A stretch of DNA of 64,000 bases from assembly GCA_000702025.1 (NCBI GenBank), contig JNKJ01000019.1:1-64000 (forward strand), read 5' to 3'. Positions 1 through 64,000 of the stretch are shown one piece after another. The position numbers and the translations under genes were made by a program. A model generated the notes under the pieces. It was not told the DNA's origin. It saw nothing but the letters and a program-made list of their open reading frames with translations, and did not search any database. This DNA is from Blautia schinkii DSM 10518 (GTDB lineage Bacteria; Bacillota; Clostridia; Lachnospirales; Lachnospiraceae). Numbering within the stretch: the stretch's first letter is position 1; the number at the start of each line of letters is the position of its first letter.

Positions 1-44
1 CGCAGTATCAGCATCTGCTCATTGGTAAAGGGTTTTCTGCTCAT
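1..44 (-). CDS. Start of an unidentified protein, cut by the window edge
   Basis: Only the first 14 codons are visible (MSRKPFTNEQMLIL). A good ribosome-binding site (AGGAGG, seven bases before the ATG) shows that this is a real start. The beginning resembles the helix-turn-helix N-termini of some transposase-like or hypothetical proteins in Clostridia, but 14 residues are too few for a call. It is transcribed away from the lysozyme gene to its right. Confidence 0.5.
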   Translation of the reverse strand, partial: MSRKPFTNEQMLIL

Positions 45-392
45 GATATTCCTCCTATTGTTCTTGATCTAAGAATACCATAGGGACGGTGGATATGTCT
101 AAAGAAAACAGGGCCGGGGCAGAACTCCGTGGGGCCAGTCCAAAAAACCGGGTACATCTGCAGAGGGTGTACATTATAAGGGGACGGGAATGCAGGGGGA
201 TGTTTAGATTTAAGGGTCAGACGAGAAGGTCTGTCTAAAGAGAGGGGCCCCCCACTTTTCAATGTGTCCACACTTATGGGTACATTATACTCTTCCTCTC
301 CCTCAATCTCCACTACTTACCACTCTACTACTCTTTCCCGCACATTGCGTCACAGACAAAAAATACTGCCTGGACAATGCCAGGCAGTGCAA
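45..392. other. Non-coding gap with terminator and possible repeat relic
   Basis: No convincing gene lies here; the open frames have no ribosome-binding site and no recognisable product. The right end holds the lysozyme terminator. Bases 175-262 contain stretches like the two outer ends of the six-copy repeat family: AAGGGGACGGGAATG near 179-193 and AGGGGCCCCCC near 242-252. Between them is a short unrelated stem-loop (CAGAC/GTCTG) rather than the conserved core. This may be a decayed or deleted copy, but the match is weak. Confidence 0.35.
355..390 (-). terminator. Terminator of the GH25 lysozyme gene
   Basis: On the minus strand a nine-base-pair stem (ACTGCCTGG/CCAGGCAGT, 365-388) with a six-base loop is followed by a T run. 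It lies directly after the lysozyme stop codon, as expected for an intrinsic terminator. Confidence 0.85.
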
Positions 393-1991
393 TTATTTCT
401 TGTATTGCTTGGTACACACTCCGTTTTTATTAAACACGGAAACCACACCTTTGCCGCTTGTGAGTGTGATATTCTCTGCACGCACACCGGACCCCTGCGT
501 GTTTCCATTGTAGAAATAATACTTCTTCCCGTTAATAGTGTGCCAGCCCTTGTAGGCGCGGCCGTTTTTGTCGAAATAATAGGTGTTTGTTTTTCCATTC
601 TCCTTTATCTTTAGGAAACCGTTGGAAAAACGAACGCCGTCGCTGCCCAGGTAGAATATATTTCCATCCTTATGAATCAGCTTCTTATTTCTGTACATAT
701 ATGCATCCTTGGCGTCAAAATAGTAATACTTGCCGTCAATCTTGCGGAACCCTTTTACCGCGTAACCGTTAGAACCCATGTAATAGCGCTTATTCTCCCA
801 GTCAATCCACTGGTTGCTTACCCGGGCGCCTTCTTCATCCAGATAACAGGTATTCTGTTTGGAAGAGGTCAAAAGCACATCCTTATAAAGATAGCCTTTG
901 GCGCTGTTAAAGTAATAATATTTACCATCTATTTTCTGCCATCCGGTTACTTTCTCATCATTTACATAATAAAAAGTTTTTCCGTCCTCTTCTGCCCAGC
1001 CATTTTTGCCTGTATTTACATTCGCATTGCCATTTCCACTTCCACTTTCATTGCTGCTGATGTCAGGCTTCGCGGACGGGCTGTAGGTGGAAACCGGCTG
1101 CCAGCGCGGGCTGATTTTCTTCGTATAATCCACAAAGCCGAAATCCACATCAATATTGTTTGCCTTAGGAATACCGTCGATAAGGCCTTTCGTGGGATTG
1201 AGCGCGCCACCGCCGTCACCGTCCGTGGCCTGCCAGATTGTATAATTATAGCTGGCTTTTGACGGAGCGTTTATGGTGTCACCGTATCGTGCGATCCATA
1301 CATCCAGACCGCCGAGCAGGCTCCAGTCCACATAATTGTCATACCAATATGTATTACAATAAACCATTGGGTAATATCCGGCCTTGCGCACTTCGTTGCA
1401 GAAAGTCAGCGCAAGCTGTGAAATCTTCTTTGGAGAAAGCTTACTCATATTTGCGTATTCCAGATCGAACACCACGGGATAGGAAACCTTATAGCCTTTC
1501 ATCTTATTGATGGCAAGCTTCGCTTCTGCCAACGCCATGTTATTGGTGGTTGCAAGACTGTACACATAGGTGCCCACCGGAACTCCGGCAGCCTCAGCCT
1601 GCGCCATGTTGTAATCATAGGTCTTATCTAAATATCCTGTACCATATGCAATGCGGACAAACGCATAATCAACGTCAGAATTTTTCACTTTCTGCCAATT
1701 GATAGTGCCCTGATGCTCAGAAACGTCGATACCTCTGGTAATAGCTCCGGGTATCTTCTTTCCGCTTCCGTTATAGCACACGCCGTCTATTTTCTTCCAG
1801 GCTTTAGGGCTCACCTTCGCTGCCCGGAGCAAAGGCGCTTCATCGTCTGAGGAAACCCGCTCCTCTTCCGCGACAGTCTGCCACCGCTCATAGACATCCG
1901 CATTGACCGTCAGAGCAGAACCAGCCACACTCCCTGTGCCAAACACCGCAGCCAACGCGGCAACAGCAAGCCACTTTCTCCATTTCTTCAT
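393..1991 (-). CDS. Secreted GH25 lysozyme with cell-wall-binding repeats
   Basis: A secreted muramidase expected to cut the glycan strands of peptidoglycan. A signal peptide covers about residues 1-31. The GH25 domain spans roughly 85-295, with the family's acidic motifs DVSEHQG (89-95) and DLEYA (176-180). From about residue 325 to the end there are repeated Gly-Trp/Tyr-Tyr-Phe modules (GWQKIDGKYYYF type) of the choline-binding/CW_binding_1 kind, which hold such enzymes on wall polymers. The ATG follows GAGAGG. The next gene upstream, an L,D-transpeptidase, has the same repeats, so the two proteins probably share a wall ligand. The ligand, choline or another, cannot be read from the sequence. 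Confidence 0.93.
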   Translation of the reverse strand: MKKWRKWLAVAALAAVFGTGSVAGSALTVNADVYERWQTVAEEERVSSDDEAPLLRAAKVSPKAWKKIDGVCYNGSGKKIPGAITRGIDVSEHQGTINWQKVKNSDVDYAFVRIAYGTGYLDKTYDYNMAQAEAAGVPVGTYVYSLATTNNMALAEAKLAINKMKGYKVSYPVVFDLEYANMSKLSPKKISQLALTFCNEVRKAGYYPMVYCNTYWYDNYVDWSLLGGLDVWIARYGDTINAPSKASYNYTIWQATDGDGGGALNPTKGLIDGIPKANNIDVDFGFVDYTKKISPRWQPVSTYSPSAKPDISSNESGSGNGNANVNTGKNGWAEEDGKTFYYVNDEKVTGWQKIDGKYYYFNSAKGYLYKDVLLTSSKQNTCYLDEEGARVSNQWIDWENKRYYMGSNGYAVKGFRKIDGKYYYFDAKDAYMYRNKKLIHKDGNIFYLGSDGVRFSNGFLKIKENGKTNTYYFDKNGRAYKGWHTINGKKYYFYNGNTQGSGVRAENITLTSGKGVVSVFNKNGVCTKQYKK

Positions 1992-2094
1992 AATAACCTC
2001 TCTCTTCCATATATTACCAAATGCTTCGTTTTTATTAAGGATTTGTTACATCTTTTATTATACATGGATATAATGAGAAATTCAAGAAATTTGT

Positions 2095-2127
2095 TATAAA
2101 AATGCCCCCCGGTTTCCCGGAGGGCAG
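2095..2127 (-). terminator. Terminator of the L,D-transpeptidase gene
   Basis: A GC-rich stem (minus strand GCCCTCCGG/CCGGGGGGC, 2103-2126) is followed by ATTTTTAT just downstream of the transpeptidase stop codon. It separates that gene from the lysozyme gene. Confidence 0.85.
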
Positions 2128-2152
2128 ATGATAGCCTTAAAGTTTATTAAAA

Positions 2153-4684
2153 TTAAATTGCAGGATCTGTTGGGTCATAACCGCCACCTTTATATTTCAC
2201 AAGTGCCCGGCGGCCCAAAGGACCTTTCATGGCTTCGTTGGCATTATAGGTACCATCGAAGATTTTAATTCTTGCTCCGTTGCAGTTATCATATACCCAC
2301 TTGGCATCTGCCACACAAGCTCTGATACATCCATGTGATGCCGGATTGCCAAGCTTGTTATACTCTGCAACAGGAAGATTGTGGTTGTTCATCTGTGGGC
2401 TGGCTACGGAGTGAACGAAAATACCTCCCTGCCCTGCTAAGTAAACATGTGTGCCGTACTGTCCCCAGGACGGTCCCATCAATGGCTGCCATCTGGCACT
2501 GCGTTGAAGTGTATATTCTCCCCACGGCGTATCCATTCCCGGAAGACCGACGGAAACGCGGATTGTTTTTACAGGCACGGTACGGCTTGAATCGTAAACA
2601 GTCATTACACCGTTTACACGGTCAACCGTAACATAATATGGTCCCCTATAAACAGAAGTCAAATCATTCCTTCTGTAACCGTTTTTATCAAAATAATAAC
2701 GCAGTCCATCGATTACCTTTGATGTATTCTTAACAAATCCTGTCCCATCCGGATTTATATATTTGACCTGGTTATTCGCATTGCTGGTGATAACCCATCC
2801 TGTACAGAACTTACCGTTTGCATCAAGGTAACCATTTACATTACCCCTTTTCACAAAAGCATTTGTCTTGGCCGTGAAATCGCCCTGGAAATAATAATAA
2901 TTTCCATCAATCTTTTTCCATCCGCTCTTATGAAGAACACCGTTACTCTGTGCGTAATACCATTTCTTTTTATACGAAATCCAAGTACTCTTAAAGAGAG
3001 AGCCTCTGTGTGTCGTGGAATTGGAAACCATGAAGAAGTAGGTCTTACCATCCACCTCAGTCACTCCGCTGGCAAGCTGCCCGTTCGGCTTAAAGTAACC
3101 GCCCTGTGCCCATTTGTCAACGTAGTGATTTCCGCTGCTGCTGAAATAGAACCAGCCATACATCTTGCCGTTGGTGTTGGTGACTTTCTGCCACCCCTTC
3201 TTCTCGACCACCTTGCCTGCAGTACCGCCGAAATAATAGAAGCGGTTACCTGCACCTTTACAGCGGTGCCAGCAATTTTTCCAATTTACGCGTTTCCCGT
3301 TTTTGTCAAAATAATATCTCGCGTTGTTATACTTTACAAGCTTTTCCTTATATACACGGCCGTATTTGTCAGTACAATAATAAGCATTGTTGGATGCCTT
3401 TTTCATAGTACCTTTGAGTATGTAGCCGTCAGCGGATAACAGGAACGTATAGTCGCCCATCACACTGACATCCAGTCTGGTTGCCACGATTCCGCGCTCG
3501 TATAATGTACCGTTGCCTTTGTAATAAAGCCACTGGTCGCCTTTACTTGTATCTTTACAATACCAGCCGCCGCGGAACATTTCTCCTGGAATGCCTTTTT
3601 CATTTAACGTCTCTTTAAAATAGTATTTACCAGGTGTCTTGACATCTGTAAGCTCATACTCACCTACCAGAGGAGTACCGTTTTCGTCCAGATAGTAATA
3701 TGAGCCTCCTATGCCGTAATATCCGGAATATTTGCCGTTAGCCAGATTGATTTCCTTAAGCTCCGCCATTGATAGGAACTTACCGGCAGCATCATAATAT
3801 CGGAAAGTTGTTCCCGTCCACAGCCAGTATTTCAGCTTAAGCTGGCCTAGATCAGAGGTCACAGGTGTACACACGGTATTATTACCCTCTGTATCATATT
3901 CCTGATAAAGCTCTGCCACACTGCTGTCTGTATAGTAAAATTCTTCTTCCGTTTCAAGACTGTAGCCCGGTGTTCCCGGTTTCATCATGGACTGCCCGGT
4001 AATCATTACACCCTCTGCATCAAACAGATAGTAGCCTGCATTTCCGTTATGAGCGACAGTATCCGTAGACGGTGCGCTTTTGTCGGTAACTGTCTTAATA
4101 TAGACGATTCCGTCTGCAGCCGTATAGTATGTGTCGGAAGTTTTGTGAAGTTTATATTTACCACTGCCGGCTTCTGTCTCTTCCCAATCAGTTTTATTTA
4201 CCTCAGTAGAAACAGTTGCGAACGCTGTGAGCAAACCGTCATCAGCACTGGAAAACACATCTATCTCTTCCGTACCGTCGCCGAATGGGTCCTCTACTTC
4301 TTGTTTGTCAGGATTCTCCGGCACAAACAGGTCCACATCATCAGGAAGACCGTCGCCGTTGTTGTCAGGGTTTTCAGAGTCATCCGGTGTTACCGTTACA
4401 TCCGGTGTTGGAGTCACCTCGTCCGGCGTTGGTGTCACTTCATCCGGCACAGGTGTCACATCTGTAGGTATGTCGATTTCACCAGACACATCACCCGGCT
4501 CTGCAGCCTGTCCATTGTCTGCCGGAACCTGGTTGAAATCATCACCACTGGTAAAATCGTCCAAAGACTGTGCTGCCACAGTGTCTCCGGATGCCTGAGA
4601 GTCAAATACAGCAGCCCCGGTCTCAAGCACGGTCGCCAAACATAAGGTCAAACTCAACAAGACTGCCACTACTCTTTTCTTCAC
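2153..4684 (-). CDS. L,D-transpeptidase (YkuD) with wall-binding repeats
   Basis: A secreted enzyme predicted to make 3-3 peptidoglycan crosslinks or attach proteins to the wall. The start is GTG, seven bases after AGGAGG. A signal peptide covers about 1-28, followed by an Asp/Pro/Thr-rich linker (about 40-145) with repeated TPDEVTP units. Many choline-binding-type repeats follow (about 170-665), and a C-terminal YkuD domain covers about 680-830. The catalytic histidine region IFVHS and the Cys motif SHGCIRAC are both present, so the domain looks active. The protein is long for the family because of the repeat array. It lies 70 bases downstream of the HPr gene and upstream of a lysozyme with the same repeat type. 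Confidence 0.93.
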   Translation of the reverse strand: MKKRVVAVLLSLTLCLATVLETGAAVFDSQASGDTVAAQSLDDFTSGDDFNQVPADNGQAAEPGDVSGEIDIPTDVTPVPDEVTPTPDEVTPTPDVTVTPDDSENPDNNGDGLPDDVDLFVPENPDKQEVEDPFGDGTEEIDVFSSADDGLLTAFATVSTEVNKTDWEETEAGSGKYKLHKTSDTYYTAADGIVYIKTVTDKSAPSTDTVAHNGNAGYYLFDAEGVMITGQSMMKPGTPGYSLETEEEFYYTDSSVAELYQEYDTEGNNTVCTPVTSDLGQLKLKYWLWTGTTFRYYDAAGKFLSMAELKEINLANGKYSGYYGIGGSYYYLDENGTPLVGEYELTDVKTPGKYYFKETLNEKGIPGEMFRGGWYCKDTSKGDQWLYYKGNGTLYERGIVATRLDVSVMGDYTFLLSADGYILKGTMKKASNNAYYCTDKYGRVYKEKLVKYNNARYYFDKNGKRVNWKNCWHRCKGAGNRFYYFGGTAGKVVEKKGWQKVTNTNGKMYGWFYFSSSGNHYVDKWAQGGYFKPNGQLASGVTEVDGKTYFFMVSNSTTHRGSLFKSTWISYKKKWYYAQSNGVLHKSGWKKIDGNYYYFQGDFTAKTNAFVKRGNVNGYLDANGKFCTGWVITSNANNQVKYINPDGTGFVKNTSKVIDGLRYYFDKNGYRRNDLTSVYRGPYYVTVDRVNGVMTVYDSSRTVPVKTIRVSVGLPGMDTPWGEYTLQRSARWQPLMGPSWGQYGTHVYLAGQGGIFVHSVASPQMNNHNLPVAEYNKLGNPASHGCIRACVADAKWVYDNCNGARIKIFDGTYNANEAMKGPLGRRALVKYKGGGYDPTDPAI

Positions 4685-4754
4685 AATATTTCCTCCTATT
4701 TTACATTGCGCCTGCTCCGTTATTTGGAACAGGGTAAATCAATTGTTACCCTTC

Positions 4755-5018
4755 TTATTCTCCCAGTCCGCTTTGAATCGCGCCGACCAGAGCATTCAAT
4801 GCCTCATTCTCGTCAACGCCCTCGCAGACCAGTTCGATTTCATCCCCACATTTTACACATGCCCCCAGCACGCTTAATACACTTTTAGCATTGGCGGTGC
4901 CACCGTCAAAGGAAAAAGTTATCAGGGATTTATACTTCATCGCTTCCTTACACAAGATTCCTGCAGGACGCAGGTGAAGACCTGTTGGATTTTTCACCGT
5001 TACCTTTTGACTGATCAT
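4755..5018 (-). CDS. ptsH: HPr phosphocarrier protein
   Basis: An 87-residue HPr, the small carrier that passes phosphate from enzyme I to sugar-specific PTS enzymes. His15 sits in TGLHLRPAG, the phosphate-accepting site. Ser46 sits in NAKSVLSV, the HPr-kinase site used for carbon catabolite control in Firmicutes. Both are intact, so this is a true HPr rather than Crh, which lacks the histidine. The ATG follows GAGAGG. It lies 15 bases after cdaR in an apparent operon with the c-di-AMP synthesis genes, and no enzyme I gene follows. Linkage to cdaAR is not the Bacillus arrangement, where glmM follows cdaR. Confidence 0.95.
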   Translation of the reverse strand: MISQKVTVKNPTGLHLRPAGILCKEAMKYKSLITFSFDGGTANAKSVLSVLGACVKCGDEIELVCEGVDENEALNALVGAIQSGLGE

Positions 5019-5033
5019 TGATATACCTCTCCC

Positions 5034-6347
5034 CTATTTTTCACTTTCTTCTGCCACACTGGAAACCTCAGAAATCTTTACATCTGTGGTTACATCCTCC
5101 ACTAACTCGTATCCCTTTGGTAAGATGATGTCCACCGGCACCTCATAGCTGCCTTCTTCCTTGTCCTTTAAATCAATGACGGCCCTAATCTTGCTTTCAT
5201 CGAAATCTTCCATGCTTCCGTCCACAGCCTTAACGCGGACTTCCACTTTGGCCGAATCAAAAGTCACCTGTAAATCGTCAGGCGGATTCTTGACCTCGAT
5301 TTCATTGGTCGCCAGCTCGTACGCATGACTGCCTATCGGAAGGATGTTTACTTTCACCCATACATCCTCACTTGTATTGCTGGTCAGCTTCAAGCCTTCG
5401 GAAAGCATATCCGTGAGATTTATTTTAATTTCCATATCTGTATCTCTTCCGGAGATATCGATGTTCTCCTCGGGAATCCAGATAGAATTGTCTATTTTTC
5501 TCAGCTCCTCCAGCGCTTCCTCTGTGCCGGCAACACTCACTGTCTCCGGTATCGTGGTAATACTGTCCACCATATAACCTTCCGCAGGCTGGCCCTGATA
5601 GCCCACTGCCACGATCTTCACATCTGTGCGCACCTTCCAAAGCTTAAGACTCACGGTGACCTTACCGTTATTATCAATTCTTAAATTGTTCATCTCACTG
5701 TCCAGGAGTACTTCTTCATTTTTGTCAAAAATAGTGAGACTATATTCCCCTACAATATCCTGTGTTTTACCTTCCACTTCCCTACTGATATCTACATTTA
5801 CTTTATCTATTTTATTCACTAGGGACTTCGGTCCTGTAATCTTGATTTTCTCAGGATATGTGGTCCTGGTTCCAATCTCATAGCCCTTGCCCGGCTTGGC
5901 ATCACCCAGATTCACATTTACCGGAAACTCCTGTGTTTCCTTTTCCTCAAGATGGACGCTCAGGTTCTGCGGAGTAACTTTAATATACTCCTGAAGAATC
6001 GTAGGGTAATTCGGAAGGGTGGCCACAATAGGCACCATTACCGGGTCTGTATCCAGACTTACCGCCTGCTGAAGGTCAGCCGCCGCATGGATGTCAGACT
6101 CTCTGATCTTATCCAGAGTTTTACGCTTTCCAGTGATCAGTACGCGCACAGACTCCTGGTCCTTTTCACGCAGAGGCATTTTTCCATCGTCCTCCACGTA
6201 TTCTTTATTCACAAGCTCCACATTTGTGACCGTGTAGGGTCTGGTCACAATGGGATTGTCAATATTTACCACAATCAGCCACACTAAAATGGCGACCGCA
6301 ACAGACATAATCTTTAAAGGGATGTTCTCAGTCAGCTTTCTCTTCAT
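5034..6347 (-). CDS. cdaR: YbbR-domain regulator of c-di-AMP cyclase (CdaR)
   Basis: A 437-residue membrane-anchored protein with one N-terminal transmembrane helix (about 12-29). The extracytoplasmic part appears to hold four YbbR-like beta domains, with repeated VNV/VSL strands and lines such as PETVSVAGTEEALEEL and PEKIKITGPKSL. CdaR binds and modulates the diadenylate cyclase CdaA. The gene overlaps the end of cdaA by 20 bases, which implies coupled translation and supports the assignment. The C-terminus is a charged tail. Confidence 0.92.
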   Translation of the reverse strand: MKRKLTENIPLKIMSVAVAILVWLIVVNIDNPIVTRPYTVTNVELVNKEYVEDDGKMPLREKDQESVRVLITGKRKTLDKIRESDIHAAADLQQAVSLDTDPVMVPIVATLPNYPTILQEYIKVTPQNLSVHLEEKETQEFPVNVNLGDAKPGKGYEIGTRTTYPEKIKITGPKSLVNKIDKVNVDISREVEGKTQDIVGEYSLTIFDKNEEVLLDSEMNNLRIDNNGKVTVSLKLWKVRTDVKIVAVGYQGQPAEGYMVDSITTIPETVSVAGTEEALEELRKIDNSIWIPEENIDISGRDTDMEIKINLTDMLSEGLKLTSNTSEDVWVKVNILPIGSHAYELATNEIEVKNPPDDLQVTFDSAKVEVRVKAVDGSMEDFDESKIRAVIDLKDKEEGSYEVPVDIILPKGYELVEDVTTDVKISEVSSVAEESEK

Positions 6348-7212
6348 GTTTCACTCTCCCCTTCAGCAAATGCCGCAATTTCTTATTGTCAAGCACCTTC
6401 TTATTCTGCGCCTTAACCAAAGCATCTCTTAACTGGGAACTGGTAAGACTTCGGGTAAGCCGTCCGTCCTTGGCAATGGATACATGCCCTGTTTCCTCAG
6501 AGACAATAATAGTCAGGGAGTCGCTGACTTCGCTGATTCCCACTCCGGCCCTGTGCCGGGTGCCAAGCTGTTTACTCAGCTCCATATTGTCGGACAGAGG
6601 CAGATAACAGGTTGCCGCAACAATACGGTTTCCTCTCACAATCACCGCGCCGTCATGAAGCGGGGTATTGTGTTCGAAAATATTGATCAAAAGCTGGCTG
6701 GTGAGCACCGCGTCCACGTTAATCCCCGTACGCTCGTATTCGGTAAGCTTAATCTCCTGCTCAATAACAATGAGCGCACCTGTCTTGACCTCTCCCATAT
6801 CGAAACAGGCTTTCACCAGTTCGTTAATGGTCTTGTCAGTAAAACGCTCCTTCACTTCCTTTCCTGTGTCAAAAGGAATGAGCGCTGCCATAATCCTTTT
6901 CTGTCCAAGCTGCTCCAGAACCTTTCGCAGCTCAGGCTGGAAAATGATGATAACACCGATGATCAACACATTCGCCAGATTTGACACCATCCAGAGAATG
7001 GTATTCATTTTGAAGATATAGGCCACCAGGATGAACACCAAAACCACCAGAATACCTTTAAGCAGCGTATAGGCACGGGTAAATTTAATCCACACCATGA
7101 ACTGATAAACAAAAAATGAAATCAGAGCTATTTCTATGATATCAATAATGCCGATGCTGGGAAGGGCAATTTTTGACAGATACCCGGACAGCATACTCGC
7201 AATATCCTGCAT
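6328..7212 (-). CDS. cdaA: Diadenylate cyclase CdaA (c-di-AMP synthase)
   Basis: Joins two ATP molecules into cyclic di-AMP, the second messenger that controls potassium, osmolyte balance and wall stress in Firmicutes. Three N-terminal transmembrane helices (about 23-40, 50-68, 72-92) precede the DAC domain (about 105-270). Both catalytic signatures are intact: DGA at 187-189 and RHR at 219-221 (GTRHRAGVG). The length of 294 is slightly above the usual ~273. It leads directly into cdaR and follows two uncharacterised membrane-protein genes on the same strand, 32 bases downstream of the nearer one. Confidence 0.96.
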   Translation of the reverse strand: MQDIASMLSGYLSKIALPSIGIIDIIEIALISFFVYQFMVWIKFTRAYTLLKGILVVLVFILVAYIFKMNTILWMVSNLANVLIIGVIIIFQPELRKVLEQLGQKRIMAALIPFDTGKEVKERFTDKTINELVKACFDMGEVKTGALIVIEQEIKLTEYERTGINVDAVLTSQLLINIFEHNTPLHDGAVIVRGNRIVAATCYLPLSDNMELSKQLGTRHRAGVGISEVSDSLTIIVSEETGHVSIAKDGRLTRSLTSSQLRDALVKAQNKKVLDNKKLRHLLKGRVKHEEKAD

Positions 7213-7244
7213 AGTGTTCTCCTTTCTGTATAGTTACTTTTACC

Positions 7245-8342
7245 TTATAAATCTTTTAAAGATTCTTCTAATTTTTTTTCGAAATCTATATCCTCTACAT
7301 CCGGCTTCTGAATTACTGTCGGCACTTCTGGCTCCTTCTCACCTGACTTGGAATCTCCGTGAAAGATGGGATTCGCATATGACACTACATGATCGTCCAT
7401 CTTTTTCTCCTCACGCAGAGGTTCGGCATTAATCTTTTTAATGCTTCTCTCAGAGGTAGCAACGGATGCTTTAGGAACAGCTTTCACATAGTAGTAATAT
7501 TCGTCGTCCTCATACTCCAGCCTCTCTGTGCGGCTGTAATCCCCGCCGAACACAAAGAATTCCAGGATAATCCCCACAAGCACGGAAATCACCGTATACA
7601 CGATAAGCGGAACCATGGCGATGGTCACATTAAAGTAAAAACCACCTGCCAGCATGATGAATACATAGGTCACTCCTCCGGCAATGATCGCAATCCTCCA
7701 AGCATAATCAAAGGAGCGGGTGCGGATGAGATTTACAAGCAGAATGACCAGGATAAAGGCCACCACAGTGATCCACATGCCCCAGTTCTGCACAAGGCCG
7801 TCAGCCATAAGCTTAAGCTTCTCCGTAAGCTCAACATCCGGATTCTGCAGTGTCTTTGACTGAGCGCGCAGGAAACGGATAAAGTAAAAGATGATCACAC
7901 CGCAGCCTGCCGGAAGCGCAGAAAGCGGATTACTCAAAAGCCCGCTGCCAATCGGCAGAAGCACAGGCACATTAAACCCAAAAGAGAGGGGTGTGAACAC
8001 CAGCACGATATTCTTACCCGCGCTGAAACGCAGAAAAAGAATCGTCATAAAGAGAATGAGCACCAGCATAAATGCCGCTACTTCAATCCCAAGTGCATAG
8101 CAATGCCCCACCATCAATACAAACCCACAGAAAATCATCACTGCTGAGGGAAGAATCGAGCAGATCAGCGCTAAAATCAGGATTACAAAAATATTGTCAA
8201 GCTGGCTCATATATCCCATATTGGCATTTATCCATATAAAATATACTAATGCCACAGCAAATTTCAGCACCGGCATAATGTACATTTCATACTGACCGTA
8301 CAGGTTCTTTATCTTCTGCTTAAATTCCAATAATGCTGTCAT
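7245..8342 (-). CDS. Uncharacterised polytopic membrane protein
   Basis: A 365-residue protein with about eight to ten hydrophobic segments between residues 20 and 270 and a charged cytoplasmic tail (270-365) rich in Glu, Lys and Asp. I do not recognise a family. Its start overlaps the stop of the 144-residue gene upstream (ATGA), and cdaA follows after 32 bases, so it is probably co-expressed with c-di-AMP synthesis. A transport or envelope role is only a guess from the topology and neighbours. Confidence 0.8.
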   Translation of the reverse strand: MTALLEFKQKIKNLYGQYEMYIMPVLKFAVALVYFIWINANMGYMSQLDNIFVILILALICSILPSAVMIFCGFVLMVGHCYALGIEVAAFMLVLILFMTILFLRFSAGKNIVLVFTPLSFGFNVPVLLPIGSGLLSNPLSALPAGCGVIIFYFIRFLRAQSKTLQNPDVELTEKLKLMADGLVQNWGMWITVVAFILVILLVNLIRTRSFDYAWRIAIIAGGVTYVFIMLAGGFYFNVTIAMVPLIVYTVISVLVGIILEFFVFGGDYSRTERLEYEDDEYYYYVKAVPKASVATSERSIKKINAEPLREEKKMDDHVVSYANPIFHGDSKSGEKEPEVPTVIQKPDVEDIDFEKKLEESLKDL

Positions 8343-8773
8343 TTTTTATATCCTCCTGATGTTCCCCGGCCTGCTGTCTTTTTCTCTTCGCGTCCGTAGA
8401 TTTTACTGAGCTTGGTCAGGTCCGCGTAGTATTCCTTGACACTTTTCTTGGCGCGTCTGTATCTGATGGAATACTGGATATAAGTCAGCACCGTATATGC
8501 CGCAAGTACGATCAGATATCCTACGAGAATATAGATTCCCATTTTTACCAGGTCCATCTTGTGGATATTATTCATCAGAAAATCCGCAAAATATGCCGCA
8601 ACACCAACCAAAAGCAGCACGTAGCCGATGGTCACCAAAAAGAAGTTTTTGATGAGCGCCAGGCCGATATAATCACTTCTGTAAAACTTACTGACCGGAA
8701 GGTATTTCCTACCCTCACCGTGTTCGTACATGGCGAGTTTATTCATTACCTTTACCTTTTCTTCGTTTAACAT
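8339..8773 (-). CDS. Small uncharacterised membrane protein
   Basis: A 144-residue protein with two strong membrane segments (about 45-65 and 77-98) and a basic C-terminus (RYRRAKKSVKEYY, then KKTAGRGTSGGYKK). No known family is recognised. It is the first gene of the run leading to cdaA, cdaR and ptsH and overlaps the next gene by four bases. Its upstream region contains repeat copies A and B rather than another gene, so the operon promoter should lie near 8780-8880. Confidence 0.78.
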   Translation of the reverse strand: MLNEEKVKVMNKLAMYEHGEGRKYLPVSKFYRSDYIGLALIKNFFLVTIGYVLLLVGVAAYFADFLMNNIHKMDLVKMGIYILVGYLIVLAAYTVLTYIQYSIRYRRAKKSVKEYYADLTKLSKIYGREEKKTAGRGTSGGYKK

Positions 8774-8880
8774 AAATTACTCCTCATAATCACATTTCTT
8801 AGAGCTGGAAATAATCATACAGGTTAATTGTATCATATATCAACATGCATGAAAAGTGTTTTTTTGCTGTGGGAAGGGGG

Positions 8881-9170
8881 AAGGGGGTCCCCTGGAATGT
8901 TGTTGTACGGCTATGAGAAGTGAATGGGGCGCGGAGGCAGTGGCTGGGGGGATGCTGATGCTCGCTTCCCTTCAACTAAATGCCAACTGCGACTAAGCCG
9001 CTCACGAAGAGCGTTCGCGCCTAAGTCTTAGTAGGCATTGGATTTTCAGGCGCGCTTCCGCAAATCAGCCTCCCCCCAGCCACTGCCTCCGCGCCCCATT
9101 CACTTCTCATAGCCTGCCTCCACATTTCCTCCCCTTCCTGGTGCTTGTTCTTTTCACCGGAAGGTTTCAA
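8881..9170 (+). repeat. Structured repeat, copy A (left half of pair A/B)
   Basis: One of six copies of an unrecognised ~300-bp family. Its inverted arms, 8909-8952 and 9071-9114, are a perfect 44-base-pair match to each other and unlike the arms of other copies. The core (8953-9070) has the family's conserved single-strand motifs CGCTTCCCTTCAACTAA and TGGATTTTCAGGCGCGCTT. Inside lie helix P2 (AATGCC 8979-8984 with GGCATT 9034-9039), a conserved internal loop, helix P3 (from GACTAAG at 8991) and hairpin P4 (ACG/CGT around AAGAG). The outer left end carries GGGGGTCCCC. The right flank carries the weaker shared end with CACCGGAAGG. No open frame is evident. Confidence 0.85.
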
Positions 9171-9194
9171 AAGTGCGGACGCTTCTTATTTCCT

Positions 9195-9510
9195 CCCTGA
9201 ACAAAACCTCCAGTGAAAGCGCCGCTCTCATTGAAGGGGACGGGAACGTAGTGGAAGGTGGGCGGAAGGAAATCCGGTGTGTGGCCGTGGGCGCTGGCGC
9301 TGTCTTGTCAGGCATTTTGCGGAAGCGCGCCTGAAAATCCAGTTCTTACGGAGACTTAAGCGCGAAAGCTCTTCTTGAGCGCTTTAGTCGCAGTTAGAAC
9401 TTAGTTGAAGGGAAGCGAGCAATGCCTGACAAGACAACGCCAGCGCCCACGACCACACACCGGATTTCCTTCCGCCCACCGTTTCACAAACTTCCCAGGG
9501 GACACCCCTT
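9195..9510 (-). repeat. Structured repeat, copy B (right half of pair A/B)
   Basis: A minus-oriented copy of the same family, in inverted orientation to copy A and about 100 bases away. The arms 9257-9316 and 9421-9480 match at 58 of 60 positions and share little with copy A's arms. In core orientation P2 is GTTCT/AGAAC (plus-strand 9396-9400 and 9342-9346). P4 is AAG/CTT (9366-9368 and 9374-9376). Both differ from copy A while keeping pairing. Its outer end, CCAGGGGACACCCC, runs up to the comF stop codon at 9510. Confidence 0.85.
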
Positions 9511-10214
9511 CAAACTCCTATACATACCGTCAGGAAGTAAACTTTCTCCGCTCCCGCCTCGAGCAGGCACTCCGCCATTGCGTCCACTGTACTCCCCGTA
9601 GTATACACATCGTCTATGACCAGTATGCGCTTGCACCGCACCTGTCCCTGTACCTGAAAGGCTTCTTTCAGATTGCGGCGCCGCTCAGCAGCATTGAGTT
9701 TTTTCTGGGACTTGGTGTTTTTTGTCTTGATTATAAGGTTCAGGTCAACTGGAATGCCTGTATAACCGGAAATGCGTTGTGCGAGATATGCAGCCTGGTT
9801 AAATCCGCGCATGCGCTGCTTTTTTCTGTGCAGGGGGACGGGTATGATGAGCTGTGGGTTCCAGCGGGTGAGCTCGTGACGGGCAAACACACACATGGCT
9901 TTTGCGTAAAAATCGCCGTACTCCCGGCAGCCGTAGTATTTGTATTTTATGAGGGAAGCCTTCATTTTATCATTATAGAGGAAAATGCCCCGTCCCTGGG
10001 TAAAGCTTCTGGGATGAGAGGCACATTCCCGGCAGTATTCCTCGTCTCTGCCTACCGGCCTGCCGCATTTGAAACAGTGAGGGCCGGATATGGGCTTAAC
10101 TGTGGCTTCGCATTCGGGACAGATGAGCCGGCTCTGGTCTTTTAGAACTTTGTGGCAGAGCGGGCAGCATCTGGGGTAAATCATGTTTAAAATCGAATTC
10201 CATATTTTTTTCAA
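9510..10214 (-). CDS. comF: ComF-family phosphoribosyltransferase-like protein
   Basis: A 234-residue ComF/GntX-type protein, linked in other bacteria to DNA uptake and recombination. An N-terminal zinc-ribbon-like Cys region has CCPLC (16-20), CPEC (32-35), CFKC (47-50) and CREC (61-64). The C-terminal phosphoribosyltransferase fold carries DDVYTTGST at about 201-209. The start is TTG with AAGGA a few bases before it. It lies 73 bases downstream of recD2, and its stop codon touches repeat copy B. ComEA- and ComEC-like genes are also in the window, so a DNA-uptake set may be present. Confidence 0.92.
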   Translation of the reverse strand: MKKIWNSILNMIYPRCCPLCHKVLKDQSRLICPECEATVKPISGPHCFKCGRPVGRDEEYCRECASHPRSFTQGRGIFLYNDKMKASLIKYKYYGCREYGDFYAKAMCVFARHELTRWNPQLIIPVPLHRKKQRMRGFNQAAYLAQRISGYTGIPVDLNLIIKTKNTKSQKKLNAAERRRNLKEAFQVQGQVRCKRILVIDDVYTTGSTVDAMAECLLEAGAEKVYFLTVCIGV

Positions 10215-10287
10215 GAGTCGTCCTTTCTCCCCGATGACGCTCTCTATTGTTTGTCAGATTCAATCGCGCTCCAGCGCCTATGCACGG

Positions 10288-12531
10288 CTACAAATCAGCC
10301 GCCTCGGCAAGCTCCCGGATACGCAGGTCAAGGGAACTGTAGCGCTGCTGCTGTTTTTCATTGCGAATCATTTCTGCGAAGGTTTCTTCGCTGCCTACCA
10401 CAGTGACGCATTTTCTGGCCCTGGTCACAGCGGTGTACAGGAGGTTGCGGTTTAGAAGCATCCGCGGCCCGGACAGCAGCGGAAGGATCACGGCCGGGTA
10501 CTCGGAGCCCTGGGATTTATGAATGGTGATGGCATATGCAAGCTCCAGTTCATCCAGCTGCTTGAAGGAATATTCCGCATAGCGGCCGTCCTCAAACTCC
10601 ACGGCAGCTGTTTCGGCAAACTCGTTGATTTCCTTAAGGATTCCGGTATCGCCGTTGAAAACACCGACGCCCTTATCCACAGGAATGCCGTATTTGCCCC
10701 GGACTTCCCACTCAAGCTGGTAGTTGTTCTTTACCTGCATCACCTTATCGCCCTCTCGGAAAAGGTGCTGGCCGGATTCTTTTTCTTTTTTCTTTTGGTC
10801 CGGGGGATTGAGGTATCTCTGTAATATCTGGTTCAGGCGTTCCACGCCTAGAAGTCCCTTGCGCATGGGTGTGAGCACCTGGATTTCAAAGGGCTTGGCC
10901 TCCACATAACGGGGCAGTTTCTCCTGGATAAGGGCAATCACCACGCGGATGATAATGTCCGCATCATAGCGTTTCAAGAAAAAGAAATCCCGGCTCTTGT
11001 TATGAATGGCTACCGGTTCGCCTCTGTTGATCTTATGGGCATTGACCACGATATCACTCTCCGATGCCTGGCGGAAAATTTTTTTAAGCTCTACCACGGG
11101 AAAGCTTCCGCTGCGGATGATATCGCGCAGTACATTTCCCGGTCCTACGCTTGGAAGCTGGTTTTCGTCGCCCACAAGGATGAGCCGTGTTCCTGCCGTT
11201 ACTGCCAGGAGCAGAGAATGCATAAGGTGAATATCCACCATAGACATTTCGTCAATAATGATCACATCCGTCTCTAAAGGATTCTGGGCATTGCGGTCAA
11301 AATGGATGGCCTGCCCTTCCCGCTCCTCCTCAGGCATACCGCTGAGTTCGAGAAGGCGGTGGATGGTCTGGGCCTCATAGCCCGTGGCCTCTGTCATTCG
11401 TTTCGCTGCCCTCCCGGTTGGAGCGGCAAGACGAAGCTCAGCCCCTTCACCTTCAAAAAAGCGGATGATCGCATTGATGGTGGTTGTTTTTCCTGTGCCG
11501 GGACCTCCGGTAAGGACAAACAATCCGTGGTTTGCCGCCTCGGTGACGGCACGTTTCTGCATCTCGTCGAGGGTAGTGTCCGTTTCTTTCTCAATCTGGG
11601 CAATCCGCCTGCTCACCAGCTTCTCGTCCTCCGGGCAGAGGATATTCAACTCGCAGAGCATACGGGCCGTATTCAGCTCCAGGTAATAATATTGACTGGG
11701 GTAGACGATTGTTCCCTCTTGGGTTTCTTTTAAAATCAGCTTCCTGTCGAGCACCATATCCATCAGGTGCTTTTCCATGTAAGAAGGGTCTACCTCCAAA
11801 AGCTGGGCCGATCTGGAAAAAAGCTGCTCCTTTGGTAGGTATGTATGGCCTTCTGCCGTGGCTTGCAGGAGAGTATACAGCATTCCGCTACGAATCCTGT
11901 AATCTGAATCTGTATGGATCCCGATACGCGATGCAATCTCATCCGCTATTTTAAAGCCCACCCCGCTGATATCCTCTGCCAGACGGTAGGGATTCTCCTG
12001 AAGCACTCCATACAAAGACTGTCCGTATTTCTGATAAATTTTCGCTCCGAGATTCAACGATATGCCGTATTTCTGAAGAAAGATCATAGCTCTGCGCATA
12101 TCAGCCTTCTCCGTCACCTGAGCGGCAATCTCCCTGGCTTTCTTGTCGCTGATGCCTTTTACCTCCGAAAGGCGCTCAGGCTCCTCCTCTACGATGTGCA
12201 ATGTCTCATCGCCGAAATGCCGGACAATCCTCGCTGCCAATGCCGCCCCGATTCCCTTGATGGCACCGGAACCGAGATAACGCTCCATCGCCACTGTGTC
12301 CTCAGGCATTTTCTCCACAAAGGAGTTTATCTGAAATTGTTTTCCATAAACCGGATGGTTGGTATAGGTTCCGTCAGCCTCAATGGTGGCGCCCTGGCTT
12401 ATGGCGGGAAAGCTCCCCACGCAGGTAAGCTCCTCAAGCTCGCCCACATCCTTCAAAACCATGACCGTGTAACCATTGTCCTCATTGCGGAAAATAATGT
12501 GGTCTATATAACCGCTGATGGTCTCGCTCAT
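10288..12531 (-). CDS. recD2: RecD2-type DNA helicase
   Basis: A 747-residue superfamily 1B 5'-3' helicase of the RecD2/YrrC kind, acting in DNA repair without RecB or RecC. The N-terminal half has the OB-like and helix-hairpin-helix regions typical of RecD2 (about 1-215, including SGAIKGIG and ISGVGFKIADEIA). The helicase core follows with Walker A GGPGTGKTT at about 343, Walker B IIIDEMSMVD, and the C-terminal motif AYAITIHKSQGSE. The length fits RecD2. It lies between mreB and comF on the same strand, and a terminator-like hairpin separates it from mreB. Confidence 0.94.
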   Translation of the reverse strand: MSETISGYIDHIIFRNEDNGYTVMVLKDVGELEELTCVGSFPAISQGATIEADGTYTNHPVYGKQFQINSFVEKMPEDTVAMERYLGSGAIKGIGAALAARIVRHFGDETLHIVEEEPERLSEVKGISDKKAREIAAQVTEKADMRRAMIFLQKYGISLNLGAKIYQKYGQSLYGVLQENPYRLAEDISGVGFKIADEIASRIGIHTDSDYRIRSGMLYTLLQATAEGHTYLPKEQLFSRSAQLLEVDPSYMEKHLMDMVLDRKLILKETQEGTIVYPSQYYYLELNTARMLCELNILCPEDEKLVSRRIAQIEKETDTTLDEMQKRAVTEAANHGLFVLTGGPGTGKTTTINAIIRFFEGEGAELRLAAPTGRAAKRMTEATGYEAQTIHRLLELSGMPEEEREGQAIHFDRNAQNPLETDVIIIDEMSMVDIHLMHSLLLAVTAGTRLILVGDENQLPSVGPGNVLRDIIRSGSFPVVELKKIFRQASESDIVVNAHKINRGEPVAIHNKSRDFFFLKRYDADIIIRVVIALIQEKLPRYVEAKPFEIQVLTPMRKGLLGVERLNQILQRYLNPPDQKKKEKESGQHLFREGDKVMQVKNNYQLEWEVRGKYGIPVDKGVGVFNGDTGILKEINEFAETAAVEFEDGRYAEYSFKQLDELELAYAITIHKSQGSEYPAVILPLLSGPRMLLNRNLLYTAVTRARKCVTVVGSEETFAEMIRNEKQQQRYSSLDLRIRELAEAADL

Positions 12532-12565
12532 CTGTTCATCTCCTGTCGTCCCTGATTCTATGCAA

Positions 12566-12590
12566 AAGAGGCGCTGCTCGCCGCAGCACC
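12566..12590 (-). terminator. Terminator-like hairpin after the mreB-family gene
   Basis: On the minus strand GGTGCTGC/GCAGCGCC closes over a five-base loop and is followed by TCTTTTGC. It falls between the mreB-like stop codon and the recD2 start. The T run is short, so termination may be partial. Confidence 0.65.
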
Positions 12591-12592
12591 CC

Positions 12593-13582
12593 CTACCCTT
12601 CTATTTTAGATGTAATCTCTGCATACTTGCCGGTCCCCACTGCCACAACCATCATGGCGTCCTGGACAGTCAGCGTGTTTACCCCTGTTTTCTGCTCGAT
12701 CAGGGTATCCATGCCGTGAAGCAAAGCGCCTCCGCCCGTCAATACGATTCCCCTGTCCACGATATCTGCGGCAAGCTCAGGCGGTGTTTTCTCCAGAACG
12801 CTGTGGACTGTCTCGACGATCTGTCCTGTGGCATCCTTAAGTGCCATACGGATTTCCTCTGAGGTGAGGGTGGCTACCTTAGGCAGCCCGGTGATGACAT
12901 TCCGCCCCTTAACCTCCATGGTCCTGGTATCGGCCTCCTCACAGGCTGTACCGATATGCTTCTTGATCGACTCGGCTGTGTCCTCCCCGATAAACAGGCT
13001 GTGATTCTTACGCACATAATCCATGATCGCATGGTCAAACGCATCCCCCGCTGTCTTGATGGAGCTGGAAACCACCACCCCGGCCAGGGAGATCACGGCC
13101 ACGTCCGTAGTCCCGCCTCCAATATCCACGATAAGATTACCAAAGGGCTTAGTCACATCCACCCCGGCGCCGATGGCTGCCGCAATAGGCTCCTCCACCA
13201 GATACACTTCACGCGCACCCGCCTGGTAGGTGGCCTCCTCCACAGCTTTGCGCTCAATCTCCGTAATCCCGCTCGGAACGCAGATACTAATTCGCGGCTT
13301 ACGGAACGCCCTGCGGCCCATGGCTTTGGAAATAAAATATTTCAGCATCTTTTCCATTACAATATAATCCACGATCACACCCTGGCGGATGGGCCGGATG
13401 ACCTCCATATTGGAAGACACATGGCCTGCCATCTGCCGTGCTTCCTCGCCGATGGCCTTAATCTTCTCTGTATCTTTATCATAAACCACCACGGAAGGCT
13501 CCTTGAGCACAAGTCCTTTTCCCGTGGAGTACACCAAGCTGTTCCTGGTCCCCAAATCAATCCCGATATCACTAGCAGGCAT
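12593..13582 (-). CDS. mreB: MreB/Mbl-family rod-shape actin homologue
   Basis: A 329-residue bacterial actin that forms membrane-associated filaments guiding wall synthesis along the cell side. The actin phosphate-binding loop is DIGIDLGTRNSLVY (5-18), followed by GNLIVDIGGGTTDVAV in the second half and the adenosine-loop region GIVLTGGGALLHG near 280. The ATP-binding residues therefore look intact. It is not next to mreC, mreD or rodA, so it could be the Mbl or MreBH type paralogue; sequence alone does not settle which. The cell is inferred to be rod-shaped or ovoid. Confidence 0.9.
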   Translation of the reverse strand: MPASDIGIDLGTRNSLVYSTGKGLVLKEPSVVVYDKDTEKIKAIGEEARQMAGHVSSNMEVIRPIRQGVIVDYIVMEKMLKYFISKAMGRRAFRKPRISICVPSGITEIERKAVEEATYQAGAREVYLVEEPIAAAIGAGVDVTKPFGNLIVDIGGGTTDVAVISLAGVVVSSSIKTAGDAFDHAIMDYVRKNHSLFIGEDTAESIKKHIGTACEEADTRTMEVKGRNVITGLPKVATLTSEEIRMALKDATGQIVETVHSVLEKTPPELAADIVDRGIVLTGGGALLHGMDTLIEQKTGVNTLTVQDAMMVVAVGTGKYAEITSKIEG

Positions 13583-13667
13583 AGGAATCCCCTTTCTGTC
13601 TGTACTTGCTTTCCATCATTATATACAAAACCAGGGGAAAAGAAAAGCTTTCGTGTCACTTTTTTTG

Positions 13668-16508
13668 TTATTTAAGATATTTTGCCACATATTGACCTGT
13701 ATAAGATACCGGATTTGCAGCCACCTCCTCAGGAGTTCCCCGGGCGATCACAGTGCCGCCCTTGTCGCCGCCCTCTGGTCCCATATCTATAATATAATCA
13801 GCAGTTTTGATCACATCCAGGTTATGCTCGATCACCACAACCGTATTGCCGCCCTCTGCCAGACGTTTAAGAATCTCAACCAGCTTTTTCACATCGTCAA
13901 AATGGAGGCCCGTGGTCGGCTCATCCAGGATATATATGGTCTTTCCTGTGCTGCGCTTACTAAGCTCTGTAGCCAGCTTGATCCTCTGTGCCTCGCCGCC
14001 GGAAAGCTCTGTGGATGGCTGGCCCAGGCGGATGTAGGAAAGTCCCACATCATTGAGTGTCTCAATCTTTCTGCGGATGGAGGGAATATTTTCAAAGAAA
14101 GGCAGAGCCTCCTCCACAGTCATATTCAGTACATCGTAAATGCTCTTGTCTTTGTATTTCACTTCCAGTGTCTCGCGGTTATACCGTTTTCCCTTACATA
14201 CCTCGCAGGGAACATACACATCCGGCAGGAAATGCATCTCAATCTTGATGATACCATCGCCGTTGCAGGCCTCGCAGCGTCCGCCCTTAACATTGAAGCT
14301 GAAACGTCCCTTTTTGTATCCTTTCGCCTTTGCGTCCGCTGTGGAAGCAAAAAGATCACGAATCTGGTCAAACACCCCTGTATAGGTAGCCGGATTAGAA
14401 CGCGGAGTGCGGCCGATTGGCGACTGGTCAATATCAATCACCTTGTCAAGCTGCTCAATTCCCAGGATATTGTCATGCTTGCCGGGAATGGTCCGGGCAC
14501 GGTTCAGATCGCGGGCCAGACGTTTGTAGAGAATCTCATTGATAAGAGAACTCTTCCCTGAACCCGAAACTCCTGTGATGCAGGTCATGATTCCCAGAGG
14601 GATATCCACGTCCACTTTCTTAAGGTTATTCTCCGCCGCTCCCTTAATGGTGAGAAAGCCTGTGGGAGCTTTACGCTCCGTAGGCACCGGAATCTGCAGC
14701 CGTCCGCTCAAGTACGCACCAGTGATGGAATTCTCGTTTTTCATAAGGTCCTCGGCTGTACCGATTCCCACAAGCTGTCCGCCGTGCTCTCCCGCACCGG
14801 GGCCGATGTCCACCACGCAGTCTGCCGCGCGCATAGTATCCTCATCATGCTCAACCACGATCAGACTGTTGCCCAGATCGCGGAGATGCAGGAGTGCACT
14901 GAGAAGCTTGTCGTTATCCCGCTGATGAAGTCCGATGCTTGGCTCGTCCAAAATATATGCCACACCCACCAGACCGGAACCAATCTGGGTAGCCAGACGG
15001 ATTCTCTGTGCCTCGCCGCCGGACAAGCTGCCTGTGGCACGTCCCAGGGAAAGATAATCAAGTCCCACATCCGACAAAAAGCCTACGCGCGCCCTGATTT
15101 CCTTAAGAATCTGCTTACCGATAAGCTTCTGCTGCTCGCTGAGCTCCATCTCACTTAAAAATGCCTTCAATTTTTCTATAGAAAGATTGGTAATCTCATA
15201 TATATTTTTGTCCGCCACCGTGACAGCGAGGGATTCCTTCTTAAGCCTCTGGCCCTTGCAGGCATTACAGGGAGTGATACGCATAAAAGTCTCATACTCC
15301 TGCTTCATGGAATCCGAGCCTGTTTCCCGATAGCGCTGCTCCACGTTTCTGACAAGTCCCGGGAAAGCCACGTCGTACACGCCCTCGCCCCTCTGTCCCC
15401 GGTAATGTACCTTCACAGAATGGCCGCCGGTCCCGTTTATGATGATATCCTGGATTTTCTTCGGATAATCCTGGAATGGCGTGTCGAGACTGAAATCATA
15501 CGCCTTTGCAAGGGCGTCAAGAATGGCTCTGGTAAAGCTGCCCTTGTCCGTGCAGGACTGCCAGCCCATGACAGCGATAGCGCCCTGGGCAATACTCAGG
15601 GATTTATCGGGAATCATCAGGTCAATGTCAAACTCCATCTTATACCCCAGACCAAGACAGTCCGGACATGCTCCGAAGGGATTATTAAAGGAAAAGCTGC
15701 GGGGTTCTATCTCGTCAATACTCACACCACAATCCGGGCAGGAAAAGCTCTGGCTGAAATTCAGCACGCTGCCATCCATCGTATCCACCATCAACAGCCC
15801 GTCCGCCAAATCCAGAACTGTTTCAATGGAATCGGCAAGGCGCTTCTCAATACCTTCTTTAACAATCAGACGGTCAACTACTATCTCGATATTATGCTTA
15901 ATGTTCTTATCCAGCTTAATCTCTTCTGACAGTTCATACAGGTTCCCGTCAATCTGCACACGTACATATCCGCTCCTCTTGGCATGGTCGAGAAGCTTGG
16001 CGTGAGTACCCTTACGTCCGCGCACTACCGGAGCAAGGAGCTGGATTTTCGTGCGCTCTGGCAAAGACATGATATGGTCCACCATCTGGTCTACGGTCTG
16101 CTTCTTAATCTCCTTGCCGCACTTGGGACAGTGGGGGATGCCGACTCTGGCATAAAGCAGTCGGAAATAATCATAAATCTCCGTCACGGTTCCCACAGTG
16201 GAACGGGGGTTGCGGTTGGTGGATTTCTGGTCAATGGAAATAGCGGGGGGAAGTCCCTCGATACTCTCCACATCCGGCTTCTCCATCTGCCCCAGGAACT
16301 GCCGTGCGTAGGAAGACAGGGATTCCATATAGCGCCGCTGTCCTTCCGCATATATTGTATCAAATGCAAGTGAGGATTTGCCCGAGCCGCTCAGTCCGGT
16401 CAGTACCACAAATTTATCTCTGGGGATGTCCACGCTTAAGTCTTTCAGGTTGTTCACATTGGCGCCCCGGATTCTTATAAACTGTTTTTTCATATTACCT
16501 ACAGCCAT
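13668..16508 (-). CDS. uvrA: UvrA, DNA-damage recognition subunit of UvrABC
   Basis: The 946-residue ATPase finds bulky DNA lesions and loads UvrB for nucleotide excision repair. Two ABC modules are visible: Walker [10 protein letters not shown] near the N-terminus and GVSGSGKSS near residue 645, with signatures LSGGEAQR in both halves. Zinc-binding CxxC pairs ([20 protein letters not shown]) are present. I chose the ATG at 16508 ([10 protein letters not shown]) because GGAGG lies six bases upstream and the length matches the family; longer in-frame starts lack a site. uvrB is not adjacent. The promoter 180 bases upstream carries a LexA/DinR-like box. Confidence 0.97.
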
Positions 16509-16686
16509 TTGTTCCTCCAATCTATTATCTGCCGGTATAGGCGGGATGCAATGCCCACTGCTCATGCACAGTTCATGGCCCGCTGGTGGCCACCCACGGA
16601 ACATCCGCCTGCAGTTCATTAAACACAGCAGGCACTGTAAAGGGTACAGGCCACCTGCCGTGTACCGGTATTAGTGTCTGTATCCT

Positions 16687-16715
16687 AGTATAATATCCAA
16701 ACATTTGTTTGGCAA
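16687..16715 (-). promoter_or_regulatory. uvrA promoter with LexA/DinR-like SOS box
   Basis: On the minus strand TTGCCA (16715-16710) and TATACT (16692-16687) are separated by 17 bases. Inside the spacer is the perfect palindrome CAAACAAATGTTTG (16698-16711). This differs from the Bacillus DinR consensus CGAACRNRYGTTYG at one position. Placement between -35 and -10 of a classic SOS gene makes LexA repression likely, though untested. Confidence 0.75.
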
Positions 16716-16765
16716 GGGGTAATTTTAATTTTTCACGGATGTTTGGTGGAAATTTTTAAGAAGTG

Positions 16766-17095
16766 AAGGGGGCCCGGGAAGGTGTCGAACGGTAAGGGTG
16801 GAGGACCGGGAGGCCGGGGCAGGTATGAGAGCGGACAGGCTGATGCTCGCTTGCCTTCAACTAATTGCCAACTGCGACTAAGCCGCTCACGAAGAGCGTT
16901 CGCGGCTAAGTCTCCGTAGGCAATGGATTTTCAGGCGCGCTTCCGCAAAATCAGCCTGTCCGCTCTCATACCTGCCCCGGCCTCCCGGACCTCCACCCTC
17001 ACCTACCTCTACGTTCCCACCCCTTCGAAACGGTGGTCGTTTTAACCGGATATTTTTTCAATGCGGAAAGAAAAGCTACTGCTAGTTATCATCTT
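16766..17095 (+). repeat. Structured repeat, copy C (left half of pair C/D)
   Basis: Same family as copy A, plus orientation. The arms 16791-16843 and 16951-17003 match at 51 of 53 positions. P2 is ATTGCC/GGCAAT (16864-16869 and 16919-16924). P3 is GACTAAGCCGC with GCGGCTAAGTC, and P4 is ACG/CGT around AAGAG (16889-16899). The outer end GGGGGCCCGGG starts at 16768. The other outer end (CTACGTTCCCACCCC, then CCGGAT and a T run) continues to about 17095. It lies between the uvrA promoter and copy D, and no gene overlaps it. Together copies C and D fill the gene-free stretch 16716-17474. Confidence 0.85.
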
Positions 17096-17154
17096 TCACA
17101 GACACTATCTCTAACCTGATGCGTAACACAAATAGCAGCGTAATATATCACTGC

Positions 17155-17475
17155 CCAGGCAAGCTATTTTTTCGCATTCAATAATCTTCCTGTGAAAAGC
17201 ACAGCCACTTTACAGGGGACGAAAACGTTGACGTAGGTGAGCAGAAGGGAATCCGGTGCGGAGGGGCTGGCGCTGGCCTTGTCAGGCATTTTGCGGAAGC
17301 GCGCCTGAAAATCCAGCGGTTACGGAGACTTAGCCGCGAGAGCTCTTCTCGAGCGGCTTAGTCGCAGTTACCGATTAGTTGAAGGGAAGCGAGCATGCCT
17401 GACAAGACAGCGCCAGCCCCTCCGCACCGGATTCCCTTCTGTTCACCGTCCACAACCTTTCCAGGGGCCCCCTGT
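17155..17475 (-). repeat. Structured repeat, copy D (right half of pair C/D)
   Basis: Minus-oriented copy, inverted relative to copy C. The arms 17236-17288 and 17396-17447 pair almost fully, with one mismatch and one small bulge. In core orientation P2 is CGGT/ACCG (plus-strand 17370-17373 and 17317-17320). P4 is GAG/CTC (17340-17342 and 17348-17350). Both helices therefore carry replacements not seen in copy C, yet still pair. The outer end CCAGGGGCCCCCTG reaches the hemW stop codon at 17475. The gap to copy C is only about 60-200 bases, depending on where the outer ends are set, and holds no gene. Confidence 0.85.
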
Positions 17476-18620
17476 CACCCCGGTAAAAACTCCGCCATCA
17501 CTGTATTACTCACATGAATCCCCCGTCTCGTCAGCCAAATCCTGTTTCCGTCATCCTCCAATAATGATAGCTTTAGAAACTTTTCCAGTTCAGCCCCATA
17601 TCTTTCCTCCAGGCTGACCCCAAAGGCTTCTGCAAACTCCTGCTTACTGATTCCTTCTGTCATGCGCAGACCTAAAAACATGAATTCTGCCATCTGGTCT
17701 TCTATAGAAAGCATGCATTCCACACGCCGGATTTTATGTGGCTGGGAACTGTTTTGCAAATATTCTTCCATATTCGAGGTGTTGGAAAAGCGCCGGTTTT
17801 CCCAGAGGGAAGCGGCACCTAGGCCGAGGCCGAGGTACTCCACGCGTTTCCAGTAACCGATATTATGATGGCAGGCGTATCCTGGTTTTGCATAATTGGA
17901 TATTTCGTACTGGCTATAGCCATATTCGCCCAAAACCCGGGCAGTGTCTTCATACATCCGGTATTCCGTCTCCTCGTCGGGGAGGTCCAGTGTTCTTTCA
18001 GCGAAGGGGGTTCCTTCTTCCACAATGAGGCTGTAGGCGGAGATATGCTCAGGAGCAAGAGACGCCACAGTGCGCAGGTTATGAATCCATTGCTCGTAGC
18101 TCTGGCCTGGGATGGCGCTCATTAAATCTACATTAATGTTGGTAAATCCGGCTTCTCTTGCAAGATGGAAGCTCTCCAAAAACTCGTGATAGGAGTGGAT
18201 TCTTCCCAAAGTCTTGAGTTCCTGCTCGTCGGGAGATTGAAGGCCCAGACTGAGTCGGTTCACGCCATGCTCACGGTAGGCCTTAAGTTTCTCAGTATGC
18301 AAAGTCCCCGGATTGGCCTCAATGGTGATTTCGGCGTCCGGGGTAATATGGAATCTTTGTATTAAATTATCGAGTACCTGTGCTATGAGCTCCGGTGCCA
18401 GAACCGAAGGGGTTCCTCCCCCGATAAACACAGAAACTACGTCTCTGTCACAGCCCTCACTGACAGCCTCAATCTCTGACAAAAGGGCACGTATATATGC
18501 CTCCTGTCTCTGCGGGGTGGCAGGACCTGACAAAAAATCACAATAGTCACATTTTTTCACGCAAAAAGGGATGTGGACGTATAGCTCTAAAGGAGTGTGG
18601 ATAGTGTTGTTTTCTGTCAT
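17475..18620 (-). CDS. hemW: HemW-like radical SAM protein (haem chaperone)
   Basis: A 381-residue radical SAM protein of the HemN/HemW group. The iron-sulfur cluster motif is CVKKCDYCDF (18-27), with VFIGGGTPS downstream and a C-terminal HemN_C-like region ending near 375. HemW proteins lack coproporphyrinogen oxidase activity and are described as haem chaperones. The linkage lepA-hemW is the usual Firmicutes order, here separated by one lipoprotein gene that ends three bases before the hemW start. The stop codon abuts repeat copy D. Confidence 0.92.
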   Translation of the reverse strand: MTENNTIHTPLELYVHIPFCVKKCDYCDFLSGPATPQRQEAYIRALLSEIEAVSEGCDRDVVSVFIGGGTPSVLAPELIAQVLDNLIQRFHITPDAEITIEANPGTLHTEKLKAYREHGVNRLSLGLQSPDEQELKTLGRIHSYHEFLESFHLAREAGFTNINVDLMSAIPGQSYEQWIHNLRTVASLAPEHISAYSLIVEEGTPFAERTLDLPDEETEYRMYEDTARVLGEYGYSQYEISNYAKPGYACHHNIGYWKRVEYLGLGLGAASLWENRRFSNTSNMEEYLQNSSQPHKIRRVECMLSIEDQMAEFMFLGLRMTEGISKQEFAEAFGVSLEERYGAELEKFLKLSLLEDDGNRIWLTRRGIHVSNTVMAEFLPG

Positions 18621-18623
18621 AGA

Positions 18624-19058
18624 CTACTCCTCGGAACCGCTGCCGTCATCCTGGCCGTCTTCATCAGGGCTGCCATCACTTTCGCCGCCTGTGCTGTCAC
18701 CGTCGACACCATTACTGTCCGCACCTGTACCGTCTGTGCCTGTGTTGTCCGCACCTTGGCTGTTTGGGTCGGATGAGCTGCTGTTTCCATCTTCTTTCTC
18801 CGCGAGATATTCATTGACCATGGTGAGATTTCCGTTTGTCACCACGGCATCCTTGCTCACCTCGCTGGGAGCTTTTGTGGGTGTCACAGCCGGAGTAATC
18901 GTAATTTTGAGCACCTGCTGTGCTGCCGCATCCTCATCCTTCTTTTTTCCACAGCCGCAGCCTGAAAGGAGGCTGATTGACAGCACGAAAATTGTGATGA
19001 ATATAAGTTTTTTCCTATTTATATATTTCATGTTTATATGTTTCATGATGTTTTTCAT
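18624..19058 (-). CDS. Low-complexity lipoprotein of unknown role
   Basis: A 144-residue protein with a basic N-terminus, a hydrophobic helix and a lipobox (LLSGC, Cys at about 34), so it should be lipid-anchored outside the membrane. After a short KKK/D-rich stretch and a Thr/Pro segment, residues 90-144 are almost wholly Gly, Asp, Ser and Thr with repeated GTDGTGADSNG-like units. No catalytic domain is visible. GGAGG supports the ATG. It sits between lepA and hemW, where the Bacillus order has no such gene. Confidence 0.78.
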   Translation of the reverse strand: MKNIMKHINMKYINRKKLIFITIFVLSISLLSGCGCGKKKDEDAAAQQVLKITITPAVTPTKAPSEVSKDAVVTNGNLTMVNEYLAEKEDGNSSSSDPNSQGADNTGTDGTGADSNGVDGDSTGGESDGSPDEDGQDDGSGSEE

Positions 19059-19114
19059 GATATTCCTCCGAAAAGCCTTAACAGTTGAGATACGCAGAAC
19101 TGATGCGGAAAGCT

Positions 19115-20923
19115 TTATTTGTCATCCAGCTTCAGGACACTCATAAAGGCTTTCTGCGGAATTTCTACGTTGCCCACCTGGCGCATACGCTTCTTGCCTT
19201 CCTTTTGCTTCTCAAGGAGCTTTTTCTTACGTGTGATATCACCGCCGTAGCATTTTGCAAGCACATCCTTGCGCATAGCTTTGACCGTCTCTCTTGCAAT
19301 AATCTTGCTGCCGATGGCTGCCTGGATCGGGATTTCGAAAAGCTGGCGCGGAATCTCCTCTTTCAGCTTCTCACACATTTTACGGCCGCGCTCATAGGCA
19401 GTGTCCGCATGTACAATGAAGGAAAGTGCATCTACCTCTTCCTTGTTTACCAAAATGTCAAGCTTCACAAGCTCACTGCGTTCGTAGCCGCAAAGCTCGT
19501 AATCCAGCGAAGCATAGCCGCGGGAACGGGATTTGAGTGCGTCAAAGAAATCGTAGATAATTTCGTTTAACGGCAGTTTGTATTTTAAAAGCGCACGTGT
19601 TTCTTCCATATATTCCATGCCAAGATACTGGCCGCGGCGCTCCTGGCAAAGATCCATGATCGCGCCGATGAATTCTGTGGTCACCATGATCTCCGCATCC
19701 ACCATTGGCTCCTCCATGAATTCAATCTCAGACGGGTCCGGAAGATTGGTGGGATTGGTAAGGTCGATAACCTCACCGTTCGTTTTGTGCACTTTGTAGA
19801 TAACGCTGGGCGCGGTTGTTACGAGGTCAAGATTGTACTCTCTCTCCAAACGCTCCTGGATGATTTCCAGATGGAGCAGTCCGAGGAAACCGCAGCGGAA
19901 ACCAAAACCAAGTGCCACGGAGGTTTCCGGCTCATAGAACAGAGAAGCGTCGTTAAGCTGCAGCTTCTCCAGCGCATCTCTTAAATCTCCGTATTTCGCT
20001 CCATCAGCAGGGTAAAGGCCGCAGTATACCATGGGATTTACCTTCTTGTATCCGGGCAGGGCTTCGTCACAAGGTCTTGAATCGTCTGTAACTGTATCGC
20101 CGACTCTGGTATCCCGTACATTTTTGATGCTTGCGGTAATATATCCTACTGTCCCGGCGGTAAGCTCGTCGCAGGGAATAAACTGGCCCGCGCCAAAATA
20201 ACCCACCTCGACCACCTCCGTGGTAAAGCCGGTAGCCATCATTCTGATCGGAGTTCCTTTGCTGACCTTTCCGTCGATCAGGCGGCAGAATACGATCACG
20301 CCTTTGTATGGATCGTAAATGGAATCGAAAATCAATGCTTTCAGCGGAGCATCCGGGTCTCCGTGAGGAGCCGGGATTTTATTTACAATCTGTTCCAGCA
20401 CTTCCTCTATATTTATGCCTGTCTTGGCCGAAATCTGCGGGGAATCCTGGGCTTCCAGCCCAATCACATCCTCAATCTCGCTGATTACGCGGTCCGGCTG
20501 GGCGCTGGGCAGATCAATCTTGTTGATCACCGGAAGCACGTCCAGGTCATGATCAAGCGCCAGATAAACATTTGCCAGGGTCTGTGCCTCAATCCCCTGT
20601 GCCGCGTCCACAACAAGGACGGCACCGTCACAGGCCGCCAAGCTTCGTGAAACCTCGTAGTTAAAATCCACGTGTCCGGGGGTGTCGATCAGATTGAAAA
20701 TATACTCTTCGCCGTCCTTTGCCTTGTACACGATACGCACGGCCTGGGACTTGATGGTGATTCCTCTCTCCCGCTCCAGCTCCATGTTGTCTAATACCTG
20801 AGACTGCATCTCACGTTCTGTTAAAAGTCCTGTCTTCTCAATGATTCTGTCTGCCAATGTAGATTTGCCATGATCAATATGGGCTATAATACAGAAATTA
20901 CGAATTTTACTTTGATCTATCAT
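19115..20923 (-). CDS. lepA: Elongation factor 4 (LepA)
   Basis: A 602-residue ribosomal GTPase that acts on stalled or mispositioned ribosomes during elongation or initiation. The G motifs are present: AHIDHGKST (14-22), DTPGHVDF near 77 and NKIDLPSA near 131. The EF4-specific C-terminal domain ends in a basic stretch ([17 protein letters not shown]). Length and domain order match the family. It belongs to the conserved block with spoIIP, gpr and hemW, but an XRE-ImmA-PIN module lies between it and spoIIP. Confidence 0.97.
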
Positions 20924-21125
20924 TTCCAGGAGTTCCTCCTCTTTATCTCTTCTTGCACTTTGCTAATTCTGTATTATAGCATAGGTGGTGCGGATTTGTC
21001 ACCGCTTTTATTGAAGGGTTTTTACGGTCAATAAGGTTTTAGCAGCTTTTTAATATTATGTATTATTATTCTATCAATGGCCAAATCTTATTATCAAATA
21101 TCTCTTTTTTCTTCCCTGCAACCAT

Positions 21126-21635
21126 TCAAAGTGCTTTCGCTACTTTTCTTTGAATATCAATCTCTCCGTTTTTTGCTTTCATGACGATATCTACAATTCT
21201 AATGCAGGTAATATCATCAATTCCTGTATTTAATTGCTTATCAATAATAGGCTGCAGTTCCTTTTCATCGGTAGCAAATATCGGTATCGCCACAGCCTTT
21301 GCATATGCAAGAGAACACATTTCACCCTTATTCTTACCAGGTCTTCTTGGATCCATCATAACCTTAGCCAGATTATTAAACGCTGCATCATAAGTTGCTC
21401 TAGACTGACTGTCTAAACCACTCTCATTAACAAGGATGACTTTATTTTCTGCGATTAGACTCCTTAACTGGCTAACCGCACTTGATGGCATCATGCCCTC
21501 ACTATGGGCATACGTGTGCATATATATCTCACTTGCAACCAAGGGCAATACATCATATAGAAAACTATGCTTATTACTTCCGCCAAGCTTAATGCACAAA
21601 TCAGCATCGATAATCATTTTATCTATCATACTCAT
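21126..21635 (-). CDS. PIN-like domain protein, possible toxin nuclease
   Basis: A ~169-residue protein with PIN-type acidic residues spread along the chain: IIDADLCIKLG near the N-terminus, GEMCSLAYAKA near 105 and ATDEKELQ near 121. PIN domains are metal-dependent RNases and the toxins of VapBC-type systems. The start overlaps the ImmA stop (ATGA); a second ATG two codons in (21629) has better spacing from GGAGG and may be the true start. It is the third gene of an XRE-ImmA-PIN operon. Toxin activity is inferred from fold and context only. Confidence 0.7.
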   Translation of the reverse strand: MSMIDKMIIDADLCIKLGGSNKHSFLYDVLPLVASEIYMHTYAHSEGMMPSSAVSQLRSLIAENKVILVNESGLDSQSRATYDAAFNNLAKVMMDPRRPGKNKGEMCSLAYAKAVAIPIFATDEKELQPIIDKQLNTGIDDITCIRIVDIVMKAKNGEIDIQRKVAKAL

Positions 21636-22447
21636 TCCTCCATGATGCTATCCAACTCATCATCAGACGGAAATTCGTAATTATCTTTATTCACAATTCC
21701 AAGAGCTTCCGGATTTAAATTGCTCATACTCAGCAAATATTCCAATTTCTCATAAGTAATATAACCAGCTTCAAATGCATTAACAGCTAATTCAACTAAA
21801 TTATCCATTATGATACGGTCATCCGTTTTTTGAGAAGAAAGAGAATATCTTTTCCTGTACTTATCTATGGATTCTTCAGTTTCTGCCAGGAATTTTGAAA
21901 GCTCCATATCCGTTATTGCATTAATCTCCCTAAGGCGTTTTGTCATAGTCCTGTACGGAACCGTAAATAAATCTGCAAGCTGCAATATACTTTTAAGAGT
22001 AATTTTTTTAATCATATACATATCAATTTCCTGTTTCAGCAACTGTTCATCTACAAGGAATTCTGCTGCAAATCTATTTGCTTTCTTCTCACTTATATTC
22101 TTATCCTGTTCATTTAATAAATCTGCCGGTAACATATCCGGATTCTGCTCATACCAGATATGATATAATTCATGTGCGGCTGCGAAAACTTGACATTCAA
22201 CAGGAATTGATGAATTAATTGCAACAAAGGGTTTTTCAAGCGCCGAATCATTTTTTGACCCGCTTATTCTTGTAAACCCCCATGGTGCCTCCTTACCGAG
22301 TGGATAGTAAATCACTCTTGCATATAACCCAATAATAGAAAATATCTGGGTTCCAATAATATCGTTCGCCTTTCTGCACAAGCCCAATTTCTCTTTTGCT
22401 CTATTCTTTATTTGTTTTATTTCTATTTCATTTAGCTCTTTAGTCAT
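21632..22447 (-). CDS. ImmA/IrrE-type metallopeptidase
   Basis: A 271-residue protein with the zinc-protease motif HELYH (in AAHELYHIWYEQ, about 118-130) and a second acidic/Asn region typical of IrrE-ImmA. Relatives cleave a partner XRE repressor to switch on mobile-element or stress genes. The start at 22447 overlaps the XRE stop codon (GATGACTAA) and has AGGAGG in range; longer in-frame starts lie inside the XRE gene. The C-terminal half is helical and charged. Cleavage of the neighbouring XRE protein is the natural prediction, but some ImmA relatives in toxin-antitoxin operons act otherwise. Confidence 0.85.
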   Translation of the reverse strand: MTKELNEIEIKQIKNRAKEKLGLCRKANDIIGTQIFSIIGLYARVIYYPLGKEAPWGFTRISGSKNDSALEKPFVAINSSIPVECQVFAAAHELYHIWYEQNPDMLPADLLNEQDKNISEKKANRFAAEFLVDEQLLKQEIDMYMIKKITLKSILQLADLFTVPYRTMTKRLREINAITDMELSKFLAETEESIDKYRKRYSLSSQKTDDRIIMDNLVELAVNAFEAGYITYEKLEYLLSMSNLNPEALGIVNKDNYEFPSDDELDSIMEE

Positions 22448-22784
22448 CCAGCAATTCCTCCAGCATATGAATCTCATCAATGGCGGAGCGTATAAGGTTG
22501 ATTTTTTCGAGTGTCGAGTCATCATGAACTGCCCTCATAAAGCTGAGATTATCAGCAACTATTGGTTCGCTTCTCGCTGTCAGAAGAGAGTCTGTAGTTG
22601 TATCTAGGACCTCTGCAATTTTAGAAAGTTCATTTACATTTATTGCCTTATTTCCTTTTATAATTTTGTTCATGACCTGCTTAGAAATACCTAAAATATC
22701 AGCAAGACCTTGTTGATTTATTCCTTTAGAAACTAATTTTTCCTGTATATTAGCTCCTACCTGGGCAAAATCCATCGCATACAT
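22440..22784 (-). CDS. XRE-family repressor of the ImmA-PIN module
   Basis: A 114-residue protein with an N-terminal helix-turn-helix (about 12-66; QQGLADILGISKQVMNKII) and a C-terminal helical tail (70-114) that could mediate dimerisation or be the ImmA target. AGGAGG lies before the ATG, and a consensus promoter lies 28 bases further upstream. It is the first gene of a three-gene operon with short overlaps, a layout typical of autoregulated repressor-protease or antitoxin-toxin sets. The module interrupts the conserved spoIIP-lepA order. Confidence 0.87.
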   Translation of the reverse strand: MYAMDFAQVGANIQEKLVSKGINQQGLADILGISKQVMNKIIKGNKAINVNELSKIAEVLDTTTDSLLTARSEPIVADNLSFMRAVHDDSTLEKINLIRSAIDEIHMLEELLDD

Positions 22785-22811
22785 ATTTATCCTCCTCCTT
22801 CTTCAATAATC

Positions 22812-22840
22812 ATTATAAAAGCTTCAAATGTAAAAGTCAA
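22812..22840 (-). promoter_or_regulatory. Promoter of the XRE-ImmA-PIN operon
   Basis: On the minus strand TTGACT (22840-22835) and TATAAT (22817-22812) are separated by 17 bases, close to ideal for the vegetative sigma factor. The XRE start codon is about 28 bases downstream of the -10, so the leader is short. Surrounding sequence is AT-rich, unlike flanking genes. Confidence 0.8.
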
Positions 22841-22910
22841 CATTTCATTAATCATTTTCCAGCATCGTTCACGTTTTATTGACCACTATTAAACCTATAT
22901 ATATAAATTA

Positions 22911-22939
22911 CCGGGTGCTGTCACGGTGACAGCACCCGG
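22911..22939 (-). terminator. Hairpin overlapping the spoIIP stop codon
   Basis: A perfect stem (CCGGGTGCTGTCAC and its complement, 22911-22939) spans the stop codon of spoIIP. The following minus-strand sequence is AT-rich but has no long T run. It probably terminates the spoIIP transcript and shields the module downstream. Confidence 0.65.
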
Positions 22940-24468
22940 TTGAGAATATCAGCAAATGGCTCCATGGCATTTTTTACTTCCTGCACTGTATTTGTCTGGG
23001 CTCCAGCCTCCAAAAGCAGCGCCTTTGGCCTCAGGTGCAGGTTATAGCGCAGGCCGGCAAGATAAATACCACGATAAAAATCAGGATAATATTGCGCAGC
23101 CTGGTACTCAAGCTGAAAGGAAAAGGCAAGGTTATCCTGTACATAAGGATTGGGAAGGTACTCCACGGGTCCGTGGCTCACGGTATAACTTAATCCGTTG
23201 TAAAACATAATCTGTGCCGTATCCTTACCGTTGATTTCTGTGACTAAATGGCGGTCCTCCGGTACTCCATCCCGGTGCAGGTCAATGATCACTTCGATCG
23301 TGGGATTTTCCGCTAAAACCTGTTCAATGTACTCCCTTGCATAGTCGTAAGCCTGACTTCTGTCTATTTCTCCGTCTATGATATCAAAGGTTTCTGTAAC
23401 ATGAATCACATTATATCCGTATGTTTCGGTCAGAAGCTCCGTGAGGTAATTTCCCACGCCCACCACCGTGTCCTCCGGCTCGCCTTCTCTGGAGTCGATA
23501 AAAGTCTCCTGGGAATGGCTGTGGTAAATAAGAATCTGCGGGGCCTGGGCATCCTGCTTGATTGTAAGGTCTTCGCCGAGAAAACTGGCGGCATTGAGCT
23601 GGTCCGCGGTCACGGCTGTCGTCGGGTCAACAATAAAAAACTGGCCAAGCAGATAATCATAATTCGCCAGACTCTCCGGAGACAGGTCCACTACAGGATG
23701 AGGCTTGATGGCCGCTGCAGCAGCCTTTATATTATCCGTGATGTCATCTTCAACGGGTTTGTCCTTTTTTTTGCCGTCCTTCGTTTTATCCTTGGATTTC
23801 TCATTTCCTGATACATCACTCTTATTTCTCTTCTCCGCTGACGCATCCGTGTCGGTTTTTGAACCCTGCGATGATGTACCATCTTTAGATTCCTGTCCAT
23901 TTGATGAACCATCTTTGGATTCCTGTCCAGCTGACGTTCTATCTTTGGACTCCAGACCTTCTGATGCTCCGTCTTTAGGCTCCTGTCCAGCTGATGTTCC
24001 ATCTTCGGACTCCAGACCTTCTGACGCTCCATCTTTAGACTTCTGTCCATCTGACGTCCCATCTTCGGACTCCAGACCTACTGATGTTTCATCTTTCGAT
24101 GCATCCTTCTTCTGGGATGCTTCGTTCTCGGTTGCGTCCTTGACTTCCTGGCCTCCGGAAGCAGCTCCGGCGGTACGGTCTGTCACACTGTGTTCTGTTC
24201 CGGACCGGGCCAGAAGCTTTTCATCTTTTATTCCGTTTTCTTCCTGTATCTTGCGGCCGAGATACTGGGCATTTCCGGCTATGATCTTCTCGTAGGTTTC
24301 CGGGTCTTCGCTCTGAGGGATGCTGGTTGCCTTTTTTTCCAGAAAGCAATAGAGCGGCACCTGCCTGTACACATTGCCGCGCAGGAAAAAAGGCCCCGGC
24401 ATCACAGCCAGAACAGCAAAAAAACACAGGCTTAACAACACACAGAATGCCTTCTGGAATTTCGTCAC
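22921..24468 (-). CDS. spoIIP: Stage II sporulation protein P with repeat linker
   Basis: The 515-residue SpoIIP is a membrane-anchored amidase/endopeptidase that, with SpoIID and SpoIIM, removes septal peptidoglycan for engulfment. The start is GTG with AGGTGA upstream. A transmembrane helix covers about 8-28 and the catalytic domain about 300-510, with metal-binding motifs IYHSHSQETF and IIDLHRDGV. Between them residues ~131-200 form about seven 10-residue repeats (types SKDGASEGLE and SEDGTSAGQE), followed by a Lys-rich stretch. The linker is unusually long. gpr lies upstream, as in other spore formers. Confidence 0.94.
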   Translation of the reverse strand: MTKFQKAFCVLLSLCFFAVLAVMPGPFFLRGNVYRQVPLYCFLEKKATSIPQSEDPETYEKIIAGNAQYLGRKIQEENGIKDEKLLARSGTEHSVTDRTAGAASGGQEVKDATENEASQKKDASKDETSVGLESEDGTSDGQKSKDGASEGLESEDGTSAGQEPKDGASEGLESKDRTSAGQESKDGSSNGQESKDGTSSQGSKTDTDASAEKRNKSDVSGNEKSKDKTKDGKKKDKPVEDDITDNIKAAAAAIKPHPVVDLSPESLANYDYLLGQFFIVDPTTAVTADQLNAASFLGEDLTIKQDAQAPQILIYHSHSQETFIDSREGEPEDTVVGVGNYLTELLTETYGYNVIHVTETFDIIDGEIDRSQAYDYAREYIEQVLAENPTIEVIIDLHRDGVPEDRHLVTEINGKDTAQIMFYNGLSYTVSHGPVEYLPNPYVQDNLAFSFQLEYQAAQYYPDFYRGIYLAGLRYNLHLRPKALLLEAGAQTNTVQEVKNAMEPFADILNRVLSP

Positions 24469-24674
24469 GCAATCACCTCTTTAAATTATCCTATGACAGA
24501 GCCGTAAGGATTATACGTGCAGAGTAAGCGTGCCGATTATATATTCGGGCTACATATACAGGCTATTATGCAATTACATGTCTTGGTCATATCCCGGTTA
24601 TTTATGCGGATCACATGTACTGATTACATATCCTGGCATTTGTATACATTACATGTGTTGGTTACAAGAGCGGA

Positions 24675-25583
24675 TTAAACTTCTGAAAACGCGATATTAA
24701 GTCCTTCCGATATGGTAAAGCTCAAATATTTAATCGTTTCATCCACATCCTTCGGCGTCACAAACATGCTGTGAAGGTGGGGAGAAATCATTTCCTCCAA
24801 AAATTCTTTCTGCTCTGACTCATCCAGTGCGTCGAGAAGATGGGCCATAGAGTCGTGCACGATCGTGGCTGCATCTACCACCGTAGGAACTCCGATACCA
24901 ATGACTTTCACCTGCAGATTTTCCTCGGTCAGGCCGATGCGGTGGTTTCCCACACCGGAGCCGGGATTGATGCCCGTATCCGTAATCTGGATAGTCCGGT
25001 TCAGCCTGCGTGTACTGCGTGCTGCCAGTGCATCGATGGCAATCACCACATCCGGCTGTGTCTCAGAAACAACACCCTGGATGATTTCCGATGTCTCCAT
25101 TCCTGTCTGCGCCATAACGCCCGGGATGATTCCGCTGGTGCGGTGCATCTTCTCTTCTCCCATGCCCTTGAGGCCGTACTCGCGGATAATGTGGCGGGTC
25201 ATGCGGAGATTTTCAACCACATGAGGGCCAAGTGAGTCAGCGGTAATCGCCTGGTTTCCAAGTCCCACTACCAGGATAGACTGCTCTCTGTCCAGATCAA
25301 TAAGCTGGCGCAGATGCCTGGCAATCTCCTCTGAAATCTCGCGGTGGTAATCTTCATCCGGCACGGAAAGATTAGGAGCCTCAATGGTAATGTAATTTCC
25401 CTGTGGCCGTCCCATGCTCTTGGCACCGTTTTCAGTCTTAATTTTTACCACTGTCGTGCGCACATCCTTCTCCTCGTCGTAGTCCTCCTTTACCTCTACT
25501 CCACGGATTTCAACATTTTCCTCGGAAAACCGCTCCGTTGTCTCCAATGCCAGGTCCGTTCTGATTTTGTAGTTTCCCAACAT
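24675..25583 (-). CDS. gpr: Germination protease GPR
   Basis: A 302-residue protease that degrades small acid-soluble spore proteins when spores germinate. It is made as a zymogen that self-cleaves near the N-terminus, and the start MLGNYKIRTDLALE is typical of the family. The conserved cores VGLGNQAITADSLGP and AIDALAARSTRRLN are present. The length is somewhat below Bacillus GPR (~370), as is common in Clostridia. It sits between rpsT (divergent) and spoIIP, the conserved order. The 206-base gap to spoIIP holds loose ACATGT/TTGG repeats but no gene. Confidence 0.95.
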   Translation of the reverse strand: MLGNYKIRTDLALETTERFSEENVEIRGVEVKEDYDEEKDVRTTVVKIKTENGAKSMGRPQGNYITIEAPNLSVPDEDYHREISEEIARHLRQLIDLDREQSILVVGLGNQAITADSLGPHVVENLRMTRHIIREYGLKGMGEEKMHRTSGIIPGVMAQTGMETSEIIQGVVSETQPDVVIAIDALAARSTRRLNRTIQITDTGINPGSGVGNHRIGLTEENLQVKVIGIGVPTVVDAATIVHDSMAHLLDALDESEQKEFLEEMISPHLHSMFVTPKDVDETIKYLSFTISEGLNIAFSEV

Positions 25584-25677
25584 GCTTTCTCCCTCCAGCT
25601 TCCTGTTTATTGTCGTATTGTCTCAGACTCGATTCGTTGCTTTCTTTATTTTTTACGCTTTTTTGCGGAAATATGTA

Positions 25678-25706
25678 TTGACATTCTCTGGCAATTATAC
25701 TAAACT
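25678..25706 (+). promoter_or_regulatory. Likely rpsT promoter
   Basis: TTGACA (25678-25683) is followed 17 bases later by TAAACT (25701-25706). The -35 is perfect but the -10 is weak; an alternative TATACT lies slightly earlier with poor spacing. The leader to the rpsT start is about 85 bases. Confidence 0.5.
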
Positions 25707-25792
25707 ATATAAGCATGTTTCATAGAAACGCCCGTGTCTGTTTCTGTGAAGAAAATATTTTCACTATTACCCTGGAATTGGAGGTGTACGAA

Positions 25793-26056
25793 TTGGCAAA
25801 TATCAAATCTGCTAAAAAAAGAATTTTAGTAAACAGAACTAAAGCTGCGAGAAACAAAGCTATCAGATCTGCTGTTAAGACTTCTATCAAGAAGGTTGAA
25901 GCTGCAGTGGAGAACAAGGACAAGGCTGCTGCTCAGGTTGCATTGACAGACGCAATCTCTACCATCAGCAAAGCGACTTCTAAAGGCGTTTACCACAAAA
26001 ACAACTGCGCAAGAAAAGTTTCTCGTTTAACAAAAGCCGTTAACAGCATCGGCTAA
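25793..26056 (+). CDS. rpsT: Ribosomal protein S20
   Basis: An 87-residue small-subunit protein that binds 16S rRNA early in assembly. It is Lys/Ala-rich and helical, with the family pattern [10 protein letters not shown] at the start and [14 protein letters not shown] near the end. I chose the TTG at 25793 because GGAGGTG lies about seven bases upstream and the product then has the normal S20 length; an upstream in-frame ATG would add an unrelated leader. A UUG start on rpsT is also known in E. coli, where it takes part in feedback control. It is the only plus-strand gene in this conserved block. Confidence 0.96.
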
Positions 26057-26100
26057 TAGAGAACCATTTCGTTTTTAGTTATAAGCTTATAAGTAAAAAG

Positions 26101-26137
26101 GAAAGACAGTCACAACCGTCAGTGACTGTCTTTTTGT
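26101..26137 (+). terminator. Shared terminator between rpsT and holA
   Basis: AAAGACAGTCA/TGACTGTCTTT closes a ten-base loop and is followed by TTTTTG on the plus strand. On the minus strand the 5' A run also becomes a T run. The hairpin can therefore end both the rpsT and the converging holA transcripts. Confidence 0.9.
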
Positions 26138-27117
26138 TTTGCGGAACTATATTTCACGATTAAAAGCTCCACGCTCAGCACATCCCCGAGGCGGCCTGTT
26201 TTTACAGCCTCCTCTGCGTCTACGAAATCCGCCACTGCTGTCTCCAGCTCCTCAACGGAGTAGGAACGGGCGCAGGCTGCGATATTACGCACCACAAAGG
26301 ACGGCACGCCCAGCCGGGAGGCTATGTCATTCTGTGAAGCCCCCTCCTGGGAAAGTTTTTTTGTGAGAAGAAGCTGTCGGAACTGCTTTGCCAAAAGGAA
26401 AAGAATTCTCATGGGAGGCTCTTTCAGAGTCAAAAGATCGTAATACAGATCCAGGGCTCTTTTCTGGTTTTTCTCCGTAACTGCGCGGACCATGTCGAAA
26501 ATTTTGTTTGTGGTCTGGGTGGTGCACACCTCTTCTATATCCTCTGCAGTTACGACGTCCCGGTCGCCTGTGTAGGTGATTAATTTTTCCAGTTCCATGC
26601 GCAGGTTGCCCATGTCTGTGCCTGTTTTCGTGAGTAGAAGCTCCATGTCACGCTGAGTGATTTTTTTTCCTTCTTTCCCTAAAATGCCGGCGGCCCAGCG
26701 CATGAGAGTTTTTTCATCCTGCTTTGTGAATTCAGCAATGCGGCCGCTGTTTTTGACAGCCTTGTACATGCGGCTTCGTTTATCAACCTCGGTTTCTGCA
26801 AAAATCATGCATATATATTCGGGCAGTTCTTTCATGTAATCTGCCAGCTCATCGCATTTATTCTTGAAAAATCCTGTATCCTCGAGCAAGATCACTCTGC
26901 GGTCCGCGAAAAAGGGCATGGTCTCGCAAAGGTCGATCAGTGCTTTTATGTCGATTCCTTTTCCTTCGTAATGGCCAAAGTTCATGGTGTCGCCGTCAGG
27001 GTTGAGGGCTTTGAGAAGGTTGTGTTTGTACTGCTGTTTCAGATAGGCTTCCTCTCCGTAGAGCAGGTAGGCTTGTTTGAAATTTCCGGTCTTGATGTCT
27101 TCCTGTATACTCTTCAA
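26119..27117 (-). CDS. holA: DNA polymerase III delta subunit
   Basis: The 332-residue clamp-loader subunit that opens the beta sliding clamp. It has the AAA+-like fold of HolA without a working Walker A: the opening LLYGEEAYLKQQ is typical, followed by ETMPFFADRRVILLED and the C-terminal helical collar (LTLKEPPMRILFLLAKQFRQ). The start is TTG with AGGAG about ten bases upstream. It converges on rpsT and shares its terminator. In related genomes holA follows comEC directly; here two repeats and a two-gene cassette intervene. Confidence 0.94.
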   Translation of the reverse strand: MKSIQEDIKTGNFKQAYLLYGEEAYLKQQYKHNLLKALNPDGDTMNFGHYEGKGIDIKALIDLCETMPFFADRRVILLEDTGFFKNKCDELADYMKELPEYICMIFAETEVDKRSRMYKAVKNSGRIAEFTKQDEKTLMRWAAGILGKEGKKITQRDMELLLTKTGTDMGNLRMELEKLITYTGDRDVVTAEDIEEVCTTQTTNKIFDMVRAVTEKNQKRALDLYYDLLTLKEPPMRILFLLAKQFRQLLLTKKLSQEGASQNDIASRLGVPSFVVRNIAACARSYSVEELETAVADFVDAEEAVKTGRLGDVLSVELLIVKYSSAKQKDSH

Positions 27118-27226
27118 AATTGATGCTCCTGTCAGTTATATGGTAATGGGAATACCTGCGTGGGCGGGTATTTGGGGTTTGTATCTTATAACATAACATA
27201 TTTCCGGGATTTTAGGAAGAGGATTT

Positions 27227-27530
27227 AAGGGGGCCCCGGAAAGTGGTTGAACGGCGAGGAGGAGCCTGGGGGCCGGGGGAGATGTGAACCGCGTCAGGCT
27301 GATGCTCGCTTCCCTTCAACTAAATGGTAACTGCGACTAAGCCGCTCACGAAGAGCGTTCGCGGCCAAGTCTCCGTAACCATTGGATTTTCAGGCGCGCT
27401 TCCGCAAATCAGCCTGACGCGGTTCACATCTCCCCCGGCCCCCAGACTCCACCTCACCTTCCTCTACGTTTTCACCCCTGTATAGAGGTTGTGTTTTTCT
27501 CCGGGAGTTTTTTCGAGATGGGGACTTCGT
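27227..27530 (+). repeat. Structured repeat, copy E (left half of pair E/F)
   Basis: Same family, plus orientation. The arms 27253-27302 and 27409-27458 match at 47 of 50 positions. P2 is ATGGT/ACCAT (27324-27328 and 27378-27382), a different pair from other copies. P3 and P4 (ACG/CGT) resemble copies A and C. The outer end TAAGGGGGCCCCGG begins at 27227. The other end includes CTACGTTTTCACCCC, CTCCGGGAG and a T run. It lies about 110 bases upstream of the holA start. Its partner copy F lies 1 kb away on the far side of a small gene cassette. Confidence 0.85.
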
Positions 27531-27624
27531 GTATGGCAACCTTTTCGTTTAGTGGGTTTGTATTTCCACATATACGAAATATAGTGTAGTAAAGAAAAAT
27601 CAGATTCAAAAATGTCCGCCACAC

Positions 27625-27653
27625 TTTACATTTCTGTTTTCTTATGCTATGAT
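27625..27653 (+). promoter_or_regulatory. Promoter of the DUF6442-like/XRE cassette
   Basis: TTTACA (27625-27630), a 17-base spacer and TATGAT (27648-27653). It is followed by an AT-rich leader of about 140 bases, without a gene, before the ribosome-binding site at 27781. Confidence 0.75.
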
Positions 27654-27794
27654 ATACATATAGTTAGATTTCAGCTTAAATTAACTGACTTTTTTTGTTG
27701 GCAATATGATTGTTTTAATGTAGCACAAGAAATCTCTAAATCTTGCATAGACTGGCTTAGTTGGTTTAAAAAATTATTTAAGGAGGAACTTAAT

Positions 27795-28106
27795 ATGGAC
27801 AAAAAAGATATTCTGGCTTATAACAAAGAGCATCCATCTGGAGATGAGAGAGAAGCATTTATAGAATCACGACTTGCCCGTAAAGCAAATATAGGTTTTT
27901 TGCTGACATTATTGCTGATTTTTGGTTTTAAAGTAATAAAGGGCTATGCATATGAAGATTTAGTTGCTATATTCTGGGGATACCTGGGCGTAGTGTATTA
28001 TTACAATTATCAATATTTCCCAAGTAAAAAAACATTCTATTCAGCAATCATCACTATAATCTTATTTATACTCTTTTTAACAATGTACTTTATCAAAACG
28101 TGGTGA
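27795..28106 (+). CDS. Small membrane protein, DUF6442-like
   Basis: A 103-residue protein. A charged N-terminus (MDKKDILAYNKEHPSGDERE, 1-20) is followed by a soluble helix and three membrane segments (about 33-48, 55-70 and 78-98). The N-terminal pattern resembles small membrane proteins that are commonly paired with an XRE regulator in Firmicutes (DUF6442 type); I am fairly, not fully, sure of that family. I chose the ATG at 27795 because AGGAGG lies nine bases upstream. The gene is clearly AT-richer than its neighbours, and the XRE gene follows after four bases. Function unknown. Confidence 0.78.
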   Translation: MDKKDILAYNKEHPSGDEREAFIESRLARKANIGFLLTLLLIFGFKVIKGYAYEDLVAIFWGYLGVVYYYNYQYFPSKKTFYSAIITIILFILFLTMYFIKTW

Positions 28107-28110
28107 GAAC

Positions 28111-28329
28111 ATGAAAGAGCTTAAGTTATACAATAATTTAAAAGCATATAGAAAAAAGAAAAATATTTCTCAAGAAAAGCTTGCTGAACTAATCGGTGTA
28201 ACACGCCAGACAATATCAAGTATAGAAAATCTACAATATTGCCCTAGTGCTAAGTTAGCATTACTTATTGTATATGCTCTTGACGAACAATTTGAGAATG
28301 TATTTTACTTAGACGTACCCAATGACTAA
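28111..28329 (+). CDS. Small XRE-family regulator
   Basis: A 72-residue, single-domain helix-turn-helix protein (about 8-60; SQEKLAELIGVTRQTISSIE), of the short Cro-like kind that usually controls its own operon. Four bases separate it from the membrane-protein gene upstream, so the two are one transcription unit. Base composition is AT-rich like its partner. The pair sits between repeat copies E and F and interrupts the conserved comEC-holA order, so it looks acquired. The 398-base stretch downstream to the comEC stop contains repeat copy F and no gene. Confidence 0.85.
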   Translation: MKELKLYNNLKAYRKKKNISQEKLAELIGVTRQTISSIENLQYCPSAKLALLIVYALDEQFENVFYLDVPND

Positions 28330-28449
28330 GACTGATTTACAATAAAATACAAGTTTGCGATAAGTTATCCTCTACATATTACAATAACTGTCCCAAACAG
28401 ACGAGCCACATCTGTCGGCATCACTTAACCCTTAAGAACAAATCTCTAC

Positions 28450-28727
28450 GCAAGACACATGCCTTCCGGTTAAGGAACAGCCTCCACGGGTGAGGTACGG
28501 AAACGTAGCGGCAGGTGAGGAGAAGGGAAATCGGTGCAGGGGCTTGTCAGGCAGATTTGCGTAAGCGCGCCTGAAAATCCAGTGCCTACGGAGACTTAGG
28601 CGTGAACGCTCTTCGTGAACGTCTTAGTCGCAGTTGGCAATTAGTTGAAGGGAAGCGTGCATCTGCCTGACAAACCCTGCACCGATTTCCCTTCTCCTCA
28701 CCGTTCAACCTCTTTCCGGGGAGCCTC
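28450..28727 (-). repeat. Structured repeat, copy F (right half of pair E/F)
   Basis: Minus-oriented copy, inverted relative to E. The arms 28514-28556 and 28661-28702 pair over about 41 positions, with one mismatch and one bulge; they are the shortest arms of the family. In core orientation P2 is TGCC/GGCA (plus-strand 28636-28639 and 28583-28586) and P4 is ACG/CGT. One core position departs from the other copies (GCGCTTAC instead of GCGCTTCC). The outer end CTTTCCGGGGAGCCTC runs to the comEC stop codon at 28728. Confidence 0.85.
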
Positions 28728-31079
28728 TCACCCGAGCGTCAAGAATCTCTCCACCCACATGTGCTCCCCATCGCTCACCACGCTGACCGCGCCGCTTTTC
28801 ATCGTATATTCCACCCGGCTGCCAATGTCCTCAAGTCTTTTCACCGCATCCGGTGACGGGTGTCCGTATGTATTTGTCGCAGAACAGGAAATCACAGAAA
28901 TCTCCGGCCTAATCTTATTTAAAAAGTCTTCAAACGATGAATTTTTAGACCCATGATGCCCCACCTTCAGAAAATCCACATCCTCCAATTTATCCAACAG
29001 TGCTTTCTCGCTCTCCTCCCCGACATCTCCCGTAAACAGGCCCTTAAAGCGGTCATATTCCACCAGTACCACCATACCATCTTCATTCACGTCAGAACCC
29101 GTCCGGCCCTCCTCCGGAGCGAGCAGCGTAAGCCTTACAGCACCAGAACGCAATGCATCTCCGGCATTCGCAGACTTTACTCTCACTCCCGCTTTTTTTG
29201 CAAGAGAAGCAAGCTCCTGCCAGGCCTCCGGTTGTTCAATCCACCCGGGGAGCAGTAGATATCCGACGCGGATGGTGGTAAGGCCGTCTGCCATAAAGCC
29301 CAGAAGCTCTTTCACCCCGCTTATATGGTCATCGTCCGTATGGGAAATCAGAATAGCATCCAAAAAGGAAATCCCTTGGCTTTTCAGGTAGGGAAGAAGC
29401 TGGTATTGTGCGAGAGCAGATTTATTGCTGCTGCCTCCATCAATAAGGAAATGCCCGCCCTGGGGCGTCTCCAGAACAATCCCATCCCCCTGCCCCACGT
29501 CAAGACAGGTAATCTTTAACTCTCCGTGAGAATGATAACCAAGAAGTAATACTCCCGCCATAGTCGTAAGAATAACTATTTCACGGCACAAAGCGCAGGA
29601 TTCCCCCTCTTTTTTCCCCCGTACTCTATGTGTCCTATGTGCCATCTGGACTCTGCCTGCCTCATGCGCTATCCGCGCTCCACTCGCAACATTCGCCATC
29701 CGCACCTCACCTGCAACATTCGCCGCCCGCACTCCACCTGCCTTATGCGCCATCCAAACCCTATCTGCGAGCCACAAGCCCAGCCCAAGCAGCACATAAT
29801 ACACTGCCGCCTGCCACAGCGTCGGCTGTCCGCCAATCCAAGTGCAGAAGGGAAGCTTTGCCGCTAAGATGCAGAGGTGTTCATAGAGGAACAACAGTCC
29901 TCGCCCGGGCAGCGCGCATGCAATTCCTGCCCCAGTCCAGGCGCAGCCCAGCAGTACTGCAGCCACACCGCTCGCGAGCACCACACCTACCGTGGGGAGT
30001 ACCACAAGATTGAGGAATACCCCTGCCACCGACACTTCCCCATAAAACCACAACATCACCGGAAGTGTAGTTATCTGCACTGAAAGTGAACCAAGCAAAG
30101 CCTTTATAAGCTTCTTTTCTGTTCCCATCAGCTTGATCAAAAGCGGCGACACCACCCCGATTCCCAGCACTGCCCCAAAGGAAAGCAGAAAGCTGCTGCT
30201 ATAAAGATACGCCGGACAATCTGCAAGTATCAGTATTGCGGCGATTGCCAGGGCAGTCATCATGTCGTAAATCCTTCCAAGTATTTTTGCTCCCACAGAA
30301 AGCAGAAACATACACACAGCCCGCATAGTCGATACGCTTGCTCCCGTCATCATGCCGTATTGAAGCATGACTGCCAGTGCAAGCAGGCCTGCTGGCCAGA
30401 TGCCAAGTCCCAGTTTTTTTAATAGCTGATAAAGCCCCATGCCAAGGACGCTGATGTGCAGCCCGGAAATGGCAAGCATATGAATGATCCCGGCCATCTG
30501 GTAGCGCATTTTTGTCTCGATATCAAGACTGCTTTTATCACCGAGCACAATAGCCGAAAACACAGGGGCGTCCGGTCCTGCTGCCCGCGAAAGTACATCC
30601 GCAAAACGATTCTGCAAGTCCAGCAGAAACTGCCCATACCGCGAATAGTTTTGTGATTGTTTCAATATTTCTGCTTTTTTCAAAAAATAGAAAATATTGC
30701 TGCATGCATAATACTGCCTGCTGTCAAACTCACCGGGATTACGCGGTCCTTCCACCTCCTCCAGTTTTCCGGACAGCAAAAGCACGGCTCCGGCCGGAAC
30801 CTCTTGTTTTTTCTTTAGAAATACTCTCACATTTTTAAGGGAAACTTTTTCAGATTTGTAAATCAGATAGGTTTCTTTCAGATAGATAGATTGGGAAAAT
30901 TCTGTGTCTGCGCACCGCTCCACCTCCCCGCAGATGGTGGCGTCCGGATGCTCACTGACCCATGTCTGAAGCGGCACTGGCAATGGATTCCCCCGTATCA
31001 GGGGAGCCCCCAGCCAATCCGCTGCACACATGACAGTCATCAGGAGCAGACACAACACACACAATGGGCGTCTTGCCAT
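28728..31079 (-). CDS. comEC: ComEC/Rec2 DNA-uptake channel
   Basis: A 783-residue polytopic protein that passes single-stranded DNA across the membrane in competence. An N-terminal OB-like region (DUF4131) is followed by the multi-helix competence domain (about 190-460) and a C-terminal metallo-beta-lactamase domain with SHTDDDHISG and KVGHHGSKNSS. The ATG at 31079 follows AAAGGAG; longer starts would run into the upstream gene. Between channel and lactamase domains (29641-29755) lie four 9-residue tandem repeats (GGVRAANVA type), rich in Arg/Ala and unusual for the family. It is co-directional with a ComEA-like gene four genes upstream. Confidence 0.93.
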   Translation of the reverse strand: MARRPLCVLCLLLMTVMCAADWLGAPLIRGNPLPVPLQTWVSEHPDATICGEVERCADTEFSQSIYLKETYLIYKSEKVSLKNVRVFLKKKQEVPAGAVLLLSGKLEEVEGPRNPGEFDSRQYYACSNIFYFLKKAEILKQSQNYSRYGQFLLDLQNRFADVLSRAAGPDAPVFSAIVLGDKSSLDIETKMRYQMAGIIHMLAISGLHISVLGMGLYQLLKKLGLGIWPAGLLALAVMLQYGMMTGASVSTMRAVCMFLLSVGAKILGRIYDMMTALAIAAILILADCPAYLYSSSFLLSFGAVLGIGVVSPLLIKLMGTEKKLIKALLGSLSVQITTLPVMLWFYGEVSVAGVFLNLVVLPTVGVVLASGVAAVLLGCAWTGAGIACALPGRGLLFLYEHLCILAAKLPFCTWIGGQPTLWQAAVYYVLLGLGLWLADRVWMAHKAGGVRAANVAGEVRMANVASGARIAHEAGRVQMAHRTHRVRGKKEGESCALCREIVILTTMAGVLLLGYHSHGELKITCLDVGQGDGIVLETPQGGHFLIDGGSSNKSALAQYQLLPYLKSQGISFLDAILISHTDDDHISGVKELLGFMADGLTTIRVGYLLLPGWIEQPEAWQELASLAKKAGVRVKSANAGDALRSGAVRLTLLAPEEGRTGSDVNEDGMVVLVEYDRFKGLFTGDVGEESEKALLDKLEDVDFLKVGHHGSKNSSFEDFLNKIRPEISVISCSATNTYGHPSPDAVKRLEDIGSRVEYTMKSGAVSVVSDGEHMWVERFLTLG

Positions 31080-31114
31080 AGCGCTCCTTTCCCGCGGAAG
31101 AAAATGGGCAGTTA

Positions 31115-32053
31115 CTACTCCCCTTCCTCCGTTACAATTAATTTCTGATTCCATTCATAAAAATTATAAAGCGGCATATTGTCGCCAAAAGTCTGTTCCG
31201 GGCTGCCCTCCACGGAAATCTGCACCTTACCCGCTCCTGTGACAGACAGCAGAGTGTTGACCACAGAATAAATAGATACCTGCTCATCAATATCCAGAGC
31301 GTAATCCTTAAACACATGGTCAAATTTCACATAGCAGGTATTATCCGAGGTGGTCACTTCCAATATTCCGGTGTTTTCAGGGATGACAGGATAGCGGCCT
31401 TTCACCATAGGGCCCTTGGCAAGCTGCTCCAGCGCCACCCGGGCCTTTGGAAGGCTGCGCTTATAATAGACACTGCGCTTTTCCTCCAGCAGTTTTTCCC
31501 CGGTCCTGTCCGTGAAATACAGGGTAAAGGTATCGTAACGGTAGGTGTCCTTGTCCGAGCCTAAAAGCTCTACAAAGGTAGAGTTCGTCATCTCACCCAC
31601 AGGCTGTCCCTTGGAGTCCGTAAGCTCGGCACCATTGATTGTAAAACTCACCGATGCGATGCCCGGCACCTGCAGAAATGTCTTGACCACACCTGCGCGC
31701 ACCAGAATCTCCCTTGCCCGGCTCATCTCCTCATACTTGCTGTTTGCGTCAATGATCAGCTTCTCACCCTCGATTTTATAATTCATGACAACATCCTTGG
31801 GAAGAAGATTGATCGCTTCGCCCTCCAACGCCTTATTATTAAGGCGCTGCATAAGGTCCTGAAGCATAAATTCCGCAGAATCCTCCTGGGGCTTATATTT
31901 TTCTCTTTTCAGCTTTGTCTCGTCCTTATCGATATAATAAAAATAATAAGAACTGCCGTCCTCAGCTTTCTCCTCCTGCACTTCCACCTGACATGCCCCA
32001 AAAAACAGGCAGGTCATCACAAAGAGCAGAATCATGCTAACTATTTTTTTCAC
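31115..32053 (-). CDS. GerMN-domain lipoprotein
   Basis: A 312-residue lipoprotein with lipobox FFGAC near residue 18 and two GerMN-like domains (about 70-160 and 185-290; for example YTLYFTDRTGEKL and GTGILEV-like strands). GerMN domains occur in Bacillus GerM and actinobacterial LpqB and are thought to bind wall-related ligands. I chose the GTG at 32053 because AGGAGG lies six bases upstream and the signal peptide then starts at residue 1. It follows the sensor kinase by ten bases, an arrangement recalling mtrA-mtrB-lpqB, so it may modulate that kinase. comEC begins 35 bases downstream. Confidence 0.85.
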   Translation of the reverse strand: MKKIVSMILLFVMTCLFFGACQVEVQEEKAEDGSSYYFYYIDKDETKLKREKYKPQEDSAEFMLQDLMQRLNNKALEGEAINLLPKDVVMNYKIEGEKLIIDANSKYEEMSRAREILVRAGVVKTFLQVPGIASVSFTINGAELTDSKGQPVGEMTNSTFVELLGSDKDTYRYDTFTLYFTDRTGEKLLEEKRSVYYKRSLPKARVALEQLAKGPMVKGRYPVIPENTGILEVTTSDNTCYVKFDHVFKDYALDIDEQVSIYSVVNTLLSVTGAGKVQISVEGSPEQTFGDNMPLYNFYEWNQKLIVTEEGE

Positions 32054-32063
32054 CTGGCACCTC

Positions 32064-33485
32064 CTACGGTATATATGACAAAGGAATCCGAACGGAGAAT
32101 GTGGTACCCTCTCCTTCCTTGCTGAACACCTTGATAGCCCCGTGATGCATGGCAATGGAGCTTCTGGTGATGGCAAGGCCCAGGCCCGTTCCGCCAATTT
32201 CCTTGGAATGGGATTTGTCCACACGATAGAAACGCTCAAAAATGCGGTCAATCGATTCTTCCGGGATGCCCATACCGGAGTCGGCCACTGTCACATAAAA
32301 ATACTTGTGGTCCGCATCCAGGGTCACCCTCACCCATCCGTCATCTACATTATATTTGATGCCGTTTTCCACCAGATTACTGATGGCAAGTGTAAATTTC
32401 ACCTCGTCCACATCAGCCTCTACAGGCCGGAAGCAGTCAAGGATCAAATCAATGTTTCGTTTGTCCGCAATGGGACGCAGCCTTTTGAGAATACCCTCAA
32501 GAAGCTGGTTGATATCCATATGCTGGATATTGAGGTCTGCTGCCTTCTTGTCCATCTTCACCAGGGAAAGAAGGTCGGTAATAATCTTGTTTTCCCGGTC
32601 AATCTCTGCCGTAATATCACTCATGAACTCCTGATAAAGCTCCTCGGGAATCCCCTCCTGCCCCACCAGAGAGTCAGCCAATACCTTCATGGAGGTAAGC
32701 GGTGTCTTTAACTCATGGGACACGTTTGACACGAATTCCTGGCGTGATTCATCCAGTACCCTCATGCGGTTTAACATCTTATTGAACGCATCGGTGATCA
32801 GCTCCGTCTCTGTATAGTCAGGCACGGAAATCTCCTCATTCTGGTATCCGTCCGTTAAATCCTCGATTGACTTGGTAACTCTGGCAAAGGGTTTCACCAA
32901 CACGGTAGATAGCACATAACCCATAAGTATCGCCAACGCTACGATAATTCCGATAATAAGAATACTCTTCTGGTCCACCTCCTCGATGGTCGCCGCAATC
33001 TCCCCGGACGATACACAGATAAGCATTGCGCCCTGTAGCTGTTTAACCTCCGGACTCTTCACAGGAACGGCTAACGCCAAAATCTGCGTATTTTTATTAT
33101 AAGCGCTGGCCTCCTCGCCTTTGAAGCATTTGATCACAAGCGGGGAAAGCAGTGTAGCGCCTTCGTCCACGCCAAAAGTATCCTTAACTATCTTAAAATC
33201 CCTGTCAACCAGGAGAATTCTTCCATTATACACATTAGACAACAACTCCAGCTTGCTGTTGACTATCTGCGAGCTGGAGTCATTGAGATAATTTTCTCTA
33301 ATTAACAGGCTGCACAGAATGTCACACTGGCTTTTCACCTTATCTATGCGCACAGCAATTGCACGGTCCTCATAATTGCTGATGACCATACGCGTAACGA
33401 TGACACTCGGTACAATTCCCAGAATGATCAGGATGATCAGGATACGGAAGCGCAGACTTTTAAAAAAGTTTGCTTTCTTTTTCAT
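32064..33485 (-). CDS. Membrane sensor histidine kinase
   Basis: A 473-residue kinase. Transmembrane helices at about 13-35 and 168-190 flank an extracytoplasmic sensor region of ~130 residues that may be a single Cache domain. A HAMP region (about 190-245) and HisKA phosphoacceptor SNVSHELKTPLTSM follow. The ATPase has N box NLVENGIKYN and G boxes DSGMGIPEE and GGTGLGLAI. All catalytic motifs are present. It lies three bases after its response regulator. Organisation and sequence resemble WalK/PhoR-like envelope sensors; the signal is unknown. Confidence 0.92.
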   Translation of the reverse strand: MKKKANFFKSLRFRILIILIILGIVPSVIVTRMVISNYEDRAIAVRIDKVKSQCDILCSLLIRENYLNDSSSQIVNSKLELLSNVYNGRILLVDRDFKIVKDTFGVDEGATLLSPLVIKCFKGEEASAYNKNTQILALAVPVKSPEVKQLQGAMLICVSSGEIAATIEEVDQKSILIIGIIVALAILMGYVLSTVLVKPFARVTKSIEDLTDGYQNEEISVPDYTETELITDAFNKMLNRMRVLDESRQEFVSNVSHELKTPLTSMKVLADSLVGQEGIPEELYQEFMSDITAEIDRENKIITDLLSLVKMDKKAADLNIQHMDINQLLEGILKRLRPIADKRNIDLILDCFRPVEADVDEVKFTLAISNLVENGIKYNVDDGWVRVTLDADHKYFYVTVADSGMGIPEESIDRIFERFYRVDKSHSKEIGGTGLGLAITRSSIAMHHGAIKVFSKEGEGTTFSVRIPLSYIP

Positions 33486-33488
33486 GAT

Positions 33489-34178
33489 TTATGCCTGGAA
33501 ATAATAGCCCACACCCCATTTGGTGTGTACGTATTTCGGCTCACTGGGATTTGCCTCAATCTTCTCACGCAGACGGCGGATATGTACATCCACGGTCCGC
33601 ACATCACCCGGATACTCGTAACCCCAGACAATATTCAGCAGATTCTCACGGCTGTATACCTTGTTAGGGTTGAACACAAGAAGCTCTAACACGTCGAACT
33701 CCTTGGCAGTGAGGTTGATCTCTCTTCCTGCAATGAAAACTCTGCGTCCCTCGCAGTCCATGCGCAGGTCGCCCACCTCGATGGTCTTGGCCTTCTCTTT
33801 TTCCTCGTGGTCGCTTCCGGCACGGCGCATGATGGCCTTGATCCGGGCTTTCACCTCAAGGATGTTAAAGGGCTTGGTAATGTAATCATCGGCGCCGTAT
33901 TCCAGGCCGAGGATTTTATCCATATCTTCTCCTTTGGCAGTGAGCATGACGATCGGCACATTGGAAAAATCGCGGATCTGCTGGCACACCTCAAGGCCGT
34001 CCATCTTCGGCAGCATGAGATCCAGAAGAATGATATCGTATTTCTTTTCCCTGGCCATTTCTACCGCTTCCTCGCCGTCATAGGCACAGTCCACTTCCAT
34101 CCCGTCCTGCTCAAGGCTGAACCGGATTCCTTTCACAATCAACTTCTCGTCGTCTACTACCAATACTTTCCTGCTCAT
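33489..34178 (-). CDS. OmpR-family response regulator
   Basis: A 229-residue regulator with a receiver domain (about 3-117; DDE at 9-11, phospho-Asp in LLDLMLPKMDG near 53, conserved Lys in ITKPFN) and a winged-helix DNA-binding domain (130-228; RTVDVHIRRLREKIE). It is closest in style to WalR/ResD-type regulators of Firmicutes. It is the partner of the kinase downstream and lies 11 bases after the ComEA-like gene, so DNA uptake-like genes, two-component system and GerMN lipoprotein form one apparent operon. Confidence 0.94.
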   Translation of the reverse strand: MSRKVLVVDDEKLIVKGIRFSLEQDGMEVDCAYDGEEAVEMAREKKYDIILLDLMLPKMDGLEVCQQIRDFSNVPIVMLTAKGEDMDKILGLEYGADDYITKPFNILEVKARIKAIMRRAGSDHEEKEKAKTIEVGDLRMDCEGRRVFIAGREINLTAKEFDVLELLVFNPNKVYSRENLLNIVWGYEYPGDVRTVDVHIRRLREKIEANPSEPKYVHTKWGVGYYFQA

Positions 34179-34189
34179 TTAAGTTCTCC

Positions 34190-34957
34190 TTATCCTACTA
34201 CTATGTCGTCTTTTATCTTCGCAAAAGTACCTTCTTTGATACCTTCTACTTTCATGATGTCCTCAATCGCCTGAAACGGCCCGTTGGTCTCCCGGTATGC
34301 GATGATTGCCCGCGCCTTAGACGCGCCAATTCCGGTGAGTCCGGTCAGTGCAGCCTCGTCTGCCGTATTCAAGTTTATCTTGCCGCTGTCCGCCTGCTGA
34401 TTTCCCTCCGGATTATTCCCGCTGCCGGGCTGTGCACTTGCCAATACCGGATTTTCACTCCCTGTGCCAAGGCTCTCCATTTCCTCCTGGGTTGGGATAT
34501 ACACCTGCTGGCCGTCAGTGAGACCCTGGGCACGGTTCACAAAGGTCTGGGCAGCCTCTGGCAGAAAGCCTCCCGCTGCTTCGATGGCCTGGAACACACG
34601 GCTCCCCTCATTAAGAGTGTAAACTCCCGGATTCGCTACCGCGCCGCACACATCTACATAAATCTCTGTCTGCTCCTGTTCCGGTATGACGGTCACACTG
34701 CCGCCGGAATCTTTATCCGAAGTGGTCACACTCCCACCGGAACCTTTATCCGCCCCAGCAGAGCCTTCCCTGGCAGAGTTCCCCATGGCGGAGTCTTCCT
34801 CAACCAAGTCCTCTCCAACTGGAAACTCCTCCGAAGATTCCTCCTCAAGAAACTGTGCTTCTCTGTCCGCACAGCCTGTCAGACCTGTGCATAACAGCAG
34901 AAAGCCTGCAGCGAGCAGGCAGATGCTTTTTAAAAACTGTATCCTTAATAAATTCAT
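34190..34957 (-). CDS. comEA: ComEA-like DNA-binding lipoprotein
   Basis: A 255-residue protein, longer than classic ComEA. A lipobox (TGLTGC) lies near residue 29, followed by an acidic, Ser/Gly-rich linker with duplicated SGGSVT units. Next come an SLBB domain (about 110-175; VDVCGAVANPGVYTL) and C-terminal helix-hairpin-helix motifs (190-255; INLNTADEAALTGLTGIG) that bind double-stranded DNA. I favour the ATG at 34957; a GTG five codons upstream is also possible. ComEA delivers DNA to ComEC. Lipid anchoring replaces the usual transmembrane anchor. A late-competence gene comEB is absent. Confidence 0.88.
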   Translation of the reverse strand: MNLLRIQFLKSICLLAAGFLLLCTGLTGCADREAQFLEEESSEEFPVGEDLVEEDSAMGNSAREGSAGADKGSGGSVTTSDKDSGGSVTVIPEQEQTEIYVDVCGAVANPGVYTLNEGSRVFQAIEAAGGFLPEAAQTFVNRAQGLTDGQQVYIPTQEEMESLGTGSENPVLASAQPGSGNNPEGNQQADSGKINLNTADEAALTGLTGIGASKARAIIAYRETNGPFQAIEDIMKVEGIKEGTFAKIKDDIVVG

Positions 34958-35067
34958 GGTATGCCGGTTCACTCCTTTACCGCGTATTTGCGGTAAGTTC
35001 CCCGTCACTCATACTACACCATATCTTATTTTAACGAAAGATTACAAATTTTACAATAGTAATCTAA

Positions 35068-35502
35068 TTATTTTTGCCATTTAAATATGACAATGCCGAT
35101 AATAGAGATTGCCATTCCCAGAATCTTCCTCCATTCAAACGGCTGCTTATCCACACCGAATAAACCAAAAAGTTCAACAAGATATGCCACGGCGAGCTGG
35201 GAAACTACGATCAGCATTGCCGCTTTTGCAGGGCCCAAAGCGCCCATACTCTGAATGACTGTCACAGTAATAAAAGCTCCGATAACACCGCCAAGCAGAG
35301 TATACTTGCTATCAACTTGCCACAATGTACCGATACTTTCCCTGCCCGTAAACAACCAGGCCAAAATACACACCAAAAAAGCCGAAAACTGTACCCAGCC
35401 CGTACTCACCCAAAGGCTGGTCTGCTTAGTCACTTCGGTGTTGAATACACCCTGTACACTCATTAATGCTCCTGAAAGTAATGCAATCAATATTCCCCAC
35501 AT
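35068..35502 (-). CDS. YdcZ/DMT-type small membrane transporter
   Basis: A 144-residue protein with about five membrane segments and the DUF606/YdcZ pattern (GALMSVQGVFNTEVTK near the start, then GAFITVTVIQSMG). This family is related to the drug/metabolite transporters, often with two half-size copies; only one gene is present. I chose ATG 35502 because GGAGG lies seven bases upstream; an earlier ATG is too close to that site. Flanking genes are unrelated in strand-spacing, so it appears to be monocistronic. Substrate unknown. Confidence 0.82.
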   Translation of the reverse strand: MWGILIALLSGALMSVQGVFNTEVTKQTSLWVSTGWVQFSAFLVCILAWLFTGRESIGTLWQVDSKYTLLGGVIGAFITVTVIQSMGALGPAKAAMLIVVSQLAVAYLVELFGLFGVDKQPFEWRKILGMAISIIGIVIFKWQK

Positions 35503-35527
35503 AATCATTCCTCCGTCGGCTGCCAAA

Positions 35528-35560
35528 AAGAGGCGCTGCCATTGCAACACCTCTTTTGCT
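35528..35560 (-). terminator. Terminator after the ABC-2 permease operon
   Basis: On the minus strand AAAAGAGGTGTTGC and GCAGCGCCTCTTTT form a stem with a four-base loop and a following T run. It lies about 90 bases after the permease stop and just upstream of the YdcZ-like gene. Confidence 0.75.
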
Positions 35561-35651
35561 TATTTTCTATTAGCATATACGGTTTATGGAAAAATTATGC
35601 GAAAAAATGGTAATAGTCGAAACCTGCGAAGTTCCCGCAAATGGTGTACCT

Positions 35652-36905
35652 CTACTGCTGCTGGCGCACACTTTTCAGCGCTTTCGTAATTTTCAGCGGA
35701 TTTCCGTAATGGAGTGTACCGAAACGGAAAAGCTTTGCGGCAAACACGCCGGTCACAATACAGGAAAGCAATAACACCGCGCCTGACAATATAATCTCCC
35801 AGGCCGCCACACTGCCCATGGACACGCGGATAAACATAGCATTTCCTGATGTGAAAGGAATAAAGGAAGCCACTTTTACCATCGCGCTGTCCGCATTAGT
35901 GAGTCCCAGCATCGCCACCAGGAAGGAGCCTACATAAACGAGTGTGATCGGAGTGGAGCTCTTACTGATATCCTCGGTCTTTGATACAAGTGCGCCCAAA
36001 GCCCCGTAAATAAATGCATAGAGCAGATAGCTCAGGGTACCAAACACCGCGTAGGCTGCCAGAACTCTGCCCGGAATATTGAAGACCATGTCCAGCTTCC
36101 CGCCCCAGGCATCCTGGAATGCTCCGTATGCGGCGAAACCACTGCCCACGATCAGGAGCATCTGCAGCACACCCGCGATAGCGCCTGCCAGCACCTTGCC
36201 GAAAATGAGGCTGTTGGAGTTGACACTTGTCACCAGGATCTCGATGGCCCGGTTGCTCTTTTCTGTTGTCACAGAAACTGCGATCATCTGCCCGTAGAAC
36301 AGAATCAGGAAGTAAATGATAAACACCAGCACATAGGTGTATAAATAATTACGCCCGCTGTTTTTCCCAAGGATTTCCGGCTGCAGATTGACCGTCACAT
36401 TGTCAGCCTCCGCTGCTTCCTCAGCACTGAGTCCCTTGGCCAAAAGATACTGCTGCTTCTGATAACTTCCGAAGGCCTCGGTAAAGTCCTGGGAAAGTCT
36501 GTCGTCAATATTCAGGTTATTTACCACATAAGTCACATCGGATGCACTGTTGAGGATAAAGCCGGCCTCAATCTCTCCAGACTCCACGGCCTCCTTCAAG
36601 CTTTCTCCGTCCGCAAAGCTTTCCCACTTTGCAGGCAGGAAAGCGAGAAGCGTATCCACATCCTCGATTTCACTGGTGTTCACAAAAAATCCAAGTGTAT
36701 CCAGAGAATCTTCCTCTGCGTTCCCAGACTGGCTGCTCTCCTGACTCTGACTGCTCTCTTTACCGCCCAGAAGTCCGGGGATAAAGGTCGGGACAACAAT
36801 GATCCCCACCATGAGCACGGCCAAAAGAATCGTAGTCACCATAAAGCTTTTATTTTTAAAATAATTGTTCAATTCAAATTTTAATACAGTTAAAAATTGT
36901 TTCAT
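35652..36905 (-). CDS. ABC-2 type permease (NatB-like exporter)
   Basis: A 417-residue permease. One helix (about 20-42) is followed by a large extracytoplasmic loop (45-180, with a Ser/Gln-rich stretch) and then five to six C-terminal helices (from 188 on). This is the topology of ABC-2/NatB sodium or drug exporters. Its start overlaps the ATPase stop by four bases (ATGA), so the two are translated together. Substrate unknown. It is the last gene of a run that begins with two XRE regulators at 39.1 kb. Confidence 0.88.
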   Translation of the reverse strand: MKQFLTVLKFELNNYFKNKSFMVTTILLAVLMVGIIVVPTFIPGLLGGKESSQSQESSQSGNAEEDSLDTLGFFVNTSEIEDVDTLLAFLPAKWESFADGESLKEAVESGEIEAGFILNSASDVTYVVNNLNIDDRLSQDFTEAFGSYQKQQYLLAKGLSAEEAAEADNVTVNLQPEILGKNSGRNYLYTYVLVFIIYFLILFYGQMIAVSVTTEKSNRAIEILVTSVNSNSLIFGKVLAGAIAGVLQMLLIVGSGFAAYGAFQDAWGGKLDMVFNIPGRVLAAYAVFGTLSYLLYAFIYGALGALVSKTEDISKSSTPITLVYVGSFLVAMLGLTNADSAMVKVASFIPFTSGNAMFIRVSMGSVAAWEIILSGAVLLLSCIVTGVFAAKLFRFGTLHYGNPLKITKALKSVRQQQ

Positions 36906-37819
36906 GCCTCGTCCCCCGCCTTCTCTACAAAGATATCATTCAGTGATGGTTCATACAGCCCGAAAAATTCCAGATCCACATCCTGTTCCAGAAGACGGCT
37001 GAGAATTGCATTCTTATTGTCCGGATGCTTCTTTCGGATGATCACCCGGTCCTTCTTCACCTTCTCCACCTCCAGCAGGTCGGAGAACATGTCGTTCAGC
37101 CTTCTTGCCAGATCTGACGTACTTTCGTCAAGACTGGAAAGCGCCAAACGGTCGCGGCCGAATTCCCGCTTAATCTCCCTCAGGTCACCGGAAAGAACGA
37201 CCTCTCCGTGATTGAGAATGGCGATATCTTCACAGAATTCCTCCACATAGCTCATCTGATGACTGGAGAAGATTACAAGCTTGCCGTCACGGATCTGCTC
37301 TTTGATCACATCCTTGAGTATCTGAGAATTCACCGGATCCAGGCCGGAGAAAGGCTCATCCAGAATAATAATGTCCGGGTTGCAGATCAGAGTCTGGGCA
37401 AGCTGAACCTTCTGCTGATTCCCCTTGGAAAGCGTCTCCAGCTTGCGGTTCTCGTACTCTGTCACTCCCATGCGCTCCAGCCACCAGCGCATCTTTTCCT
37501 TTGCCTCTTTGGCGCTTAAGCCTCTGAGCATCCCCAGGTAAATGAGCTGCTCGCTCACGGTTTTCTTAGGGTAAAGCCCTCTCTCCTCGGGTAGGTAGCC
37601 GATGTGATACTGTTTCGGCTGGAACGGCTTGCCGTCTAGAAGCACCGTGCCTCCGGTACTCTTAAACACATCCATGAGAATACGGATGGTCGTGGTCTTA
37701 CCTGCGCCGTTACGCCCCAACAGGCCCAGCGCGCTTCCGCTCTCCACAGAAAAGGAGATGCCGTGCAGTACCTCGTTTTCCCCGAATGTCTTTCTTAATC
37801 CTCTGACTTCTAATTTCAT
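36902..37819 (-). CDS. ABC transporter ATPase (NatA-like)
   Basis: A 305-residue nucleotide-binding subunit. Walker A is GRNGAGKTT near 38, signature LSKGNQQKV near 133 and Walker B LDEPFSGLDP, so the module looks active. The C-terminal DUF4162-like extension (about 215-305) is typical of ABC-2 exporters. I chose ATG 37819 because GGAGG lies upstream; a start five codons earlier would leave no site. It powers the permease encoded next. A DUF3169-like membrane protein gene lies 45 bases upstream. Confidence 0.93.
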   Translation of the reverse strand: MKLEVRGLRKTFGENEVLHGISFSVESGSALGLLGRNGAGKTTTIRILMDVFKSTGGTVLLDGKPFQPKQYHIGYLPEERGLYPKKTVSEQLIYLGMLRGLSAKEAKEKMRWWLERMGVTEYENRKLETLSKGNQQKVQLAQTLICNPDIIILDEPFSGLDPVNSQILKDVIKEQIRDGKLVIFSSHQMSYVEEFCEDIAILNHGEVVLSGDLREIKREFGRDRLALSSLDESTSDLARRLNDMFSDLLEVEKVKKDRVIIRKKHPDNKNAILSRLLEQDVDLEFFGLYEPSLNDIFVEKAGDEA

Positions 37820-37863
37820 AAATACTCCTCCCATGCCACGCTTTCCGCGGCTGTATGCTTCTT

Positions 37864-38649
37864 TTATTTAATCTGCTGGCTCTTTTTGATCACACAGGAG
37901 CGGCTGTAGATGATCACCATCACAATCCAGATGATACAAACCATCACAACAGCCATAATTCCTGTATCCCAAAGAAGATGCGCTATCATAGCAACGAATG
38001 CCAGGGCCGGCAGAAGCTTCGAAATCCCTCTGTAGGCTTTGTAGGCTCCCTGGTAAATCACGTCACGCTCAGCCTCATCACAGCTTTTCAGCCATTCCTC
38101 CTGAAATCTGCGGGAGGTAGGATCTCCCTTCTTTTCCGGGTAAGCCCTCTGTATAGTTTTGACATACCGCATCTGCCAATAGCCCTGATACACGGTACCG
38201 ATGAGGAAAATTACAAAAGCAGCCAGGAGCCATACATTCTCTTTCTTCCCAAGATCGATGATGTACTCCATAGAATAGCCTGTACACAGCACCAGTATGG
38301 ATAAAACACTGAACAGGTTGCTGGAAATCGTTCCGGCGCTGCCCATCTGCTCCATCTCAAATTCCAGCCGGTCGCCCTCCGCGTCCTCCGCGCCGGGGAT
38401 TTCTGCCCCAATCTTTTTCATCCTGTGCAGAATGACCTCCTGATAAGTGATGCAGATTGCACTGAGTACGAGCAGGATCAGCGCCATATTTCTGCGTATG
38501 AGCCCAGCCAAAACGACGAAAACGCTGTCCCAGTTCTCCACCTTAAAATATGCAGCCGCAGCCCCCAGCGCCCCGCTCACCAGCAGCACAGCCGCCAGGA
38601 ATGCGGTATATTTGATGTATGTATTCATCTTTTTTGCTTCTTTGCTCAT
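37864..38649 (-). CDS. DUF3169-like membrane protein
   Basis: A 261-residue protein with six likely membrane helices in three pairs (about 12-34, 48-66, 108-124, 140-156, 212-228 and 235-250) separated by charged loops. The pattern resembles DUF3169 proteins of Firmicutes, which are usually next to an XRE regulator and an ABC exporter, as here. Its start overlaps the upstream XRE stop by four bases. Role unknown. Confidence 0.78.
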   Translation of the reverse strand: MSKEAKKMNTYIKYTAFLAAVLLVSGALGAAAAYFKVENWDSVFVVLAGLIRRNMALILLVLSAICITYQEVILHRMKKIGAEIPGAEDAEGDRLEFEMEQMGSAGTISSNLFSVLSILVLCTGYSMEYIIDLGKKENVWLLAAFVIFLIGTVYQGYWQMRYVKTIQRAYPEKKGDPTSRRFQEEWLKSCDEAERDVIYQGAYKAYRGISKLLPALAFVAMIAHLLWDTGIMAVVMVCIIWIVMVIIYSRSCVIKKSQQIK

Positions 38650-38858
38650 GTCTCATCCTCCTCGTTGTAGGAAAAAATGTCCTCCACCGTGACTTGGCAG
38701 ATCCTGGCAAGCTTGAGGGCTAATGTCACTGACGGCGAATAGTCGCCCCGTTCGATGAGGCTGATCGTCTGCCTGGATACTCCGGCCATCTTTCCCATAT
38801 CTGCCTGGTTGATCCCCAGTCTGGCCCGATGTTCTTTCAAACGGTTCTCTAAAGGCAT
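38646..38858 (-). CDS. Small XRE regulator (proximal of two)
   Basis: A 70-residue single-domain helix-turn-helix protein (NQADMGKMAGVSRQTISLIE, then GDYSPSVTLALKLA). It is followed with a four-base overlap by the DUF3169-like gene, the standard arrangement for regulators of this exporter type. It is clearly related to the XRE gene immediately upstream (shared RxTxSxIERGxYSPSxTLAxKLAxICQ pattern), so the two probably arose by duplication. Confidence 0.88.
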   Translation of the reverse strand: MPLENRLKEHRARLGINQADMGKMAGVSRQTISLIERGDYSPSVTLALKLARICQVTVEDIFSYNEEDET

Positions 38859-38888
38859 TTGCTTCGCCCCTTTCCAGATATTTCTTCC

Positions 38889-39083
38889 TTAGGTGCGGGG
38901 AAATATCTCTTCCACCCCGCTCTGGCATATATCCGCTAATTTCATAGCCAGTGTGATGGACGGGGAATATGCTCCGCGTTCAATCCTGCTCACTGTGTAA
39001 CGGGATATACCGGCAATTTTGCTCAGCTCTGCCTGTGTAAGGCCGGCTTTCATCCGGCGTTCTTTTAAACAGCATGTAGTCAT
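38889..39083 (-). CDS. Small XRE regulator (distal of two)
   Basis: A 64-residue helix-turn-helix protein similar along its whole length to the neighbour 30 bases downstream. It is the first gene after the promoter and large dyad at 39.2 kb, so it or its paralogue is the natural repressor acting there. An unusual CC pair lies at residues 4-5. Whether the paralogues form mixed dimers is unknown. Confidence 0.87.
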   Translation of the reverse strand: MTTCCLKERRMKAGLTQAELSKIAGISRYTVSRIERGAYSPSITLAMKLADICQSGVEEIFPRT

Positions 39084-39176
39084 CTTCCTTTCCGCCTCCT
39101 TTTCTTAACCTGGTGGGTATGGTTTACAATTCAGGTATTTGGCTGGGTGTATTTGTTGACTTATTTTTTTGTCATT

Positions 39177-39229
39177 TTGACAACTTTTCTTGTCATCGTT
39201 ATCATATCATTGACAAGGAAAGTTGTCAA
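39177..39229 (-). promoter_or_regulatory. Promoter inside a 19-bp dyad operator
   Basis: Arms 39177-39195 and 39211-39229 match as inverted repeats at 18 of 19 positions (TTGACAACTTTTCTTGTCA type) around a 15-base spacer. On the minus strand the right arm supplies -35 TTGACA (39229-39224). A 17-base spacer leads to -10 TATGAT (39206-39201). Each arm also contains a smaller TTGTCA/TGACAA unit. The layout suggests cooperative binding of an XRE repressor that occludes RNA polymerase. Confidence 0.82.
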
Positions 39230-39303
39230 CACTTATTTGAAATATGACTGAAGCGTGCTGTGGTCACTATATGACCGGCGGCACGCTTCTTCGTGTATGA
39301 GCT

Positions 39304-40401
39304 TTATTGGTTTGTATGTTCGTTTACTCCGTAGCGGAGGGTTTTATATATCGTAAAGGTAATTTCCAGTATTGTAATGGCAATGATAAGGGCAAGTATT
39401 ATATTTGAAGCGGCCGCGCCGTCCCATTTTGACAGGAACTTCGTGCCCCAATGGAGTTGTTCTCCCAGCTGTGTTTTGATCTCGGCGGCAAAATCGGGAT
39501 TCCAAAAAGGGAATACTTTGAGCAAAAGGATACTTAATATCACCTGGAGTATACCGCACACGATGCTGCTGATCATTACGATTTTGCAGTAGCAGCCCAT
39601 AACGAGGCGTACTACCTCATCCGCAAGACCGATGAGCAGCCCTGTAATGAATACCGGGAGTATCATGTTCCATTTATCGAGATTGAATACGGGCACAATG
39701 GCCTTAATTTTTCCATCCCGGAATATCCCGGAGAAAAACTGAGGTGCAAAAATCAACAGTACGCAGAAAATTACGATGAATACAATGCCGACAATGCTGT
39801 CCCCACGGCTGATAAGTGCTTTTTTGTGCGGCACAGGAGCCAGATATCGTGGTGTCCATCCGCTCTTTTGAGAAGCAAAATTGTCGCCAAGGTCATTGAT
39901 GGTCCATTCTTTCTCCTTACGAAGGTCAAATTTGATTTTCTGTCGTTCCATGATTGCGAACATGATGGTTACGCCTCCGAAAGCACCCATACAGGAGATA
40001 ATGCCATTTGTAACCGTGTTGGTAATTCCGTAAATAAGCGCATGGACTATGCGGTTGATATTATCCCCGCCGGCCATTGCGGCTGCTTCCTGTATGCCTT
40101 CAATTATGCCGACTGCCAATACAGGGATGAGCGTGCAGAGAAGGACAATTTTCAGGAACCATAGGTAGTTATCGTAATATTCCGGCCCAATCAGATAGTG
40201 CGAGGTGTCCTGGTATCTCTTGGCAAAATCCGCCGGACTGCCAAGCTTCGTAAGCACTTCCTCCATGGAACCGGAGACATCCATCATATCTCCGATCAGC
40301 TCCTGAAGCTCCAGGCCCACCTCATTGCGCTGTTCTCGCGGCAGACGGCGGGTAACCTGATAAATATACCGCTCCATAAGTTCTCTGTCTTTAGGGTTCA
40401 T
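39304..40401 (-). CDS. HAAS/DUF1700-type membrane protein
   Basis: A 365-residue protein. An N-terminal helical HAAS-like segment (about 1-70: RELMERYIYQVTRRLP, then ELQELIGDMM and LGSPADFAKRY) is followed by membrane helices in about three blocks (80-170, 215-300 and 325-350). Such proteins are regularly encoded with PadR regulators, and the start codon here overlaps the PadR stop (ATGA). GGAGG supports ATG 40401. They are thought to link the regulator to envelope stress, but the function of this one is not known. Confidence 0.84.
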   Translation of the reverse strand: MNPKDRELMERYIYQVTRRLPREQRNEVGLELQELIGDMMDVSGSMEEVLTKLGSPADFAKRYQDTSHYLIGPEYYDNYLWFLKIVLLCTLIPVLAVGIIEGIQEAAAMAGGDNINRIVHALIYGITNTVTNGIISCMGAFGGVTIMFAIMERQKIKFDLRKEKEWTINDLGDNFASQKSGWTPRYLAPVPHKKALISRGDSIVGIVFIVIFCVLLIFAPQFFSGIFRDGKIKAIVPVFNLDKWNMILPVFITGLLIGLADEVVRLVMGCYCKIVMISSIVCGILQVILSILLLKVFPFWNPDFAAEIKTQLGEQLHWGTKFLSKWDGAAASNIILALIIAITILEITFTIYKTLRYGVNEHTNQ

Positions 40402-40742
40402 ATATCCTCCTCCTTCCACAATTGCTCCATGCTGTGAGTAAGCTGCTGCCAATGCTCCTTAAGCTCCATATACACCTGCGTTCCGTACTCTGTGCGGTGA
40501 TAATATTTCCTGGGCTTAGAGCCGCCGGTCTCCCAGCTGCTCTCTAAAAGCTTCTGGCTCTCCAGCCGCCGCAAAAGCGGATACAGGGTATTGGGGTCAA
40601 TAGCCACGCCTTTCTCCTCCAGGCTCTGTACAAGCGCATATCCATACTTCGGCTCTTTCATCTGGCTCAATACACTTAAAACCAGTGTGCCTCTTCGCAA
40701 TTCTAATACGAGACTGCTAAGCAGATCTTTTTCCTCACCCAA
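40398..40742 (-). CDS. PadR-family transcriptional regulator
   Basis: A ~114-residue winged-helix regulator (GTLVLSVLSQMKEPKYGYAL, then IDPNTLYPLLRRLESQKLL) with a C-terminal dimerisation helix. Near the start, GTG, ATG and TTG lie in frame; TTG at 40742 has the best spacing from AGGAGG (eight bases), so I prefer it, although ATG 40748 is possible. It is co-translated with the HAAS protein and probably represses their shared promoter between 40.75 and 40.85 kb. Confidence 0.88.
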   Translation of the reverse strand: MGEEKDLLSSLVLELRRGTLVLSVLSQMKEPKYGYALVQSLEEKGVAIDPNTLYPLLRRLESQKLLESSWETGGSKPRKYYHRTEYGTQVYMELKEHWQQLTHSMEQLWKEEDI

Positions 40743-40908
40743 TATCATCACCTCCTGGTTCTATCATACTGTACGTCACACACTATTGTCAATATAAAAA
40801 TATAATTAAAAATAACCTACGCACCTATAGCTAATACACCCATGCGTAGGTTATTACATATCTGGAACCCTTGTTTTTCCACTTTCGCCTAAGTATCTCG
40901 TCAGACAT

Positions 40909-41091
40909 TCAATCCTTGCCTCTTTCTTCCGGCATCGGCTTAGGAGCAGTTGACGCGCAGCCGTGGCATCCCGCACAGCCTCCACTGCATCCGCAGCACC
41001 CGCCGCCTGCCTTTTTCTGTTTGTGTCTGCGGTATACCACAAATCCGCCGTAACCAAAGACTAATAATAAAATGATAATATCTGCTGCCAT
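40909..41091 (-). CDS. FeoB-associated Cys-rich membrane protein
   Basis: A 60-residue protein with one N-terminal membrane helix (about 4-20), a basic stretch and a Cys cluster (GGGCCGCSGGCAGCHGCA). This matches the small Cys-rich partner commonly found after feoB in Firmicutes; the cysteines may bind iron. The ATG at 41091 is preferred; a GTG nine bases upstream is too close to the AAAGG site. It lies 180 bases after feoB, with a 15-bp tandem repeat in between. Confidence 0.85.
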   Translation of the reverse strand: MAADIIILLLVFGYGGFVVYRRHKQKKAGGGCCGCSGGCAGCHGCASTAPKPMPEERGKD

Positions 41092-41153
41092 ATCGCCCAC
41101 CCTTTCTATATGTCATGGAAGCCAGGCATAAACCAACGCCCAGCTCCCGATAC

Positions 41154-41228
41154 CTTGTATTTACTTATCTTGTATTTATGTATCTTGTAATTACGTATCT
41201 TGTAATTACGTATCTTCGAGTTATCTCT
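41154..41228. repeat. 15-bp tandem repeat after feoB
   Basis: Five units of 15 bases: CTTGTATTTACTTAT, CTTGTATTTATGTAT, two identical CTTGTAATTACGTAT, and a diverged CTTCGAGTTATCTCT. They lie between feoB and the Cys-rich gene. No reading frame crosses them. Identical adjacent units point to recent slippage or duplication. Confidence 0.88.
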
Positions 41229-41271
41229 CAGTTCAGCTTAACACCCTAATCCTTTGTGCGCAAGCTTATAA

Positions 41272-43539
41272 TTATTCCGCCGTCTGCACAGAACGCTTCG
41301 TGTATACTTTACGGTCCTTGTACGGATCCGGCCGCAGAAGCATGAACAGAAGCAATGCCAGCAATATCAGCGCCACGATGGTCCATACCCCGAATGCACC
41401 ACCCATCAGCACAGAACCAATCTGATACACACAGAGGCAGATCACATAAGCAAACACATTCTGGAAAAGGATTGCAAACCAGAACCATTTCCTGGACTGC
41501 ATCTGCTGCGCCATAGTTGCAATTGCCGCCAGGCACGGAGAATCCAGAAGGTTAAATAACAGAAACGAAAATGCCGCCAGTGCTGTAGGAAACCAGGCCT
41601 GTACGGCAGCACCCACAGTGACTGTATCTTCTGCCAGCCCCTCACCTACATTCGCCAATACCCCCATGGTAGACACAATCGCTTCTTTTGCAGTAAAGCC
41701 TGAGATGGAAGCCGCCACCGGCTGCCATTCGCCAAAGCCCAGCGGTGCAAACAAAGGTGCGATCACTCCGCCGATCACTGCCAGCAGACTGTTATTGCTG
41801 TCCTCCACAAGGCCGAAGCCTCCGTCTGTAAATCCAAAGCCGCTTAAGAACCACATCACCACGCACGCCAGGAAAAGAATCGTTCCTGCCTTGATAATAA
41901 AGCCTTTCAGTCTCTCCCACACATGCAACAGCACGGTCCTGGCAGACGGAAGGTGATACTGAGGAAGCTCCATCACGAAAGGAGCCGGTTTTCCTGAGAA
42001 AGGCTTCGTCTTTTTCAGTATAATTGCGGAGACAAGCACTGCCGCCACACCTACGATATACATCAGAGGCGCCATCAGCCCTCCGGTCTCAAAACTTCCG
42101 GTGCTGTAGCTCACCATCACACCGCCCATCAATGCGATTACCGGAAGCTTCGCCCCGCAGGGAACAAAGGTTGCAGTCATGATGGTAAGGCGGCGGTCAT
42201 TGTCGTTTTCAATGGTTCTTGAGGCCATAATCCCGGGAATCCCGCAGCCTGACGAAATGAGCAGCGGAATAAAGCTTTTTCCCGACAGCCCGAAGTGCCG
42301 GAAAATCCGGTCCATTACAAAGGCAATACGCACCATATATCCACAGTCCTCAAGAACAGAAAGGAACAGGAACAGAATCGCCATCTGCGGGACAAAGCCA
42401 AGCACAGCACCCACTCCGCCGATAATTCCGTCCGCGACCAGACTCACAAGTACAGAGGATACTCCGGCATTTTCCATAAATCCGGCCACAGCCGCCTGGA
42501 CAGAACCCACAAAGCTGTCGTTGGTCCAGTCCGTGACCATCGTCCCCACCGTAGAGACTGAGACATAATAAACAAGAAACATTACCGCAAAGAAAATCGG
42601 CAGTCCCAGCACACGGTTCGTCACAATGCTGTCAATTTTATCGGAAACCGTGAGCTTCTGCGCTGATTTCTTTACATTAGCTTCAACTAACTTCTGAATA
42701 TACTGATATCTTCCATCGGTAACAATGCTCTCCATATCATCGTCATGAGCTTCCTCAAGCTTCTTTGCTTCCGCCTCAATCTTACTCTGAACAGACGCAG
42801 GGAGATGCATGCTCTCAAGCACCTTGCTGTCACGCTCAAGAAGCTTTATCGCATACCAGCGTTTTTCCTCCTGCGGAATCACATCCGGCAGCACCATCAC
42901 TACATCAGATATCGCTTTTTCCACATCCAATGGAAAAAACGGCTTAATCCCAATCGCCTGAGATGCTTCTGAGACCTTGGAAACTTCTGAGGCCCGACGT
43001 GCTTTAGAAGCCTGCCGTGTTTTAGAGGCCTGCCGTGCTTCGGAATCCACGGCAATTCTGACTGCCTCCTGCACCACCTCCGAAAGCCCGGTTCCCTTAA
43101 GAGCCGAGGTCTCAATAACCGAACAGCCAAGCGACTTACTCAGACGGCCTATATCAATCCGGATATCATTCTTTTTCAGCAGGTCACACATATTCAGCGC
43201 CACCACTACTGGAATCCCCGTTTCGATAAGCTGGGTGGTAAGATAAAGATTTCTCTCTATATTCGTGGCATCCACCAGGTCGATGATCACATCCGGTTTC
43301 TCCTTCAGCAGATAGTCACGGCTGACTACTTCCTCCAAGGTGTACGGAGACAGGGAATAAATACCCGGAAGGTCCGTGATGGTCACATCTTCCCCTGTTT
43401 TATTTTTTAGTTTGCCTTCTTTTTTCTCAACAGTGACGCCCGGCCAGTTTCCAACGTACTGGTTAGCGCCTGTAAGTGCATTGAACATTGTGGTTTTGCC
43501 GCAATTAGGGTTTCCGGCAAGGGCAATCGTTACAGACAT
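41272..43539 (-). CDS. feoB: Ferrous iron transporter FeoB
   Basis: A 755-residue permease with an N-terminal GTPase domain: GNPNCGKTT (9-17), DLPGIYSLSP (58-67) and NMCD (about 116-119). A helical spacer follows, and then a membrane part with two Gate-type repeats (from about 300), including SGCGIPGIMASR. It imports ferrous iron under low oxygen. An unusual short 6-residue repeat (RQASK/RRASE type, about 172-200) is inserted between GTPase and spacer. It follows two feoA genes; the intergenic region holds a palindrome also found upstream of feoA. Confidence 0.96.
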   Translation of the reverse strand: MSVTIALAGNPNCGKTTMFNALTGANQYVGNWPGVTVEKKEGKLKNKTGEDVTITDLPGIYSLSPYTLEEVVSRDYLLKEKPDVIIDLVDATNIERNLYLTTQLIETGIPVVVALNMCDLLKKNDIRIDIGRLSKSLGCSVIETSALKGTGLSEVVQEAVRIAVDSEARQASKTRQASKARRASEVSKVSEASQAIGIKPFFPLDVEKAISDVVMVLPDVIPQEEKRWYAIKLLERDSKVLESMHLPASVQSKIEAEAKKLEEAHDDDMESIVTDGRYQYIQKLVEANVKKSAQKLTVSDKIDSIVTNRVLGLPIFFAVMFLVYYVSVSTVGTMVTDWTNDSFVGSVQAAVAGFMENAGVSSVLVSLVADGIIGGVGAVLGFVPQMAILFLFLSVLEDCGYMVRIAFVMDRIFRHFGLSGKSFIPLLISSGCGIPGIMASRTIENDNDRRLTIMTATFVPCGAKLPVIALMGGVMVSYSTGSFETGGLMAPLMYIVGVAAVLVSAIILKKTKPFSGKPAPFVMELPQYHLPSARTVLLHVWERLKGFIIKAGTILFLACVVMWFLSGFGFTDGGFGLVEDSNNSLLAVIGGVIAPLFAPLGFGEWQPVAASISGFTAKEAIVSTMGVLANVGEGLAEDTVTVGAAVQAWFPTALAAFSFLLFNLLDSPCLAAIATMAQQMQSRKWFWFAILFQNVFAYVICLCVYQIGSVLMGGAFGVWTIVALILLALLLFMLLRPDPYKDRKVYTKRSVQTAE

Positions 43540-43555
43540 TTTGTATCCTCCTATG

Positions 43556-43571
43556 GTTAGTCATGATTAAC
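43556..43571. promoter_or_regulatory. Candidate metalloregulator box before feoB
   Basis: GTTAGTCATGATTAAC lies between the second feoA and feoB. It shares GTTAGTnnnnATTAAC with the box at 44175-44190 upstream of the first feoA. The dyad and location suggest a DtxR/Fur-like iron regulator. Which protein binds it is unknown. Confidence 0.5.
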
Positions 43572-43604
43572 TTGTTTACAAAAAAATAAACGCAAAAAAT
43601 CGTC

Positions 43605-43832
43605 TCAGTTTTTCAGTCTTACTTCCACACAACCCGCATCCTGCTTGCGCAAAGACAGCTCATAGCCTCTCACAGTAATCTCCACCGGGTCTCCCAGCGG
43701 CGCTACCTTGCGGACAAAAATGTCGCTTCCCTTTGTTATCCCCATATCCATAATCCGGCGTTTATACGCACCGTCTCCGTCAATCCGGGCAACCACCACG
43801 GTAGAGCCCACCTGCACATCTCGTAAAGTCAT
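43605..43832 (-). CDS. feoA: FeoA-domain protein (second of two)
   Basis: A 75-residue SH3-like FeoA protein that assists FeoB (MTLRDVQVGSTVVVARIDG, then IMDMGITKGSDIFVRKVAPLGDP). ATG supported by GGAGG. It lies 65 bases before feoB and 36 bases after another feoA. The two differ considerably, so they may have separate roles rather than being a recent duplicate. Confidence 0.9.
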   Translation of the reverse strand: MTLRDVQVGSTVVVARIDGDGAYKRRIMDMGITKGSDIFVRKVAPLGDPVEITVRGYELSLRKQDAGCVEVRLKN

Positions 43833-43868
43833 TTCGTTTCTCCTCCCTATACTGAAAATAGCACTGTA

Positions 43869-44081
43869 CTAAACCATAATATGTCTGGCCATATCTTTGT
43901 TAATCGCCACTCTGGAATCCCTGACATTGACAATCATATTGCCATTGAAACGGGAAACCACACGTACATTTGTAGCCTCGACAAATCCCAGGCCTGCCAG
44001 GAATCTGCGTACATCATCCGCTCCGCTTACTCTCTTAATCGTCCCATCGTCACCGGGCCGTAAAAATACTAATGGCTGCAT
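43869..44081 (-). CDS. FeoA-domain protein (first of two)
   Basis: A 70-residue FeoA-like protein (VLRPGDDG-like start MQPLVFLRPGDDGTIKRVSG, then FLAGLGFVEATNVRVVSR). It is the first gene of the feoA-feoA-feoB operon. The promoter region upstream (44082-44200) contains the TTAGTTAGT/ATTAAC dyads expected for iron-responsive control. Confidence 0.88.
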   Translation of the reverse strand: MQPLVFLRPGDDGTIKRVSGADDVRRFLAGLGFVEATNVRVVSRFNGNMIVNVRDSRVAINKDMARHIMV

Positions 44082-44504
44082 AGAATACCTCCGTTCTGAC
44101 CGCCGCTCGCAGCAGTTACTTTATTGACTAAGTTATCTCCAGACAAAATAAGTTACTTTCATCTAACTCCTTTAGTTAGTTTACATTAACTCGTTCCTCT
44201 TGTCAATAACATTTTGAAAAAAATTCCAGTTTCCAAGATTTCAACTACACAGCAGCCTTAATTCAAAACCTCTCACACATGACTCTGTACTCTTCATATT
44301 TCATCCCATACCGCTTCCACATCTTTTCCTCTGTGCGCAAATCCAATCCGTAAAACAGCGCCAGTTAAACCGGCTGTATAGTTTTTATAAGTCTGTGCAT
44401 TATATGGCCCCGGAATTTACCGGCGGCGTACAAGAAAGCCGCCGCTCACATCACTGCAAACGACGACCCACTATTTTCAACTCTTCTCTATTCCAAACAC
44501 TTCT
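44082..44504. other. feo regulatory region, protein remnant and hairpin
   Basis: The left part (44090-44200) is AT-rich and carries feo promoter/operator sequence with repeated AGTTA/TAACT elements. At 44263-44364 the minus strand encodes 33 codons (LALFYGLDLRTEEKMWKRYG and on) ending in TGA, but lacks a start; it reads like the tail of a lost gene. At 44421-44444 CGGCGGC/GCCGCCG forms a strong hairpin after argD without a T run. No complete gene is seen. Confidence 0.5.
44175..44190. promoter_or_regulatory. Candidate metalloregulator box upstream of feoA
   Basis: GTTAGTTTACATTAAC, an imperfect dyad matching the box before feoB in 12 of 16 positions (both half-sites intact). It lies about 95 bases upstream of the first feoA start. 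Iron-dependent repression is inferred. Confidence 0.5.
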
Positions 44505-45695
44505 TTATTTCAGGCATTTCTTAAGAATCTCAATCATCTCATCCACATGATCTCTGGTAATGACAAGCGGAGGCACAAGGCGCAGCACATCGCTGCCCGC
44601 GGAAATCACAAGAAGCCCGGCCTCAAGTGCTTTCTTTACCACCTCGCCTACCGGGCGGCCCACTATCACAAGGCCCTGCATGAATCCCATTCCTCTCCTG
44701 CCAGAAACACAGTCGAATTCTTCCACCAACTCATCCAAACGCTGCTCCAGATAAGGCGTAAGCTCCTGGACATGTGTGAGGATCATATCCTTTTCAAAAA
44801 TACTGAACACCTTGCTCACCGCGGCACACACGAAAGGATTTCCTCCGTAGGTCGTGCCGTGGTCCCCTGGTTCCAGAGACGCGGAGGCGGCCTTTTTATT
44901 CAGCACAAACGCACCTACCGGAACGCCGCTTCCCAAAGCCTTTGCACAGGTCATGATGTCCGGCTGTACACCGTAAGCCTGCCATGCGAAATAATATCCG
45001 GTTCTGCCCATCCCGCACTGAATCTCATCAAAAATAAGAAGAATATCCTTCTCATCACAAATCTTGCGCAGTCCCTCAAGAAATTCCTTATCCGCCGGGT
45101 AAATACCACCCTCACCCTGTACCGTCTCGGTAAGAATAGCACACGTTTTATCCGTAATCTGAACCTTCACACTCTCCAGATCATTAAAATCCGCAAATTT
45201 CACGCCACCCATCAGCGGCTCAAAAGCCTCGCGGTAGTGGGCATTTCCTGTAACAGATAGAGCACCGATGCTCCTGCCGTGGAAGGAATGATTCATGGCA
45301 ATAATCTCATGCCCGGCATGACCATCCCTTACATAAGCATACTTTTTGGCTGCTTTAAGCGCACCCTCAATCGCTTCCGTTCCACTATTTGTAAAAAACA
45401 CCTTATCCATTCTGCTCGCCAGTGCCAGCTTGGCTCCCGCCTCGATGACAGGCTGATTATAATACAGATTGGAAATATGCATCAGCTTTCCGATCTGCTC
45501 CTGCAACGCCTCGTCATAGCCGGGGTAATGATACCCCAGAGCACTTACCGCAATGCCTGCGGCAAAATCCAGATATTTTTTTCCTTCTGTATCATATAAA
45601 TAGCAACCCTCGCCCCGCTCAAAAACCACGGGAAAGCGGTTATATGTATGCAGAATATTTACCTCTGCCTCCTCAATCTGATCATGCATGTTCAT
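44505..45695 (-). CDS. argD: Acetylornithine aminotransferase
   Basis: A 396-residue PLP enzyme that converts N-acetylglutamate semialdehyde to N-acetylornithine. The class III pattern is present: [14 protein letters not shown] near the PLP phosphate site, [13 protein letters not shown] and the Schiff-base lysine in [12 protein letters not shown] chose ATG 45695, inside the argB end, which gives the family length; no strong ribosome-binding site is seen, so translation is probably coupled to argB. A second ATG two codons later is possible. It is the last gene of argCJBD. Confidence 0.94.
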
Positions 45696-46578
45696 TGTAG
45701 TATTTTTCACCATCCTCTCTGAGAATTGCGGTTCCGATACCTTTGTTGGTGAAAATCTCCAGCAAAAGGCTGTGAGGAATCCTGCCATCCAGAATATGTA
45801 CCCTGTTCACGCCGTTTTCAATGGCATCGATACAGTTCTGAAGCTTGGGAATCATACCGCCGCCCACGTAACCATCGGAAATCAATGACTCGGCCTCATT
45901 TACATGCAGCTCGGAAATCAAAGTTTCGGGATCGTTCTGATCCTTATACACGCCCTCGATATCAGAAAGGAAGGCCAGCTTTTCCGCCTTTACCGCCTCT
46001 GCAATGGCGCACGCAGCATCGTCTGCATTGATATTGTAGGTATCAAAATTTTCATCGTAACCAACCGGAAAAACAATAGGAAGAAAGTCTTTTTCCAGAA
46101 GATCGTAAAGCACCTGCGGGTCTACTTTCGTGATATCGCCCACATAACCGATGTCCTCACCGCCGGAAAGCTTTTTCTGGCACTGCAGAAGGCCTCCGTC
46201 CTTGCCACTGATGCCCACAGCCTTGATTCCAAGAGACTGCACCAGGGTCACAAGCTCGTTATTGACCTTACCAAGCACCATCTCCGCAATTTCCATGGTG
46301 TCCTTGTCTGTCACACGCAGGCCGTTCACAAATTTCGCCTCCATGCCGACTTTTCCCACCCAGCGGCTGATTTCCTTGCCGCCGCCGTGGACGATGATGG
46401 GCTTGAAGCCTACCAGCTTTAAAAGCACTACATCCTTGATCACATTTCTCTTCAATTCCTCATCCAGCATAGCGCTGCCGCCGTATTTCACCACCACGAT
46501 CTTACGGTTAAAACGCTGGATATAGGGCAGGGCTTCGATCAATACCTCTGCCTTATCTAAATATTTCTGATTTACCAT
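45682..46578 (-). CDS. argB: Acetylglutamate kinase
   Basis: The 298-residue kinase phosphorylates N-acetylglutamate, usually the arginine-feedback step. Motifs: KYGGSAM near 33, [10 protein letters not shown] near 68 and [11 protein letters not shown] in the ATP region. An N-terminal helix before the core (about 1-25) is of the kind associated with arginine-sensitive hexameric forms, so feedback inhibition is plausible. Its end overlaps argD. A 206-base gap with a GCCGCAATTACTGCGGC hairpin separates it from argJ. Confidence 0.95.
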
Positions 46579-46784
46579 GCTTCCTCCTCTGCCGCAATTA
46601 CTGCGGCCTTATTCTAAGATAATGCGCGTCCCTCCGACACCATAGATGCTATAGCTGCACTCCAAGGCAATTTCAGTTCTCAAATGGCAATTCTTAAACG
46701 CCAGCCCTCAAACATCCGTCCCCAAACATCAGCTCACGCATCGTCATATCTACGCAGACAGCGCTCCGAGACTTTGGGTATTCA

Positions 46785-48008
46785 TCAAGAGCGATAATCC
46801 GCATTAATTTTCACATAATCATAAGTAAGGTCACAGCCCCAGGCCGTAGCCTCGGCATCCCCCATCTTGATATCCGCGATAGCCGTCACCTCATCCTCCG
46901 AAAGGATTTTGGTGGCCTCCTCCTCGCTGTATCCTGTGGAGACACCGTTTTCGATAATTTTTATCTTTCCTGCGCGGCTCTCGAAATATAAGTCAACCTT
47001 TTCAGGATCAAACTGTGCCCCTGAATAACCCATGGCACAGAGGATTCTTCCCCAGTTGGCGTCATGGCCGTAAATTGCGGCCTTGGTAAGGGACGAGGTA
47101 ACCACGGATTTACTGAGCGTCACAGCCTGCTCCTTACTTTCCGCGCCCATAATCTTCACCTCAAAGAGTGCCGTCGCGCCCTCTCCGTCTCCTGCTATCT
47201 TTTTTGCCAGGGCGGTGTTCACATAATTAAGAGCCTCTTTAAAAGTCTCATATGCCTCATCCTTTTTTGTAATCTCCGGATTCCCGGCCATGCCGTTTGC
47301 CAGAAGAAGCACCGTATCATTTGTGGAGGTATCTCCATCCACTGACACCATATTGTAAGTATCCTTTACGTCCTCACTCAAAGCCTGCTGAAGCATTTCC
47401 TTAGAAATTGCCGCGTCTGTGGTGACAAACCCAAGCATAGTGCACATATTGGGATGTATCATGCCGGAACCCTTACACATACCGCCCACAGTGACGGTCT
47501 TGCCGCCGATTTCCACCTGGACAGCCACTTCCTTCTTTACGGTATCTGTGGTCATGATGGCTTTTGCCGCCTCGGTACCCGCCTCTATTTCCCCGGAAAG
47601 AAGGGGTGCCATTTTGCTCACTCCGTCTTTGATCCGCTCCATAGGAATCTGCATACCGATCACTCCGGTGGATGCCACGAGCACGCTGTCCGCCGGGATA
47701 TCTAATGCCAAAGCCGCCGCCTCTGCGGTATCGCGGCAGTATCCATATCCTTCCTGCCCCGTACATGCATTGGCGATTCCACTGTTGCATACAACCGCCT
47801 GGGCATGGGGATGATGATAGACAATATCCTGGTCCCACTTCACCGGCGCAGCCTTCACTACATTGGTAGTAAAGGTTCCCGCCGCCGCACACGGAACCTC
47901 GCTGTAGATCAAAGCCATATCTGTACGGCCTTTGTATTTAATTTCCGCCGCCGCTGCCGCTGCCTGAAAGCCTTTTGCCGCGGTGACGCCTCCTGTGATT
48001 ATCTTCAT
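46785..48008 (-). CDS. argJ: Bifunctional ornithine acetyltransferase ArgJ
   Basis: A 407-residue enzyme that recycles the acetyl group from N-acetylornithine to glutamate, and in bifunctional forms also uses acetyl-CoA. The precursor self-cleaves before a threonine; the site is MCTMLG in GMIHPNMCTMLGFV, with Cys where many relatives have Ala. I chose ATG 48008 (MKIITGGVTAAKGF), supported by GGAGAGG; the upstream frame has no family match. argA is absent, consistent with a cyclic pathway. argC lies 79 bases upstream. Confidence 0.95.
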   Translation of the reverse strand: MKIITGGVTAAKGFQAAAAAAEIKYKGRTDMALIYSEVPCAAAGTFTTNVVKAAPVKWDQDIVYHHPHAQAVVCNSGIANACTGQEGYGYCRDTAEAAALALDIPADSVLVASTGVIGMQIPMERIKDGVSKMAPLLSGEIEAGTEAAKAIMTTDTVKKEVAVQVEIGGKTVTVGGMCKGSGMIHPNMCTMLGFVTTDAAISKEMLQQALSEDVKDTYNMVSVDGDTSTNDTVLLLANGMAGNPEITKKDEAYETFKEALNYVNTALAKKIAGDGEGATALFEVKIMGAESKEQAVTLSKSVVTSSLTKAAIYGHDANWGRILCAMGYSGAQFDPEKVDLYFESRAGKIKIIENGVSTGYSEEEATKILSEDEVTAIADIKMGDAEATAWGCDLTYDYVKINADYRS

Positions 48009-48087
48009 ATCCAAACTCCTCTCCTGCAATGCCATGGCCGGAGCCAGTGCGCTGCTTTTTGATAAACGAACAAGTCTGCTGTACCCC

Positions 48088-49128
48088 TTACGGGAACATC
48101 GGAACCTGCAGAAGTCCCTCTGCCTCAGGGAAGCCAAACAGCAGATTCATGTTCTGCACCGCCTGCCCTGCCGCACCCTTCACAAGATTATCGATAGCAC
48201 CCATCATGATAATCCTCTTCGTGCGCGGATCAATTTTAAAGTTCACATCCACATAGTTGCTGCCCTCCACCCATTTGGTCTGAGGACAAACATCCTTATC
48301 AAGCACTCTCACAAATGTCTCTTTTTCATAATACTTATCATAAACAGCCTTCACTTCCTCATAAGACACATCCTTCACAAGAGACGCGTACGCCGTCACC
48401 AGAATTCCTCTGTTCATCGGCACCAGATGTGGTGTAAAGTTGATCAGCACCTCCTGGCCGCACGCATACCCAAGCTGGTCCTCAATCTCCGGGGTATGCC
48501 TGTGGCTCGCCACACCGTAAGCCTTGATATTTTCATTGACCTCACAGTAAAGATTATCCACCTTCGCGCCTCTGCCCGCTCCTGAAGTGCCGGATTTCGC
48601 ATCGATGATAATGGTGGACGGGTCAATCATTCCCTCCTTAAGCAAAGGATAAATGGATAACGTAGAGCAGGTCGGATAACATCCCGGGTTCGCGATCAGT
48701 CTGGCCTTTTTAATATCCTCACGGTTGATTTCACACAGGCCGTACACCGCCTCCTCCACATACTGAGGTGTTTTATGCTCAATCCCGTACCATTTCTCAT
48801 ATTTGGCAACATCCTTAATCCGGAAGTCCGCACTGAGGTCAACCACCTTCACCTTGGAAAGAATCTCCTCATTTACAAGTGAAGCACATAAACCCTGAGG
48901 CGTAGCGGTAAATATCACGTCCACCTCATCCGCAAGCGCTTCCATGTTATCATCCATACACTTGGCGTCCACCAGCTTAAAGAAATTCTGGTAAATCCCC
49001 GCATACTGCTTATCAATATAACTTCTGGAACCATACCAGGCAATCTCCACTTCCTTATGTCCCAACAATAATCTCACAATCTCAGACCCGGCATAACCCG
49101 TAGCTCCAATAATACCAGCCTTAATCAT
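48088..49128 (-). CDS. argC: N-acetyl-gamma-glutamyl-phosphate reductase
   Basis: A 346-residue NADPH-dependent reductase, third step of arginine synthesis. The Rossmann motif is GIIGATGYAG (5-14) and the catalytic Cys is in NPGCYPT near 150. The His region HRHTPEI follows. ATG 49128 follows GAGGAGG. It is the first gene of argCJBD and is transcribed divergently from argG; the 403-base gap holds promoters and ArgR-like boxes for both. Confidence 0.95.
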   Translation of the reverse strand: MIKAGIIGATGYAGSEIVRLLLGHKEVEIAWYGSRSYIDKQYAGIYQNFFKLVDAKCMDDNMEALADEVDVIFTATPQGLCASLVNEEILSKVKVVDLSADFRIKDVAKYEKWYGIEHKTPQYVEEAVYGLCEINREDIKKARLIANPGCYPTCSTLSIYPLLKEGMIDPSTIIIDAKSGTSGAGRGAKVDNLYCEVNENIKAYGVASHRHTPEIEDQLGYACGQEVLINFTPHLVPMNRGILVTAYASLVKDVSYEEVKAVYDKYYEKETFVRVLDKDVCPQTKWVEGSNYVDVNFKIDPRTKRIIMMGAIDNLVKGAAGQAVQNMNLLFGFPEAEGLLQVPMFP

Positions 49129-49221
49129 AACTTCCTCCTCTGCAGCATTCTGGTGTGGACCTTGCCCGTTCTTCCTCTGCTGCTTATTCATTTAATTCCT
49201 CACCCTTTTGGCAATGCATAG

Positions 49222-49250
49222 ATTATACATCTTTCTTGCATATTATGCAA
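49222..49250 (-). promoter_or_regulatory. argC promoter with overlapping palindrome
   Basis: On the minus strand TTGCAT (49250-49245), a 17-base spacer and TATAAT (49227-49222). The palindrome TTGCATATTATGCAA (49236-49250) covers the -35 and part of the spacer. It resembles an ARG box, though its half-sites differ from the usual TGAAT. Confidence 0.75.
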
Positions 49251-49369
49251 TAGTGTTTTTGCACATGTTTTCCATCTATTTTACAGTATCTTGTGCATTT
49301 TTATATGTTTATTCCTATTTTATAGTGCATTTTTATGCAAAAATATTTTGACTTTTTTTAAAATCCCTA

Positions 49370-49398
49370 TTGCATATTTATAAAAAATGTTGTATATT
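49370..49398 (+). promoter_or_regulatory. argG promoter
   Basis: TTGCAT (49370-49375), 17 bases and TATATT (49393-49398). The same -35 hexamer is used by the divergent argC promoter. The start codon is about 130 bases downstream, leaving a leader with an ARG box. Confidence 0.65.
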
Positions 49399-49441
49399 AT
49401 CCATTGTCAGCACTGAGGACATCAAAATCCTATGCTGCGCA

Positions 49442-49455
49442 TGAATATTTATTCA
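49442..49455. promoter_or_regulatory. ArgR-type ARG box in the argG leader
   Basis: TGAATATTTATTCA is a near-perfect dyad that matches the Firmicutes ARG-box pattern TGAATAATTATTCA in all but two central positions. It lies about 45 bases after the argG -10, where arginine-bound ArgR/AhrC could block transcription. No argR gene is in the window. Confidence 0.72.
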
Positions 49456-49531
49456 CAAACAAAATAAGAGATCAACCGTTCCGCAGACACGTGGAACGAT
49501 AAAAAATTCAGAAATTCAGGAGGAGATTATT

Positions 49532-50758
49532 ATGAAGGAAAAAGTTGTTTTAGCGTACTCAGGCGGTCTTGATACCACAGCACTGATTCCGTGGCTGAAA
49601 GAAAACTTCGACTACGAAGTTATCTGCTGCTGCGTAGACTGCGGCCAGGGAAACGAACTGGACGGTCTGGACGAGAGAGCCAAGCTTTCCGGCGCTTCTA
49701 AATTATATATCGAAAATATCATTGACGAATTCTGTGACGACTACATCATGCCCTGCGTACAGGCAGGCGCTGTATACGAGCACAAATATCTTCTTGGCAC
49801 CTCCATGGCACGTCCGGGAATCGCTAAGAAATTAGTAGAAATCGCCCGCAAGGAAGGCGCTTCCGCCATCTGCCACGGCGCTACCGGAAAAGGAAATGAC
49901 CAGATTCGTTTCGAGCTGGGAATCAAAGCCCTTGCTCCGGATTTAAAAATCATTGCCCCCTGGCGTATGACCGATGTGTGGACCATGCAGTCCCGTGAAG
50001 ACGAAATCGCTTTCTGCCAGGCACACGGCATTAATCTTCCGTTTGATGCCAGCCACAGCTACAGCCGTGACCGGAACCTCTGGCACATCAGCCACGAGGG
50101 CCTCGAACTGGAAAATCCGGCTCAGTCCCCGAACTACGACGACCTGCTGGTACTTGGCGTAACTCCGCAGAAAGCCCCGGACAAAGAGACAGAAGTATCC
50201 ATCACCTTTGAAGCCGGCGTGCCGAAAACCTTAAACGGCAAGGCTATGAAGGTTTCTGAGATTATTACAGAATTAAATAAATTAGGCGGTGAAAACGGCA
50301 TCGGCATTATCGATATCGTCGAAAACCGTGTCGTAGGAATGAAATCCCGCGGCGTTTACGAGACACCCGGAGGAACCATCCTCATGGAAGCTCACGACCA
50401 GCTTGAGGAGCTCATTCTTGACCGTGACACCATGGAAACAAAGAAAAAACTGGGCAGCCAGTTTGCACAGATCGTGTACGAGGGAAAATGGTTCACACCT
50501 CTGCGTGAAGCAATCCAGGCATTTGTGGAATCCACCCAGCAGTATGTGACAGGTGAAGTGAAATTCAAGCTTTACAAGGGCAACATCATCAAAGCCGGAA
50601 CCACTTCCCCATACAGCCTATACAGCGAATCTCTTGCATCCTTTACCACCGGTGATCTCTACGACCACCACGACGCAGACGGCTTCATCACCCTCTTCGG
50701 ACTTCCTCTGAAGGTACGCGCCATGAAAATGGCAGAGGTGAAGAACGCCAATAAATAA
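49532..50758 (+). CDS. argG: Argininosuccinate synthase
   Basis: The 408-residue ligase joins citrulline and aspartate with ATP. The P-loop-like motif is AYSGGLDTT (8-16), and KGNDQIRFE and TSPYSLYSESLASF-type family strings follow. AGGAGG lies upstream of the ATG. argH is not adjacent, so the last step is encoded elsewhere. It is divergent from argCJBD, and their control is probably shared. Confidence 0.96.
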   Translation: MKEKVVLAYSGGLDTTALIPWLKENFDYEVICCCVDCGQGNELDGLDERAKLSGASKLYIENIIDEFCDDYIMPCVQAGAVYEHKYLLGTSMARPGIAKKLVEIARKEGASAICHGATGKGNDQIRFELGIKALAPDLKIIAPWRMTDVWTMQSREDEIAFCQAHGINLPFDASHSYSRDRNLWHISHEGLELENPAQSPNYDDLLVLGVTPQKAPDKETEVSITFEAGVPKTLNGKAMKVSEIITELNKLGGENGIGIIDIVENRVVGMKSRGVYETPGGTILMEAHDQLEELILDRDTMETKKKLGSQFAQIVYEGKWFTPLREAIQAFVESTQQYVTGEVKFKLYKGNIIKAGTTSPYSLYSESLASFTTGDLYDHHDADGFITLFGLPLKVRAMKMAEVKNANK

Positions 50759-50783
50759 GTGATCTCTTTTTCAATATAAGTCC

Positions 50784-50812
50784 GGGGGCAGATAGAATCC
50801 TTATCTGCCCCC
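50784..50812 (+). terminator. Hairpin after argG
   Basis: GGGGGCAGATA and TATCTGCCCCC form an 11-bp perfect stem 25 bases after the argG stop. Downstream sequence is AT-rich with a short T run. Terminator function is likely. Confidence 0.75.
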
Positions 50813-50975
50813 TGATTATCTATAAATTTTTATAAGATTTCTATGCCTGGTAAAATCTCTGCAATGAAGTTAGCTAAATCTAATACACCTATACTTCCTT
50901 CCGAATTTCCTTCATGTAATCCTGTAAAAAGTAACTTTACCGATAAATTTTATCCAACATAAAATTTGTTACTCT

Positions 50976-51004
50976 TTGACATCCTTTCCGATATCAACTA
51001 TAAT
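50976..51004 (+). promoter_or_regulatory. Strong promoter of the DUF3791/DUF3990-like module
   Basis: TTGACA (50976-50981), exactly 17 bases, TATAAT (50999-51004): a perfect vegetative consensus. The first start codon is about 37 bases downstream. Such a strong promoter suits an antitoxin-first operon. Confidence 0.88.
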
Positions 51005-51040
51005 AAAGGTGCACAATGTGCCCCAAGGGAGGACATTCAT

Positions 51041-51241
51041 ATGAGTAAACTTTCTTTTAAAACTTTTTGTATTGAACATTACAGCCATCACATCGGCAAG
51101 CCCAGCAACGAAGTCTTTTCCCTATTCCAAAAAGAAGGTGTTTTAGCCCTGCTTGACGATGAATATGATGATCTGCACGGTATGGGAATGGAATATCTTA
51201 TGCAGTTTATCGATGAATATTTGTGCGAGGTAAAAAAATGA
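51041..51241 (+). CDS. 66-residue DUF3791-like protein, candidate antitoxin
   Basis: A small helical protein (FCIEHYSHHIGKPSNEVFSL, then GVLALLDDEYDDLHGMGMEY). It fits the DUF3791 type as I recall it: small Firmicutes proteins often next to DUF3990 genes. ATG 51041 follows GGGAGGAC. Its stop overlaps the next start (ATGA). It is the same length as, and visibly related to, the third gene of the module (shared Gx4LxDxxxxLxxxGxxxxxxFIxxY spacing). An antitoxin role is inferred. Confidence 0.78.
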   Translation: MSKLSFKTFCIEHYSHHIGKPSNEVFSLFQKEGVLALLDDEYDDLHGMGMEYLMQFIDEYLCEVKK

Positions 51242-51726
51242 TTTTATATCACGGCTCTACCATAGCCGTAGAGCACCCGGAAATCATCAAGTCAGAAGTC
51301 GGAAGAGACTTCGGATTTGCTTTCTATACAACAGATATTAAAGAACAGGCAATTCGCTGGGCCAGAAGAAAGGCCATGATTTCAGGCAGAAAAAAGCATC
51401 AGACCATACTCCCTGTCATTTCTGTATATGAATGGTCAGAGACACCTAATCTGTCAGTAAAAGTATTTAAAGGCGCATCGATCGAATGGCTGGATATGAT
51501 TACAAAATGCCGCAGTAACCCGGATTACCATCACGATTATGATATTGTTATTGGAAAAATCGCCAACGATAATGTAGGCGAAACTGTTTCCTATGTATTG
51601 CAGGGTATCATGCGCAAAGAGGACGCCATAGAACGATTAAAGTTCGAGAAAATCAATAACCAAATCGCCTTTTGTACAGACAAGTCTCTCGACTGTCTGC
51701 ACTATAAAACGTCTTTTAATGGATAG
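51238..51726 (+). CDS. DUF3990-like predicted ADP-ribosyltransferase
   Basis: A 162-residue protein. It opens with MILYHGST, then GFAFYTTDIKEQAIRWA, and ends with NQIAFCTDKSLDCL. This order (His in LYHGS, Tyr in FYTT, QxxF/C-terminal element) is what I know from DUF3990, placed with the ADP-ribosyltransferase fold; it resembles H-Y type ARTs, but the third catalytic residue is not certain. It is sandwiched between two related 66-residue proteins. A toxin that modifies a cellular target with NAD is plausible but untested. Confidence 0.72.
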   Translation: MILYHGSTIAVEHPEIIKSEVGRDFGFAFYTTDIKEQAIRWARRKAMISGRKKHQTILPVISVYEWSETPNLSVKVFKGASIEWLDMITKCRSNPDYHHDYDIVIGKIANDNVGETVSYVLQGIMRKEDAIERLKFEKINNQIAFCTDKSLDCLHYKTSFNG

Positions 51727-51736
51727 GAGAATACCC

Positions 51737-51937
51737 ATGGAGCATTACTTAATCCGCGCAACCATTATCCCCGAAATCGTCAGATTAATTGCGAAAAAAT
51801 ATAATCTCACAGAGGATGAGGCTTTAAAAGCTTTCTACGAATCATCAACCGGAGCCTCTCTGGCCGATGATGAGACAGGACTCTATGGTCAGTCAATCCT
51901 TTTCATTTTCGGGCTTTACATGCAGGAAAAAGACTGA
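51737..51937 (+). CDS. Second 66-residue DUF3791-like protein
   Basis: A small acidic helical protein (IIPEIVRLIAKKYNLTEDEA, then LKAFYESSTGASLADDE). It is related to the first gene of the module. I chose ATG 51737, seven bases after AGGAGA; an earlier ATG overlaps the ART gene end. Its last 45 bases overlap the tail of the converging 389-residue gene, an uncommon arrangement. Confidence 0.78.
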   Translation: MEHYLIRATIIPEIVRLIAKKYNLTEDEALKAFYESSTGASLADDETGLYGQSILFIFGLYMQEKD

Positions 51938-53062
51938 ACTTCTCGTCCTTATAAATCTGTAATTTTGATGTACAAATTTCCAGAAGCTCACCACCGCCAT
52001 CACACCCAATACAGGCTCTATCACCCCCGCAGCAGCAATCATCCGCGTGCCCTGCACGGTCCCGGGCACGCCTGTGATGCTCTGATAAAATGCAGCGATT
52101 TCCCTCAGATAATACCCCACATCAAAAATGTGCCCCGGCGGAAGATACTGTGCGGGGATTTTTATCTGGGCAGCCAAGGCATACCATAAGCCGCAGCCTC
52201 CCACCACGATAAACAATCCCAGCCCCAGGCGACACAGCCTCCTGGCGGCAGAGGAAGCTTTTCCCCTGCAAGCCTTCACAAGCTCCTTCCATCCGCCGGC
52301 TAAAATTCCCAACAAAACCGGCAGCATTAGCAAAAATAAAAACAGCTTCTGGAGCCCGGCCAAGGCCGCTTTCATCAGACGCAGGTCCTGAAACTTTCCC
52401 TCCAGAGTCCTTCCATAAACCTCATTCAGTTCATAGTAGCTGTCTCTCGCATAAATTTCCCGCCCATTCCTGCCGCAAAACAGAATTCGGTTTACCCGGA
52501 AGTTCTTCTCATCCGGCGGCATATTTACCACAATATCGCCGTATTCCGTCTGCGTAATCCGCGCCAGCAATCCAGAACCAGGATCAAGTATTCCCTTTAC
52601 CAAATACTGAATACCGCCCACCTCAACAACATCGCCCACGCTCCTGCCAAGCCTGTCCGCCTGAAGTGTGCTCAACAGCATCTGCGGCATTCCGTCATCA
52701 AAGCCCAGCAATTCCCCGCTGCTTACCGCATATCTTCCAAGCTCCTGGTATTCCTCATCCATCACAGTCATACGTCCTATTGGACTCTCAGCCTCACCCG
52801 CGCACCCGGTTACGAGCTTTTCACTTTCCGCCTTGATCCGGCTCTCCTCCCATGTAAAAACCCCGCCCTCGGGCGCAGTATATAAAACCGCATCAGGTAC
52901 ATATGCCACGATTTGATCATGCGTGTTCCCCATCATATAAGCAAACACAAAGGCCAAAACCATAAAAACCAGTATCTTTCCTAATTCTGACACTATTTTC
53001 CCCTTCATAAATCCTGCCTCTGTCTTCTCTTTCATTGATTCTGCTGCCGTTTTCCCCTTCAT
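51893..53062 (-). CDS. Membrane protein with extracytoplasmic domain (FtsX-like topology)
   Basis: A 389-residue protein. A repeated N-terminus (MKGKTAAES, MKEKTEAGF, MKGKI: 27-bp units) is followed by one helix (about 28-46), an extracytoplasmic region (50-235) and three helices near 238-258, 281-300 and 350-370. The topology matches MacB/FtsX-type permeases, but I see no family motif. The repeated Met codons give several possible starts. It is last in a minus-strand run after the sugar-type permeases. Function unknown. Confidence 0.72.
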   Translation of the reverse strand: MKGKTAAESMKEKTEAGFMKGKIVSELGKILVFMVLAFVFAYMMGNTHDQIVAYVPDAVLYTAPEGGVFTWEESRIKAESEKLVTGCAGEAESPIGRMTVMDEEYQELGRYAVSSGELLGFDDGMPQMLLSTLQADRLGRSVGDVVEVGGIQYLVKGILDPGSGLLARITQTEYGDIVVNMPPDEKNFRVNRILFCGRNGREIYARDSYYELNEVYGRTLEGKFQDLRLMKAALAGLQKLFLFLLMLPVLLGILAGGWKELVKACRGKASSAARRLCRLGLGLFIVVGGCGLWYALAAQIKIPAQYLPPGHIFDVGYYLREIAAFYQSITGVPGTVQGTRMIAAAGVIEPVLGVMAVVSFWKFVHQNYRFIRTRSSVFFLHVKPENEKD

Positions 53063-53086
53063 TGCTTCACCTTCACTTCCGAACTT

Positions 53087-53479
53087 TCACTTCTGCACCT
53101 TCCTAACCGTCTCTTCATCCTTCAATTCCCGCGAGGAATACCCGACAATCATCCCTCCGATTCGCCTTTGTGTACTTTGCACCAGCACCTTGTCGCTGCC
53201 GTCCCCGGTCACCTCTGCCGGATTAAACCGCACCTGCCACTCCTTTCCCCAAAGGCCGTCTGTCTCCTCCATGCAGAAAAATCCCGGTACTCCCTGCTCA
53301 TTTTCCACGATACAGCACGCAGGAATACGCAGAAGCTCTCCTGTGCTGCTTTCCACCTTCTCAATATTCACAGTGTCCACCTCCGTCACCATATTCTCCC
53401 TGATAACAATAGAAGTGACCGTACACAAAAGCAGGAAAATAAAAAATGCGCTTCCTATCCCAAAAACCTTTTCCTTCAT
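53087..53479 (-). CDS. Small membrane-anchored protein of unknown role
   Basis: A ~130-residue protein with one N-terminal helix (about 6-26) and an extracytoplasmic part with a Cys pair (PACCIVENE) and a further Cys (FFCMEE). ATG 53479 is better spaced from AAGGAGG than the ATG two codons earlier. It lies eight to fourteen bases after the MalG-like gene and 24 bases before the 389-residue gene, so the three are probably co-expressed. It may be a small adaptor for the neighbouring transporter. Confidence 0.68.
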   Translation of the reverse strand: MKEKVFGIGSAFFIFLLLCTVTSIVIRENMVTEVDTVNIEKVESSTGELLRIPACCIVENEQGVPGFFCMEETDGLWGKEWQVRFNPAEVTGDGSDKVLVQSTQRRIGGMIVGYSSRELKDEETVRKVQK

Positions 53480-53493
53480 ACACATGGACCTCC

Positions 53494-54390
53494 TTATTTC
53501 ATTGCAGTGACCACGATTTCCTCAGAAAGCTCCTCATTAAAAAATAGAAACAGCAGCGTCACCGGTATCAGGCAAAGCACCCCGCACACATACTGCAGGG
53601 AATAATTATATCCGCTCATACTTGCAAGGAACACAGACAGCGGAAACTGCTGCACACTATCCAGGAACACCATGGGCTGCTCCACCATATTCCAGTTATC
53701 CACAAACACAAGCACCACAAGACACGCCACCCCCGGCTTGGCTGCGGGAACCAACACACTGACAAGGGTTCTGAGCGTACCCGCTCCGTCCAGTCTCGCC
53801 GCCTCCAGAAGCTCCATGGGAATCCCCTGAAACACCAGTGTCATCAAAAAGGTAGAAAACGGCGAAAACACAGCCGGCAGAATCAACGCCCAATAGCTCC
53901 CAAGAAGGCCCAGCCTGCTGAGGATCAGATAGTTCGGAACCAAGGCTGCCTGAACCGGGAGAATCATAAACAATACCATAAGCGCAAACCACACCTGCTT
54001 TCCGCGGAAACGGTATTTGGCAAACGCCATCCCCGCAAGGCATCCCACTGCCAATTGCCCCGCCGCAATCACAGAACACAGCCCAATACTTTTCCAGAAC
54101 TTCAGCAGATAATTAGGTGTCGCCAAAAACACCTTATAATACGCCATTAGAGAAAAATGCCCGGCTGACACGAAGTTCTGTCCCGCGAGCTGTTCTCCCA
54201 ACTCCGTCACGAAAAAGGAATTTACAAATGTAAATAAAACAGGAAATAATACTACAATTCCCAGAATAATCATTAGCAGCGGCTTCGCAACACTACCTGA
54301 CTTTACAGCACCATCTGACTTCACAGTACCACCTGGCTCCACAGCGCCACCTGACTTCACAGTACCACCCGGCTTCACTCTTTTATTCAT
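53494..54390 (-). CDS. Carbohydrate ABC importer permease (MalG-like)
   Basis: A 298-residue permease with six membrane helices and the ATPase-docking EAA loop (ELLEAARLDGAGTLRTLVSV). The first ~30 residues are unusual: 6-residue tandem repeats (GGTVKS, GGAVEP, DGAVKS; 18-bp DNA units at about 54295-54380) that no MalG needs. It overlaps the MalF-like gene. Substrate is unknown; family members move oligosaccharides or polyols. No ATPase gene is in this cluster, so a shared MsmX-type ATPase is likely. Confidence 0.9.
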   Translation of the reverse strand: MNKRVKPGGTVKSGGAVEPGGTVKSDGAVKSGSVAKPLLMIILGIVVLFPVLFTFVNSFFVTELGEQLAGQNFVSAGHFSLMAYYKVFLATPNYLLKFWKSIGLCSVIAAGQLAVGCLAGMAFAKYRFRGKQVWFALMVLFMILPVQAALVPNYLILSRLGLLGSYWALILPAVFSPFSTFLMTLVFQGIPMELLEAARLDGAGTLRTLVSVLVPAAKPGVACLVVLVFVDNWNMVEQPMVFLDSVQQFPLSVFLASMSGYNYSLQYVCGVLCLIPVTLLFLFFNEELSEEIVVTAMK

Positions 54391-55189
54391 TACGCCCACC
54401 GCCCTTCTCCCTCAGGCGCCAGCCGCCGTACATAACCGCAAGAATCACAAAAATCACCAGAAAACACGAGATTGCGGCCACACAAAGTCTTGGATAATTG
54501 AGATTCTGAAAATTACTGTTCATAAAATGCTGGAGCATATAGATATTGTCCGCAGGCTGCTCTCCTGCCAGCAGAAAAGCCTCCCGAAAGGATTTAAACG
54601 CATTGAGCACCGAAATAATGAAGGTAAGAAAAAGCATGGGTAGCAGCAACGGCAGCGTAATATAACAGAAGCTCTGCCACCGGCCCGCGCCGTCCAGCCT
54701 GGCACTCTCATAATACTCCCCCGGTATCATCGTAAGCCCGGCCAGAAGAAGCACAATATCAAAGCCGATATTTTTCCAGATATAAAGAACCACAAGCAGT
54801 GCCATACCCGGCGTCCTGCCATTCAGATAAATCCTAAGTGTCATCACCGTGGCCGCCGCAGGTACCACCATCGGGAATAAAAATGCAAGCTTAACAAACC
54901 TGCTCCCTTTAAATTTCTTGTGAAGCAGCAGCGCAAACAAAAGGGAAAGTACCAGGATAGCCGGAATGCCTGTCCCCATAAACAAAGCTGTATTCCCGGC
55001 AGCAAGCTGAAAGAGCGTGTTTCCCCATATCCTCCTGTAATTCTCCAGTCCGATAAACAGCGTTCCGCCAGCCCCAAGGGTAAAGCTGTTCCAAACAGCC
55101 AAAACAAAGGGCAGTCCATAAAACACCAGGAAACCTAAAATCGCAGGCAGCGCCAGCAGATAACCCACACGGTTTTCTCTCCTCGTCAT
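54383..55189 (-). CDS. Carbohydrate ABC importer permease (MalF-like)
   Basis: A 268-residue permease with six helices and an EAA loop (YYESARLDGAGRWQSFCYIT). It pairs with the MalG-like protein encoded next and with the binding protein 12 bases upstream. The length is normal for the UgpA/LacF kind. The ATG follows GGGGGAT, a moderate site. Confidence 0.92.
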   Translation of the reverse strand: MTRRENRVGYLLALPAILGFLVFYGLPFVLAVWNSFTLGAGGTLFIGLENYRRIWGNTLFQLAAGNTALFMGTGIPAILVLSLLFALLLHKKFKGSRFVKLAFLFPMVVPAAATVMTLRIYLNGRTPGMALLVVLYIWKNIGFDIVLLLAGLTMIPGEYYESARLDGAGRWQSFCYITLPLLLPMLFLTFIISVLNAFKSFREAFLLAGEQPADNIYMLQHFMNSNFQNLNYPRLCVAAISCFLVIFVILAVMYGGWRLREKGGGRNE

Positions 55190-55201
55190 CGTTTATCCCC
55201 C

Positions 55202-56512
55202 CTACTCCTTTGCGGTCAAATCCATAAAGCCCACCAACTCCTGAATCAGCTTATCCTTATCTGAATTATCGTTGTCCCTCCCAATCTGCTGCCACACTTC
55301 CTCCAGTCGTCTGTTCACATCACTTCTGATAGTGACTACGCCCACTTTATCAAGGACAGACCACAGCTCCTCCAGAGGCAAATCTTCATTTCGAATGTAC
55401 CCGCCGCAGATTTCCCTAAGCCAACCTTCACGGACAGACCTGCACACAGGAATCTCCTGGTGAAGAGGCCGGATATTGCCATAATAATGTTCCCCCACTC
55501 CCACCTGGCCTCCTGTCTGAAACTCCGGCAGCAGAAACAGCCTGATGTACTCATAAGCCTCCTGCGGCAATTTACATCCCCTGCCCACGGCTGCAAAATA
55601 CTGGACACTCCCGTATACCTTTCCATCCTCGTTCTCACACGCAGCAAAGCGGCCGCTGCGGTACTGATCCTCCAGCTTCGGGAACTGAAAATAACGGTTT
55701 CCATACCGCACCTTATCGTACATCTCCATAAAATCTGCAGCGTCCAGGCTTGTCACATCCTGAAGATTCTCCTTCGTAAATGTCGTTCCCTCTGCAATCA
55801 TTCGGCCAATCTCTTCTTCCTCCATCTGCAGACATTCATTTTCATAGTCAATAAGCGCAGGTATTTGACTCTGCCACATAGTCTCAAGCTGTGCTGTTCC
55901 CGCATTTTTCAGGAACGGCTGCTCGAGAAGAGGCACTGTCTCACGCAGTGTCTCTTCTGTCAGCACATCCAACGCAGATGAAGTCCATTGAGCAATCCCC
56001 TCCACCCCACTATCCAGATACATCAAATCCATGGTATAGGAAATAGGCAGTACGTACTGGCCCCCTTCAAAAGTGCCGGCCTCCAATACTGCCTCCACAT
56101 AATCTTCTCTATGAAACGCTTCATCCGCCTCCATATAATCATCCAGTTTTAACAAAACACCAGCCTTCATGACTTTCGCCGTATTTTCAAATAGAGGCTC
56201 TAAAGGCACCTCTGTGTTTGGCGGACCATCCGTGGAAAGCACAAATACATCAGGCCCCGCACCGGTCATAATCGCAGTGCGAAGCTTCTTTATTTCGGCT
56301 TCACGCTTTTCCTCATCCATGGAAAGGGTTACTACCTTAAACCTCACTTCAGGATTCTGCAGACGATAGTAATCCGCCAGACTTTCCGCCATGTCAGCAA
56401 ACTCATTTTCCGTGCAGACTGTCAGGACCTTCTCCTTCTGCCCGGAAGCCCCGCAGCCTGACATAAAAACTAAAACAGCAGATAAACATACCAGACCCAC
56501 AGCATATTTCAT
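55202..56512 (-). CDS. Extracellular sugar-type binding lipoprotein
   Basis: A 436-residue solute-binding protein of the SBP_bac_1 type. The lipobox is MSGCGAS (Cys about 20), followed by KEKVLTVCTENEFADMAESL and the family strings KKLRTAIMTGAGPDVFVLS and GKVYGSVQYFAAVG. I chose ATG 56512, six bases after AGGGGG; earlier starts add an unrelated leader. It delivers substrate to the two permeases. The 160-base gap upstream is filled by a 19-bp tandem repeat, which may carry or separate its promoter. Confidence 0.9.
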   Translation of the reverse strand: MKYAVGLVCLSAVLVFMSGCGASGQKEKVLTVCTENEFADMAESLADYYRLQNPEVRFKVVTLSMDEEKREAEIKKLRTAIMTGAGPDVFVLSTDGPPNTEVPLEPLFENTAKVMKAGVLLKLDDYMEADEAFHREDYVEAVLEAGTFEGGQYVLPISYTMDLMYLDSGVEGIAQWTSSALDVLTEETLRETVPLLEQPFLKNAGTAQLETMWQSQIPALIDYENECLQMEEEEIGRMIAEGTTFTKENLQDVTSLDAADFMEMYDKVRYGNRYFQFPKLEDQYRSGRFAACENEDGKVYGSVQYFAAVGRGCKLPQEAYEYIRLFLLPEFQTGGQVGVGEHYYGNIRPLHQEIPVCRSVREGWLREICGGYIRNEDLPLEELWSVLDKVGVVTIRSDVNRRLEEVWQQIGRDNDNSDKDKLIQELVGFMDLTAKE

Positions 56513-56535
56513 AAACATCCCCCTGACTACTATGG

Positions 56536-56668
56536 CTCCTATTACTTCTATAAACTTCCTGTTACTACCACAACTTCTCGTTACTACCACGACTTCTTGT
56601 TACTACCACGACTTTCCGATACTTCTACGACTACTCGATACTCCTACGACTTTCCATTACTTCTACCA
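56536..56668. repeat. 19-bp tandem repeat, seven units
   Basis: Seven consecutive 19-base units (for example CTTCTCGTTACTACCACGA at 56574, repeated with two changes at 56593). They lie between an ABC-2 permease stop and the binding-protein start. Unit length is not a multiple of three and no frame uses it. Units at the ends are more diverged than those in the middle. Confidence 0.9.
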
Positions 56669-56672
56669 CTTC

Positions 56673-57884
56673 CTACGCCTCCACCTCAGTCCGTACTGCC
56701 CCATAAGACTCCGCTGACTGCTCCTTATACTTATTCACCACAAGATAAATACAAAACAGCGCCGCCGCAAATGCAGCCTGAATCCCAATCCCCTGCCATA
56801 TGGGCGTAAGGTTTTCCACAGTGAACCCGGTAAGTCCGGTAATCTTCTCCAAATTATCCACATACCAGTACACAGGTATGAACTTAGCCACGTGGAGCAT
56901 ACTGCTGCTGAGCTGCTCAAGAGGCACAAACACCCCGCTCAGGAAGCACAACGCCAAAGACAAAAGATTCGCTACAAAGTTCTGGGTATTTTCCCCCTCA
57001 ACAAAACTGCTTGTCAAAAGAGCGATGGAAACCGCCAGCAAAAGCATAGCAAAATTATTAGCGACCAAGAGCGCCGGAAAACGTAAGTCCATACCCTGCC
57101 ACTCCTTAAAGCACACAGCCGCGCCCAGGCAGTTCAAAAGAATCCAGGCAGCCAGCCCTATCCCTCCTGCATAAAGCAGCTTCTGCAGAGCCATGGAAGA
57201 GGGCCTGAGCGGGCTGCAGCGGTTACGCATACGGATTTCAGGCTTTTTGAAGTTGATAAACACGATATTGATACAGGATATACAAAGCAGCAATAATACA
57301 TAAGGCATAAATCTCTGACAGAGCTGGATTTTTTCTGAAACCATTGTACCACTCATATATTTACGCAATGTAATCTTCGTTTCCTTTTCCATAGCGGACA
57401 CCGCCCCTTTGGAAATCTCTTCCCTGGACAGGTTCGTGTTTATATCCCGCTTCATCCGGACCATACTCAAATACTGCTCTGTTATGGACTGCAGATAGTA
57501 GCCTACTGCAGTGGACGGCCGCTGCCACATCTGAAGCTTCATCTCTTCCCCGTTCCAAAAAGACTCCTCAAACCCCTCAGGAATAATAAAGATACCGTCC
57601 ACAGCCCCAAAAAATCCCGCGTCCATCATAGCCTCTTTAGAATCCTCAAGCTCATACAGAGTCCCATGTGCCTGCAGCACAGCCGCCAGCCCCTCTTCGA
57701 GAACACCGCCCTCATCACGGTTCATCAGAGCATATTTGGGCTTCTCCTCCGTGAAACTCTCAAGCGTATTTGAATCTCCTAATAAGGTCATGGAAAGCAG
57801 CAGTGCAGCAAAGACACTGAAATAAATTATAAAGGTAAATTTATGATGCTTCATCATTTTCATACACGCACTAAATACTCTCAT
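56673..57884 (-). CDS. ABC-2 type permease, second subunit
   Basis: A 403-residue permease: one helix (about 15-32), a large extracytoplasmic loop (35-180) and five to six C-terminal helices (from 185). It is similar in architecture to the permease encoded just upstream, with which it overlaps by 14 bases, so the exporter probably contains a heterodimer. Loops contain no recognisable enzyme. Substrate unknown; such systems often move antimicrobial peptides or lipids. Confidence 0.88.
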   Translation of the reverse strand: MRVFSACMKMMKHHKFTFIIYFSVFAALLLSMTLLGDSNTLESFTEEKPKYALMNRDEGGVLEEGLAAVLQAHGTLYELEDSKEAMMDAGFFGAVDGIFIIPEGFEESFWNGEEMKLQMWQRPSTAVGYYLQSITEQYLSMVRMKRDINTNLSREEISKGAVSAMEKETKITLRKYMSGTMVSEKIQLCQRFMPYVLLLLCISCINIVFINFKKPEIRMRNRCSPLRPSSMALQKLLYAGGIGLAAWILLNCLGAAVCFKEWQGMDLRFPALLVANNFAMLLLAVSIALLTSSFVEGENTQNFVANLLSLALCFLSGVFVPLEQLSSSMLHVAKFIPVYWYVDNLEKITGLTGFTVENLTPIWQGIGIQAAFAAALFCIYLVVNKYKEQSAESYGAVRTEVEA

Positions 57885-59025
57885 ACTGCTTCCTCCTTGT
57901 AAATACCAACGAGCCCCCCAGCATCACCGCTGCCATCACCAGCAAAATTCCTATATTCTGAAAAAACCTCGTATAGTTATCATAATAATAAAGGCAATAG
58001 AACGCATCCGAGATACGCGCAGCCGGGTTGAGCAGGGACAACAAAGGCGCTTTTTCATCCACAACATAGTTCACCCCGCTTACCATCAATCCTGCAAAAA
58101 AACAGCAAAACATCGACACGCACACAATGATCCCGGTCTTCATATTTCCCTTCCATCTCGCAGGCAGAGAGATAAGACAGCCAAGGGAAATCCCCACCAT
58201 GCATCCCACAAGACAGGTGAGCAATGCATAGAAAAACTGTCCGCCAAAGCTTATCCCCAGCACAAATTGGATATAACACAGCACCAAAGTCATACTGATA
58301 AACAGCGTGGTCAGCGCCGCCAGGAAAAAGCTGCAGAAAAGCTCTCCTCTATTTCCCGGAGAAACCGCATTACGGGCTCCCTGAGGCGAAATATTGGCCT
58401 GGAGGGATTCTATGATCAAAATCCCATGAAAGCCACCGTACAGGCATGTCATTGCCAGAAGCGCATAATAAAAATTCACTGTCTCGGACGGCTTACTGTC
58501 GGAAAATGAAATCTGCTCAATACTTGTATCCGCTTCATTCCAGGCATCTTCCCCAAGCTTTACAAGCTCCCCGGCCGCACCCGGATCATGCATGACCATA
58601 TCCATGATACTCTCCTTCGTCTGGATATACCGGTCAAATACATTCTTTAATACCGTCTGCTTTATCCCCGTATCCTTGACAGAGAGCACAGGATCACCGT
58701 TTTCCATAGTAAAAAAGCCCTCAACCTTATCCTCCTTAAGAAGTGCATCCGCCTCCTCCTGCGTCTGTGACGCTGTAATTTCCAAAAACGGCTCCTCACC
58801 CTCAGAAAGCGCATCCATCATAGCCTGGATATATGGGTCTGATTTGTATTCCGGACTCTCCACCACCGCAATCTGGATGGTTTTCAGCATATCTCCTTCT
58901 TCCATAGAGCTGAACGTGAAATAGAATAAGGTAGATAAAAGCATGGGAAACACCAGCGTCCAGATTATCATCTCTTTACTTCGCAAAGACCGAAGAATAT
59001 ACTTTTTATAAATATTCCAAAACAT
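57871..59025 (-). CDS. ABC-2 type permease, first subunit
   Basis: A 384-residue permease with one N-terminal helix (about 20-40), an extracytoplasmic loop (42-195) and a C-terminal membrane block (200-375, including QANISPQGARNAVSPGNRGE as a cytosolic elbow). It lies 11 bases after the ATPase gene and overlaps the second permease. The three genes make a complete exporter. Confidence 0.88.
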   Translation of the reverse strand: MFWNIYKKYILRSLRSKEMIIWTLVFPMLLSTLFYFTFSSMEEGDMLKTIQIAVVESPEYKSDPYIQAMMDALSEGEEPFLEITASQTQEEADALLKEDKVEGFFTMENGDPVLSVKDTGIKQTVLKNVFDRYIQTKESIMDMVMHDPGAAGELVKLGEDAWNEADTSIEQISFSDSKPSETVNFYYALLAMTCLYGGFHGILIIESLQANISPQGARNAVSPGNRGELFCSFFLAALTTLFISMTLVLCYIQFVLGISFGGQFFYALLTCLVGCMVGISLGCLISLPARWKGNMKTGIIVCVSMFCCFFAGLMVSGVNYVVDEKAPLLSLLNPAARISDAFYCLYYYDNYTRFFQNIGILLVMAAVMLGGSLVFTRRKQYESI

Positions 59026-59036
59026 ATGGCTCCTCC

Positions 59037-59966
59037 TTAATCCCTCAGCTCTTTTCCGGTTATCTCCAGGAACACATCATTGAGTGTGGGCGGTTCCGAA
59101 AAAATCTTGCCCATCACAAGCTTCTGATGCCTCATATAAGACACAATTTCCGCAAGACCACGGCTCTCGGCCCTGCATTTGACCGTGAGTATGCCATCCG
59201 CGTATTCCGCGTCCAGCACATCCTCCATCCCGCGAAGCTGCGCCAAATGCTCAGAGGTAACCCCCATAGCCTCAATCGTAATCTTTTCGCCGCTTCGGAT
59301 CATGGCTTTCAGCTCTTCTTTGGTGCCCATCGCCACCTCACGGCCCCTGTCCATGATCATAATCCTGGTGCAGAGCTGTTCCACTTCTTCCATATAATGA
59401 GAGGTATACACGATGGTAGCCCCCTGCTCGTTTAACCTACGGATACCCTCCAGAATACTGTTCCGGCTCTGCGGGTCCACAGCCACGGTAGGCTCATCCA
59501 TAAAGATCAGTTCAGGCTTATGGGCAATCCCACAGGCAATATTCAGACGCCGCAGCAAGCCTCCTGACAGCTTATGCGGCTGGAATTTACGGAATTCCGT
59601 AAGCCCCACGAACTCCACCGCCTCATCAATGAGCGCTTTCCGCTTTGCCTTATCCTTAACATACAGACCGCAAAAATAATCAATATTCTCCACCACGGTC
59701 AGCTCATTATAAACAGCCACATTCTGAGGCACCACACCGATTTTCTTCTTAATTTTGTAATTCTCCGGCGACATCGGCTCACCGAAAAGGCTGATTTCCC
59801 CCTTATCATATTTAAGAAGGGAAAGCATACAATTGATGGCCGTTGATTTCCCCGAACCGTTAGGTCCCAAAAGGCCAAAAATCTCCCCGTCACGCACATC
59901 CAGATTAAAATGGTCAAGCGCGACCAGATCCCCATATCTCTTTACAAGATTTTTTACTTCTATCAT
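59037..59966 (-). CDS. ABC transporter ATPase of the ABC-2 exporter
   Basis: A 309-residue ATPase: Walker A GPNGSGKST near 35, signature LSGGLLRRLN, Walker B FMDEPTVAVDP. It has a C-terminal DUF4162-type extension. ATG 59966 follows GGAGG; the longer frame adds an unneeded leader. In the Walker B region Ala replaces the more common Gly of GLDP, as in several ABC-2 ATPases. It is the first minus-strand gene and is divergent from the kinase at 60.2 kb. Confidence 0.93.
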   Translation of the reverse strand: MIEVKNLVKRYGDLVALDHFNLDVRDGEIFGLLGPNGSGKSTAINCMLSLLKYDKGEISLFGEPMSPENYKIKKKIGVVPQNVAVYNELTVVENIDYFCGLYVKDKAKRKALIDEAVEFVGLTEFRKFQPHKLSGGLLRRLNIACGIAHKPELIFMDEPTVAVDPQSRNSILEGIRRLNEQGATIVYTSHYMEEVEQLCTRIMIMDRGREVAMGTKEELKAMIRSGEKITIEAMGVTSEHLAQLRGMEDVLDAEYADGILTVKCRAESRGLAEIVSYMRHQKLVMGKIFSEPPTLNDVFLEITGKELRD

Positions 59967-60221
59967 CAAGAATTCCTCCCACCTTTTTCTCAAAGTATAT
60001 CAGGACCGAAGTTTTTTTCCCAGTGTACTCTGTCATTACCTCTTATGACAAATGTCACCAGTTGCAAATCCCCATAGATTCCCAGCGCTGTTCATGCTAT
60101 GATATTTATAGTCACAATTAAAATATAAGGAACGCAGGCACTGCCCGTATCAGGCAGATTTTCAAACATGCACCTGAAAACGGCACTTATAAAACCTTGC
60201 AACCGGAAATGGAGGAATCCC

Positions 60222-61289
60222 ATGCCTATTCTTATAAATAAATGCATTCTTCTTGCCATCATTCTCCCTCTGTTTTCCATGGGCAGCGTATCACCAACCG
60301 CCATCGCAGGCCTTACAGCAGCGCTTATTTTCAGCGCGCTTGCCAGCTACCTGGAAAAACAAAGAAGCCTTATCGTGTGCATCATACACTGCGCTGCCGC
60401 CTTAATCTGGCCGCCCTTATATCCATTCCTCCCTCTGGCTGCATACGACTGTTATTCACAAAAAGAAACCTGGGCACGCTTTCTCTGGGTCTTCCCTCTG
60501 TTCAAAAGCCTTTCCGCCCAGGAGCCCATTGCATTTATATTGACTGCAGTCCTCTGTGGACTCGCCCTGCTTCTGAGCCACCGCACTCGTTGCTATGACA
60601 CACTCCTGCACGAATACCACCAGGTCCGCGACGACACCACCGAAGCAGCCCTGCTTTTACAGAAGCGTAATAAAGAACTGATCAAAAACCAGGATTACGA
60701 GGTAGAGCTTGCCACCCTTGCCGAGCGGAACCGGATTGCCCGGGAAATCCACGATAACGTCGGTCATCTTCTCACCCGTTCCATTCTCCAGGTAAGCGCA
60801 CTCCTTGTCGTTCACGCAAAAGAGGCAGGACTCAAGGAGGAACTGCAGTCTGTAAAGAATACATTGACCGATGCCATGGACAACGTACGCCAGAGTGTGC
60901 ATAATCTTTACGATGACGCCGTGGACCTACGGCAGCAGCTAACACTTATATTAGAAAAATTTACTTTCTGTCCCGTGAAGCTTAGTTTTGATTCCGGTCC
61001 TATGCCAAGGGAAATCAATTATGCAGTGATCGCCATTACAAAAGAAGCTCTGAGCAACATTGCCCGCCACAGCAATGCCACCCAGGCCACCGTGTCGGTG
61101 CTTGAGCATCCATCCCTTTACCAGGTGGTCATCAGCGACAACGGTAGCAAGCCTGCCACACCGGGACAGCACGGCATCGGTCTTTCCAATATGGAGGAGC
61201 GCATCCGCGCCTTTGACGGGCTTTTTCACATTGACAGAAGCAATGGTTTTAAAATTTTTATCTCAATACCAAAAGGAGGCAGAGCCTGA
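60222..61289 (+). CDS. NarL-type sensor histidine kinase
   Basis: A 355-residue kinase with five to six N-terminal helices (about 1-135) and little outside the membrane, of the intramembrane-sensing kind. The HisKA_3 phosphoacceptor is REIHDNVGHLLT near 188, and HATPase boxes ALSNIARHSNA and GIGLSNMEERI follow. ATG 60222 follows GGAGG; the earlier frame is outside the family. It pairs with the regulator overlapping its stop. Divergence from the ABC-2 operon suggests that it controls that exporter. Confidence 0.92.
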   Translation: MPILINKCILLAIILPLFSMGSVSPTAIAGLTAALIFSALASYLEKQRSLIVCIIHCAAALIWPPLYPFLPLAAYDCYSQKETWARFLWVFPLFKSLSAQEPIAFILTAVLCGLALLLSHRTRCYDTLLHEYHQVRDDTTEAALLLQKRNKELIKNQDYEVELATLAERNRIAREIHDNVGHLLTRSILQVSALLVVHAKEAGLKEELQSVKNTLTDAMDNVRQSVHNLYDDAVDLRQQLTLILEKFTFCPVKLSFDSGPMPREINYAVIAITKEALSNIARHSNATQATVSVLEHPSLYQVVISDNGSKPATPGQHGIGLSNMEERIRAFDGLFHIDRSNGFKIFISIPKGGRA

Positions 61290-61909
61290 TGAAAGTAATA
61301 CTCATTGATGACGACAGCCTTGTGTGTCTTTCCCTGAAAACCATACTCCAGGCAGCCCCCGGCATCGAGGTCACAGCTACCGGGGCCAGCGGCGAAGAAG
61401 CCGTTGCGCTCTACGAAACCCACCTGCCCGATATCCTGCTTATGGATATCCAGATGAAGGGAATCGGCGGGCTTGCTGCCGGGGAGCAGATTTTAAGCCG
61501 CCACCCGGATGCCCGGATACTTTTTCTCACCACATTTTCAGACAATGAATACATTATAAAAGCCCTCGGCATGGGCGCCAAAGGCTATTTGATCAAACAA
61601 GATATCGAGGCTCTCATCCCTGCACTCCAGGCGGTCATGAGCGGCCAGAGCGTGTTCGGCAGTGAGATCGTCACCAGGATTCCTGCCCTCATGAACCAAA
61701 AGCCTGTGTTCTGCCCTGAAGAGTATCATCTCAGCCAGCGCGAGGTGGAAATCATGGAGCTGGTGGCAAAAGGCCTCAATAATAAAGAAATTGCGGACAC
61801 TCTCTTCTTAAGCGAAGGAACTGTCCGCAACTATTTAAGCACACTCCTCGAAAAGCTCCATCTGCGTGACCGCACGCAGCTTGCCGTGTTTTATCTGGAG
61901 CGTAGATAA
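61289..61909 (+). CDS. NarL/LuxR-type response regulator
   Basis: A 206-residue regulator: receiver with acidic pocket DDDS (7-10), phospho-Asp in LLMDIQMKG near 54 and Lys in YLIKQD. The DNA-binding LuxR domain is at 140-205 (LSQREVEIMELVAKGLNNKE). It overlaps the kinase stop by one base (TGATG). The likely target is the divergent ABC promoter near 60.0-60.15 kb. Confidence 0.94.
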   Translation: MKVILIDDDSLVCLSLKTILQAAPGIEVTATGASGEEAVALYETHLPDILLMDIQMKGIGGLAAGEQILSRHPDARILFLTTFSDNEYIIKALGMGAKGYLIKQDIEALIPALQAVMSGQSVFGSEIVTRIPALMNQKPVFCPEEYHLSQREVEIMELVAKGLNNKEIADTLFLSEGTVRNYLSTLLEKLHLRDRTQLAVFYLERR

Positions 61910-61940
61910 TCATTACTTCTATCCGTGCCCGATAAATTCA

Positions 61941-61968
61941 CAGAGTACATAACAGCTCCGGTACTCTG
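61941..61968. terminator. Hairpin between convergent genes
   Basis: CAGAGTAC and GTACTCTG pair around a 12-base loop between the response regulator and the AI-2E permease. There is no clear T run, so its role as terminator for either strand is uncertain. Confidence 0.45.
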
Positions 61969-61994
61969 AACGACTGCGGGAGCACAGCTGCAGT

Positions 61995-63122
61995 TTAAAC
62001 CTTAATTTTCTTCTCATCCAGGGTTTTGTACACCCAATCACGAAACAGTGTATAAATCACAGACACGAGAGGGATGAACACAAGCATACCCACCACGCCC
62101 ATGAGACTGCCGCCCACAGTGACCGCCGCCAGGACCCAGATGGAAGGCAGGCCGACCGAACCGCCCACCACGTGCGGGTAAATAAGATTTCCCTCCACCT
62201 GCTGTAAGATTAAAAACAGGATGAGGAAAAACACTGCCTGCATGGGGCTCACCATGAGTATCAGGAAAAACGCAACCCAACAGCCGATAATCCCGCCAAA
62301 CACCGGAATCAGGGCCGTGAAGGATATGAGCACGCCCACCAGCAGTGCATAAGGCAGGCGGAAAATCGTCATGGACACAAAGAACATACTGCCGAGGATC
62401 ACCGCTTCAATACACTGGCCTGTAATAAAGTTTGCAAAGGTTCTGTTTGCCAGGGTGCAAACATGCAGGGTGGTCTCCACTGCTCGCTTCGGCAGGATAG
62501 CGTACAGCGCCTTTTTGACCTGGATCGTAAGGCGCTCCTTCTGAAGCAGGATATAGCAGGCAAAGATAAAACCGATACCCACATTCATGGCTGTGCTGAG
62601 AATCCCCATGGTCACGCTGATGGTGGAGGTAAGAAAATTGTCAACACCGCTTTTCAGTACATTGATGGCTGAATCCAGCATCTTTTCCGGCTGAAAATCT
62701 ATGGAGTTGGCCCACTGTACGATCAGGGAATCACTCCGGAAGGTATGTGCCAGCCACTCCTGGAATTTGGGGATATTCACCTCAATCCGCTTTGCCACAC
62801 TGACAATCGTTGATGCCAGCTCAGGCGCTACCACAGCCCCCACGATCACGATCAGCACCAGTACCAGCAGAATCGCAAGTATCAGACTCACAGGCCGTGC
62901 CAGCTTCTTAGCCGCCTTGCTCCCCTTCTTCTTCGCCCGTCCGAAAAGATGGCGCTCCGCAAAATGCATGGGAACATTCAAAACAAAGGCAATCGCCCCG
63001 CCGAGAATAAAGGGGAACAAAAGCCCCCAGACCACAGCCACACATTCCAGTACTATATTAATGTTCTGCACTCCGATATACAGCAGCACGGCAAAAGTGA
63101 TCAGATACATTAATTTCTTCAT
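61995..63122 (-). CDS. AI-2E family transporter
   Basis: A 375-residue polytopic protein with the family layout: two to three N-terminal helices, a soluble middle segment (about 95-165) and five further helices. The conserved motif-like strings PVFGGIIGCW and NLIYPHVVGGSVGLP lie in the C-terminal half. Members include autoinducer-2 exporter TqsA and sodium/proton antiporters, so substrate is not fixed. ATG 63122 follows AGAGGAAAT. No linked genes. Confidence 0.9.
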   Translation of the reverse strand: MKKLMYLITFAVLLYIGVQNINIVLECVAVVWGLLFPFILGGAIAFVLNVPMHFAERHLFGRAKKKGSKAAKKLARPVSLILAILLVLVLIVIVGAVVAPELASTIVSVAKRIEVNIPKFQEWLAHTFRSDSLIVQWANSIDFQPEKMLDSAINVLKSGVDNFLTSTISVTMGILSTAMNVGIGFIFACYILLQKERLTIQVKKALYAILPKRAVETTLHVCTLANRTFANFITGQCIEAVILGSMFFVSMTIFRLPYALLVGVLISFTALIPVFGGIIGCWVAFFLILMVSPMQAVFFLILFLILQQVEGNLIYPHVVGGSVGLPSIWVLAAVTVGGSLMGVVGMLVFIPLVSVIYTLFRDWVYKTLDEKKIKV

Positions 63123-63186
63123 ATTTCCTCTATGCAGTTCCACTAAATCCCTCCATATTTGTTTTACTCAAACTAAAATTGCCAAA

Positions 63187-63287
63187 CTAGTACAACAAAT
63201 AATAAGTTGCTGATACATTGACGACAACGCAGCAGATGAAGAATCAGACAAGTCAATGTGTCAGTTACTTATTATTCGTTGTACTAG
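63187..63287. repeat. Imperfect long inverted repeat, MITE-like
   Basis: Left arm 63187-63222 and right arm 63252-63287 (CTAGTACAAC ... GTTGTACTAG) pair at about 31 of 36 positions, with a 29-base loop. It is AT-rich, unrelated to the six-copy family, and lies alone in the gap between the AI-2E permease and the riboswitch. No transposase is linked. The remaining stretch 63288-63565 holds no gene. Confidence 0.75.
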
Positions 63288-63565
63288 GCCTGCACAAATC
63301 TGCTGAAAACCAGATTCCGTGCAATGGCCCTCTGATAACTCTTATATCTTCTGCACATTTTAGCATGAAATCATAATTTTGCCTAGTGAAATAATAACCA
63401 CAAACTTTTTTTATAAGCCTTAATTTTGTTCTCTTGTGTATTTTATCCAAAAAAATGCTCTAAATTTTAGGACTTTGGATATTTTAAATTTCGCCAAATC
63501 AATTGACAGAAAAAACCATATCTTTTATAATAAATGATGTAATATAAATATTGCGTAAATGCAGC

Positions 63566-63630
63566 AACTTATATAAGTCCAAAATCGGTTGGACGTTTCT
63601 ACCAACTACCGTAATAGTTGTCTATAAGTT
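63566..63630 (+). ncRNA. Guanine-type purine riboswitch
   Basis: Three-way junction of the purine class: P1 AACTTATA (63566-63573) with TATAAGTT (63623-63630), P2 GTCCAA/TTGGAC, junction TTTCTACC, and P3 CAACTA/TAGTTG with loop CCGTAA. The junction base before P1 that reads the ligand is C (in TCTAT), as in guanine rather than adenine sensors. Directly downstream lies a guanine deaminase, in full agreement. Confidence 0.92.
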
Positions 63631-63668
63631 CTATTCAGGGACTCGTGGGCAGATTGGGTAGTTTTTTT
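63631..63668 (+). terminator. Riboswitch expression platform with T run
   Basis: CTATTC (63631-63636) can pair with GGGTAG (63655-63660, two G-U pairs), followed by a run of Ts. Alternatively AACTACC (63604-63610), part of riboswitch P3, can pair with GGTAGTT (63656-63662). The second pairing is only open without ligand, which would make guanine switch the gene on. Which forms is not settled. Confidence 0.55.
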
Positions 63669-63724
63669 GTTGTCCTTTTTTACCATACCGGGTCCTGACG
63701 CAGGAAAGAAGGAAGGTGACGTAC

Positions 63725-64000
63725 ATGAACGAAACAACATTCGCACTCAAAGGTACCATCTGCTTCAGCGAAAGCCCCACGAAGCTTTCCGTGACAGAAA
63801 ACGGTTATCTGGTCTGCGAAAACGGTGTCTCAGCCGGTGTCTTTACAGAGCTTCCGGAAAAGTACCAGGGAATTCCCTGCCGCGATACGAACGGCTGTCT
63901 GATCATCCCCGGACTTACGGATCTGCATCTGCACGCACCGCAGTACTGTTTCCGGGCAACAGGTATGGACCTGGAGCTGCTGGATTGGCTGAACACCATC
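63725..64000 (+). CDS. guaD: Guanine deaminase, N-terminal part
   Basis: The first 92 codons of an amidohydrolase that turns guanine into xanthine. The metal-binding motif PGLTDLHLHAPQY (about 64-76) is typical of bacterial guanine deaminases. ATG 63725 follows AAGGAAGGTGA. It is preceded by a guanine riboswitch, which supports the substrate. The gene runs off the window end. Confidence 0.9.
   Translation, partial: MNETTFALKGTICFSESPTKLSVTENGYLVCENGVSAGVFTELPEKYQGIPCRDTNGCLIIPGLTDLHLHAPQYCFRATGMDLELLDWLNTI

Follow-up and report, generated by a model that had tools for sequence, protein, structure and literature searches.

The inverted hairpin copies E and F, which separate comEC from holA in the window (the whole 64,000-nt stretch of Blautia schinkii DSM 10518 DNA that was analyzed), are on balance probably a convergent dimer of a MITE-like hairpin that is maintained at the DNA level, forming a transposase-less composite that was most likely inserted together with its cargo of two genes. 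The best-supported description is that E/F works like a composite MITE, a likeness that does not assign it to a named element family. This reading is supported by the convergent orientation of 34 out of 34 close pairs in the part of the genome that was read, by gene-carrying dimers elsewhere in this genome, and by the sites free of both repeats and cargo in the relatives read. The data connect a large long-palindrome repeat family of Lachnospiraceae with how small accessory genes move, and if its dimers move as units, any gene located between two copies would potentially be mobile without a transposase of its own.

Architecture of the E/F pair

Repeat and profile searches of the window located six hairpin copies, arranged as the three convergent pairs A/B, C/D, and E/F. 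The E/F pair, its immediate neighbors and the other two pairs are composed of the following features.

27227-27479, plus strand: hairpin copy E (core 27296-27415; outer end AAGGGGG..., inner end ...CACCCCT; repeat and profile search and fold, ends placed by eye)
27480-27530, plus strand: inner tail of E, resembling the tails of other copies (by eye)
27540-28440, strand not applicable: AT-rich enclosed segment, 31.3% G+C
27795-28106, plus strand: DUF6442 gene, 103 aa, putative membrane protein (AAGGAGG upstream; Pfam match)
28111-28329, plus strand: XRE/HTH_3 regulator gene, 72 aa (start 4 bp past the DUF6442 stop; Pfam match)
28440-28487, minus strand: inner tail of F (by eye)
28488-28727, minus strand: hairpin copy F (core 28549-28668; repeat and profile search and fold, ends placed by eye)
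26119-27117, minus strand: holA, downstream neighbor (PF06144, PF21694; 109 bp from its start to E)
28728-31154, minus strand: comEC, upstream neighbor (PF03772; stop codon directly adjoining F)
8881-9136, plus strand: hairpin copy A (core 8953-9071; profile search)
9234-9511, minus strand: hairpin copy B (core 9315-9422; profile search)
16766-17025, plus strand: hairpin copy C (core 16837-16957; profile search)
17213-17473, minus strand: hairpin copy D (core 17289-17396; profile search)

With ends placed by eye, the distance from hairpin end to hairpin end is approximately 97 nt for A/B and 187 nt for C/D versus 1008 nt for E/F, in agreement with the two kinds of pair spacing described in the initial annotation. 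The same annotation had proposed that E/F encloses a DUF6442-like membrane protein and an XRE regulator in an AT-rich cassette between comEC and holA. A family search of the enclosed open reading frames (ORFs) bore out the two family assignments, with scores well above the cut-off for both DUF6442 (71.8 bits, cut-off 25) and HTH_3 (54.9 bits, cut-off 23); the G+C content of the segment is 31.3% versus 47.9% for the window, and the Pfam-confirmed genes holA and comEC flank E/F on a common strand. Of the promoter proposed for the cassette, the motif itself is present (best match TTTACA-17-TATGAT, 27625-27653), but promoter-type matches number five versus 4.0 expected from shuffles, which makes this the weaker part of the description.

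Elsewhere in the window, seven in-register copies of a short repeat at 30-bp spacing (23842-24126) are found inside a 515-aa ORF (22921-24468, minus strand) that we take to be SpoIIP-like; tandem repeats of 18 and 19 bp are located at 54283-54372 and 56554-56667, and a purine riboswitch (54.7 bits) at 63549-63644.

Structure, number and orientation of the hairpins

Each copy is a near-perfect hairpin of roughly 240-280 nt. Two complementary arms, the first of approximately 50 nt, flank a conserved core that measures 104-120 nt; the outer end is of the AAGGGGG...GTTGAACGG type and the inner end of the ...TACGTTTTCACCCCTT type, with a short tail common to the copies behind the inner end. The predicted folds of E (-156.1 kcal/mol, z -13.7) and F (-139.2 kcal/mol, z -10.9) were matched in stability by 0 of 200 shuffles in either case.

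The part of the B. schinkii genome that was read comprises 78 stretches (1,149,426 bases of 6.68 Mb), many of which were chosen for a copy detected by the searches, and 52 of these stretches contain at least one copy. After merging four interrupted copies, 95 copies were counted: 34 pairs are close (partners within 1.5 kb), 19 copies are single, and 8 copies lie within 400 nt of the end of a stretch. None of the 34 close pairs is tandem or divergent. Core gaps range from 110 to 575 in 30 pairs and amount to 661, 883, 1003, and 1134 in the other four, E/F being the widest. Left and right copies of the pairs displayed no subfamilies. The complete contig C1 (416,849 bases) carries 9 copies, which extrapolates to approximately 144 per genome, and the first pass of the DNA search returned 171-172 candidates. 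Contigs C1, C2, C33, C37, C43, C46, and C52 terminate in or beside a hairpin copy, so that the hairpins probably break the assembly. One single copy (L040:1598-1716) is followed approximately 110 nt further on by an apparent second outer end, and is perhaps a pair that lacks one hairpin.

Four of the 95 copies (L162:18603-18881, L320:2730-3008, L327:3742-4021, and L334:3787-4067) contain an extra stem of approximately 157-160 nt at the same spot near the core tip, with a very conserved tip and a covarying lower stem; these could form a subfamily or preserve a fuller form that is ancestral.

The genomic context was determined for the first 24 pairs, 21 of which had both neighboring ORFs by a simple ORF rule. 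The flanking genes are co-directional for 17 of these, divergent for 4, and convergent for none; the background of gene-pair orientations in the same stretches is 77+54 co-directional, 29 divergent, and 25 convergent. With the outer arm taken as 80 nt, no more than approximately 20 bp separates the outer end of the pair from the upstream stop codon at 10 of the 17 co-directional sites, and at least 63 bp is left ahead of the downstream gene at 16 of them.

Pairing of the hairpin arms at the DNA level

The arm sequences vary between copies and retain their complementarity within a copy: a left arm pairs on average at 51 positions with its own right arm versus 27 with the right arm of another copy. 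The core covaries as well, both sides having changed in at least one sequence for 17 of the 37 predicted pairs. This covariation, the very stable folds of E and F, and the position of 10 of the 17 co-directional dimers just behind a stop codon would all suit structured RNA elements, such as terminators or stabilizers, in which pairing is kept by selection on the transcript and is unrelated to mobility. Selection on RNA would, however, favor G-U over A-C pairs, and the arms do not display such an excess. In the 55 copies of the first set with both arms readable (out of 67 hits), 2989 arm pairs comprised 2810 Watson-Crick, 36 G-U, and 43 A-C pairs, and 100 other mismatches, which argues for maintenance of arm pairing at the DNA level. 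Rfam moreover gave no match to the hairpins in the window at gathering score and only far-below-threshold matches in two further stretches, and dispersed relatives that are 84-98% identical are accompanied by target duplications in the genome designated G359 (see below). An RNA origin of the pairing is for these reasons considered improbable, and an RNA element was ruled out as the main reading on basis of the missing G-U excess and the lack of an Rfam family.

Template switching between arms has been reported to homogenize inverted repeats (passages in PMC8794818 and PMC8604942). The complementarity of the arms would fit such template switching and a need for the hairpin in single-stranded DNA equally well, and the family offers a natural case of how 50-bp hairpin arms stay near-perfectly complementary while their sequence drifts.

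Insertion sites in related genomes

The holA gene is present in 58 relatives within the genus (59 of 64 genomes including B. schinkii), and its locus was read in 29 of these. None of the 29 loci contains a hairpin. In 14 of them comEC is within reach, at a gap of 68-173 bp in 12 and of 718 and 1224 bp in the other two. Eleven larger stretches, with comEC visible in five (gaps of 0.7-4.2 kb) and absent from view in six, contained no hairpin and no XRE match to the cassette gene. The five stretches with such wide gaps and neither hairpin nor XRE match (L296, L297, L299, L301, and L303) illustrate that the junction varies among species.

Across the genus, whole-genome Pfam searches detected 13 DUF6442 matches outside B. 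schinkii, spread over 9 genomes. None of the 13 is near holA: in 8 of the 9 genomes the match and holA are on different contigs or separated by at least 170 kb, and the ninth (G006) yielded no holA. A tblastn search with the DUF6442 protein misses even known relatives, and absence of the cassette at comEC-holA is therefore based on the XRE search and the whole-genome Pfam search. In 8 of the 13 cases an XRE gene lies within approximately 80 bp behind the DUF6442 gene, which identifies the two genes as a conserved operon; in the remainder it is elsewhere or unseen. Hairpins were found neither around the 13 matches, over up to 1.5 kb on each side, nor in nine larger stretches. Relatives with the same two genes between comEC and holA in the absence of the repeats, which the initial annotation had set as its test, were not encountered among the 13 matches, with both loci located in 8 genomes.

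Two further sites were compared, for which we use the putative names glucosidase-FAD protein and Clp-type ATPase. The glucosidase-FAD site carries the gene-containing pair L145, and both neighbors are seen in 5 of the 29 relatives read, the last aligned residues being 130, 131, 131, 231, and 641 bases apart; neither the ORF of this pair nor this hairpin is present in those five. The 641-base gap (L363, in G017) seems, by eye, to contain a different large palindrome, and the site may attract hairpin elements. At the Clp-ATPase site, B. schinkii has a gene-less pair with a 232-nt middle in a gap of 1016 bp. A match was obtained in 56 relatives, and in each of the 29 that were read the gap is 109-342 bp and free of hairpins. 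In G359, the last 113 of the 147 intergenic bases at this site align to one side of the B. schinkii pair (score 122, maximum of 200 shuffles 55), and the first 34 bases past the upstream stop have no counterpart in B. schinkii. The native intergenic sequence thus aligns outside the dimer, which indicates that the pair was inserted as one block together with its middle. The comEC-holA and glucosidase-FAD intergenic regions aligned no better with those of relatives than shuffles did, and the gap lengths alone therefore serve as evidence at these sites. Two MITE-like units around non-native genes and a site free of repeat and cargo in relatives, the hallmarks of a composite MITE, are found for E/F, base-level alignment being obtained only at the gene-less Clp-ATPase site.

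These comparisons also bear on an independent insertion of two hairpins that happened to flank pre-existing genes. The similarity of E to F does not exceed that of randomly chosen copies (core identity 0.876, mean between pairs 0.863), as would be expected of separate arrivals. Nevertheless, 34 convergent pairs out of 34, the alignable native sequence outside the dimer at the Clp-ATPase site, and the failure to find the operon at comEC-holA in the relatives that were read all speak against separate arrivals, and we regard this scenario as very improbable.

Cargo and the middles of the pairs

Recognizable genes are enclosed in 3 of the 34 pairs, and each set is different: DUF6442 and XRE in E/F, a 116-aa pyrophosphatase-like ORF in L145 (PF18823, 20.6 bits, under the cut-off of 26.8), and a NUDIX hydrolase in L316 (38 bits, cut-off 21.1). 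The fourth wide pair (core gap 661) has no ORF of more than 54 aa in its middle. The proposal that E/F is a cargo-carrying form of the element is supported by these three different gene sets, by the relatives read, which have neither repeats nor cassette at comEC-holA, and by the five relatives without repeat or ORF at the L145 site. Its counterpart, that the empty pairs are deletion forms, did not find support: all-against-all comparison of the 27 middles of at least 40 nt yielded a single match of 28 nt. The middles are mostly unrelated, so that a descent of the gene-free pairs by deletion from one cargo-bearing ancestor is not visible.

Some middles do match other places in the genome. An interior segment of 33-98 nt that adjoins the inner tail is 80-97% identical at five places, namely two pair middles (L334 and L039:4432) and three singles (L163:4044, L151:4730, and L039:9498); the E/F middle does not match it. 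This segment is perhaps the remnant of a once-common interior, and it leaves room for a deletion history in which a shared interior was lost from most copies. Most other interior matches derive from the four interrupted copies, in addition to a 38-nt match that links L327 with L335.

The middles are also relevant to the order of events, since the dimer could have been at comEC-holA first and have received the two genes later. Short middles dominate, with a core gap of at most 575 in 30 of the 34 pairs, and the L145 middle opens with approximately 178 nt of a different repeat, which is found elsewhere in the genome at 92-97% identity over approximately 175 nt (three places) and at 99% over 83 nt (a fourth), so that middles do receive insertions. 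Insertion of DNA between the partners of REP dimers is likewise mentioned in the available text of PMC3733652. On the other hand, both inner tails of E/F are present, no junction, duplication or integrase was recognized by eye inside the pair, and the three gene sets, being unrelated, would require as many separate events. A later arrival of the genes is a serious, albeit somewhat unlikely, explanation.

The interpretation that we prefer remains joint insertion of dimer and cargo. Two hairpin units would act as the ends of a composite non-autonomous transposon, with any DNA between them as cargo, and the dimer would move as a single unit by means of a transposase supplied in trans. At E/F the cargo would be the DUF6442-XRE operon, which would have been picked up before the insertion, and the dimer and the enclosed segment would have been inserted together between comEC and holA. 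A broader and rather doubtful extension is that this represents transposase-less gene capture in Lachnospiraceae, by hairpin dimers that are known by their shape and core, take a new segment at nearly every insertion, and prefer sites behind stop codons; if so, small accessory genes would be moved without a dedicated vehicle.

Evidence for mobility

G359 is the genome closest to B. schinkii by HolA (89%), and it contains dispersed elements with the same core that are 84-98% identical over approximately 145-260 bp and have unrelated flanks. Its 13 distinct full single elements are 206-207 bp long, with ends GATGTCGGGGTC..., and their flanks match over 7 bp (identity 0.736 versus a permuted mean of 0.418; 0 of 2000 permutations), which suggests that these single relatives transpose with a 7-bp duplication. 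Ten other duplication lengths between 2 and 12 were not significant for these elements (lowest p 0.09). Short palindromes with the terminal repeat and without the core (L272, L276, and L288 in G359) are deletion derivatives of the 207-bp element.

Points against a composite include that target duplications were not detectable for the 20 B. schinkii dimers tested, that no transposase partner was found, and that recognizable genes are enclosed in only 3 of the 34 pairs. The lack of duplications, the divergence of the copies, and the similarity of E to F, which does not exceed that of random copies, make the family look old and quiet in B. schinkii. A pattern search for a parent insertion sequence with the terminal repeat from G359 yielded complete elements, short palindromes that lack the core, and truncated copies; the ORFs listed at five unpartnered ends, which are truncated copies, included none that was recognized as a transposase. 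Dispersed short copies, terminal inverted repeats and the absence of a transposase gene, by which MITEs are defined, are all found.

Movement as a RAYT-driven REP was considered and rejected as the main reading: the B. schinkii genome has two matches to Y1 (PF01797), both partial, and the surrounding stretches of 20 and 15 kb contain no hairpin (none within at least 7 kb). Phage or plasmid cargo was rejected as the main reading as well, since neither the hairpin nor the DUF6442 protein matched the plasmid and phage collections, and exact core patterns had no match in viral contigs.

Distribution of the family

A covariance model with strict filters matched 18 of 299 genomes of the family, and the DNA search matched 10 of 64 genomes of the genus, B. 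schinkii being included in both counts. The exact core pattern was found in 51 stretches of a named genome collection, labeled Lachnospiraceae, Blautia, Clostridiales, Eubacteriales, and Clostridia MAGs. Five close pairs in other genomes of the family (gaps of 172-820) are all convergent; four of these were picked from hit lists for their paired look, and these lists contained no close pair of another orientation. Copies are single in G014 (14 loci) and in G359 (13 stretches), apart from a same-orientation fragment at the end of a contig (L201, in G359). Wide convergent pairs in G271 and G097 (2.3 and 3.0 kb) surround ordinary-looking chromosomal ORFs and were left out of the count of cargo dimers. 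A description of this long-palindrome repeat family was not found in searches of the open-licence literature aimed at such repeats.

Comparison with known systems

Mobile insertion cassettes such as MIC231 resemble E/F in that transposon ends surround accessory genes without a transposase. These cassettes carry the ends of a known insertion sequence, whereas no parent insertion sequence was found for the E/F family.

REPs and BIMEs are, according to the available text of PMC3733652, high-copy extragenic palindromes that often occur as inverted dimers with variable spacers, heterodimers being common; DNA is inserted between partners, and the CGTC REPs have no dedicated transposase, all of which resembles the E/F family. 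In contrast, REPs measure 20-40 bp and movement of the GTAG class by RAYTs is hypothesized (same text), whereas the E/F hairpins measure 240-280 bp, have a conserved core, and were found without a RAYT alongside. Inspection by eye revealed no GTAG or CGTC tag on the outer ends of the B. schinkii copies; the relatives in G014 and other genomes begin with GGACGC, the complement of which contains CGTC. The words "Firmicutes" and "Clostridi" are absent from the available text of PMC3733652.

A close structural counterpart in arrangement is found in TIME-COMP elements of Pseudomonas, built from two Tn3-derived MITEs. As described in the available part of PMC4133298, these resemble E/F in that genes are enclosed, a transposase is absent, and the cores differ, and in TIME-COMP1 the MITEs are in opposite orientation and the G+C content is below that of its plasmid. 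The TIMEs themselves differ from the hairpins in measuring 262 bp, with 38-bp Tn3-type ends and duplications of 5-6 bp (same source). In the E/F family, the ends of the composite are full hairpins of 240-280 bp, the single relatives are flanked by 7-bp duplications, and the convergent dimer is the common form.
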